From positions 1 to 32,287 of the forward strand of contig JAFRVY010000057.1 in assembly GCA_017438285.1 (NCBI GenBank): a DNA stretch of 32,287 bases, written 5' to 3'. Source of the stretch: Bacillota bacterium. GTDB lineage: Bacteria; Bacillota; Clostridia; Peptostreptococcales; Anaerovoracaceae. Positions within the stretch are counted from its first letter, which is position 1; the number at the start of each line of letters is the position of its first letter. Under the pieces are notes generated by a model. That model was not told the DNA's origin and did not search any database. It worked only from the letters and a program-made list of their open reading frames with translations. The translations under genes were made by a program, and so were the position numbers. Positions 1 through 32,287 of this stretch are shown piece after piece.

Positions 1-141
1 CTGATCAATCCGAACGATCAGGATGCCATGAACCTCTACGAACGTGTGAAGCGGGGAGACGTTGATCAGTGTTCCTTCGGATTCGAGATCATCAGAGAAG
101 AGACCGAAATCAGCGATGATGGTTCGATCCACTGGACGATC
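1..141. repeat. Terminal direct repeat, copy 1 (circular contig overlap)
   Basis: These 141 bases are identical to 32147-32287. The prohead protease reading frame continues without interruption from the right end of the window into the left end, so this is most simply the overlap left by assembling a circular or circularly closed molecule. The unit length is then about 32,146 bp. An exact length of 141 is also a common assembler k-mer size, which favours an assembly overlap over a biological terminal repeat. Confidence 0.95.
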
Positions 142-309
142 AGAGAAGTGAAGCTGTACGAAGTTTCGGTGTGCACGTTCCCGGCATACGAGGAGACCGA
201 AGTAAGCGCCAGACAGCGCGATGCTGAGGTGATCCGCAAGCAGCGCAGGGAGCAGGCAAACGAAGCCTGGAAACAGGCAACACTGAAAAAACTGAAAGGA
301 GAGAACTGA
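1..309 (+). CDS. HK97-family prohead protease, C-terminal part (continues from 31574-32287)
   Basis: This is the C-terminal 102 residues of the capsid maturation protease. The frame is open at base 1 and continues from the end of the window once the 141-bp overlap is merged. The segment VDQCSFGF near bases 61-84 holds the candidate nucleophile serine of the HK97-type (S78-like) fold, and the matching histidine (LINHDT) lies in the right-end part. The C-terminus is highly charged and probably helical. The stop overlaps the capsid gene start by one base (TGATG), implying translational coupling. Family knowledge: the enzyme cuts the delta/scaffolding domain off the capsid protein and then digests itself inside the prohead. 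The ATG at 28 is internal, not a real start. Confidence 0.9.
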   Translation: MINPNDQDAMNLYERVKRGDVDQCSFGFEIIREETEISDDGSIHWTIREVKLYEVSVCTFPAYEETEVSARQRDAEVIRKQRREQANEAWKQATLKKLKGEN

Positions 310-1565
310 TGGCACTGAAAGTATTGATGCTCAAGCGCAAGCTCGACGAGAAAAAGAAGATGATGGAAGCTGCACAGGCAAAGGCAGAGGAACTGAACAC
401 TCGTGAAGCGGAGTTGGAAGCTGATATCGAAGCTGCCGAGACCGATGAAGAGAAGAAAGCGGTCGAGGAGGCAGTCGCAGAGTTCGAAACAGAAAAAGGC
501 GCGAACGAAGACGAAAGAACGGCGCTTGAAAAGGAAGTCGCCGGACTTGAAGCGGAGCTCGCGGAGGAAGAGAGAAAGCAGAAGGAAGCTGCTGAAAAGA
601 GAGAGAAAGAGGTACCACAGATGGAAGAAAAAGACCTGATCAAGGCACAGAGGGCAGCATTCGCAGATGCGATCCGCGGCAAGAAGGAAGTCAGATCCGA
701 CTACAACATGGCGAAGGGCAATAACGGAGACATCATCCCGAAGACAATCGCAGATGAAATCGTGACAAAGATCGCGAACATTTCACCAATCTTCGAGAAG
801 GCACACAGATACCCGGTCAAGGGCACCCTGGCGATCCCGTTCTATCCGGCATCCAGCTCACATGTGATCAACGCGGCATATGCTGCAGACTTCACTGAGC
901 TCGAAGCAAGCTCCGGAGATTTTGACTCAGTAGATCTGACAGGATACCTGGCAGGCGCACTGGCCAAGATCGGAAGAACCCTGGTCAACAACACCGACGT
1001 TGACGTAGTTCCGTTCGTAGAAGATCAGATGGCGGAAGCATTCAGAGCCTTCATCGATCAGGAAGCGATCAATGGATCAGCCAATAAGGCGGATGGAATG
1101 CTGACCGGTATCACACAGCTCGTAACAGGAACATACAAGTCAAGCGTAACGGCCGACGACCTGATCAAGCTGCAGTGCGCGATTCCGGACGCATACCAGC
1201 AGAATGCGGTATGGCTCATGGCATCAGCTACAAGAACGCAGATCAGAACTCTGAAGGACCAGGAAGGCAGATATCTGCTGAACAACGACATCACCGGAGA
1301 ATACGCAGGACTGCTGCTCGGCAAGCCGGTATATGTAGTTGACGCAATGCCTGCCATGGGCACCCAGAACAACCTGGCTGTCGTATACGGCGATCTGTCC
1401 GGACTGGCGCTGAAGTTCAGCGAAGAGCTGGAGATCCAGGTGCTCGAAGAGAGATTCGCAACACAGCACGCGGTCGGCGTAGTTGGATGGACTGAGTTCG
1501 ATGCGGCAGTAGAGAACGCACAGAAGCTCGCAGCGATCAAGATGGGTGGCTCGGACCCGGAGTAA
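309..1565 (+). CDS. HK97-fold major capsid protein with N-terminal delta/scaffold domain
   Basis: A 418-residue protein. About residues 1-110 are an almost uninterrupted acidic/basic helical coiled coil (ELNTREAELEADIEAAE region), typical of the delta scaffold domain removed by the prohead protease. From about residue 130 onward the sequence looks like an HK97-fold capsid: IIPKTIADEIVTKI, the FEKAHRYPV strand region and the late VYGDLSGLALKF segment. Length and gene order (portal, protease, capsid) match the family. The start overlaps the protease stop. The gene ends GGSDPE-stop, directly before a 12-bp hairpin and a beta-sandwich domain encoded in the -1 frame, so a longer minor form is likely. 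Confidence 0.93.
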   Translation: MALKVLMLKRKLDEKKKMMEAAQAKAEELNTREAELEADIEAAETDEEKKAVEEAVAEFETEKGANEDERTALEKEVAGLEAELAEEERKQKEAAEKREKEVPQMEEKDLIKAQRAAFADAIRGKKEVRSDYNMAKGNNGDIIPKTIADEIVTKIANISPIFEKAHRYPVKGTLAIPFYPASSSHVINAAYAADFTELEASSGDFDSVDLTGYLAGALAKIGRTLVNNTDVDVVPFVEDQMAEAFRAFIDQEAINGSANKADGMLTGITQLVTGTYKSSVTADDLIKLQCAIPDAYQQNAVWLMASATRTQIRTLKDQEGRYLLNNDITGEYAGLLLGKPVYVVDAMPAMGTQNNLAVVYGDLSGLALKFSEELEIQVLEERFATQHAVGVVGWTEFDAAVENAQKLAAIKMGGSDPE

Positions 1566-1596
1566 CGTCCCTATCTTCGCTGGCGATAGGGACGTT
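1564..1596 (+). promoter_or_regulatory. 12-bp hairpin spanning the capsid stop codon; candidate frameshift stimulator
   Basis: Bases 1564-1575 and 1585-1596 are perfect inverted complements (AACGTCCCTATC and its reverse complement) around a 9-nt loop. The stem begins inside the capsid TAA (1563-1565). No T-run follows, so an intrinsic terminator is unlikely. Its position just past the last capsid codons fits a structure that pauses ribosomes and promotes -1 frameshifting into the Ig-like frame. No canonical X-XXY-YYZ heptamer is visible; 1551-1562 (TCG GAC CCG GAG) is the likely shift window. Confidence 0.6.
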
Positions 1597-1855
1597 GACA
1601 CTAACTCCAGCATTTGATCCGGCCGTACTTGAATATGCGGTAGCCACATCTAATGCGACCAACAAGGTAACTGCGGTAGCAACAGATCCTGGCGATACCG
1701 TAACGATCATGAACGGAGAAGCGGAAGTCGAAAGCGGACAGAGCGCAACGTGGTCCGAAGGCGAGAATACGCTCACTATCACAGTAGCAGACAGAGATGA
1801 TCCGACGAACACGACGGAATACGAAGTGACGGTGACATACACGCCGGAAGTATGA
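1565..1855 (+). CDS. Cadherin/Ig-like beta-sandwich extension of the capsid protein (-1 frame)
   Basis: In the -1 frame relative to the capsid gene, this stretch encodes a complete domain of the bacterial cadherin-like beta-sandwich type. It starts at a first strand reading SLSSLAIGTLTLTPAFDP (about 1568-1621), continues with a VTIMNGEAEV turn, and ends TEYEVTVTYTPEV. The frame is open upstream well into the capsid gene. The only plausible independent start is a TTG at 1595, which has no ribosome binding site and would cut off the conserved first strand. I infer that it is made as a frameshifted C-terminal extension of a fraction of capsid subunits, displayed on the virion surface where such domains are thought to aid weak adhesion to glycans. 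A sequencing or assembly indel is the alternative. Confidence 0.7.
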   Translation, partial: TSLSSLAIGTLTLTPAFDPAVLEYAVATSNATNKVTAVATDPGDTVTIMNGEAEVESGQSATWSEGENTLTITVADRDDPTNTTEYEVTVTYTPEV

Positions 1856-1874
1856 TGCAGAGAGGAGACAAAAA

Positions 1875-2042
1875 ATGAAAGTTCGAGTAACGAATGATTT
1901 CATTGACCGTCACACCGGAGATCTGCACAAAGCGGGAGAGATCATGGAGGTAACAAAGAAGCGCCTCAATGAGATCAAGTCTGCCGGAGAGTTCGTTGAA
2001 ACGGTCAACGAAACAAAGATAACCAAAAAGGACAAAAAGTGA
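1875..2042 (+). CDS. Small conserved head-region protein (55 aa)
   Basis: A 55-residue protein (MKVRVTNDFIDRHTGDLHKA...) preceded by a good ribosome binding site (GAGAGGAGAC, 5-6 bases from the ATG). It is charged, with a lysine-rich tail, and lacks membrane or signal segments. It sits between the capsid gene with its extension and the first head-tail connector, leaving one base before the next ATG. Short proteins of this kind, with a strand-rich N-terminus (KVRVTNDF) and an xGE(I/V)xEVT-like centre, are common in this slot in siphoviruses of Gram-positive hosts. The exact role is unknown; an accessory head protein is a guess from position only. Confidence 0.75.
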   Translation: MKVRVTNDFIDRHTGDLHKAGEIMEVTKKRLNEIKSAGEFVETVNETKITKKDKK

Positions 2043-2043
2043 A

Positions 2044-2322
2044 ATGGATAACAGTACGATTCTGACAATTTTAAAAACAGATCTGCAGATCAGTGTAGAC
2101 GCCTACGATGACCTTCTGAATAATTTCATTCTTCTCGCGAAGAAGAACATCGAAACAGAAGGGATCACACTGACGGAGTCCGCAGAAGACGGGATGCTGG
2201 TCGAAACGTATGCGGCATGGCTGGCCAGAAAGCGCAAGGAGAATGTGCCTATGTCCAGGATGCTGCGCTATATGCTGAACAACCGGCTCCTGTCAGAGAA
2301 GATGAAGGCAGAGGAGGAATAG
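2044..2322 (+). CDS. Head-tail connector protein (HK97 gp6-like)
   Basis: A 92-residue, mainly alpha-helical protein (ILKTDLQISVDAYDDLLNNFILLAKKNIETEGITL). The pattern resembles the phage gp6-like head-tail connector family: a short N-terminal helix, an aspartate-rich turn, a helix of the LLAKKNIE type, and a terminal WLARKRKE segment. Such proteins form the ring beneath the portal that extends the DNA channel. Gene order (capsid, connector, head closure, gp10-like, tail terminator, tube) is the canonical one. Identification rests on pattern and order rather than a diagnostic motif. Confidence 0.8.
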   Translation: MDNSTILTILKTDLQISVDAYDDLLNNFILLAKKNIETEGITLTESAEDGMLVETYAAWLARKRKENVPMSRMLRYMLNNRLLSEKMKAEEE

Positions 2323-2323
2323 C

Positions 2324-2635
2324 ATGAGCTGCAGCGTTGCGAAATTGATAGCAGAAACGATATCCAGGAACGAGATCGGGGTCCCGGTCTCAACTGAAAC
2401 AGCTCGCCAGATTTACGTCTTTGAAAAATCCGTAACTGGAACAGAGTGGAGAGAAGCCGGACGGCGCGGGATCAACGCCGCCGTCTGTCTCACCACTCCG
2501 AGAGTCAACTACATGGGCGAAAAGATCGTCGAGTATAACGGCATGCGATACGGGATCTATCGGACATACATTGCAGGGGACGACATCGAGCTCTATCTGG
2601 AAGAGAAGGGAGGCATCTATGAAAGTAACGATTGA
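2324..2635 (+). CDS. Head closure / head-tail adaptor protein
   Basis: A 103-residue beta-rich protein (YVFEKSVTGTEWREAGRRGINAAV... then YNGMRYGIYRTYIAGDDIELYLEEKGG). Size, the late GIYRTYIAGDDIELYLE strand pair and its place directly after the gp6-like connector match the head-tail joining family (SPP1 gp16 / HK97 gp7-like), which plugs the filled capsid before tail attachment. The ATG follows a GAGGAGG site inside the end of the previous gene. The end overlaps the next gene by 17 bases. Confidence 0.75.
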   Translation: MSCSVAKLIAETISRNEIGVPVSTETARQIYVFEKSVTGTEWREAGRRGINAAVCLTTPRVNYMGEKIVEYNGMRYGIYRTYIAGDDIELYLEEKGGIYESND

Positions 2636-2999
2636 CGGACTTGCTGACGCCATTACGGACATTCTGGACGAGTACGAACGCGAATCGACAGCAGATGTGA
2701 AGAAGGTCGTCCGCAGAGTTGCGAATAAATGCAAGCGTGACATATCGGCCGGAGCGCCGGAAGGTCCGGGTGGATACAAAAACAGCTGGGCCACAAAGCA
2801 GACGAAGCTGACGGATCATGCGATGGAGATCACAATCTACAGTAGAAAGCCTGGGCTTCCGCATCTGCTGGAACACGGCCACGTCATGATCGCACACGGC
2901 AAGGTCTTAGGCACCGGTGGAGCGCGTCCGCACATCGGAAGAGCGGAGCAGGCTGCGAACAAGAAGCTGGAAGAAGATATCAGGAGGGAACTGTCATGA
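2619..2999 (+). CDS. HK97 gp10-like tail/neck protein
   Basis: A 126-residue protein starting at ATG 2619 (MKVTIDGLADAITDILDEY), chosen because AAGGGAGG lies just upstream; an ATG 48 bases earlier in frame has no such site. An N-terminal helix is followed by KKVVRRVANKCKRDISAGAPEGPGGYKNSW and a central HLLEHGHVMI...GARPHIGRAEQ segment. The H-x-L-E-x-G-H and 'rPHi' signatures are characteristic of the HK97 gp10 family, a neck or tail-completion component at the head-tail interface. It overlaps the next gene by four bases (ATGA). Confidence 0.85.
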   Translation: MKVTIDGLADAITDILDEYERESTADVKKVVRRVANKCKRDISAGAPEGPGGYKNSWATKQTKLTDHAMEITIYSRKPGLPHLLEHGHVMIAHGKVLGTGGARPHIGRAEQAANKKLEEDIRRELS

Positions 3000-3307
3000 C
3001 AGAAAGAGAACTGTACGAGCAGCTGCAGACTACGGGTCTGCAGGTGGCATACAGGGCATTCGATGAATCAGATGTCCCGGAGATGCCGTTCCTGGTGTAT
3101 TTCTTCGACAGGAGCAACAACTTCGGAGCAGACGGGCTGGTACACCAGAAGATAGATCACTATCAGGTGCAGCTGTTCACGAAAGAAAAGGACCCGGATA
3201 CCGAAGCGCTGGTGGAAGCCGCGCTCGGTTTCACTTTTTGGCAGAAGGAAGAATTTGAGGAAGACGATGAGGCATGCACCCGCATTGTCTACGAAATGGA
3301 GGTATAA
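2996..3307 (+). CDS. Tail terminator / tail completion protein
   Basis: A 103-residue protein beginning MTERELYEQLQTTGLQVAYRAF, with central FLVYFFDRSNNFGADGLV and HYQVQLFTKEKDPDTEALVEAAL, and an aromatic FTFWQKEEFEEDDE tail. An N-terminal helix, a central beta-meander and the 'YQVQLFTKxKDPxxE' segment are typical of small tail terminator proteins (lambda gpU fold group) placed immediately before the tail tube gene. Such proteins cap the tube and provide the head-binding surface. Translationally coupled to the gp10-like gene by an ATGA overlap. Confidence 0.75.
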   Translation: MTERELYEQLQTTGLQVAYRAFDESDVPEMPFLVYFFDRSNNFGADGLVHQKIDHYQVQLFTKEKDPDTEALVEAALGFTFWQKEEFEEDDEACTRIVYEMEV

Positions 3308-3309
3308 AT

Positions 3310-3870
3310 ATGGCAGCAAAAGTCAAGTTTAACATCAAAAACGCACACTATGCGCCAAAGACACAGAGCGGATGGGGGACACCGGTAGCGATTCCGGGTG
3401 CGGTCAGCGCATCCCTGGAGCCTCAAGGTGAGCTGACTCCGTTCTATGCCGATGGGATCAAGTACTACATCTCCGGCGGAAACGGCGGATATGAAGGCGA
3501 CGTAGAGTTCGCTCTGATCCCGGACGCATTCAGAAAGGCGATCCTGGGCGAAGCAGAAGATGCGAACCATGTCCTGTGGGAAGACGCGGATGCAAATCCT
3601 GTCGAATTTGCATTCGGATTCGACGTCGATACCGACGATGGCGTGATCAAGTTCTGGTTCTACAACTGCACGGCTTCCAGACCAAAGGTCGAAGCAGAGA
3701 CCAAGGAAGACACGGTAGAACCGAAGACAGATACGATCACGATCTCATGCGCACCGGGATCCGATGGAAGAGTCAGAGCAAAGACAACTGACGACACAAC
3801 CTCAACAGTCCTGAATGCGTGGTACGAGAGCGTATACGAGTACGCTGCATCTGCAGCACCATCTGCATAG
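3310..3870 (+). CDS. Major tail (tube) protein
   Basis: A 186-residue protein starting at ATG 3310 (MAAKVKFNIKNAHYAPKT), with AATGGAGG at about 3296-3303 as ribosome binding site. The pattern (VSASLEPQGELTPFYADG, GGYEGDVEFALIPDAF, VEFAFGFDVDTDDG, ASRPKVEAETKEDTVEPKTDTITISC) is that of the phi13-type major tail protein family in phages of Bacillota. These assemble as stacked hexameric rings around the tape measure. Gene order agrees: terminator before, chaperones after. The C-terminus is short and has no added Ig domain, unlike some relatives. Confidence 0.9.
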   Translation: MAAKVKFNIKNAHYAPKTQSGWGTPVAIPGAVSASLEPQGELTPFYADGIKYYISGGNGGYEGDVEFALIPDAFRKAILGEAEDANHVLWEDADANPVEFAFGFDVDTDDGVIKFWFYNCTASRPKVEAETKEDTVEPKTDTITISCAPGSDGRVRAKTTDDTTSTVLNAWYESVYEYAASAAPSA

Positions 3871-3892
3871 CAGTTAGACAGGAGGTCACGGA

Positions 3893-4243
3893 ATGGAAAA
3901 GACGGTTAAAATCGGCGAGAAAGAAATCAAACTGAAAACATCCGGGGCTCTGCCGAGGATCTACAGACTGTGGTTCAACAGGGATATCTTCAGAGACATC
4001 AATCTGCTCGCGACCATTGAAGATCCGGACGAGCTGGAAGCAGAGTCCATGGCTGTTTTTGAGAATGTGGCATATGCCATGGCGAAGCACGCTGATCCGA
4101 ACGGCATACCGGACGACATCATCGAGTGGCTGGGATCCTTTGAAGACCCGAGCACCATCTACAACATGATAGATGATGTGATAGAGCTCTGGAATGCAGA
4201 GAAGAAGGAAACGGCAAAGCCAAAAAAAGAATCAGAGAAATAG
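3893..4243 (+). CDS. Tail assembly chaperone gpG-like (zero-frame product)
   Basis: A 116-residue acidic protein (MEKTVKIGEKEIKLKTSGALPRIYRLWF...) with the usual chaperone start: a short beta segment, then helices rich in acidic residues (EDPDELEAESMAVFENVAYAM). It ends in a lysine-rich tail encoded by an A7 run. The gene sits between tail tube and tape measure, the universal position for gpG-like proteins, which coat the tape measure and recruit tube subunits. The ribosome binding site is GACAGGAGGTCACGGA. The AAAAAAA run near its end allows a -1 shift into the overlapping T frame. Confidence 0.9.
   Translation: MEKTVKIGEKEIKLKTSGALPRIYRLWFNRDIFRDINLLATIEDPDELEAESMAVFENVAYAMAKHADPNGIPDDIIEWLGSFEDPSTIYNMIDDVIELWNAEKKETAKPKKESEK
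4222..4229 (+). promoter_or_regulatory. Slippery A AAA AAA G, -1 programmed frameshift site (gpG to gpGT)
   Basis: In the gpG frame the codons read CCA AAA AAA GAA, and the heptamer A AAA AAA is a perfect -1 slippery site because both lysine tRNAs can re-pair. The -1 frame then stays open from 4228 to a TAA at 4414-4416. A -1 shift at this point between tail chaperone genes is one of the most conserved features of long-tailed phages, so function is very likely. Confidence 0.92.
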
Positions 4244-4416
4244 CGCGAGAGATGAATACCCCGCTGTTCATGCTGCGGTGTGTGCAGCTGGGTATTGCTA
4301 TTTCTGACTTGGAACTTCTCTCAATAGGAATGATAAACGACATGTTTATCGAACGACAGAACGACGATTATGAGTATCCGATCATCGCCACGAAGGCGGA
4401 TATAGATCGGCTCTAA
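4228..4416 (+). CDS. Tail assembly chaperone T extension (-1 frame, gpGT fusion)
   Basis: After a -1 slip at the A7 run, 62 codons follow in the new frame: ...RIREIAREMNTPLFMLRCVQLGI, then SDLELLSIGMINDMFIERQND and a YEYPIIATKADIDRL end. There is no separate ribosome binding site, so it is expected only as the C-terminal part of a fusion of about 174 residues. The T domain typically binds tail tube subunits while gpG holds the tape measure. The 'LLSIGMINDMFIER' helix is a frequent feature of T domains in phages of Bacillota. Confidence 0.9.
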   Translation, partial: RIREIAREMNTPLFMLRCVQLGIAISDLELLSIGMINDMFIERQNDDYEYPIIATKADIDRL

Positions 4417-4427
4417 AGGAATAAAAA

Positions 4428-7400
4428 ATGGCAGGGAACATCAAAGGTTTGACAGTCGAAATCGGAGGCGACACTTCGAAACTGTCAAAGGAACTGACAA
4501 AGCTGAACAGGCCGATAAATCAGATGCAGGGCGAACTGAAGAGGGTGAGCCAGCTGCTGAAGATGAATCCGGGGAATACTGCGCTCATTCGGCAGAAAAT
4601 GGAACTACTGAGTGCCAGCGTGGAAGAGACCGAAGGGAACCTCAAGGAACTTCGCGCAGCACTGCAGAGGGCATCTGCATCCGGAGCAACAGAAAAGAAC
4701 TCGGCCGGGTTCAGAAGACTGCAAAGAGAAATAACACAAACGGAAGCGCGCCTGAAAGAGCTTGCAGCTGAGCAGGCGCGTTTTGCTGTACAAAGCTCCA
4801 GAATAGGTGTCGCAGCGGCGAGGATAGAACAGTACGGCCAGAAGGCCACTGCAGCAGGTAATTCACTGCGCGGGCTGAGCATCGCGACAGGGCTGCTGGG
4901 CGGTCTGGCTGTCAGGACGACAGCAGAGTTCGACTCTTCCATGTCGAAAGTACAGGCCGTATCCGGTGCAACAGGCGGAGAGTTCGACCTGCTGAGAGAC
5001 AAGGCCCGGGAGATGGGCGCAAAGACAAAGTTCAGCGCGTCTGAAGCGGCTGAAGCCATGAACTACATGGCCATGGCCGGCTGGAAGACCAAAGACATGC
5101 TCTCCGGCATCGACGGTATCATGAACCTTGCGGCGGCATCCGGAGAAGACCTTGCGACGACGTCAGACATCGTCACGGACGGACTGACTGCGCTCGGTTA
5201 CTCCGCAAAAGATGCAGGACGCATGGCAGACGTCATGGCGGCTGCATCATCCAACGCGAACACGAACGTCTCCATGATGGGAGAAACATTCAAATACGCG
5301 GCAGCGGTAGCCGGATCCATGGGGTACAGCATGGAAGATGTGGCACTGGCGACAGGACTCATGGCAAACGCCGGAATCAAAGGCTCTCAGGCAGGTACCG
5401 CGCTCAGATCTACGATCTCACGGATGGCAGCGCCGACCAAACAGGTAAGCGCAGCGATGAAGTCGATCGGCGTGGAGATGACGAACGCCGACGGAACGGC
5501 AAGACCGTTCCGGGACGTCATGGTGGATCTGCGCAAGGGCATGGCGGATCTGTCGGAGACCGAGAAGACGCAGATCGCATCCACCATTGCAGGCAAGAAC
5601 GCGATGTCCGGATTCCTGTCGATCATAAATGCCAGCGATTCAGACTTCAATAAGCTGGCCGATGCCATCGACAATTCGGATGGCGCAGCGCTGAAGATGG
5701 CAGAAACGATGCAGGACAACCTGGGCGGTCAGGTCACGATCCTGAAGTCACAGATGCAGGAACTGGCCATATCCGTTGGAGATACTCTCGTGCCGATGGC
5801 CAAGAAAGCAGTAAAGGCGGCACAGAACCTGACAAACTGGTTCAACAACCTGTCTGCCGGAGGAAAAGACGCAGCGGTCAAGATTGGACTGATGGCGGGG
5901 GCGGCAGGTCCGCTCCTTCTGGCAACGGGCGGTATGGCGAAAGCATTCAGCGGCAGCGTTAAGGCAATAGCATCGGCCAAGGGTGCGATCGCAGCGATGA
6001 CGGTAGTTGAAGGAGAGGCAACAGTAGCGACGAAGCTCTTGGGCGCTGCACAGAAGGCAGTTCCATGGGTGGCAGCAGCTGCAGGCGCTGCACTGATTGC
6101 GAAAGCCATGGTAGACACATACAAATCTACACATGCAGCAACGCTGAAAGTGCAGGAGCACGCAAAAGCACGCCAGGAAGAGATAGACGCGATCAAAGGT
6201 GAAGCCAAGGAATCAGACTTCTATCTGCAGAAACTGAATGAACTTGCTGGCGTGGAAGACAAGACAAATGCTCAGAAAGAACTCATGCAAACGTATGTGG
6301 ATAAGCTCAACAGCTCTGTCAAAGATCTGAACCTCACATACGACGCAGAGAAAGACAAACTGAATCAGACGACACAGGCAATCAGAGATAAGATCCAGGC
6401 GCAGAAAGAAGAAGCCATGGCGGCAGCCTATCAGAAGAACGCGAAGGCGGCGCTCGAAGAGTACGTCAAGCAGCAGATGAAGGCGTCTGATGAACAGAGG
6501 AATTATAACCAGCTCAAAGAGAGATGGAACAGCCTGAGCGATTCAGAAAAGCAGACAGCAAAAACTCTGCAGGATCAGATGAGAGAATCCGAAAGAGCAT
6601 TAGACGAGTACAACAGTTCGATGTCCACGGCTCTGATAGATGCCACAAAGTGGCAGAACCAGGCGGCAAAGAACTCGGGAGCATGGAAGCAGCTGACAGC
6701 AGACGCGAAGGCGGCAGGCATCCAGATCCCGCAGTCTGTCAAAGACGGAATCAATTCCGGCAAGTATGTGATACCGACGACGGTATCAGAACTGGAAGCG
6801 CTGATCAAGTTTGACAACGCTGCGAACCGCGCTGTAGGAGACGGAAAGAAAACATCAGACAACCTCGCGCAGGGCATGCGTGAAGGAACCGTCACAGCAC
6901 AGCAGGCAGCAAAACAGCTGACGAATGCAGTCAAAGATGAAACAGGGAAGACCCCGGGACAGACAAAGGCAGACGGAAAGAAAGCCGGTCAGAGCTTCAA
7001 TCAGGGGCTGTCCGGACAGGCAGGCGGTGCGAAGACCGCAGGAAGCAAGGTCAAGGAATCTGCCAAGAGCGGCGCATCCGGAGGAAGCCTGAGCGGTCAG
7101 GGCCGGAGCATGGGCTCTACATATGGTTCCGGAGTAAGCGGGCAAAGCGGAGCTGCACAACAGGCAGGTAAAGCACTGAAAGATATGGCCAAGAGCGGTG
7201 CATCCGGAGGATCACTGAGAAGCATCGGTAGATCTTTAGGTGAAGGACTTGCAGCAGGACTGCGTGCAGCACTGGGTTCCGTTAAATCAGCAGCAAACGC
7301 ACTGGTAGCAGAAGCCAATAGGGCAGCAAAAGCGAAAGCGAAGATTCATTCACCGTCAAGATTATTCAGAGATGAAGTAGGTATGCCGATAGCGGAAGGC

Positions 7401-7661
7401 TTGGCAGCCGGAATGCAAAAGGGCACACCTTCGATTGAAGCGGCGTCAAAAAATATGATTACTGCGGCATCAAATACCGGTACGGCATCACTCACAGGTG
7501 GAGGGATGGCACAGATGAAAGAGAATATCAGTTCATCCTTCGACTATGCACAGATCTACAGCGCAATGTCTGCTGCAGTTGGCCAGATGCAGTTCAAGAT
7601 CATACTGAACGAGCGGGAGCTCGGACGCGGCATGCGAGGAATGGGGGTGAGCTTCGAGTGA
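4428..7661 (+). CDS. Tail tape measure protein (TP901-1 type core)
   Basis: A 1077-residue protein, the longest in the window. The N-terminal 140 residues are helical with coiled-coil character. Residues of about 170-370 hold the TP901-1-type tape measure core (FDSSMSKVQAVSG, AAEAMNYMAMAGWKT, AAASSNANTNVSMMGE, GIKGSQAGTALRSTISR). Hydrophobic stretches near residues 485-505 and 545-560 could interact with the host membrane during DNA entry. A long helical region and a Gly/Ser/Ala-rich segment follow (repeated KSGASGGSL near 880 and 925), then the terminal IHSPSRLFRDEVGMPIAEGLAAGM motif common in these proteins. By the usual relation of about 1.5 angstrom per residue this implies a tail near 150-160 nm. 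Confidence 0.95.
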   Translation: MAGNIKGLTVEIGGDTSKLSKELTKLNRPINQMQGELKRVSQLLKMNPGNTALIRQKMELLSASVEETEGNLKELRAALQRASASGATEKNSAGFRRLQREITQTEARLKELAAEQARFAVQSSRIGVAAARIEQYGQKATAAGNSLRGLSIATGLLGGLAVRTTAEFDSSMSKVQAVSGATGGEFDLLRDKAREMGAKTKFSASEAAEAMNYMAMAGWKTKDMLSGIDGIMNLAAASGEDLATTSDIVTDGLTALGYSAKDAGRMADVMAAASSNANTNVSMMGETFKYAAAVAGSMGYSMEDVALATGLMANAGIKGSQAGTALRSTISRMAAPTKQVSAAMKSIGVEMTNADGTARPFRDVMVDLRKGMADLSETEKTQIASTIAGKNAMSGFLSIINASDSDFNKLADAIDNSDGAALKMAETMQDNLGGQVTILKSQMQELAISVGDTLVPMAKKAVKAAQNLTNWFNNLSAGGKDAAVKIGLMAGAAGPLLLATGGMAKAFSGSVKAIASAKGAIAAMTVVEGEATVATKLLGAAQKAVPWVAAAAGAALIAKAMVDTYKSTHAATLKVQEHAKARQEEIDAIKGEAKESDFYLQKLNELAGVEDKTNAQKELMQTYVDKLNSSVKDLNLTYDAEKDKLNQTTQAIRDKIQAQKEEAMAAAYQKNAKAALEEYVKQQMKASDEQRNYNQLKERWNSLSDSEKQTAKTLQDQMRESERALDEYNSSMSTALIDATKWQNQAAKNSGAWKQLTADAKAAGIQIPQSVKDGINSGKYVIPTTVSELEALIKFDNAANRAVGDGKKTSDNLAQGMREGTVTAQQAAKQLTNAVKDETGKTPGQTKADGKKAGQSFNQGLSGQAGGAKTAGSKVKESAKSGASGGSLSGQGRSMGSTYGSGVSGQSGAAQQAGKALKDMAKSGASGGSLRSIGRSLGEGLAAGLRAALGSVKSAANALVAEANRAAKAKAKIHSPSRLFRDEVGMPIAEGLAAGMQKGTPSIEAASKNMITAASNTGTASLTGGGMAQMKENISSSFDYAQIYSAMSAAVGQMQFKIILNERELGRGMRGMGVSFE

Positions 7662-8482
7662 GATTAGAATACATAGGATCAGCCGGAACGATAGACCTGA
7701 CCAGCTTTGAAACACGCATATACAAGGCAAACTTCCACGCATATGAGTGGGGATATACAGGAACCGAGAAAACGCTCGGGATCGCGCTCGACCAGTTCAC
7801 GAAGCAGCCGCTGGAATATGAGATGACAGTAGCTGTCCGGGGAACGGAAGCAGCCAAAAAGGCAGCACTCAACAACCTGCTGGAGATCACCGAACAGGAC
7901 GTGATCAACATGACGCCCGGGAAACTCTACTGGAACGAGCACTACCTCGAGTGTTACATCATAGCATCGGAGACATACCCGTCGGACGATTTCTTCGGAG
8001 TGGAAAGAGCGATGAAAATCTTCGCGCCGCATCCGTTCTGGATAAAAGAAACAAAAAGAACATTCTATCCAGCGGCAGAACAACAGCGGGATGAAGACTA
8101 CCTCGACTATCCTTACAACTATAAGCACGATTACAGGAGAGAATCGCCGGGGATGGCAAGATGGAATGTGGATCATTTTGCAGATAGCGAATTCGAAATG
8201 ACAATTCGCGGATACTGCGTGAACCCAATAATCAGAATTAACGGGCACCCGTATCAGGTTTTTACAACGTTGGAAGCGAATGACTCTCTGGTTATTAAGT
8301 CAAAAGAAAGAGAAGCCGTGAAATGGATATCAGGGGTCGTTTCGCAGAACGTGTTCGACCTTAGAGCAAAAGACAGCAGCATATTCAAAAGAGTGCCAGG
8401 AGGCCTGCTGACGTTCACTTGGAGCGGATTGTTTGGCTTTGATATAAAGTTGCTTCTCGAAAGGAGCGAGCCGAAATGGTGA
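7658..8482 (+). CDS. Distal tail protein (Dit)
   Basis: A 274-residue protein starting at GTG 7658, which overlaps the tape measure stop (GTGA), so it is translationally coupled. The N-terminal half has the Dit layout (IDLTSFETRIYKANFHAYEWGYTG, then a VAVRGTEAAKKAALNNLLEITEQD helix). The C-terminal half is a beta-sandwich (FEMTIRGYCVNPIIRINGHPYQV...). In siphoviruses of Gram-positive hosts, Dit forms the hexameric ring connecting tube, tape measure tip and the receptor-binding apparatus. Its place directly after the tape measure is diagnostic. Confidence 0.85.
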   Translation: MRLEYIGSAGTIDLTSFETRIYKANFHAYEWGYTGTEKTLGIALDQFTKQPLEYEMTVAVRGTEAAKKAALNNLLEITEQDVINMTPGKLYWNEHYLECYIIASETYPSDDFFGVERAMKIFAPHPFWIKETKRTFYPAAEQQRDEDYLDYPYNYKHDYRRESPGMARWNVDHFADSEFEMTIRGYCVNPIIRINGHPYQVFTTLEANDSLVIKSKEREAVKWISGVVSQNVFDLRAKDSSIFKRVPGGLLTFTWSGLFGFDIKLLLERSEPKW

Positions 8483-9489
8483 TACTGACAAGCCCGAGCG
8501 GTAGAGAGCTAAGAGCGCTGGATTTTTCAAAGGCAGACATAGACGTCAATAGCACTATGGACTTTGAAATAGTGATATTGGCGTCAAGATACAAGGAAGA
8601 CATTGTGAACAAAGGGCGCGTGTTTGTTCCGGGTTCGGAATACGGCGGCGTTATTAACGGGCACAAAGTCAACACTGCGGAAAACACGGTGACGGTCAAG
8701 GGCCGAAGCTGGCGGGGGTTTTTGGAAAAAAAAATAATCAAACCGCCGGCGGGAAGTGCGTACAAGGTAGTATCCGGAGAGCTGAACACCGTGGTAAGAA
8801 CGATGATATCAGAAGCAGGACTATCTCCACTGTTTCGTGGGTCCATGGATGACACGAGCGAAAGCGTTACAAATTATCAATTTAATAGATACACGACGCT
8901 GCGAAAAGGACTGAAGAAGATGCTATCAAGCGTCGGGTACAGACTGAAACTCACATACGTGCAGCAGGAGGCTGGTGCGGAAGGCTACGTGAAGGTTGAG
9001 GCGGTACCAATGGAGGATTATTCGGAAACAATAGAAGTGTCTCAGGACTCTCAAATCGATTTTATCATTGAAGAAAACCGTTACCAGACGAACCATCTGA
9101 TATGTCTCGGGTCCGGGGAACTCGCAGAAAGGATGGTGGCCCATTTGTACCTGCAAGAGGATGGAAGCATCGGGAGTACGCAGTATTATATGGGCATTGA
9201 CGATATCGAGGAGGTATATGACTATCCGTCTGCCGAAAGCAGAGAAGAGCTGGTCAAACAAGGGGAAGAACGATTGCTCGAGTTGACGGACGGCCAGAGC
9301 ATGCAGATGGATGTAGCCAGACTGGGGATAGAGGTCGGCATAGGAGATATCGTCGGAGGGAGAGATTATATCACGGGAACGAGAGTATCGAAACCGGTAA
9401 TAAACAAAATATATAAAGAGGAAAACGGAACAGTGAACATTGATTATATCGTGGAAGGAGAAACAGAGAATGAGGATACTATTCAATGA
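8476..9489 (+). CDS. Baseplate hub / tail-associated protein (ReqiPepy6 Gp37-like)
   Basis: A 337-residue protein matching the pattern of the siphovirus Gp37-like domain, the N-terminal hub part of Tal proteins. It opens with short beta strands (MVILTSPSGRELRALDFSKADIDV) and continues with a TVTVKGRSWRGFLEKKII segment, a helix (LRKGLKKMLSSVGYRLKLTYV), FIIEENRYQTNHLICLGSGELAERM, and QMDVARLGIEVGIGDIVGGRDYITG near the end. It lacks a long C-terminal lytic or fibre domain, so it is a hub-only version, with receptor binding left to downstream proteins. It overlaps Dit by 7 bases. Confidence 0.85.
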   Translation: MVILTSPSGRELRALDFSKADIDVNSTMDFEIVILASRYKEDIVNKGRVFVPGSEYGGVINGHKVNTAENTVTVKGRSWRGFLEKKIIKPPAGSAYKVVSGELNTVVRTMISEAGLSPLFRGSMDDTSESVTNYQFNRYTTLRKGLKKMLSSVGYRLKLTYVQQEAGAEGYVKVEAVPMEDYSETIEVSQDSQIDFIIEENRYQTNHLICLGSGELAERMVAHLYLQEDGSIGSTQYYMGIDDIEEVYDYPSAESREELVKQGEERLLELTDGQSMQMDVARLGIEVGIGDIVGGRDYITGTRVSKPVINKIYKEENGTVNIDYIVEGETENEDTIQ

Positions 9490-10144
9490 CATGTCAGAAA
9501 TGGCCATTCAAGCAGCAGCGCTAAATGGGGCATACCTGGAAATAAAGACAATCGCGGCTGGCCCGGCGGAGCTGAGGGAGATCTTCGAGGACGAAAATAA
9601 AACGCGGAGGATCAAAGTTTATGAGCAGGACGAGCTGATAGCGACATATGACGGCTACACAGTCTTCTATAGAACAGAAGAATATGCTGGCCAGATTTAT
9701 GGAGTCGCAGTATATCGCCCGGCATCAACACCGGAAGCGCAGATGGATGTCATAGAATCCGCCGTCAAGGTGGCCAGAATTCAGGCGCAGGGTCTCGATG
9801 ACGAGCAGGCGCTCAATGTGCAGAACCTGTATCCGATCTGGTCCGGAGATGGTGTGGAATACGCCGCAGGATACAAAGTCAACTACGAAGAGGTCCTTTA
9901 TAAGTGCCTGCAGGCGCATGCGTCGCAGGTGGACTGGAATCCGGCAGATGCGCACAGCCTCTGGACAAAGGTACTTAATGAACCGGGGGCGATTTCTGAC
10001 TGGGAGCAGCCGTCAAGCGCAAATCCATATATGAAGGGCGACAAGGTCAAGCATGCAGGCACAATCTGGGAGTCTCTCGTTGACAACAACGTATGGGAGC
10101 CTGGGGCTGCAGGGACAGAGTCGCTGTGGAAGGAGGTATCATAA
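9470..10144 (+). CDS. Tail protein with two CBM5/12-like carbohydrate-binding modules
   Basis: A 224-residue protein. I start it at ATG 9470 (MRILFNDMSEMAIQAA), which has GGAAGGAG upstream; an ATG 30 bases earlier lacks one. The N-terminal 110 residues resemble a tail-tip domain with a helix (SAVKVARIQAQGLDDEQALNV). Two copies of a chitinase-type CBM5/12 pattern follow: VEYAAGYKVNYEEVLYKCLQ...W..AD..SLWTKV and a second ...YMKGDKVKHAGTIWESLV...W.PG..GTESLWKEV. Aromatic residues (W, Y) are placed as in carbohydrate-binding modules. It lies between the hub and the DGR-diversified protein and ends directly at the next ATG, so it may scaffold or assist that protein in host-surface binding. Confidence 0.8.
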   Translation: MRILFNDMSEMAIQAAALNGAYLEIKTIAAGPAELREIFEDENKTRRIKVYEQDELIATYDGYTVFYRTEEYAGQIYGVAVYRPASTPEAQMDVIESAVKVARIQAQGLDDEQALNVQNLYPIWSGDGVEYAAGYKVNYEEVLYKCLQAHASQVDWNPADAHSLWTKVLNEPGAISDWEQPSSANPYMKGDKVKHAGTIWESLVDNNVWEPGAAGTESLWKEVS

Positions 10145-11362
10145 ATGGAATTAATCACAGCCGCAAAAGGGAGCGTGCACATAACGCCACTACAGGACAG
10201 CCTGTGGCATAGGGCGATTATTGGCGCAGAAACGTGCATCCTTCAAAAAGGGAATAAATTCGCGCCACAGGTGATGAATAACACGCTTATACGTATCAAA
10301 GACGGCGTAGGGATGATTCAAGGACGATTTTTTTGCATAGAGCCAAACACATATGATGAAGTTGAGCTATCAAGTGGCTCGCAAGGCGTCAATAGAATAG
10401 ACATCATCTGCGCTAAAATCACGGCCAACGGGGACGGAACACAGACTGGAAGCTGGGAGATTGTTGAGGGAGATCCTACAACAGGGAGCCCAGTTACACC
10501 AGAATATACGGAAGGCAATCTCGATAATGGCGACCCGGAAGCGCTGTTCGGAATAATTAAGGTTACGTTTGAAGGGGCGTCTATCACTTCTGCGGAATCG
10601 ATAAATGAGGGCGCCCAGTCTATTTTACTGTCCGCTCCGCTCAGTTCGGGCGCAGCTGCCCACAATACCATCTACAGAGGCAAGTATCTCGGCTCAGCCG
10701 TGACCGATGAGCAGTATGCCAGAATCCAGGACGGAACATTTCACGACTTATTCATCGGAGACTACTGGACCATCGACGGAATCAACTGGCGTATCGCCGA
10801 TTTTGATTACTGGTATGGCACGGGCGACACAGAATGCACGACACATCACGCGGTTATTGTACCGGACACAGAACTGTACAAGGCGCAGATGAACACTTCG
10901 AACGTCGTAACCGGCGCATACGTCGGATCCAGAATGTACACCACGAACCTCGCCACGGCGAAGACAACTATCAATAACGCATTCGGATCCGCGCATATCC
11001 TGAGCAAGAGACTGCATCTGCAGAATGCCGCAACAAACGGCTACAGCTCCGGCGGAACATGGTACGACAGTACGGTAGACCTCATGAACGAGATCAACGT
11101 ATACGGCAGCAAGATCTACGGCGATGTCATTAACGGAACGAACTGGCCGAATCTGTATACGACAGATAATAGTCAATTCGCCCTGTTCAGACACGACCAT
11201 AGCAGGATCATCGGAAGAGATGCGAACAACAATCGCTCGGCCTGGTGGCTTCGCGATGTCGCGAACACGACGTCCTTCGCCCGTGTCAACAGCTACGGCC
11301 TTGCGGGCCACAACAACGCCTCGACCTCTCTTGGCGTCCGCCCTGCTTTCGGAATCTGCTGA
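10145..11362 (+). CDS. DGR-diversified tail/receptor-binding protein (CLec/DUF6273-like C-terminus)
   Basis: A 405-residue protein. Residues of about 1-170 form a tail-attachment part (MELITAAKGSVHITPLQDSLWHRA...). Residues of about 175-405 form a C-type-lectin/formylglycine-generating-enzyme-like domain of the DUF6273 kind (GDYWTIDGINWRIADFDYWY, WWLRD near 367-371, GVRPAF near the end). The last 118 bases are the variable repeat: 10 codons differ from the template repeat 822 bp downstream (366 N>A, 377 N>S, 380 N>R, 384 N>Y, 386 N>L, 388 N>G, 389 N>H, 394 N>T, 396 N>L, 401 D>A). Every change is at a template adenine. This protein very likely contacts the host receptor at the tail tip. Confidence 0.95.
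   Translation: MELITAAKGSVHITPLQDSLWHRAIIGAETCILQKGNKFAPQVMNNTLIRIKDGVGMIQGRFFCIEPNTYDEVELSSGSQGVNRIDIICAKITANGDGTQTGSWEIVEGDPTTGSPVTPEYTEGNLDNGDPEALFGIIKVTFEGASITSAESINEGAQSILLSAPLSSGAAAHNTIYRGKYLGSAVTDEQYARIQDGTFHDLFIGDYWTIDGINWRIADFDYWYGTGDTECTTHHAVIVPDTELYKAQMNTSNVVTGAYVGSRMYTTNLATAKTTINNAFGSAHILSKRLHLQNAATNGYSSGGTWYDSTVDLMNEINVYGSKIYGDVINGTNWPNLYTTDNSQFALFRHDHSRIIGRDANNNRSAWWLRDVANTTSFARVNSYGLAGHNNASTSLGVRPAFGIC
11234..11351 (+). repeat. DGR variable repeat (VR)
   Basis: This stretch aligns without gaps to the template repeat at 12056-12173 (offset 822, so the same codon phase). I count 16 differences over 118 bases. All 16 fall on the template's 31 adenines and none on the other 87 bases. 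Replacement bases are mixed: 8 C, 4 G and 4 T. Changes hit AAY codons mainly at positions 1 and 2, so no stop codon can be created at those codons. Identity breaks immediately outside, at both ends. Confidence 0.97.
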
Positions 11363-11370
11363 TCTTAAAT

Positions 11371-11391
11371 CTCCGCCCTTCATGGGCGGAG
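11371..11391 (+). promoter_or_regulatory. Hairpin/cruciform 3' of VR (DGR target recognition element)
   Basis: An 8-bp perfect stem (CTCCGCCC 11371-11378 with GGGCGGAG 11384-11391) around a 5-nt loop TTCAT lies 19 bases after the end of VR homology and 8 bases after the stop codon. No T-run follows. In the Bordetella phage DGR a similar short hairpin just after the initiation of mutagenic homing site is needed for efficient retargeting. Location and geometry suggest the same role here. An mRNA structure near the next gene's AGGAGG is a weaker alternative. Confidence 0.8.
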
Positions 11392-11407
11392 TAAGGAGGA
11401 GTTAGAG

Positions 11408-12028
11408 ATGAGTGTACCGAAAGGAAAACGCCGGCAGTCACGTTTTGAAGCACAGCATCAATTTTACAAACTGCGCGACGAAGTAACAATGCTCATGCTG
11501 CAGGATTTCGGATTCTCGCCGGAAAAGTATCAGGAGACGATCGAGTGGTACAGACGATGTCATGAGGCGGCGGACAATGTCGAGGAAGTCGTGGCGAGAT
11601 ATGAAAAGAAAAGCGAAGCATTTAATAGATGGTTTATCGACAAGGAATGCGACGCAGTGCTCGAGATCCTCAGAAAGATCGAGAGCGAATTCGCGCAGGG
11701 CAACTCGACATTCCCATCGGACACTCCGGCAAGGCTTCTCGAATTCGCGACCAGGCGATACCACATGAATAATGCCATTGCGGAATGCTATGTATTAAAG
11801 CAGGAGCTCAATTACATTATCCGCACGCTGCCGGTCGACAAGAACAAATTCAAGAGATTCGGCGAAGCGATAGATAAACAGATATCACTATATAAAGGAG
11901 TAAGGCAGTCGGATAACAGATTCCTCAAGAGGAACGTCAAAAACAACACTATAGCAAGAGAGACGGCATCCATCATAGATGCGATAGCCGACCTGTTCGG
12001 AAAGATCCAGCAGACGGAAATAGAATAA
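11408..12028 (+). CDS. avd: DGR accessory variability determinant candidate (Avd-like, long form)
   Basis: A 206-residue, strongly basic, almost wholly helical protein (FEAQHQFYKLRDEVTMLMLQDFGF, KYQETIEWYRRCHEAADNVEEVVARYEKK, RYHMNNAIAECYVLKQELNYIIRTL). It sits between the VR gene and the template repeat, the standard avd position, behind an AGGAGG. Avd proteins are four-helix-bundle, RNA-binding partners of the reverse transcriptase and are needed for cDNA synthesis. The usual size is near 120-130 residues, so this one is some 75 longer; the extra helices at residues of about 60-110 may be an insertion. The function is inferred from context and helical, basic character. Confidence 0.75.
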   Translation: MSVPKGKRRQSRFEAQHQFYKLRDEVTMLMLQDFGFSPEKYQETIEWYRRCHEAADNVEEVVARYEKKSEAFNRWFIDKECDAVLEILRKIESEFAQGNSTFPSDTPARLLEFATRRYHMNNAIAECYVLKQELNYIIRTLPVDKNKFKRFGEAIDKQISLYKGVRQSDNRFLKRNVKNNTIARETASIIDAIADLFGKIQQTEIE

Positions 12029-12035
12029 CGATTAT

Positions 12036-12357
12036 AGGGTAGCCTTTGTAGATTGCGCTCGAACTGGTGGCTTCGCGATGTCGCGAACACGACGAACTTC
12101 GCCAATGTCAACAGCAACGGCAATGCGAACAACAACAACGCCTCGAACTCTAATGGCGTCCGCCCTGATTTCGTAGGTGCAGAGTAAGACCTCAAGATAG
12201 GCATGCACCGCTCCGAAAGGAAAGGCTATCCTTGCCGCAGAGCTAAATAAAAGCGCAGAAATGCGGAGCCGTTTCCGTGTCGGCTCGCTCCATGCAGTAA
12301 GTTACGACAAGCTGATACCCGGAGCCTGATCTCCGCAAGAGAATCACGGAACTTTTT
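12036..12357 (+). ncRNA. DGR template RNA (TR plus structured spacer)
   Basis: The only non-coding stretch over 300 bases. It contains the template repeat (12056-12173) and a spacer up to the reverse transcriptase ATG. AGGGTAGCCTTT at 12036-12047 can pair over 12 bp (one G-U) with AAAGGCTATCCT at 12221-12232, closing a loop around the template. Further hairpins follow: CGCA-GAAA-TGCG at 12254-12265 (GNRA tetraloop), a 6-bp stem 12266-12271/12281-12286, and a 5-bp stem 12320-12324/12331-12335. In the Bordetella system the spacer 3' of TR binds the RT-Avd complex and primes cDNA synthesis. The exact RNA ends cannot be read from sequence. Confidence 0.8.
12056..12173 (+). repeat. DGR template repeat (TR)
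   Basis: The invariant donor copy for VR 11234-11351. It keeps the target's codon phase and contains 13 AAC/AAT codons, the hallmark template design: adenine mutagenesis of AAY gives up to 15 amino acids and no stops. Read in phase it would give an asparagine-rich version of the target C-terminus, ending after 12173 with a different tail and a TAA at 12185-12187. It is on the same strand as, and upstream of, the reverse transcriptase. Confidence 0.97.
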
Positions 12358-13587
12358 ATGGAAAACTCAATAACAGATCTGAATGTACTATATGACGCAT
12401 TCCGGGCATCGATGAACGGCAGCGCCTGGAAGGAAGAGCCTCAGCGCTTCGAGATGGATTTTCTCAGCGAGATCATAAAACTGTCGAACGAGCTCGAAAG
12501 CAGGACCTATAAGACGACGAACGGAGCCACGTTCATATTCAGAGAACGTGGCAAGGCTCGCCTGATCCACGGCGGCAGGATGCGAGATAGAGTCGTCAGA
12601 CACGCTCTATGCGATGTCGAGCTGACACCGAAGCTACATCCGTATCTCATATATAACAACGGAGCAAGCCAGAAAGGCAAAGGCATATCCTTCTCGAGAA
12701 AACTCTTCGAGAAGGATCTTCATAATTACTGGCTGAAGCATCGAAGCAATGACGGTTATGTGGGATTCATAGACATGTCGAAATTCTACGACAACATGCA
12801 GCACGACAAGATCCTCAAGAGCGTATGCCCGAAGCTGTCGGATGATGCCGCCTGGCTCCTCACGGAGATACTCAAGAATTTTGAGGTAGATGTCTCATAT
12901 ATGACGGATGAGGAATATGCCAGATGCATGGAGACGAAATTCAACTCCATCGAATACCATGAGACCATCCCGGAGGAGCTCAAGACCGGCGAAAAGATGA
13001 TGCGCAAGTCGGTAGATATCGGAGACCAGGTATCTCAAAATATAGGCGTATATTTTCCGACGCGGCTCGACAATTACGCCAAGATAGTCCGGGGCTGTAA
13101 GTATTACGGCCGCTACATGGATGATATCTACATCATAGGCGAGACGAGAACTGAAGTGCTATCCATCATCGAAGGAATATCCGAGCAGGCAAAAGAGCTC
13201 GGACTTTTCGTCAATGAGAAGAAAACGCACATCGCCAGGCTGTCAGATACATATAAATATCTGCAGATCCGATACACGCTCACGGACACCGGCAAAGTGA
13301 TCCGGAGAATAGATCCAAAGAGCGTCACGAGAGAGCGCCGCAAGCTGAAGGCATACAAACGACTTCTTGATAAGGGAAGAATGTCGGCTGAAGACGTTGA
13401 AGAGTCGTTCAAGTCGTGGATGGGGTCAATGAATGAATATATGTCAAACCGACAAATTACAAACATAATTGATCTGTATAATGACCTATTCAGGAGGGAA
13501 CTGACGTGGGAAAGCCAATCACGGCTGCGCTGGTTGACGGCGCAGCACAGAGCACAACTCGAACAACACAATGAACGGCGAGCTTAA
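12358..13587 (+). CDS. DGR reverse transcriptase
   Basis: A 409-residue reverse transcriptase that copies template RNA into adenine-mutated cDNA. Motif A is FIDMSKFYDNM with D139. The domain-4 motif is GDQVSQ (residues 222-227); the GxxxSQ form distinguishes DGR enzymes from group II and retron types. Motif C is YMDD (253-256), and a later VNEKKTHIARLSDTYKYL segment fits motifs D/E. About 50 residues lie between motif A and GDQVSQ as an insert. The C-terminal basic helices form the thumb. All catalytic residues are intact. The ATG follows only a weak purine site, so expression may be low. It overlaps the next gene by 17 bases. Confidence 0.96.
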   Translation: MENSITDLNVLYDAFRASMNGSAWKEEPQRFEMDFLSEIIKLSNELESRTYKTTNGATFIFRERGKARLIHGGRMRDRVVRHALCDVELTPKLHPYLIYNNGASQKGKGISFSRKLFEKDLHNYWLKHRSNDGYVGFIDMSKFYDNMQHDKILKSVCPKLSDDAAWLLTEILKNFEVDVSYMTDEEYARCMETKFNSIEYHETIPEELKTGEKMMRKSVDIGDQVSQNIGVYFPTRLDNYAKIVRGCKYYGRYMDDIYIIGETRTEVLSIIEGISEQAKELGLFVNEKKTHIARLSDTYKYLQIRYTLTDTGKVIRRIDPKSVTRERRKLKAYKRLLDKGRMSAEDVEESFKSWMGSMNEYMSNRQITNIIDLYNDLFRRELTWESQSRLRWLTAQHRAQLEQHNERRA

Positions 13588-13780
13588 AAACAACCTTGTT
13601 GAGATAATAGAAGAACAGGCAGAAACAATCATCCGGCAGGAACGTATCATCAAAGAGCTGTCGATGGTTCTGCTGCAACAATGTGGTGTCTTGCAGGCTG
13701 AAATCGATTCGATATACATATCAGAATGTGCCGAAGGGCAGGAAAGGAGACAAAATGAAATACTTAATTCAAAACCGTAA
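13571..13780 (+). CDS. Small coiled-coil protein, lysis-region
   Basis: A 69-residue protein (MNGELKNNLVEIIEEQAETIIRQERIIKELSMVLLQQ). It is predominantly a single amphipathic helix with heptad-like spacing, so a short coiled coil is likely. No membrane segment or catalytic motif is seen. It overlaps the end of the reverse transcriptase gene (17 bases) and the start of the holin-like gene (26 bases). Similar short helical proteins often sit between tail genes and holin in phages of Bacillota. The function is unknown. Confidence 0.65.
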   Translation: MNGELKNNLVEIIEEQAETIIRQERIIKELSMVLLQQCGVLQAEIDSIYISECAEGQERRQNEILNSKP

Positions 13781-14051
13781 AGAGTTCGGCATAACGCTGG
13801 GCTTTTTTGTTCTTATGGCTGTCGACTTGTTCAACAAACTCAAAAAGGGAGAGGTTGATCCAGAACTTATCGCCAAGTTCATCTTCTACGGATTTGGCGT
13901 TCTGGCATGGTTCTACAACATGCCGACATCCGAAGAAAACTGCGAGGCGACAGGCGAGATGAGAGCGAGGAAGGCTGAAAAGGAAGGCATCAACGGCGAG
14001 TATTTCTATGAGGAGGGAAAGGAGCAGAACGATGAACCCGAAGATCTATAG
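13755..14051 (+). CDS. Holin-like membrane protein
   Basis: A 98-residue protein starting at ATG 13755 behind GGAAAGGAGAC. Two hydrophobic segments (ITLGFFVLMAVDLF near residues 12-25 and IAKFIFYGFGVLAWFYN near 38-55) are separated by a short charged loop (NKLKKGEVDPEL). The C-terminus is long and very charged. This is a small two-segment holin arrangement resembling the phiLC3 type. It lies directly before, and overlaps by 20 bases, the endolysin gene. Family knowledge: holins accumulate in the membrane and open at a set time to release the endolysin. Confidence 0.8.
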   Translation: MKYLIQNRKEFGITLGFFVLMAVDLFNKLKKGEVDPELIAKFIFYGFGVLAWFYNMPTSEENCEATGEMRARKAEKEGINGEYFYEEGKEQNDEPEDL

Positions 14052-14820
14052 ACAGGCAGACTCCAGATGGGGGGGCCTTCCGTATCCAACCAAGGCGTAC
14101 TCATTCGCACATAATGGCTGCGGGTGCTGCAGCGTGACACACTGCGCGATCGAACTGACGAAATACTGGAACTTTACGCCGGCGGATGTCCGCAAGTACA
14201 TGGTACAGTTCGCTACCAAGGGACATGGAACGCTTTGGGCAGGTATTTCAAAGGGCCTTGTGCATTATGGCTACTTAGTGCATTGGCGCTCGGCGGATTC
14301 CATGAGCGATATTTTCAAGGCTCTTGAGACGTCTCTGAAAAGGGGCGTTCTTTTATTTGGCAGTACAAAAGGTCCGGACAAAACAGTCTGGACGACCGGC
14401 GGTCATTACATCGCGTTCGTCGATTACAAGGTGGTCGACGGCAAACACTATTTCTACCTGAAAGACTCCGGCGGGCGCAAGCACGATAAATGGTGGTGCT
14501 ACGAGAAATCCATGAAAAACGACGTGCGCCAGGTCTGGATCTGCACGGGCACGAAAGAAACACAGAAGCCGGTCGGAAAGTACACAGGAACGATCCCGTC
14601 GCCTACGCTCAAGAAAGGCAGCAAGGGGACAGGCGTCAAGAACTGGCAGAAGTTTCTTAACTGGTATGGCGCATACGGCCTTGTCGCAGACGGCGATTTC
14701 GGCAGCTTGACGAAAGAGGCAACCAAAGCGTTCCAGGCAGACCACGGACTGACGCAGGACGGTATCGCAGGACCGAAGACCATAGAAAAGGCTAAGGCGT
14801 ACAAGCAGGTGAATCCCTGA
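14032..14820 (+). CDS. Endolysin N-terminal part: C39-like peptidase plus peptidoglycan-binding domain
   Basis: A 262-residue product starting at ATG 14032 (MNPKIYRQADSRWGGLPYP), with GGAAAGGAG upstream. Residues 1-175 resemble a papain-like C39-type peptidase: candidate catalytic cysteine in NGCGCCSVTHCAIEL (near 30), histidine in TTGGHYIAFVDY (near 124) and aspartate in YLKDSGGRKHD. Residues of about 190-255 form a peptidoglycan-binding type 1 repeat (LKKGSKGTGVKNWQKFLNWYG...DGDFGSLTKEATKAFQADHGLTQDGIAGPKT). The last sense codon and stop are CCC TGA, and a lysozyme domain follows in the +1 frame, so this is probably the short form of a longer enzyme. Confidence 0.88.
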   Translation: MNPKIYRQADSRWGGLPYPTKAYSFAHNGCGCCSVTHCAIELTKYWNFTPADVRKYMVQFATKGHGTLWAGISKGLVHYGYLVHWRSADSMSDIFKALETSLKRGVLLFGSTKGPDKTVWTTGGHYIAFVDYKVVDGKHYFYLKDSGGRKHDKWWCYEKSMKNDVRQVWICTGTKETQKPVGKYTGTIPSPTLKKGSKGTGVKNWQKFLNWYGAYGLVADGDFGSLTKEATKAFQADHGLTQDGIAGPKTIEKAKAYKQVNP

Positions 14821-14850
14821 AACAGCTGAGGCATCACTTCCGAAGAAGTG
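14815..14850 (+). promoter_or_regulatory. CCC TGA shifty stop and hairpin: candidate +1 frameshift site
   Basis: The endolysin zero frame ends CCC TGA at 14815-14820. Slipping from CCC to CCT places the ribosome on GAA at 14819, the frame of the lysozyme domain. Fourteen bases past the stop is a perfect 6-bp hairpin (CACTTC 14835-14840, loop CGAA, GAAGTG 14845-14850). A proline codon followed by UGA is a known +1 shift context; I recall +1 shifting at such a site in Listeria phage PSA structural genes. Confidence 0.65.
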
Positions 14851-15418
14851 TATAGATGTGTCCTACTGGCAGGGCGAGATCAGCAAAGCAAACTGGGAGA
14901 AAGTCAAGAAGACATGCGGCTATGCGATCTGCAGGGCATCGTATACGAGCCAGAGTAAGTTCTCACTGAACAAAGACTCGACCTTTGCAGAGAACTTCGC
15001 GAACGCAAAGGCTGCAGGGCTGAAGGTAGGCGCGTATCATTATTCGCAGGCCATCACAGTGGACGAGGCGAAGAAAGAGGCGGAATACCTCTGCAACATA
15101 CTGAAAGACTATGCTCCGACGTTCTACGTTGTATGCGACTTCGAGTTCGGCGGCCGGCTGAGCAGCAAGATCGGTAAAAAGGCGTCAGACATTGCGAATG
15201 CGTTCTGCGATGTGGTCAAGGCACATGGATATGAGCCTTGCATATACGCGAACACATCTACGCTGAACAACTACCTGACAGAACCGAAGTATCCGGTCTG
15301 GGTGGCTCAGTACGCCAGCTCCTGCACATACAAGGGCAGCAAGGTCATGTGGCAGTACACATCAAGCGGATCCATTGACGGAGTATCCGGCAAGGTAGAT
15401 CTGTCATACGTATATTGA
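14819..15418 (+). CDS. Endolysin C-terminal part: GH25 muramidase (+1 frame)
   Basis: 199 codons of glycoside hydrolase family 25 lysozyme. It starts KKCIDVSYWQGEIS (first catalytic-region Asp in IDVS) and has GYAICRASYTSQSKF, AGLKVGAYHYSQ, FYVVCDFEFGG (the catalytic acid-base strand) and a final VMWQYTSSGSIDGVSGKVDLSYVY. Family length is complete only if the IDVS aspartate is included. The only start codon near the 5' end is GTG 14858, which encodes the V of IDVS and would delete that aspartate. No ATG, GTG or TTG exists between the frame's upstream stop (14810) and 14858. I infer expression by +1 frameshift from the C39-like part, giving a 461-residue two-enzyme lysin. An indel artefact is the alternative. 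Confidence 0.85.
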   Translation, partial: ETAEASLPKKCIDVSYWQGEISKANWEKVKKTCGYAICRASYTSQSKFSLNKDSTFAENFANAKAAGLKVGAYHYSQAITVDEAKKEAEYLCNILKDYAPTFYVVCDFEFGGRLSSKIGKKASDIANAFCDVVKAHGYEPCIYANTSTLNNYLTEPKYPVWVAQYASSCTYKGSKVMWQYTSSGSIDGVSGKVDLSYVY

Positions 15419-15427
15419 TGATTAAAA

Positions 15428-15456
15428 GCAGGGGCAGGTGATACACCTGCCTCTGC
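15428..15456 (+). other. Strong hairpin between lysozyme and next membrane protein gene
   Basis: GCAGGGGCAGGTG (15428-15440) pairs with CACCTGCCTCTGC (15444-15456) over 13 bp with one G-T wobble and a 3-nt loop. No T-run follows, so it is not a classical intrinsic terminator. It may stabilise the 3' end of lysin mRNA or attenuate read-through to downstream genes. Confidence 0.6.
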
Positions 15457-15483
15457 GCAAAGAGGAAGAAAGAAGAATAGGAA

Positions 15484-15801
15484 ATGGTAACAGGCGCAAC
15501 GACAATCATTATCAATTCAATTTTAAGTGCGTGTGGAGCGGCGATCTTTGCAGGGATATGCGTGTGGGTCAAAAGTCTGTACAAAAAGTCAAAGAGCTAC
15601 GACAAGGCCCTTAAGGCGCTGGCACATGATGCGTTCTACAGATACTGCCGATATCTGGAGCCCTGCGAGACACTGAGAAGCTCAGAATCGGAGAACCTGA
15701 CATATTTGTATGAAGGATACCACTCACTCGGTCTGAACGGGACAGGGGACAAGATGTACAAACAGATCTCGTCGAAGCCGATAAGGATGGAGAAGAACTG
15801 A
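15484..15801 (+). CDS. Single-span membrane protein of the lysis module
   Basis: A 105-residue protein with an N-terminal hydrophobic segment (TTIIINSILSACGAAIFAGICVWV, about residues 5-28), then a basic YKKSKSYDKALKALAHDAFYRYCRYLEP helix and a soluble C-terminus with SENLTYLYEGYHSLGLNGTGDKMY. That second half is typical of small phage proteins found beside lysins ('YxYLxEGYhaLGlNGtGdkM'), often labelled holin-like. The ribosome binding site is a purine-rich GAGGAAGAAAGAAG. It could be a second holin or antiholin; the role is inferred from position and topology. Confidence 0.75.
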   Translation: MVTGATTIIINSILSACGAAIFAGICVWVKSLYKKSKSYDKALKALAHDAFYRYCRYLEPCETLRSSESENLTYLYEGYHSLGLNGTGDKMYKQISSKPIRMEKN

Positions 15802-15813
15802 GAGGAACAGAAG

Positions 15814-16131
15814 ATGGACAGAGCAACAACACCTACACACACATTCAAGCTCCCGGTCGACACGAGCACCTGCACGATCATCAGGGTCGTGTACAAACAG
15901 GGCAGCACGAAGCTGATCAAAGAAAAAACGGCATCAGAGACACCAGAGGGCATGACGCTCAACGGCTACTATGTCGTCGTAGACCTGACGCAGGAAGAGA
16001 CGCTGATGTTTGATTCAAAGAACATGGTCCGGGTACAGCTCAGAGTAAAGACGGACGCCGGAAAAGTATTCGACTCACAGAAGTGGGCGATACAGGTCGA
16101 TGACGGACTGGATGAGGAGATTCTGGAATGA
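15814..16131 (+). CDS. Tail/surface-associated protein, unknown function
   Basis: A 105-residue beta-rich protein (PTHTFKLPVDTSTCTIIRVVYKQG..., then VVDLTQEETLMFDS and MVRVQLRVKTDAGKVFDS). The 'PTHTFxLPxDTS...rvxYxQ' opening and 'LTQEeTxxF...vxvQxRvxTxxGxv' centre recur in small proteins encoded with tail or baseplate genes in phages of Bacillota, though I cannot name a characterised member. It opens a group of four genes after the lysis cassette that look structural. It overlaps the next gene by four bases. Confidence 0.7.
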   Translation: MDRATTPTHTFKLPVDTSTCTIIRVVYKQGSTKLIKEKTASETPEGMTLNGYYVVVDLTQEETLMFDSKNMVRVQLRVKTDAGKVFDSQKWAIQVDDGLDEEILE

Positions 16132-16469
16132 ATGCGGAATTTGATCAGGGGCAGTCGTTCAGCGTTGAGCTGGAAGAGACTGAACTGGACACGACTATCG
16201 AGCAGGAAACTGACATCGATGTCGATGTAGATCTCGACGGTGCGGAGTTCATGCTCGTGGAGCTGACGCAGGGGGATGAGTTCCTGTGCGAGTTCAGCAC
16301 CGGGGTCTCTTCCGGAGACTACGAAGGCCCGTATGAAGTGACGCCGACGGCGAGCGAGCAGACGCTTGCAACTGAGAACAAAACGATGGAAGCAAACGTG
16401 ACCGTACATGCCACACCGTATAGTGAAGTATCGAACATATACGGAGGAGAGACGGTCACAATTTTATAA
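16128..16469 (+). CDS. Acidic tail-associated protein with 'GG.TVTI' C-terminal module
   Basis: A 113-residue acidic protein. The N-terminal half is rich in Glu/Asp (FSVELEETELDTTIEQETDIDVDVDLDG). The C-terminal half (YEGPYEVTPTASEQTLATENK...NVTVHATPYSEVSNIYGGETVTIL) carries the strand-rich module that also ends the next protein (TPSASQQVITPDSGYDY...IPYTETLNPAGGYTVTIG). The shared ending suggests a common trimerisation or surface module in a small fibre or decoration set. It is coupled by an ATGA overlap to the preceding gene. Confidence 0.7.
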   Translation: MNAEFDQGQSFSVELEETELDTTIEQETDIDVDVDLDGAEFMLVELTQGDEFLCEFSTGVSSGDYEGPYEVTPTASEQTLATENKTMEANVTVHATPYSEVSNIYGGETVTIL

Positions 16470-16480
16470 GGAGGGAAAAC

Positions 16481-17053
16481 ATGGCAAAGAACAAGGTCGT
16501 ATACAACGGAAATGTGCTAATCGACTTGACCGGAGACACAGTCGAAGCGGATAAGGTCCTCGACGGATACACGTTCCACGATAAGTCCGGAGCGATACTC
16601 GAAGGCGAATGCACCTACGACGCTGATACAAGCGACGCCACGGCATCATCAAGTGAGATCCTGTCCGGTAAGAGTGCGTATGTAAATGGCTCAAAGGTAA
16701 ACGGCTCGATGAATAACCGTGGAGCATGGAGCGACACGATCGATAGCAAGGACGACGAGATAACGATCCCGGTCGGCTTCCACGATGGATCAGGATCCGT
16801 CGCACTGTCTGCAGCCGAAAAGTTGAAGCTCATCGCAGCCAACATAAAAGCAGGAATCGTCTTGCTCGGCATAACCGGAACATACACCGGAGAGGGCGTC
16901 AGCGCCCAGGCGAAGGCTGCCACTCCGTCAGCATCACAGCAGGTCATTACGCCGGATAGCGGATACGATTATCTGTCGCAGGTCACAGTCGCAGCGATCC
17001 CGTACACTGAGACACTGAACCCCGCTGGCGGATACACCGTAACGATAGGATAA
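16481..17053 (+). CDS. Tail fibre-like structural protein A
   Basis: A 190-residue protein behind AAGGAGGG. It begins MAKNKVVYNGNVLIDLTGDT, then has FHDKSGAILEGECT, SGKSAYVNGSKVNGSMNNRG, TIPVGFHDGSGSVALSAAEKLKLIAANIKAGIVLLGITGTY and the closing TPSASQQVITPDSGYDYLSQVTVAAIPYTET module. These glycine-punctuated beta motifs recur in many tail or fibre proteins of gut Bacillota phages. Its first 20 residues are nearly identical to those of the next gene, indicating duplication of the anchoring part. A late-expressed surface or tail protein is likely; no enzymatic motif is seen. Confidence 0.75.
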   Translation: MAKNKVVYNGNVLIDLTGDTVEADKVLDGYTFHDKSGAILEGECTYDADTSDATASSSEILSGKSAYVNGSKVNGSMNNRGAWSDTIDSKDDEITIPVGFHDGSGSVALSAAEKLKLIAANIKAGIVLLGITGTYTGEGVSAQAKAATPSASQQVITPDSGYDYLSQVTVAAIPYTETLNPAGGYTVTIG

Positions 17054-17057
17054 GACC

Positions 17058-17552
17058 ATGGCAAAGAACAAGGTCGTATATAATGGCGAGACACTCATAG
17101 ATCTGTCGGGAGATACGGTCACTTCAGCTGCGCACATCATGGCAGGATACGTCGGCCATCTGGCAGACGGGACGCAGGTAACGGGAACAGGATCGGGCGG
17201 AGGCAGCGTGAACATCGAGACGGTCACGGTTAGCAATTCTTCGAACACGGCCACCTCGTTATCGTTCACAGAACTGAAGGGCACGCCGAAGGCGTTCTTC
17301 ATAAAGTGTAACACGCAAGTATCATCGAGCGGCAGTACAACATACTACTACATTGTAGATATAAGACATAACGGAACTAATACCTACGGCACAGTGTTCC
17401 GTATAGGATCAACGCGAAGGATACAGCATGTAACGAGCGGATACAGCTTTACGTACAGCAACGGTACGCTGACGGTTTCATCCTCAGGAAGCAGAACGGC
17501 ATCGCCTGGATCGTTCTACAACGGAACCTATGAGCTGACATACATCTATTAG
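17058..17552 (+). CDS. Tail fibre-like structural protein B (paralogous N-terminus)
   Basis: A 164-residue protein starting MAKNKVVYNGETLIDLSGDT, a near copy of the start of the preceding protein at both DNA and protein level. After a GTGSGGGSVNIET glycine linker the remaining 110 residues differ: Ser/Thr/Tyr-rich beta strands (TTYYYIVDIRHNGTNTYGTVFRIGS, YSFTYSNGTLTVSSSGS). It looks like a common anchor joined to a different head domain, as in modular adhesins. It is the last gene before the terminator and lies only 4 bases after the previous stop, so it is in the same operon. Confidence 0.75.
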   Translation: MAKNKVVYNGETLIDLSGDTVTSAAHIMAGYVGHLADGTQVTGTGSGGGSVNIETVTVSNSSNTATSLSFTELKGTPKAFFIKCNTQVSSSGSTTYYYIVDIRHNGTNTYGTVFRIGSTRRIQHVTSGYSFTYSNGTLTVSSSGSRTASPGSFYNGTYELTYIY

Positions 17553-17557
17553 AGCTG

Positions 17558-17636
17558 AAAAGAGAGAAGCGCACCCACTAACAGAAACTATTGTCCCGGT
17601 TAGATTGGCGTTCATTGTGCAGCTTCTCTCTTTTTT
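17558..17636 (+). terminator. Terminator at end of late operon (converging with integrase)
   Basis: AAAAGAGAGAAGC (17558-17570) pairs perfectly over 13 bp with the reverse complement at 17622-17634, and the 3' arm runs into T6 (17631-17636). The 51-nt interior can fold further (GCAC 17571-17574 with GTGC 17617-17620; CTAAC 17578-17582 with GTTAG 17599-17603). It ends the rightward late operon 6 bases after its last stop codon. The integrase gene on the other strand ends inside it, so it may also limit antisense transcription. Confidence 0.8.
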
Positions 17637-19153
17637 GTGTAAGAAGAAACGAGCACGACGGCCGGACCGCACACGATGGTTCGACCAGATGTCAAACTGG
17701 ACCACCAATTTGACCCTTGGTCGAACACAAAGAGATCCTCGAGTTCAAGCGGCTCTACGCCGGTGAGATTGAGCTCAATGAGGATCTTTTTATCGTTTTT
17801 GACGACTTTACGAACGAAGGCGTCAAGGATCCTCTGTGTGTGCTTTTCGGTATCATCGAATGAGAAACCGGAAAGAAAAGCAATGATGCCGCCCTTCAAT
17901 GCCTCCGGGTCCTGAAGCGGATCAGGACGGCGGTCTCCGGAACTGATAGCGATCTCAGCGCGCAGCTCCTCGCGTTCAGCCTCCAGCTCGTCCAGTTTAT
18001 TGAGCAGGGCGTCAGATCCAGGACGCTGCGACAGATTATAGACCAAGGCATCCAGTTGTTTCTCGATCCGTGCGAGTTTCTTCTCGGGCTCCATGGCCGC
18101 CGCCGGCGCATCTTTCTTTTGATATTCGCAGAGTTTCTGCACGATCATATCCAGTGCATCTGGATCCAGAAGGGAATCGGCGACTTCAGATGCAATGAAG
18201 GATTCGAAATCACGTGCTGGAAGATTAGGGACATCGCAGTCTTTCCCGGTACACTTGTAGTAGTAATGTTTTTCTCCGGTCTTACTGGTGCCGGACACAC
18301 CTTTGTAATTAGAACCGCAGCATCCGCAGAACAGCTTCCCCGAGAGGTAGTATTCTGCACTCTTGGCATGCGGCTTGTGATTCTTTTCTATTTTTTTCTG
18401 AACCATATAAAACAAATCCTCCGGAACGATGGCGGGCATGCCGCCCTCAATAACAACGTCGGCCCATTTATACTCCCCAATGTATCGCTTGCTCGTCAAG
18501 AGCTTCCTGACGGCGTTACCGTTGATTAAATTACCTCTGCCGGTACGAATATCATGCTCGCCGAAATATCGCGAGATATCGGCGAATGTGGCTCCCTCAA
18601 GATACATCTCAAAAGCATGAACCACGTGAGGGGCAACATCCGGATTGATCTCGTACTGCTGATCTGTACCGACGCGGTACCCTATCGGAGCCTTTGACCC
18701 TGTCGATTTCTTTTTGTACGCGGTATCGTGCATGCCGCGCAGGATCTTTCGTGACAGCTCCTCGGAATAATACTGAGCCCATCCCTCCATCAGCGCCTCC
18801 AGAAGGATCCCTTCCGGACCTTCCGGGATGTTCTCTGCAGCATATCTGATCTGCACGCCGCAGTCCTTCAGCTTGCGCTTGTAGATAGCACTGTCATATT
18901 TGTCGCGGCTGAAGCGGTCGGTGGTATAGACAACGAGCACATCAAAAGCGCCGGCTTCCGCGTCACTGATCATCTTCTGGAACTCAGGACGTTGATCTGT
19001 ACGGCCGGTGATATGCCGGTCAGCATAGATGCCGACCAGCTGCAACTTATTCTTTTTTATGTACGCCTTGCACTCGCGGACCTGGCCCTCGATAGACTGA
19101 TCGGTCTGACCAGATCCTGCAGAGTAGCGGGCATAGATAACAGTTCGATTCAT
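17612..19153 (-). CDS. int: Large serine recombinase (phage integrase)
   Basis: A 513-residue large serine integrase that joins phage attP to bacterial attB. The N-terminal catalytic domain has YARYSAGSGQTDQSIEGQ (nucleophile S11) and TTDRFSRDKYDSAIYKRKL. The recombinase domain follows (APIGYRVG...GNAVRKLLTSKRYIGEYKW), then a zinc-ribbon (LFCGCCGSNYKG...YYKCTGKDC), a coiled-coil KKLARIEKQLDALVYNL segment and a C-terminal domain. The ATG abuts the exonuclease stop (TAAATG), so it is probably cotranscribed with repressor and exonuclease. The last 30-40 codons overlap an imperfect palindrome that looks like attP. If so, the C-terminus changes when the phage integrates. Confidence 0.95.
   Translation of the reverse strand: MNRTVIYARYSAGSGQTDQSIEGQVRECKAYIKKNKLQLVGIYADRHITGRTDQRPEFQKMISDAEAGAFDVLVVYTTDRFSRDKYDSAIYKRKLKDCGVQIRYAAENIPEGPEGILLEALMEGWAQYYSEELSRKILRGMHDTAYKKKSTGSKAPIGYRVGTDQQYEINPDVAPHVVHAFEMYLEGATFADISRYFGEHDIRTGRGNLINGNAVRKLLTSKRYIGEYKWADVVIEGGMPAIVPEDLFYMVQKKIEKNHKPHAKSAEYYLSGKLFCGCCGSNYKGVSGTSKTGEKHYYYKCTGKDCDVPNLPARDFESFIASEVADSLLDPDALDMIVQKLCEYQKKDAPAAAMEPEKKLARIEKQLDALVYNLSQRPGSDALLNKLDELEAEREELRAEIAISSGDRRPDPLQDPEALKGGIIAFLSGFSFDDTEKHTQRILDAFVRKVVKNDKKILIELNLTGVEPLELEDLFVFDQGSNWWSSLTSGRTIVCGPAVVLVSSYTKKREAAQ
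17679..17726. other. Candidate attP (imperfect 18-bp inverted repeats inside int)
   Basis: GTTCGACCAGATGTCAAA (17679-17696) and TTTGACCCTTGGTCGAAC (17709-17726) are inverted repeats matching at 15 of 18 positions, around a 12-bp centre CTGGACCACCAA. The whole is 48 bp, the size of known serine-integrase attP sites, whose arms bind the recombinase and zinc-ribbon domains. The dyad centre falls at 17702/17703 (CC), a possible crossover dinucleotide. Location inside the integrase 3' end is consistent, since attP usually adjoins its integrase gene. Confidence 0.65.
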
Positions 19154-19981
19154 TTATCTGTTCTGCTTTTCTTCGATAAGTTCAAGGAACAGGTCGCCAG
19201 TGGCGAGAGCATCTGAAACGGCCCTGTGTTCATATGGCCGGATTATGTGATAGTAGGAGCACAGCGTATCCAGCTTGTGATCATCTACATCATAATCGGA
19301 CTCATAATCATAATCCCAATAATCATAATCCTCGTAATACTTACGTCTCGGCTTCCTCAAAAGCTTCTGCGCCTGCTCAAGTGTATCAATATATTTTCTT
19401 TTGGTATCAAACAGCTTGCTGCCGGAATGGAATAGGAACTTCAAATCAAACTCTATGTTATGAGCGACAAGAAGATCGTCGCCGATGAAATCTTCAAAAG
19501 CAGGCAGTATCTGAGAGATGGTAGGAGCATCTGCCACCATATCATCTGTGATGATGTTCAGCTCGCTGATCTCAGGTGGTATTTCGCGCTCAGGATTAAC
19601 CAGGGAAGAAAACAGCTCAACAGGCTCTCCATCAATAAACCGAACTGCAGCGAGTTCGATGATCCTATTCTTTGAAGGGGTAAGGCCCGTCGTCTCCGTA
19701 TCGAAAACAACGAAACGATCATAGACGCCCTTCGGGGTTATATTGGAAGTATTGACCGGTTCATACCCGCGCTGACGTTTTCGATACTCATCTGAAAGAA
19801 TGATCTCGCGTTTTGGGATAGACTCGAGCCGCTGGAGCGCAGCGGCTTCGCGTGCAGCTTTTTCACGGCGAAGTCTCTCGGCCAGTTCCTGTCGTTCTTT
19901 TTCTTCACATTCCGCACAAATGCCGTCGTAATTCAGTTTTAAAAATAACTTTGATTTCCCGCATCTTTTACAACGTGCCAT
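19154..19981 (-). CDS. Zinc-ribbon DEDDh 3'-5' exonuclease (DnaQ/epsilon-like)
   Basis: A 275-residue protein. Residues 4-25 form a CKRCGKSKLF...GICAECEEK zinc ribbon, followed by a charged coiled coil. Residues of about 87-270 form a DnaQ-type exonuclease with all motifs intact: FDTETTGL (Exo I), VAHNIEFDLKFL (Exo II) and HRAVSDALAT (Exo IIIe H/D). An unusual Tyr/Asp insert (YYEDYDYWDYDYESDYDVDD) interrupts the domain before Exo III. The start is supported by GGAGG. It lies between repressor and integrase in the lysogeny operon and so is probably expressed in the prophage state. It could act in DNA repair, recombination or defence against other phages; context cannot decide. Confidence 0.88.
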   Translation of the reverse strand: MARCKRCGKSKLFLKLNYDGICAECEEKERQELAERLRREKAAREAAALQRLESIPKREIILSDEYRKRQRGYEPVNTSNITPKGVYDRFVVFDTETTGLTPSKNRIIELAAVRFIDGEPVELFSSLVNPEREIPPEISELNIITDDMVADAPTISQILPAFEDFIGDDLLVAHNIEFDLKFLFHSGSKLFDTKRKYIDTLEQAQKLLRKPRRKYYEDYDYWDYDYESDYDVDDHKLDTLCSYYHIIRPYEHRAVSDALATGDLFLELIEEKQNR

Positions 19982-19995
19982 AATAAACCTCCAAT

Positions 19996-20358
19996 CTATG
20001 CTGATTCCGTCACACTATCCGGAACAACAGTTTTTATATAATCTGATTCAGAGAGAATGGATTCAACAAAGCCCAGTACTCGGCCTTGATCCTTTTCGTT
20101 CATTTTGCGGAACGAAGACAAGAGAAAAGATTCCGCGTCAGAAAGAGCAGAAGGGTCGTCACTCCATCCGAGGAGATCAGAAGCGCTTGTGCCAAGTAGG
20201 TCAGCAATCATCTTTAGCTTGTCTATTTTCATGCTGGCAATGTCGTTATTCTCGTAACGGTAAATGGTCGAAGGGGAAACACCAATCATTTCTGCAATGT
20301 ACTCAGCGGATAATCCTTTTTCTTTTCTAAGCTGTTTGATTCTTTCGCCGGTGTTCAT
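19996..20358 (-). CDS. CI-like lysogeny repressor (HTH, no peptidase domain)
   Basis: A 120-residue protein started at M20358 (MNTGERIKQLRKEKGLSAEYIAEMIGVSPSTIYRYEN), with AAGGATG upstream on its strand. A longer in-frame start would run through the operator region. It has an N-terminal XRE-type helix-turn-helix (residues 7-62) and a helical C-terminus (SDAESFLLSSFRKMNEKDQGRVLGFVESIL) suited to dimerisation. There is no LexA/CI-type Ser-Lys peptidase domain, so induction cannot be by RecA-stimulated self-cleavage and must use another route. It faces Cro across a shared operator region and is first in the repressor-exonuclease-integrase operon. Confidence 0.9.
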   Translation of the reverse strand: MNTGERIKQLRKEKGLSAEYIAEMIGVSPSTIYRYENNDIASMKIDKLKMIADLLGTSASDLLGWSDDPSALSDAESFLLSSFRKMNEKDQGRVLGFVESILSESDYIKTVVPDSVTESA

Positions 20359-20387
20359 AACAATACATCCTTTATTCGCGTGAGATA

Positions 20388-20416
20388 ATAATATACTAAT
20401 ACTTGCAAATTTGCAA
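20388..20416 (-). promoter_or_regulatory. Leftward repressor promoter (PRM-like)
   Basis: On the minus strand TTGCAA (20416-20411), a 17-base spacer and TATTAT (20393-20388) form a good sigma-70-type promoter about 30 bases before the repressor ATG. It overlaps the 26-bp palindrome, so the repressor probably controls its own transcription. Confidence 0.65.
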
Positions 20417-20422
20417 GTATTA
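20397..20422. promoter_or_regulatory. 26-bp perfect palindrome, operator O1
   Basis: TAATACTTGCAAA and its exact reverse complement form a 26-bp perfect palindrome. Its core CTTGCAAATTTGCAAG (20402-20417) resembles the other four sites (consensus CTCGCANAAATGCGAG), with T for C at the third position. It is the most symmetrical site and overlaps the leftward promoter. Confidence 0.8.
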
Positions 20423-20433
20423 ACAAACATTAA

Positions 20434-20510
20434 CTCTCAAAAATGCAAAAACATATTGACAACTCGCAGAAATGCGATTAAGATAAAGAAAAAACTCGCA
20501 GAAATGCAAG
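20434..20510. promoter_or_regulatory. Operators O2, O3, O4 (CI/Cro binding sites)
   Basis: Three more copies of the 16-bp near-palindrome: CTCTCAAAAATGCAAA (20434-20449, weakest), CTCGCAGAAATGCGAT (20463-20478) and CTCGCAGAAATGCAAG (20495-20510). O3 and O4 are 32 bp apart, close to three helical turns, permitting cooperative binding on one face. O3 fills the PR spacer exactly and O4 covers the start of the transcript. Confidence 0.8.
20456..20484 (+). promoter_or_regulatory. Rightward early promoter PR
   Basis: TTGACA (20456-20461), a 17-base spacer and TAAGAT (20479-20484): near-consensus sigma-70 promoter about 40 bases before the Cro-like ATG. The spacer is filled by operator O3, so binding there should block RNA polymerase directly. 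Confidence 0.85.
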
Positions 20511-20522
20511 AAAGGGAAAACA

Positions 20523-20729
20523 ATGAACGTAGATAAGATGAAGCAGTTCATGAAGGAACACAACTTAACGCCAAAGGATATGGCGAGAGCAGCTGATATC
20601 AACGAGTCCACGTGGTTCAGGAAGGTGAGCAGAGACGGGGACACGCTGACAGTCAAAGAGATGAACCTGATTATTTCAGCGTTCGGAATGAACAAGACTG
20701 AAGCGGCTGCGATTTTTTTTAATGAATAA
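20523..20729 (+). CDS. Cro-like helix-turn-helix regulator
   Basis: A 68-residue protein (MNVDKMKQFMKEHNLTPKDMARAADINESTWFRKVSRDG...). The pattern Lys-Met-Lys-x-Phe-Met, then LTPKDMARAADINESTWFRKV is a compact XRE-type helix-turn-helix with a short C-terminal helix (MNLIISAFGMNKTEAAAIFF). First gene of the rightward operon, divergent from the repressor, so it is the Cro counterpart. A fifth operator copy lies directly after its stop. The ribosome binding site is AAGAAAGGG. Confidence 0.85.
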   Translation: MNVDKMKQFMKEHNLTPKDMARAADINESTWFRKVSRDGDTLTVKEMNLIISAFGMNKTEAAAIFFNE

Positions 20730-20745
20730 CTCGCGTAAATGCGAG
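20730..20745. promoter_or_regulatory. Operator O5 downstream of cro
   Basis: CTCGCGTAAATGCGAG matches the operator consensus and is nearly symmetrical. It lies immediately after the Cro-like stop codon, some 220 bp from O4, where bound repressor could act as a roadblock or allow looping between operators. Confidence 0.75.
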
Positions 20746-20769
20746 AAATGATGAAGCGGAGGGCTAACA

Positions 20770-20913
20770 ATGGCAAAGCTGATTTTCAATCCGGACAAAG
20801 AAGTTACGATCGAAGATGAACTGATCGAGAGAAAAGCGCTGGGAGTGCTCCTGGGGTACGTCAAGGAAGTCATGGAAGCAAAAGCGCAGCAGGAAGAGAG
20901 GAAAGAGTCATGA
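20770..20913 (+). CDS. Small early protein (47 aa)
   Basis: A 47-residue protein (MAKLIFNPDKEVTIEDELIERKALG...) behind GGAGGG. It is one beta segment followed by a long charged helix ending in AQQEERKES. No known domain is recognised. It overlaps the next gene by four bases (ATGA). Second gene of the early operon. The function is unknown. Confidence 0.7.
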   Translation: MAKLIFNPDKEVTIEDELIERKALGVLLGYVKEVMEAKAQQEERKES

Positions 20914-21026
20914 AGAAGTACAAAATCAGAGAAGGAAGCATAGCAGACTACGTCAGAATGATTGCTCTCGCAGCAGCGTTCTGGGCCGTAATCTTCGGAG
21001 CAATCGTCACGACGTATCCGGTGTAA
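20910..21026 (+). CDS. Small membrane protein (38 aa)
   Basis: A 38-residue protein with a short basic N-terminus (MKKYKIREGSIADYVR) followed by one membrane segment (MIALAAAFWAVIFGAIV) and a short exterior tail. Coupled by ATGA to the previous gene; AGAGAGGAAAGAG upstream serves as ribosome binding site. Early-expressed single-span peptides of this size in temperate phages can be exclusion or toxin-like factors, but nothing here is specific. Confidence 0.65.
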   Translation: MKKYKIREGSIADYVRMIALAAAFWAVIFGAIVTTYPV

Positions 21027-21046
21027 GAAGGAAAGCGAGGAGAAAC

Positions 21047-21301
21047 ATGAGTAACGGATATCAGCCAATAGCACCTGAAGTAAAACCAGAGCCACCGAGA
21101 GGCGGGTCTTCCGGGAAGAACAATGAGATAACGATAGATGTCAAAACAAACGGCCTCGACAAACTGACGCAGCAGATGGAAGCCCTGAGTGATGCAATGC
21201 GCAATCCGCAGGTGGTAGTGAGAAACTGCGAACACTGCGAGATCAACATCCATCCATCGCAGACAGTGATCATAACCGGCTCGGACGAGTCAGAAGAATG
21301 A
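21047..21301 (+). CDS. Small early protein with CEHCEI motif (84 aa)
   Basis: An 84-residue protein. The N-terminal 25 residues are proline/glycine-rich (IAPEVKPEPPRGGSSGKNN). They are followed by a strand (EITIDVKTNGLDKLTQQM), a helix, and QVVVRNCEHCEINIHPSQTVIITGS. The CEHCEINIH segment has two cysteines and a histidine that could bind a metal. The ribosome binding site is GCGAGGAG. It overlaps the next gene by four bases. The function is unknown. Confidence 0.7.
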   Translation: MSNGYQPIAPEVKPEPPRGGSSGKNNEITIDVKTNGLDKLTQQMEALSDAMRNPQVVVRNCEHCEINIHPSQTVIITGSDESEE

Positions 21302-21615
21302 GACTCAAAGGCAAACCGTTTTGGCTGACCGACCGGGAAGAAGACCTGCAGAAGGAGAACGCCAGAAGGATAAACCTGCAGCTGATCGGCAGGATGTGCC
21401 CGACGCTGGCGGCCGTGATCAGAAAGATGAGAAAGGAATACTCACGCTATGGAAAACAAAGAAGCGATATTAAGATACCTGCTCTGGGCTTTACAGCAGA
21501 CAAGGCACCTGAACGACCTGCTGGATCTGAAGTACGATGCGAAGAACGAGATCGTGGAAGCGCAGATCAGAACGAACAGCGGCATCTTCCGGAAGAAGAT
21601 CAACGTGGCCTGTGA
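21298..21615 (+). CDS. Early protein with N-terminal basic helix; long overlap with next gene
   Basis: 105 codons: MRLKGKPFWLTDREEDLQKENARRINLQLIGRMCPTLAAV and a basic tail. The first 50 residues look like a genuine helical protein coupled by ATGA to the previous gene. From 21449 the frame runs under another convincing gene and becomes Arg/Glu/Gln-rich, as out-of-frame sequence does. The real protein may have lost its proper stop, or the end is an overlapping extension. The function is unknown. Confidence 0.5.
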   Translation: MRLKGKPFWLTDREEDLQKENARRINLQLIGRMCPTLAAVIRKMRKEYSRYGKQRSDIKIPALGFTADKAPERPAGSEVRCEERDRGSADQNEQRHLPEEDQRGL

Positions 21616-21661
21616 CCGCGGCATCGCGATTATCAAGGACGTCGTCAAGGCGCTGGAGTAA
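21449..21661 (+). CDS. Small helical early protein (70 aa)
   Basis: A 70-residue protein (MENKEAILRYLLWALQQTRHLNDLLDLKYDAKNEIVEAQIRTNSG...) with an N-terminal helix, a likely beta hairpin (EIVEAQIRTNSGIFRKKINVAC) and a closing helix. AAAGGAA upstream gives a moderate ribosome binding site. It overlaps the preceding frame by 167 bases. Balanced composition and a clean start suggest that it is the coding frame here. The function is unknown. Confidence 0.65.
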   Translation: MENKEAILRYLLWALQQTRHLNDLLDLKYDAKNEIVEAQIRTNSGIFRKKINVACDRGIAIIKDVVKALE

Positions 21662-21663
21662 CG

Positions 21664-22032
21664 ATGGACGACTATTACTATACCTGCCCGTTCCCGAAGC
21701 CGGGGAAACCGAAAAAGAAACGGCCACAGAATGGATACAAAGACAAACCGAGCAGAAGGTGCTGGTATTGCGGCAGAGACTATGCGGAACGTCACGAGGT
21801 ATACGGAGGACCGTTCCGGGAGATCTCGATAGAGATGGGATTTCAGGTCGATGTGTGTCCGGAACATCACAGGATGCTGCACTCGAATGGAGACGCTTGG
21901 GCGAAGGTCGAGAACCAGAAGTGGCGGATGTACTACCAGAACAAATGGGAGAACGAGCAGATCGCAGACGGAATGGATCCGGAAGAGGCACGGGACCGAT
22001 GGATCCTGATGATGGGAAGGAATTATCTCTGA
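21664..22032 (+). CDS. HNH-like zinc-binding protein (putative nuclease)
   Basis: A 122-residue protein with a basic proline-rich start (YTCPFPKPGKPKKKR). Its core is CWYCGRDY...HEVYGGPFREISIEMGF...VCPEHHRMLHS. The C-x2-C pair, the HEV(Y/F)GG motif and the C-P-x-HH-x3-H pattern match a phage HNH/treble-clef group of small putative nucleases. It starts 2 bases after the previous stop, and its TGA overlaps the next ATG. It could act in recombination or DNA processing. It is distinct from the packaging-associated HNH gene at 27817. Confidence 0.75.
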   Translation: MDDYYYTCPFPKPGKPKKKRPQNGYKDKPSRRCWYCGRDYAERHEVYGGPFREISIEMGFQVDVCPEHHRMLHSNGDAWAKVENQKWRMYYQNKWENEQIADGMDPEEARDRWILMMGRNYL

Positions 22033-22433
22033 TGTATAGATTTGAAACCGAGAGACAACAGCATATCGAAGAGTACGGATCCTTCCTGTACTGCCCGAAG
22101 CACGGCAATCTGTGCTGCTACATGGAGAACGTCTGGGAGACAGGAAAAGACTGCGGTCGCATGCCGTGTATCGTAGAAGATCCGGAGCACAAGAAGCTGC
22201 AGGAGCGGATCCGGAGGAACGTGGCCAGACGCCAGGGGAAAACGAAAGAGGAAAAGCAGGACAACATCCGCAGGCAGACAAAGACATGGGAGGAGCGCCA
22301 GCTTGAGAAGATCCACAGACTGGAGGCGGAGTCCCGGAAAGCATACAGACGTAACCGGCCAAAGGTCGGAGAAGATAAACTGCATCAAGCAATAATATTG
22401 CGCGCGGAGCTGCGCAGAAAGAAGGAGGAGTAA
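22032..22433 (+). CDS. Cysteine-containing, highly basic helical early protein
   Basis: A 133-residue protein started at ATG 22032 (TGATG overlap with the previous stop). A short N-terminal part (YGSFLYCPKHGNLCCYMEN...CGRMPCIVEDPEH) has several Cys and His residues that could form a zinc site. The rest is a long, Arg/Lys/Glu-rich helix (IRRNVARRQGKTKEEKQDN ... LRRKKEE). The frame is also open upstream beneath the preceding gene, but that part is Arg-rich shadow. A nucleic-acid-binding role is plausible. No named family is recognised. Confidence 0.65.
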   Translation: MYRFETERQQHIEEYGSFLYCPKHGNLCCYMENVWETGKDCGRMPCIVEDPEHKKLQERIRRNVARRQGKTKEEKQDNIRRQTKTWEERQLEKIHRLEAESRKAYRRNRPKVGEDKLHQAIILRAELRRKKEE

Positions 22434-22772
22434 ATGAGTAAAGTGAAAAAGATCTATCTGTCCGGGCCGATATCCGGACGCCGCGACAGAGACGTCGCGA
22501 AACATTTCAACAGAGTCAAATGGCTGCTGGAATACGAGGCGGAGGCAGCGCAGGCGAACGTCCAGATCATATCGCCAGCGACGCTGAGCATCATGGGACT
22601 TGAGTGGGAGTCATACATGAAGATTGCCAGAGCCATCATCGAAGACCCATCCATCGACGCGATCTGTCTGATGAAGGGATGGGAAAAATCTGACGGATGC
22701 AAAAGGGAAGCCATGTGGGCGGCGGCTGCAGGCAAGACGTTCATACATGAGCCCGGAGCCAAGGAAGCATAG
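22434..22772 (+). CDS. DUF4406-like protein (nucleoside deoxyribosyltransferase-like fold)
   Basis: A 112-residue protein starting MSKVKKIYLSGPISGRRDRDV, with later IISPATLSIMGLEWESYMKIARAIIEDPSIDAICLMKGWEKSDGCKREAMWAAAAGKTF. The YLSGPISG opening, the LMKGWEKSDGCKxE loop and the closing AxxAGK are typical of DUF4406, related to nucleoside 2-deoxyribosyltransferases. These are common in phage early regions and may tune nucleotide pools. The start is directly after the previous TAA, with AAGGAGGAG upstream. Confidence 0.85.
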   Translation: MSKVKKIYLSGPISGRRDRDVAKHFNRVKWLLEYEAEAAQANVQIISPATLSIMGLEWESYMKIARAIIEDPSIDAICLMKGWEKSDGCKREAMWAAAAGKTFIHEPGAKEA

Positions 22773-22787
22773 AGGAGGAGCAAGTAA

Positions 22788-24089
22788 ATGGTAGAGATCA
22801 GAATAGAGAACATCAATCCGCATCCGAAGAATCCAAGAAAGAACCTCGGAGATTTGACAGAACTCACAGACAGCATCAGGACGTTTGGCGTCCTGCAGAA
22901 CTTGACGGTTGTGCCGGACGGAACGAACGGCTACACATGTATATGCGGTCACCGGAGACTGGTGGCAGCAAAAGCAGCGGGGCTGGAGACAGTGCCGTGC
23001 ATCGTAGCGGAAGACATGGATGAAAAAACACAGGTGTCAATCATGCTGCTGGAGAACATGCAGAGAAGCGATCTGACCGTGCAGGAAGAAGCACAGGGAC
23101 TGCAGATGATGCTGGATCTCGGAAGCAGCATCGCTGAGATCGTGAAGGAAACAGGACTGTCAGAAACAAAGGTGCGTCACAGAGTGAAGATGAATGAACT
23201 GGATCAGGAACTGCTCGGCAAGAAACTGGCAGCGCAGGTATCCATCAACGACCTGATCAAACTGGAGACGATCAACGATATCGATAAGAGAAATGAACTG
23301 CTCGGCATGCTGGGAACAAATAACTTCGATTGGAAATACCGTGAGGCGGTAAGCGACCAGGAGAAGCAGAAGACGATCAAGCTGATCAAACAGTATATGC
23401 CGGACGCAGAGTTCAAGGAAGGATACTACTGGCAGTATGTTACATTCGGAGGTCTAAGGTTCGGAGCGAAACAGGCAGAAGTCGTGGACTTTTTGACAGA
23501 ACTGAAGCAGAAGGCCGAAGAACTGAACCGTCCTGTGTTCATCATGGAAAAAGGGAAAGGGTTCGTGATCTCCTTTGAAAGCGAAAGAACGGAGACGACG
23601 GAAGATCCGGAACTGAAACGTATCCGGGAAGAAAAGGACCGGAGGATAGACGGACTCAAGGAGATGCGCGACAAGGTAATGGAGTCATGGGATGACTTCA
23701 TGAAAGAGTGCTGCAGACATAGCGAGTCATGGTTCGCCAGCAAGATGAACATCATCCTGGACACGCTGATCGAGAACGTATGTGAAGATACAACATCCTA
23801 TACCGATATCGATCCGGATGAAGTGCTGGAGATCATGGGAATGGATGAATACATCGGCCAGGCACTGATCAATAGGCGTTGGGCAACATTGGCGGCGATA
23901 GCATACATTTCCGGAGAACCGGCAAGATATGACAGAACATGGAACTATTCAAATCAGACGTATGACGAAAGTGGCGCAGAAAGATACGTCAGGACCGCAG
24001 AATACATTGAACTGCTCGGATACGAAATATCAGATGAAGAAATAGCCTTCATCGGCGGGACCAGCGAGCTCTATAGGAGGGATGAGTAA
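22788..24089 (+). CDS. ParB/Srx-domain DNA-binding protein
   Basis: A 433-residue protein. Residues 1-100 form a ParB-like nuclease-fold domain (INPHPKNPRKNLGDLTELTDSI, TCICGHRRLVAAKAAG with the C-G-H-R-R box, LLENMQRSDLTVQEEAQGLQ). A KorB/ParB-type helix-turn-helix follows (AEIVKETGLSETKVRHRVKM). The rest is a helical, acidic region with Trp-rich segments of unknown role. ParB relatives of this kind use CTP and bind DNA; in phages they are often encoded near replication genes rather than for plasmid partition, and no ParA is visible here. The ribosome binding site is GAGGAGGAGC. Confidence 0.88.
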   Translation: MVEIRIENINPHPKNPRKNLGDLTELTDSIRTFGVLQNLTVVPDGTNGYTCICGHRRLVAAKAAGLETVPCIVAEDMDEKTQVSIMLLENMQRSDLTVQEEAQGLQMMLDLGSSIAEIVKETGLSETKVRHRVKMNELDQELLGKKLAAQVSINDLIKLETINDIDKRNELLGMLGTNNFDWKYREAVSDQEKQKTIKLIKQYMPDAEFKEGYYWQYVTFGGLRFGAKQAEVVDFLTELKQKAEELNRPVFIMEKGKGFVISFESERTETTEDPELKRIREEKDRRIDGLKEMRDKVMESWDDFMKECCRHSESWFASKMNIILDTLIENVCEDTTSYTDIDPDEVLEIMGMDEYIGQALINRRWATLAAIAYISGEPARYDRTWNYSNQTYDESGAERYVRTAEYIELLGYEISDEEIAFIGGTSELYRRDE

Positions 24090-24322
24090 TGGCTTCGACA
24101 GGGAAAGATTATAGAAGATTTTTGACACGGCAAGTCAAGGCGGCCGGCGAGTACATCGCAGAGCATGCGGATGAGCTGGTGGACAATGCGATGCTAAAAA
24201 CAAGTCTTAGTATTTTTATTGATTTTGAACCGACGGAATTTCCTGTCATTCGTATAACACAAGAACATGCGATGGAAAATGTGGTCGAAGTAATAATGGA
24301 GGACCGAAAATCAGATGAGTAA
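24089..24322 (+). CDS. Small early protein (77 aa)
   Basis: A 77-residue protein (MASTGKDYRRFLTRQVKAAGEYIAEHADELVDNAML...) with an N-terminal helical half and a C-terminal strand-helix half (SLSIFIDFEPTEFPVIRITQEHAMENVVEVIM). It starts by TAATG overlap with the ParB-domain gene, with TAGGAGGG upstream, and overlaps the next gene by 8 bases. No family recognised; the function is unknown. Confidence 0.75.
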   Translation: MASTGKDYRRFLTRQVKAAGEYIAEHADELVDNAMLKTSLSIFIDFEPTEFPVIRITQEHAMENVVEVIMEDRKSDE

Positions 24323-24581
24323 ATGGATAAAAACAGATGCGCTGCTGCCGGCCATGTCCGCTGTGGACTACAGCTGGGAAACAGGAGAAGTGACCTGCAA
24401 GGAATCAGATGCGGTGCTCGTTCATCATCATGACGTATCATATCCGGTGCCGTACTGTATTGCACAGCTGAGAGAACTTGACGGAGATGTCCCGAAGTGG
24501 AATGAGATAGAGACCGGAGACGTGATCAACGACGTGATCGCATGGATGCCGATACCGAGATATGAGGAGGATGGCAAATGA
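24315..24581 (+). CDS. DUF551-like protein
   Basis: An 88-residue protein. The pattern WIKTDALLP...DAVLVHHHD...YCIAQLRELDG...WNEIETGDVINDVIAWMPIP is that of DUF551, small proteins beginning 'WI...LP', with a central 'VLV' strand and a terminal 'WMP(L/I)P' motif. They are frequent in early regions of phages and prophages; the biochemical role is unknown. It overlaps the following gene by four bases. Confidence 0.8.
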   Translation: MSKWIKTDALLPAMSAVDYSWETGEVTCKESDAVLVHHHDVSYPVPYCIAQLRELDGDVPKWNEIETGDVINDVIAWMPIPRYEEDGK

Positions 24582-24829
24582 TACACCTGCATACGTTCGA
24601 CAACATGAGGATCACAAGGCAAGCGTTTGATTCGTTTGTTGCATCGCATACTGATCAGCTTGAAAGAGTAAAAACAGCGTTCACACCAATAGTGATACTG
24701 AAGAACGATGAGGAGCATCATTTTATACCTGTTCACGCATATGGGACCTGGTGTAGGGGAAGAACGTATATGTACTACGGGGTACTGTTTCATTCAGGGA
24801 TACCAGCAGATGAGGGGGATGAGAAATGA
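24578..24829 (+). CDS. Small early protein (83 aa)
   Basis: An 83-residue protein (MIHLHTFDNMRITRQAFDSFVASHTDQLERV...), followed by strands (FTPIVILKNDEEHHFIPVHAYGTW, TYMYYGVLFHSG). It is rich in His and Tyr. It is coupled by ATGA at both ends and preceded by GAGGAGG. No known family recognised. Confidence 0.7.
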   Translation: MIHLHTFDNMRITRQAFDSFVASHTDQLERVKTAFTPIVILKNDEEHHFIPVHAYGTWCRGRTYMYYGVLFHSGIPADEGDEK

Positions 24830-24891
24830 TTCGGTCGATTAATGTAGATGCTCTGCTTGAGTGGATGAACAGGCATGGGAGGTACAGATGA
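24826..24891 (+). CDS. Micro-ORF (21 aa)
   Basis: A 21-codon frame (MIRSINVDALLEWMNRHGRYR) joined to its neighbours by ATGA overlaps on both sides, with GAGGGGGATGAG upstream. The overlaps support real translation, perhaps to carry ribosomes across. The LLEWMNRHG stretch resembles the start of longer early-phage proteins, so it may be a remnant. Confidence 0.5.
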   Translation: MIRSINVDALLEWMNRHGRYR

Positions 24892-25040
24892 AGAAAGATG
24901 ATATGTCATTCAGCCAGGCTGTAGATAATGTCAATGAAGCGTGGGATTCCTTGTTACGCACGTTCCTTAACGAAACACTTTTAGGGAAGATCTTCGTAAA
25001 GACAATGGATAAGATAGCACAATGGGTGAGGAGAAAATGA
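24888..25040 (+). CDS. Small helical early protein (50 aa)
   Basis: A 50-residue protein (MKKDDMSFSQAVDNVNEAWDSL...) with one long amphipathic helix and a basic end (MDKIAQWVRRK). ATGGGAGG upstream is a plausible ribosome binding site. ATGA overlaps on both sides. No known domain; the function is unknown. Confidence 0.65.
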   Translation: MKKDDMSFSQAVDNVNEAWDSLLRTFLNETLLGKIFVKTMDKIAQWVRRK

Positions 25041-25366
25041 TGGAAACTAAAACAGAACTGGACAAGCTCGAAGAGTATTTGATTAATCACCGGATCACGT
25101 TCGAACGGATAGACGAGGATGCAGCACATGATGAAACAGGAAGATATCTGCTCCATCACGCCAGGCATCAGATCTGCGTACCGTGTATGCCGGAAGACGG
25201 TGAGTGCAGGTGGGATGCCATATGCCAGCCGGGCTCATACGGATATGAACAAGGGCTGCTGGAGATCTACGGCGAGATAGTAAAAGCAGAAGACGGAGAC
25301 TCTGTCGCCGGATGGCTGACAGCTGAAGACGTAATAAAGAGACTGGAGGAGAAGAATGGAAAGTGA
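25037..25366 (+). CDS. Early protein with Cys-Val-Pro-Cys motif (109 aa)
   Basis: A 109-residue protein started at ATG 25037 (GGTGAGGAG upstream, ATGA coupling). It begins with a helix (MMETKTELDKLEEYLINHRITFERIDEDAAH) and has a centre ARHQICVPCMPEDGECRWDAICQPGSYGYEQGLLEIYG with four cysteines, possibly a metal site. It closes with VAGWLTAEDVIKRLEEKNG. The helix-then-'GSYGxExGLLExxG...V.GwLTaedvi' layout recurs in phage early proteins of unknown function. Confidence 0.7.
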   Translation: MMETKTELDKLEEYLINHRITFERIDEDAAHDETGRYLLHHARHQICVPCMPEDGECRWDAICQPGSYGYEQGLLEIYGEIVKAEDGDSVAGWLTAEDVIKRLEEKNGK

Positions 25367-25526
25367 AACATATTGTGTACTTTACGGAGAGATAGTGCTG
25401 GCCAAAGAAATGTCGTTGGCCATGGCGCTGCTTCTGATCGAAGCGCTCATGATGAAATACCATGAGGAAAGAGAACTCGCGTATACGATTAAGAGAGAAG
25501 CCTACGAGACACAGGTGGGGGGGTAG
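25356..25526 (+). CDS. Small early protein, N-terminal part of a probable HTH fusion
   Basis: A 56-residue product (MESETYCVLYGEIVLAKEMSLAMALLLIEALMMKYHEE...) ending at a G7 run followed immediately by TAG. It is made of a beta hairpin plus helix, a pattern seen in short Clostridia-phage early proteins. The -1 frame past the G7 run encodes a helix-turn-helix domain with no start codon of its own, so the natural product may be a fusion of about 130 residues. It overlaps the previous gene by 11 bases; TGGAGGAG is the ribosome binding site. Confidence 0.75.
   Translation: MESETYCVLYGEIVLAKEMSLAMALLLIEALMMKYHEERELAYTIKREAYETQVGG
25517..25523 (+). promoter_or_regulatory. G GGG GGG run: candidate -1 frameshift or phase-variable site
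   Basis: In the upstream frame the codons read GTG GGG GGG TAG. The heptamer G GGG GGG is a perfect homopolymer slippery sequence, and a -1 slip leads to an open frame of 75 codons with a helix-turn-helix. The run could also vary in length during replication or be a base-calling error. Confidence 0.55.
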
Positions 25527-25750
25527 AGCCTCAACTTGAAAAGGCACAGCCCGAAATCAAAGAGACCAGGCCCGTTGCCGATAAGCAGCGGGACGCTGCC
25601 AAAAGGCAGCAGAAGAGAAAGCCGTTCGATACCGGCAAAATGATAGCACTGCTGAGAGCCGGGTGGAACGTGCCGAAGATCGCGGATGAGATGGGCGTAT
25701 CAGAGGCGACCATCTACAACCATATGAAGAAGGAAGGAATCACAAAGTAA
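25523..25750 (+). CDS. Helix-turn-helix C-terminal domain (-1 frame, lacks own start)
   Basis: 75 codons after the G7 run: a charged linker (VEPQLEKAQPEIKETRPVAD, KQRDAAKRQQKRKP), then FDTGKMIALLRAGWNVPKIADEMGVSEATIYNHMKKEG, a clear resolvase/Hin-type helix-turn-helix. The frame opens after a stop at 25490, and no ATG, GTG or TTG occurs before the ATG at 25640, which would remove the linker and the start of the first helix. I therefore infer that it is expressed as the C-terminus of the preceding protein through a -1 shift, or that a single-base error splits one gene. Confidence 0.7.
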   Translation, partial: VEPQLEKAQPEIKETRPVADKQRDAAKRQQKRKPFDTGKMIALLRAGWNVPKIADEMGVSEATIYNHMKKEGITK

Positions 25751-26028
25751 TGAACGAAGATAACGGGATGCAGGTAGTAACACTGGACGGAGTGACTGAG
25801 ATCCATGAAGTGAAAGCAGAGATCTCGACGTCAGACGAAGAACCATACCTGGAGATCTGCGGAGGCGAAGGCTTCTCCGGGAGCATCGAACTGAAGCTGA
25901 CGAGGAAAGACAAGAAGCTCTGGGGGAGCAAAGTGTTCATGATGCCGAAATACAAAGTGACAGAATGGGCGAACCCGCGGAAGAAGAAACGGGGATCAAT
26001 GAGAAGAGCAAGAAGGGAGAAACAGTGA
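25750..26028 (+). CDS. Small early protein with basic tail (92 aa)
   Basis: A 92-residue protein (MNEDNGMQVVTLDGVTEIHEVKAEISTSDEEPYLEICGGEGFSGSIELKLTRKD...) with a beta-rich acidic body and a very basic C-terminus (NPRKKKRGSMRRARREK). It overlaps the previous TAA by one base and the next ATG (TGATG) at the end. An acidic body with a basic tail suggests nucleic-acid contact, but no family is recognised. Confidence 0.65.
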   Translation: MNEDNGMQVVTLDGVTEIHEVKAEISTSDEEPYLEICGGEGFSGSIELKLTRKDKKLWGSKVFMMPKYKVTEWANPRKKKRGSMRRARREKQ

Positions 26029-26171
26029 TGGTGATATTCGCAGGAGCGATTGTGATATTCACAGGGCTGCTCGCCGTAGCGGTTAGCTGGATCCTGATCG
26101 TATGGATATATGAAGAGATAAGACAAAGAAGACCGCTGACGAAAGAAGAATGGAAGGAATGGGACGAATGA
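26028..26171 (+). CDS. Single-span membrane peptide (47 aa)
   Basis: A 47-residue protein started at ATG 26028 (AGAAGGGAG upstream); an upstream in-frame ATG at 25965 lies within the previous gene and is less likely. One strong membrane segment, VIFAGAIVIFTGLLAVAVSW, continues to ILIVWIYEE, then a charged tail (EIRQRRPLTKEEWKEWDE). The function is unknown. Confidence 0.7.
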   Translation: MVIFAGAIVIFTGLLAVAVSWILIVWIYEEIRQRRPLTKEEWKEWDE

Positions 26172-26386
26172 ACATTGAATATGAATTGATTGAAACATAT
26201 GGAGTGTTCGATCAGACAGCGAGCGGGTGGACAAGAGAAGTGAACCTGATCAGCTGGAACGGGAAGGAGCCGAAGATAGATGTCAGGACATGGAGCCCGG
26301 ACCACAGCAAGAGTGCGAAGATCGGGACGCTCAGCAAAGACGCAGCCAGAAAGCTGGGGCAGATCCTCGTGAGGATCACGGAGTAA
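26168..26386 (+). CDS. PC4/YdbC-family ssDNA-binding protein
   Basis: A 72-residue protein started at ATG 26168 (ATGA coupling; AAGGAATGGGA upstream). The sequence YGVFDQTASGWTREVNLISWNGKEPKIDVRTWSPDHSKSAKIGTLSKDAARKL has the YdbC/PC4 signature: 'GW(T)(K/R)E(L/V)N(L/R)(V/I)SWN' and 'P(K)xDIRxWxPxHxKxxKGxTL'. Family members are small dimeric single-stranded-DNA-binding proteins. Standing directly before the rolling-circle Rep gene, it may serve as the phage ssDNA-binding protein during replication. Confidence 0.85.
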   Translation: MNIEYELIETYGVFDQTASGWTREVNLISWNGKEPKIDVRTWSPDHSKSAKIGTLSKDAARKLGQILVRITE

Positions 26387-26407
26387 TTATATAAGGTAGC
26401 TTTTCAC

Positions 26408-26464
26408 AGGGCGAGACGGACGCAAAGGTCTCGCCTTCAGGCTTGATAGTATTATTAACAATAC
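26408..26464 (+). promoter_or_regulatory. Inverted repeats upstream of Rep: candidate replication origin
   Basis: The 90-base gap before the Rep start contains GGCGAGAC (26410-26417) pairing with GTCTCGCC (26428-26435) around a 10-nt loop, extendable by A-T and G-T pairs to 10 bp. It also has a second small AT-rich inverted repeat GTATT...AATAC (26449-26453/26460-26464, loop ATTAAC). HUH initiators usually nick in or near a hairpin close to their own gene, so this is a candidate double-strand origin. A transcription attenuator is the alternative; no T-run follows. Confidence 0.45.
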
Positions 26465-26475
26465 GACGCAGGACG

Positions 26476-27306
26476 ATGTACAAAAGATTCACGACCATAG
26501 CAGGAAAGACGATCATAACGAGATACACAGACAGCAGCCGGATCCGGACGGAGAAGGGAACCAGGAAACCGAAGACCAGACCGACACCGGAAGCAGTAGC
26601 GAAAGTGAATGCCATCAATCAGGACAGAGCATTGACTGCGATACTGAATGCGAACTTCAGACCGGGAGATCTGTGGCTGGTCCTCTCGCATCCTGCAGGG
26701 ACGACGATCGAGGAAGCGATGAAGAGGCTGGAGAACTTCAAGAGGAACATACGTGGAGCCAGCAGAAGAAGCGAGAAGCCGTTCAGGTTGGTGGAATCAA
26801 TAGGCATAGGCAAGAGGACAGGAAGGCCGCACCATCACATCGTACTGAATCAGGAGATCACAAGAGACATGATCACAAGATACTGGCCGGAAGAGTATGT
26901 ACACATCGAGACACTGTGGAGCTCAGGCAATTACAACAGAGTGGCCAAGTACATGCTGAAGAACGCACTGCAGACAAAGGACGCAAGGGGCAAGCACAAG
27001 AAAGCGTGGAGGACCAGCAGGTCCGTGGTCAGACCTGAGACAAGAGAAGAGAAGATGAAGCGGGTGCCGGTGTTCGATATCGAAGACCTGAAACCGCGTA
27101 AAGGATACGGCATAGACAGAGATAGCATCAGACTGTACGAGCATGCCATCACAGGAGCATACTGCATCGAGTACATCGAGGTGAGCCTGGAAGAAGAACC
27201 GAAGCTGAAGCGGTACAGCAAAGGGAAGATAACATCAGAAGAACGATGGTATCCGGAAAGCTGGGATGAGCAGCTGTCTTTTGATATGGTCGGAGGAATC
27301 GTATGA
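26476..27306 (+). CDS. HUH-superfamily rolling-circle replication initiator (Rep)
   Basis: A 276-residue protein started at ATG 26476 (MYKRFTTIAGKTIITRYTDS); a TTG 33 bases upstream is less likely. Three HUH motifs are visible: LWLVLSHPAG (motif 1), GRPHHHIVLNQ (motif 2, His-hydrophobic-His metal site) and YNRVAKYMLKNA (motif 3, candidate catalytic tyrosine plus lysine). A basic middle (GKHKKAWRTSR) and a C-terminal region with EVSLEEEPKLKRYSKGK follow. The layout matches phage Rep proteins of the ORF2/G2P type, which nick one strand and start rolling-circle synthesis. No other replisome gene (helicase loader, primase, DnaD-like) is present, so this is probably the main initiator. It overlaps the next gene by four bases. 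Confidence 0.85.
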   Translation: MYKRFTTIAGKTIITRYTDSSRIRTEKGTRKPKTRPTPEAVAKVNAINQDRALTAILNANFRPGDLWLVLSHPAGTTIEEAMKRLENFKRNIRGASRRSEKPFRLVESIGIGKRTGRPHHHIVLNQEITRDMITRYWPEEYVHIETLWSSGNYNRVAKYMLKNALQTKDARGKHKKAWRTSRSVVRPETREEKMKRVPVFDIEDLKPRKGYGIDRDSIRLYEHAITGAYCIEYIEVSLEEEPKLKRYSKGKITSEERWYPESWDEQLSFDMVGGIV

Positions 27307-27695
27307 CGAGAAAAGAAATCAACCAGATCTACTACTACAACAAACAGATCGAGAAGCTGACACAGGATCTCATTGACATAGAATCAGGGACATATCGGTC
27401 GCCGCAGCTGGACGGGATGCCGAGAGGCGCAAGCGGTAAGTCAGACCCGACAGGGACGGCAGGAACATCCGCGGCTGACATTAAGACTCTGATAGAGGAA
27501 TACAGATACAAGATCGAGAGAAAGCGCAGGGAAGTGTATGAATACATCTCAGAACTTGACGACGCGCTGGTGGAGCTGATCATACTCTACCGGTGTATCA
27601 ACCTGTGCACATGGGATCAGGTGGCCGCACACATCGGCGGAGGAAATACCGCGGACTCAGTGCGCATGATATTCAACAGACACTTTGAAGATTGA
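27303..27695 (+). CDS. ArpU/RinA-like late transcription activator (sigma-70 region 4-like)
   Basis: A 130-residue protein. It begins with helices (MTRKEINQIYYYNKQIEKLTQDLIDIESG), has a Gly/Ser/Pro loop carrying the frequent 'LDGMPRG' motif (RSPQLDGMPRGASGKSDPTG), a long helix and a C-terminal helix-turn-helix (LIILYRCINLCTWDQVAAHIGGGNTADSVRMIFNRHF). This is the DUF1492/ArpU-type layout. Such proteins activate late transcription upstream of the terminase genes, which lie just downstream here. Last gene of the early operon. Confidence 0.88.
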   Translation: MTRKEINQIYYYNKQIEKLTQDLIDIESGTYRSPQLDGMPRGASGKSDPTGTAGTSAADIKTLIEEYRYKIERKRREVYEYISELDDALVELIILYRCINLCTWDQVAAHIGGGNTADSVRMIFNRHFED

Positions 27696-27698
27696 CCG

Positions 27699-27713
27699 TG
27701 TTCGTTTTGTTCG
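27699..27713 (+). promoter_or_regulatory. Tandem TGTTCG repeats, candidate late-activator site
   Basis: TGTTCG occurs at 27699-27704 and 27708-27713, separated by TTT (9-bp period), right after the ArpU-like gene and before the packaging genes. Similar short direct repeats at this position are plausible binding sites for the late activator. A clear -10/-35 pair is not obvious in the following 60 bases. Confidence 0.5.
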
Positions 27714-27778
27714 GTGGGAATATGTTACGGTGTATTCGTAAAAGATAGATCGAATATCATTTACGGAAACTCCTTAGG

Positions 27779-27812
27779 AAGACAGTTGCAGGGTAGCAGC
27801 TGTCTTTTGTTT
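27779..27812 (+). terminator. Intrinsic terminator at end of early operon
   Basis: An 11-bp stem (AAGACAGTTGC 27779-27789 with GCAGCTGTCTT 27796-27806, one G-T wobble), a 6-nt loop and then TTTTGTTT. It should stop early transcription, so packaging genes need the late activator or antitermination. It lies only 5 bases before the HNH gene's ATG, leaving no room for a Shine-Dalgarno site. Confidence 0.85.
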
Positions 27813-27816
27813 AGCA

Positions 27817-28119
27817 ATGGATTACGAAAGCAAGAGATGGAAGCGGAAGCGCAGATACATACTGAGGCTGGATGGATACAAGGACAGAGTTGCCGCAAGA
27901 TTCGGGAAGACACAGGAAGCCAACACGGTGCACCACATCTATCCGGTCGATGAGTATCCGGAGTACGCATGGGAAGACTGGAACCTGATCTCAGTCGCAG
28001 ACACGACACACAACAAGCTGCACAACAGGCAGACAGGTGAGCTCATAGGCGAGGGACTGCAGCTGAAGCGGAGAACGAAGCCGGGAATCGATTGGCGAAG
28101 GCATAGGGGCACTAAGTGA
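27817..28119 (+). CDS. HNH endonuclease (packaging-associated)
   Basis: A 100-residue protein, basic at its start (MDYESKRWKRKRRYILRLDGY). Its nuclease core is TVHHIYPVDEYPEYAWEDWNLISVADTTHNKLHNRQTGEL: the HH of motif 1, the N of WNLISV and the H...H of THNKLH give a complete HNH metal site. The gene stands directly before the small terminase. In HK97-type phages such HNH proteins act with terminase in cos cleavage. There is no visible Shine-Dalgarno because the terminator stem-loop abuts the ATG, so leaderless or weak translation is possible. Confidence 0.88.
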   Translation: MDYESKRWKRKRRYILRLDGYKDRVAARFGKTQEANTVHHIYPVDEYPEYAWEDWNLISVADTTHNKLHNRQTGELIGEGLQLKRRTKPGIDWRRHRGTK

Positions 28120-28275
28120 CGAAAAAATATTTTTTTTCGGATAATATCCCCCCTCCTTTTCGCGATAGATCCCATGCTCCTATACACCGGTGGCCGCCCA
28201 CTTTTCCAACTCTGCAACGATTTTTCAAGAAGGGGGTCGCGCGGGCGAGGGGTCGCGATAGATATCAGTATTGTT
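28120..28275. other. Candidate cos / terminase recognition region
   Basis: This 156-base gap between HNH and small terminase is unusual in composition. It has an A/T hairpin (CGAAAAAA 28120-28127 with TTTTTTCG 28132-28139), a CCCCCC run near 28148 and a GGGGG tract near 28232. The direct repeat TCGCGATAGAT occurs at 28160-28170 and 28253-28263, and GGGTCGCG at 28234-28241 and 28250-28257. Repeats plus C and G tracts beside TerS and an HNH gene are what a cos site with terminase-binding repeats would look like. The nick positions cannot be read. Confidence 0.6.
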
Positions 28276-28647
28276 ATGCCGGCAAAAGGAACATGGAAAA
28301 AACGCATAAAAAAAGCATGTGAAGAGGCCGGGACATACTCTCCGGAGTTCGACTACGTCATAGACACCCTGGCCGGGATCATGGAGAACCGCGACAAGGC
28401 ACAGAAACAGTTCAGGGATTTCGGATCCAACCCGGTGGTGATGCACACCAACAAAGCCGGAGCGACGAACATCGTGAAGAACCCGGCGCTGGTGGCTGTC
28501 ATGGACTGCGACGCACAGGCCCTGGCATACTGGCGGGATCTGGGACTCACACCGGCAGGCCTGAAGAAGATACGAGGAGATGCAGCTGAAGCGGAGAGAG
28601 AATCAGCACTCACAAAAGCACTGAAGGAAATGAGCATGAATGGATAA
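28276..28647 (+). CDS. terS: Small terminase subunit (P27 family)
   Basis: A 123-residue protein started at ATG 28276 ([21 protein letters not shown]). A frame open further upstream runs into the repeat region and is not protein-like. The helical N-terminal part is followed by [70 protein letters not shown]: the 'NPaL....d....l..y...LGLTPagrkki' ending is diagnostic of P27-type TerS. It binds phage DNA at cos/pac and hands it to TerL. No clear ribosome binding site. It overlaps TerL by 8 bases. Confidence 0.92.
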
Positions 28648-30382
28648 AGCAAAGAACCTGCAGGAGGTCATGGAGTACGCGGAGAACATTCGAAGCGGAA
28701 AAAAGATAGCCTGCAAGACCATCCGGGAGGCTGTAGACAGGTTCTACGACGACCTGTACAACCCGGAATACGAACTGAAAACAGAAGATCCTGAGTTTGT
28801 GATCGGAATCATCGAGAGGACCATAAAGCATGAAAAAGGCGAAACGCTGGACGGCAGACCGCTCCGCGGGCAGCCTTTTTTGCTTCTTCCGTATCACAAG
28901 TTCATCATATACAACCTTGTAGGATTCAAACACAGGGGAACGAACATAAACAAGACGCATGAGGCCCTGATATACGTGCCGAGGAAAAACGTCAAAACGA
29001 CGTTCGGAGCGGCGCTGGCATGGGCGCTCGGACTGCTGTACCGCCGCAGCGGTTCGGAGATTTATATAACGAGTGCAGCACTGATGCAGTCGCTGCAGAG
29101 CTTCAACTTTTTGAACTACAACATTGAACTGATGGGCGAGAAGGAATCACAGGGCGGAAACTTCAAAGTCATCGACAACAACAACGAGCACTCGATAACC
29201 GGCAAGCTCGGAGACGGCAGCCTGTTTATCAGAGCGCTGGCGGCCAACCCGGACGCACAGGACTCCCTGGGCTGCAACATCGCCATATGCGATGAGATGC
29301 ACGCATACAAAAAACCAAAACAGTACAACCTCCTGAAGGAGGCGATGAAGGCATACACGAACAAGCTGATCATAGGACTCAGCACGGCTGGAGACAATGA
29401 GCAGGGATTTCTTGGCCAGAGACTGAAATACTGCAGGAAGGTCCTGAACGGAACCGTGAAGGATGACCAGTATTTCATCTTCATGGCGGAACCGGACGAG
29501 GACGAACACGGAGAGCTCGACTTCACAGATCCGAAGGTGCATGAAGCGGTCAATCCGGCATACGGAGTGACGATCCGGCCGGAAGAGATCATGAACGATG
29601 CCCTCCAGGCACAGAACGACCCGCAGCAGAGGAAAGATTTCTTCGCGAAGTCGCTGAACAAGTACACGAACAGCATCAAGGCATATTTCAATATCGATGA
29701 GTTCAGAGCATCCGATGCGAAGTATGAATGGAACACGCTGGAAGACCTTAGAAAGCTGGGAATCAGCTGGTACGGCGGCGCGGACCTGTCAAAACTGCAC
29801 GACCTGACCGCAGCGTGCCTGTTCGGGAACTACAAGGGCGTGGACATCGTGATCACGCACGCATTCTTCCCGGTAGTTATGGCACACGAAAAGGCGGACA
29901 AGGACAACATCCCGCTGTTCGGATGGCAGGAAGACGGATGGCTGACCATGTGCAACAGCCCGACGGTCAACCACGCTGATGTGGTCAACTGGTTCGTGGA
30001 GATGCGAAAAAAAGGTTTCCGGATCCGCAAAGTCAGCCACGACAGGAAGTTCTGCCGGGAGTATTTCATCGGCATGAAATCTGCGGGATTCAGGATCGTG
30101 GATCAGCCGCAGTATTTTTATAAAAAATCCGAAGGATTCAGATACCTGGAGAAGAGTGCAAAGAACGGCACTCTTTTCTATATGCACTCAGATGCCTATG
30201 AGTACTGCGTGCAGAACGTCGCCGCCGTCGAAAAGACGGACGACATGATCCAGTACGAAAAGATACAGCCGGAGCACCGGATAGACCTGTTCGATGCGTC
30301 GGTTTTTGCAGCGGTCGGATACCTCGAAGACCTGGAAAAAACAACAAAAGCCAGTGATTGGTGGGGAGAAAAGAAAGAATGA
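28640..30382 (+). CDS. terL: Large terminase subunit (ATPase and nuclease)
   Basis: A 580-residue packaging motor. The ATPase part has [21 protein letters not shown] (Walker A variant near residue 115) and [16 protein letters not shown] (Walker B, DE). It is followed by a coupling motif region ([19 protein letters not shown]) common to this terminase group. The nuclease part has [27 protein letters not shown] and a closing [16 protein letters not shown] with acidic residues for metal binding. Length and gene order fit HK97-type cos phages. It overlaps TerS and portal genes. Expected to translocate DNA into proheads and cut it at cos. Confidence 0.95.
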
Positions 30383-31581
30383 GCAAAAAAAGAAAAAAAG
30401 CAAAGCAGCCGGCAGCAAAGGCGAAGAGGAGCGACAGCTCCGTCGGCATCATAACCGGTGAGAAGCTGTTCGGATCTCTTCTGACGAACGGATATACGAG
30501 TCTCGATCAGAACCCGGAAGTGCTGACCTGCTGCAGGAAGATCGCGGACCTGATCAGCTCCATGACGATACACCTCATGGCCAACACCCAGAACGGTGAC
30601 CAGAGGATCGTCAACGAGCTGTCGAAGCACGTGGACATCTACCCGAATCGGTACATGACCAGGAAGGTGTGGATGAATGCCATCGTGATGGATCTGCTCC
30701 TGTACGGAAAAGGCAACGCAGTGGTCATCCCGCAGACAGAAGGCGGAAGGCTCGGCGATCTGGTGATACAGCCGCCGCCGACCGTATCCTTCATCGATGA
30801 CGGATACGGATACAAGGTGAATGTCTCCGGAGAGATCTTCGACCCAGACGAGCTGCTGCATTTTGTTTTGAATCCGGACCGGTACCGTCCATGGAAGGGC
30901 ACAGGTATAAACGTCGGCGTCATGGACGTAGTGAACAACCTGAAACAGGCCAGAAGCACCGAAAAAGGCTTTCTGGAGTCCAACTGGAAGCCGGCAGTGA
31001 TCATCAAGGTGGATGGTCTCACCGATGAGTTCAGCACCAAGGAAGGCAGAAAAACGCTGATAGAGGAGTACGTCCAGACAGATCCGGGGGAACCGTGGAT
31101 TGTTCCGTCGGAGTTCATGGATGTGCAGTCCGTGAAGCCGCTGTCTCTGTCCGATCTGGCCATCAAGGACACTGTAGAGCTCAACAAGAAGACCATAGCT
31201 GCCATCATCGGCGTGCCGGGATTTCTTCTGGGCATCGGGACATATAACGAGACCGAGTGGAATAGCTTCATCAATACGACGGTCAAGACCATCGCGGAGA
31301 TCATCACGCAGGAGATGACAAAGAAACTGCTCATCTCCGAAAAGATGTATTTCAAGTTCAACGCGGCATCACTCTACAGCTACGACATCCAGAAACTGGC
31401 CGACGTCTACAGCAACCTGAGAGCCATCGGCGTGGTAACAGGCAACGAAGTGCGCGACAAGCTGGGACTCAGTCCGCGTGAGGAAGACCACATGAACCAG
31501 CTCGTGATGCTTGAGAACTACATACCATCCGAGAAGCTGGGAGACCAGAGCAAACTGAAGGACGGTGATGGTGATGAGTAA
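30379..31581 (+). CDS. HK97-family portal protein
   Basis: A 400-residue protein started at ATG 30379 (ATGA overlap with TerL, GGAGAAAAGAAAG upstream); an in-frame TTG 21 bases earlier is not needed. A lysine-rich start is followed by [33 protein letters not shown], the family's wing start, then [16 protein letters not shown], the stem region and [26 protein letters not shown], a hallmark of HK97 portals. It ends with [22 protein letters not shown]. It forms the dodecameric DNA gate at one capsid vertex. Its end overlaps the next gene by 8 bases. Confidence 0.95.
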
Positions 31582-32287
31582 GTTCGCTATAGACTTCGAC
31601 GGCGTCCTGTGGGACGGAGAAGAGATCCGGGAGGACATTGCAGAAAAGATCGCGCAGCTGCGGGAAGACGGCCACAAAGTCTACCTGTGGACCGCAAGGC
31701 AGGGAGACCTGAAGCAGAAATGCATGGAAATCATCGAGGAGGCAGGGATACAGTTCGATGAACTGCCGGAAGGCTATCTGAAGATCGGTGCAGACTACTA
31801 CATCGACGATAGAGCAATCAGTATTGACGAGTTCATGGAAAGGGAAAGAAAAATGGACAGGAACAGGGATGTATACCAGCGCAGGGCACTCATAAGCCCT
31901 ACAAAATTCAACACGAGAGAAGACGGCGAGGCCCTCTACATAGAAGGGTACTTCGCCGTTTTTAATAGCACATACGAAATCTGGAATGATGCAACGGAGT
32001 CGATTGCTCCGGGCGCATTTACAGAGACGCTCAAAGATGCGGACGTGAGGGCTCTGATCAATCACGACACCCGTCTGGTGCTCGGCCGTACAAAGGCCGA
32101 AACACTGGAGCTCAGAGAAGACGACCACGGACTGTGGGGAAGGGTCCTGATCAATCCGAACGATCAGGATGCCATGAACCTCTACGAACGTGTGAAGCGG
32201 GGAGACGTTGATCAGTGTTCCTTCGGATTCGAGATCATCAGAGAAGAGACCGAAATCAGCGATGATGGTTCGATCCACTGGACGATC
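31574..32287 (+). CDS. HAD-like domain fused to HK97-type prohead protease (N-terminal part; continues at base 1)
   Basis: The frame opens at ATG 31574 (GATGGTGATG upstream, overlap with portal) and runs without a stop to the window end, then 1-309, giving about 293 residues. Residues 1-93 are a compact HAD-type phosphatase-like domain: DFDGVLWDG (D7 and D9), VYLWTAR (T40) and YYIDDRA (D78-D79). From M94 (ATG 31853) a normal-sized protease of about 200 residues starts (MDRNRDVYQRRALISPTKF, FAVFNSTYEIW, SIAPGAFTETL, ALINHDTRLVLGRT with the candidate His). Either one fusion protein is made, or the protease also starts internally at 31853 behind an A/G-rich AAAGGGAAAGAAAA. The HAD domain lacks a cap and has an unknown substrate. 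Confidence 0.85.
   Translation, partial: MSKFAIDFDGVLWDGEEIREDIAEKIAQLREDGHKVYLWTARQGDLKQKCMEIIEEAGIQFDELPEGYLKIGADYYIDDRAISIDEFMERERKMDRNRDVYQRRALISPTKFNTREDGEALYIEGYFAVFNSTYEIWNDATESIAPGAFTETLKDADVRALINHDTRLVLGRTKAETLELREDDHGLWGRVLINPNDQDAMNLYERVKRGDVDQCSFGFEIIREETEISDDGSIHWTI
32147..32287. repeat. Terminal direct repeat, copy 2 (circular contig overlap)
   Basis: Exact copy of bases 1-141. Merge with the left end to close the circle and restore the protease gene. Confidence 0.95.

Follow-up and report, generated by a model that had tools for sequence, protein, structure and literature searches.

The stretch of DNA analysed here, 32,287 nucleotides in length and referred to below as the window, almost certainly carries a complete diversity-generating retroelement (DGR) belonging to a temperate tailed phage. 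The cassette is a DGR of an already known kind, as all of the tested DGR features were found save a direct match of the accessory protein to Avd, and DUF6273 targets like the one in the window have been published. What is new is the phage, with its divergent helper protein and template RNA. As had been stated in the preliminary description, the parts are intact and follow each other in the canonical order: a tail gene that includes the variable repeat (VR), a hairpin, an Avd-like gene, the template repeat (TR) with its RNA, and a reverse transcriptase (RT) gene (Table 1).

Table 1. Location and properties of the parts of the DGR cassette in the window.
Feature	Position	Strand	Properties
Target tail protein, 405 aa	10145..11362	+	N-terminal ~160 aa match phrog_9994/13141; C-terminal DUF6273 with VR
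VR (variable repeat)	11234..11351	+	16/16 differences to TR face TR adenines
Inverted repeat	11371..11391	+	8-bp stem CTCCGCCC/GGGCGGAG, 5-nt loop TTCAT, located past the stop codon of the target gene
Divergent Avd-like accessory protein, 206 aa	11408..12028	+	Avd assignment via relatives
TR (template repeat)	12056..12173	+	31 adenines, 18 variable codons
Structured spacer RNA	12166..12328	+	Begins inside the TR 3′ end and runs toward the RT gene
DGR-type RT, 409 aa	12358..13587	+	IGDQVSQ and YMDD motifs

VR and TR align without gaps over 118 bases, and the similarity ends at both edges of this stretch. The TR is composed of 31 A, 38 C, 28 G and 21 T. All 16 mismatches fall at the adenines and none of the 87 other positions differs, an arrangement with P = 1.3e-11 if the 16 differences were placed at random on the 118 positions. 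Eight of the substitutions are A to C, four are A to G and four are A to T. Ten codons of the tail gene are changed between the repeats, nine of them from AAC or AAT and one from GAT to GCT. The recount agrees on every point with the figures obtained by hand in the preliminary description, namely a gapless alignment, differences at 16 of 31 template adenines and at no other base, substitutions spread over C, G and T, and ten altered codons of which nine were AAY. The 18 adenine-bearing codons of the TR allow about 2e18 possible proteins, and a stop codon can never be reached by exchange of A for any other base. No third copy of the repeat was found on either strand of the window, where the best other place agrees at 41 of the 87 non-adenine positions, and in the source assembly (79.88% complete) nothing besides TR and VR matched the TR at E up to 0.001. 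The 57-base TR pattern was found on none of the contigs in the viral and genome collections, the exact element being without a population partner there, and a scan of public collections with a 26-mer from the spacer gave no match.

The two ends of the window are an exact 141-bp repeat (positions 1-141 and 32147-32287), so that the phage genome is circular and complete, with 32,146 bases. This sequence is one entire contig of a metagenome-assembled genome (1.65 Mb, 126 contigs). It includes genes for the terminase subunits, portal, protease, major head and major tail proteins, a repressor-like gene and a serine integrase gene, as well as genes for a PhageMin_Tail tape-measure-type tail protein, a peptidoglycan-binding protein and a GH25 lysin. 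Judged from its sequence, the phage is a temperate tailed one. The DGR has the tail tip genes on one side and the lysis genes on the other. Residues 336-403 of the target match DUF6273 (Pfam PF19789) with 31.5 bits (cut-off 23.5), and the VR lies at the end of this domain; the earlier identification of the target as a DUF6273-like tail protein is thereby borne out. A DUF6273-like domain has been modelled as C-type-lectin-like (PMC10743442), and a lectin-like fold may be proposed for the target domain on the strength of that published model; a PDB search with the target alignment returned lectin matches that were insignificant (E 0.42 and above). The tail gene directly upstream of the target (positions 9440-10144) contains two CBM_5_12 carbohydrate-binding stretches.

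DGR-type RTs are characterized by the signature [IVL]GxxxSQ together with YMDD. The window RT shares the G, S, Q, Y, D and D of both motifs with bRT of phage BPP-1. When the PDB was searched with a profile from which BPP-1 bRT had been excluded to avoid circularity, the top match was 8ub7, which is full-length BPP-1 bRT (E 2.4e-22), followed by a group II intron RT (1.3e-10). The family phrog_1423 is common to the window RT and bRT. The window RT also scores with models for defence RTs (DRT) and group II RTs, but it stays below the cut-off of all six NCBIfam models that it matched (best 58.9 bits versus 300).

The accessory protein belongs to a conserved family with 12 invariant residues in 27 aligned rows. 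No meaningful match to the window protein was found in Pfam, NCBIfam or PHROGs, and at E 0.1 none of the 27 family members matches Pfam bAvd (PF22296), the model that BPP-1 Avd, a pentameric helical barrel, matches at 7e-36. Comparison of the accessory alignment with BPP-1 Avd alone using hhalign gave no match (probability 0.1), nor did a PDB search with the same alignment. However, matches to phrog_3206, the family named 'Avd protein of DGR', were found for 12 of the 27 members, the best at 7e-11, and in the related locus L020 this match spans residues 82-191 of the protein. From these relatives we infer that the accessory protein is a divergent Avd whose N-terminal half includes an extra segment. 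The description of the gene as avd-like therefore holds by way of the relatives, while the window protein itself has no Avd match. A weak PADLOC assignment to LmuA (E 2.7e-4) was taken as a chance similarity between helical proteins.

A spacer of 184 bases separates the end of the TR from the RT start. In the first helix of the RNA, the last five TR bases (TTTCG) pair with CGAAA of the spacer. Across 19 aligned spacers, 22 of the 29 consensus pairs are changed on both sides at least once, and 98 covariation cells are changed on both sides compared with 26 in shuffles, with none of 500 shuffles as high for either count; these counts were made on the alignment from which the structure itself had been derived. 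Sliding of the pairing partners abolishes the signal, and among the five measures the count of pair types was unremarkable (42 versus 38.8, with 56 of 500 shuffles as high). A covariance model built from 15 spacers was run on 54 sources, among which only the window and L001 came from the training set. It matches 31 of the 54 with E ≤ 0.01, directly after the TR in almost every case, including L021 (8.5e-11), L020 (1e-8) and an Acutalibacter phage, L054 (1.7e-5). The 23 unmatched sources include the group of L024, L026 and L028 as well as BPP-1. Rfam RF03022 (Phage_DGR), which does match BPP-1, has no match in the window even at E 10. In another related locus, L035, the spacer between TR and RT (positions 4828-4986) shows a weak match to RT-2 RNA (RF03077; 28.8 bits versus a cut-off of 40), which may link RT-2 RNAs to DGRs.

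The hairpin starts 19 bases past the VR. In an alignment of 23 chosen loci (22 distinct rows, four of them out of register), all eight stem pairs are changed on both sides, with 1 of 500 shuffles as high, and 27 cells are changed on both sides compared with 5.8 in shuffles, with none of 500 as high. Taken row by row, 21 of the 23 loops have five bases, 17 of these conforming to Y-T-Y-R-T; L026, which is outside the 23 loci, has a loop of 9 nt. The hairpins of phage DGRs as described in PMC3240598 have stems of 7-10 bp and 4-nt GRNA loops and lie 4-34 bp after the VR. The window hairpin agrees with that description in stem and distance but differs in its 5-nt loop.

A terminase 98-99% identical to that of the window was detected in two other species of the genus (genomes G008 and G021), and a terminase match of any kind was found in 11 of the 49 genus genomes, that of the window included. 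The G008 phage, a sister prophage with a 98% identical terminase, is present in integrated form and shares about 96% identity with the window from position 26156 via the terminase and portal genes to the window end, and 77.6% over the next 10.5 kb, which includes head and tail genes. The G008 version of the target retains the first ~150 residues (56% identical) and ends without DUF6273. Three or more small ORFs come next, two of them with a match to the C-terminal portion of phrog_13141, and the lysis genes lie beyond these. Neither an RT search nor a DNA search of G008 found a match to the cassette, and the G021 contig stops before the cassette region. The comparison with G008 shows that the tail tip domain, the accessory gene, the TR and the RT occur as a set or are all missing, and that the cassette is not essential to this lineage. 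The G008 prophage site is the 3′ end of a tmRNA gene, with a shared core CCACCA (L084 6161-6516, L085 18076-18224, and about 17702-17707 in the window). The C-terminus of the serine integrase differs between the circular form in the window and the integrated form in G008 because the crossover falls within the 3′ end of its gene.

Related RTs, 30-80% identical to that of the window, were found on 43 viral and 21 genome contigs, and the 64 loci include near-duplicates (L009/L010 and L011/L059). Fifteen of the 21 genome contigs are titled Clostridia (Lachnospiraceae, Eubacterium, Clostridium and others), and the other six are from Prevotella (2), Saccharibacteria (1) and proteobacteria (3). The scan for VR/TR pairs covered 65 loci, made up of 42 of the 43 viral contigs (all but L042, which is truncated within the RT), the 21 genome contigs, one phage record and the window. 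Pairs with a score of at least 60 were detected in 55 of these, and 765 of their 783 pooled mismatches face TR adenines while 18 do not, a proportion that leans in favour of the pattern because the scan scoring penalizes non-adenine mismatches. Ten loci are outside the pooled counts. Shorter pairs in L025 and L040 have 14/14 and 12/12 differences at adenines, L054 has 16/19, L014 has 4/7 and L072 has 0/1; in L012, L027, L033, L058 and L076, some of which are on contigs that end too soon, a pair was not found.

Comparison of VRs between loci that share an identical TR carries much less scoring bias. Nine such pairs, three of which fall among L008, L011 and L057, have similar or identical flanks and show 9-15 VR differences each, all but one facing TR adenines. 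Between L028 and L029, 13 VR positions differ, each of them facing a TR adenine, and the compared remainder is identical (0/600 upstream, 0/621 between the repeats, 0/121 in the TR and 0/1000 downstream). Likewise, L020 and L064 have 15 VR differences, all at adenines, and 1 elsewhere in 2402 bases, L032 and L070 have 9, all at adenines, and 0 elsewhere in 2353 bases, and L068 and L069 have 11, of which 10 are at adenines, and 1 elsewhere in 2397 bases. The remaining five pairs (L008/L011, L008/L057, L011/L057, L021/L077 and L036/L071) differ at 11-15 VR positions each, all at adenines, and at 6-33 positions in the comparable flanks, with the interval between VR and TR varying in length in the first three. 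A wider comparison of pairs with similar TRs includes some with divergent flanks. In the nearest relative, L001 (RT 80%), the TR differs from that of the window at 5 of 118 positions and the VRs differ at 20, of which 15 are at TR adenines. DGR activity in the family of the window is strongly supported by these sequences, being read from the relatives rather than from the window phage. The copy in the window is probably active as well, as indirectly supported by its intact, conserved parts and by the adenine-confined VR divergence in the identical-TR relatives.

Some of the related loci have unusual arrangements. L034 contains two VRs, at 3303-3397 and 4146-4240, and one TR at 4749-4843, with 14/14 and 17/18 differences at adenines. 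Two DGR copies with identical VR and TR, L065 and L066, are present on the same contig (JAFTFC010000001.1), and 6 of their 22 VR/TR differences are outside adenines; the doubling would be either a duplication or an assembly repeat. In L014 (positions 4701-4825) the RT, accessory protein, target and spacer RNA are intact and only 9 of 125 TR bases are adenines. Relative to the most similar TR, that of L062, it is changed at 22 of 28 adenine positions and 14 of 90 others (P 1.3e-9), as though the template had itself been replaced by mutated cDNA at some time in the past.

Two other readings are improbable. The repeat pair might have arisen by duplication or gene conversion of the end of the tail gene, next to an RT that belongs to a defence system or a group II intron, and the scores of the window RT with DRT and group II models speak for this. 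However, drift would not spare 87 non-adenine positions, and the adenine pattern of both the window and the related loci contradicts such an origin. The TR is not part of the tail gene and continues into an RNA with a covarying structure, no NCBIfam model matched by the RT reaches its cut-off, and the best solved match is a DGR enzyme, BPP-1 bRT, leaving this origin with hardly any probability. For the hairpin, the absence of a T-run behind it, the covariation of its stem among relatives and a distance from the VR within the published range for phage DGRs all speak against a terminator of tail-gene transcription in place of a homing element. Its GC-richness and its place between two genes would suit a terminator, but a terminator scan of positions 11200-12400 does not call the hairpin, and this role is considered very unlikely.

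A DGR that is intact in sequence could nevertheless be inactive now, with a VR that was diversified in the past and has since become fixed. The sister prophage lives without the cassette, and L014 retains intact genes with a TR nearly free of adenines, both of which are in keeping with loss of activity. In the window, though, VR and TR still agree at every one of the 87 non-adenine positions despite dissimilar flanks, which fits fairly recent homing. The RT, accessory ORF, RNA helices and hairpin are likewise intact, and relatives with identical TRs differ in their VRs. Present inactivity is unlikely, though not as improbable as the alternatives above, and the cassette is best read as the DGR of a temperate tailed phage.

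By analogy with BPP-1, the TR would be transcribed together with the structured spacer on its 3′ side. The RT and the Avd-like protein would bind this TR-spacer RNA and copy the TR to cDNA, misincorporating opposite adenines. The cDNA would then replace the homologous VR in the tail gene, aided by the hairpin just downstream, and the exposed face of the DUF6273 tail tip would be randomised and may meet new host receptors.

It is conceivable, at somewhat less than even chances, that phages mostly of Clostridia carry a distinct branch of DGRs, distinguished by an Avd with an extra segment, an additional segment between RT motifs in most members, a spacer RNA outside Phage_DGR and a 5-nt hairpin loop. 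The accessory protein, RNA and loop may constitute a co-evolved recognition set unlike that of BPP-1, and the cassette a swappable module for the tail tip. No description of this accessory and RNA branch was found in a literature search, most subscription papers being beyond its scope. With the window, a clean and complete DGR becomes available from a defined temperate phage, together with 64 related loci whose sequences alone allow activity to be judged. The covarying RNA and the hairpin provide an alignment for studying template and target recognition beyond the BPP-1 model, and the cassette-free sister prophage allows a naturally fixed tail tip to be compared with a diversified one.

Among known systems, metagenomic surveys have recorded >30,000 DGRs in six lineages, three of which are mainly phage-borne (PMC8144416). 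Acutalibacter phage Fontainebleau (ON453893), though distant from the window, encodes a homologous RT and an accessory protein homologous to that of the window (32% over residues 3-174), annotated only as hypothetical, and it is the source of the L054 spacer RNA match at E 1.7e-5; its VR/TR pair is below the scan threshold, with 16 of 19 differences at adenines as given above. The Faecalibacterium prophages Roos, Pioen, Lelie and CP11 are described as having a DGR VR at the C-terminus of DUF6273, with the clearest variation among reads at the VR in Roos and Pioen (PMC11792537). On that description, they resemble the window in having a DUF6273 target and in being phages of a gut Clostridia genus. 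The DGR of BPP-1 (NC_005357), for which adenine-specific mutagenesis has been published (PMC3240598), shares with the window the order of target with VR, hairpin, avd, TR, spacer RNA and RT, and provides the best solved match to the window RT. However, the 409-aa RT of the window has a segment between motifs that is absent from bRT, and its 206-aa accessory protein is not recognised by PF22296, as BPP-1 Avd is. The spacer RNAs are mutually unmatched, RF03022 failing to find that of the window and the covariance model of the window family failing to find that of BPP-1. The target is a DUF6273 protein in place of Mtd, and the hairpin has a 5-nt loop where the BPP-1 sequence, GCGGGGCC-GAAA-GGCCCCGC, has a loop of 4 nt.
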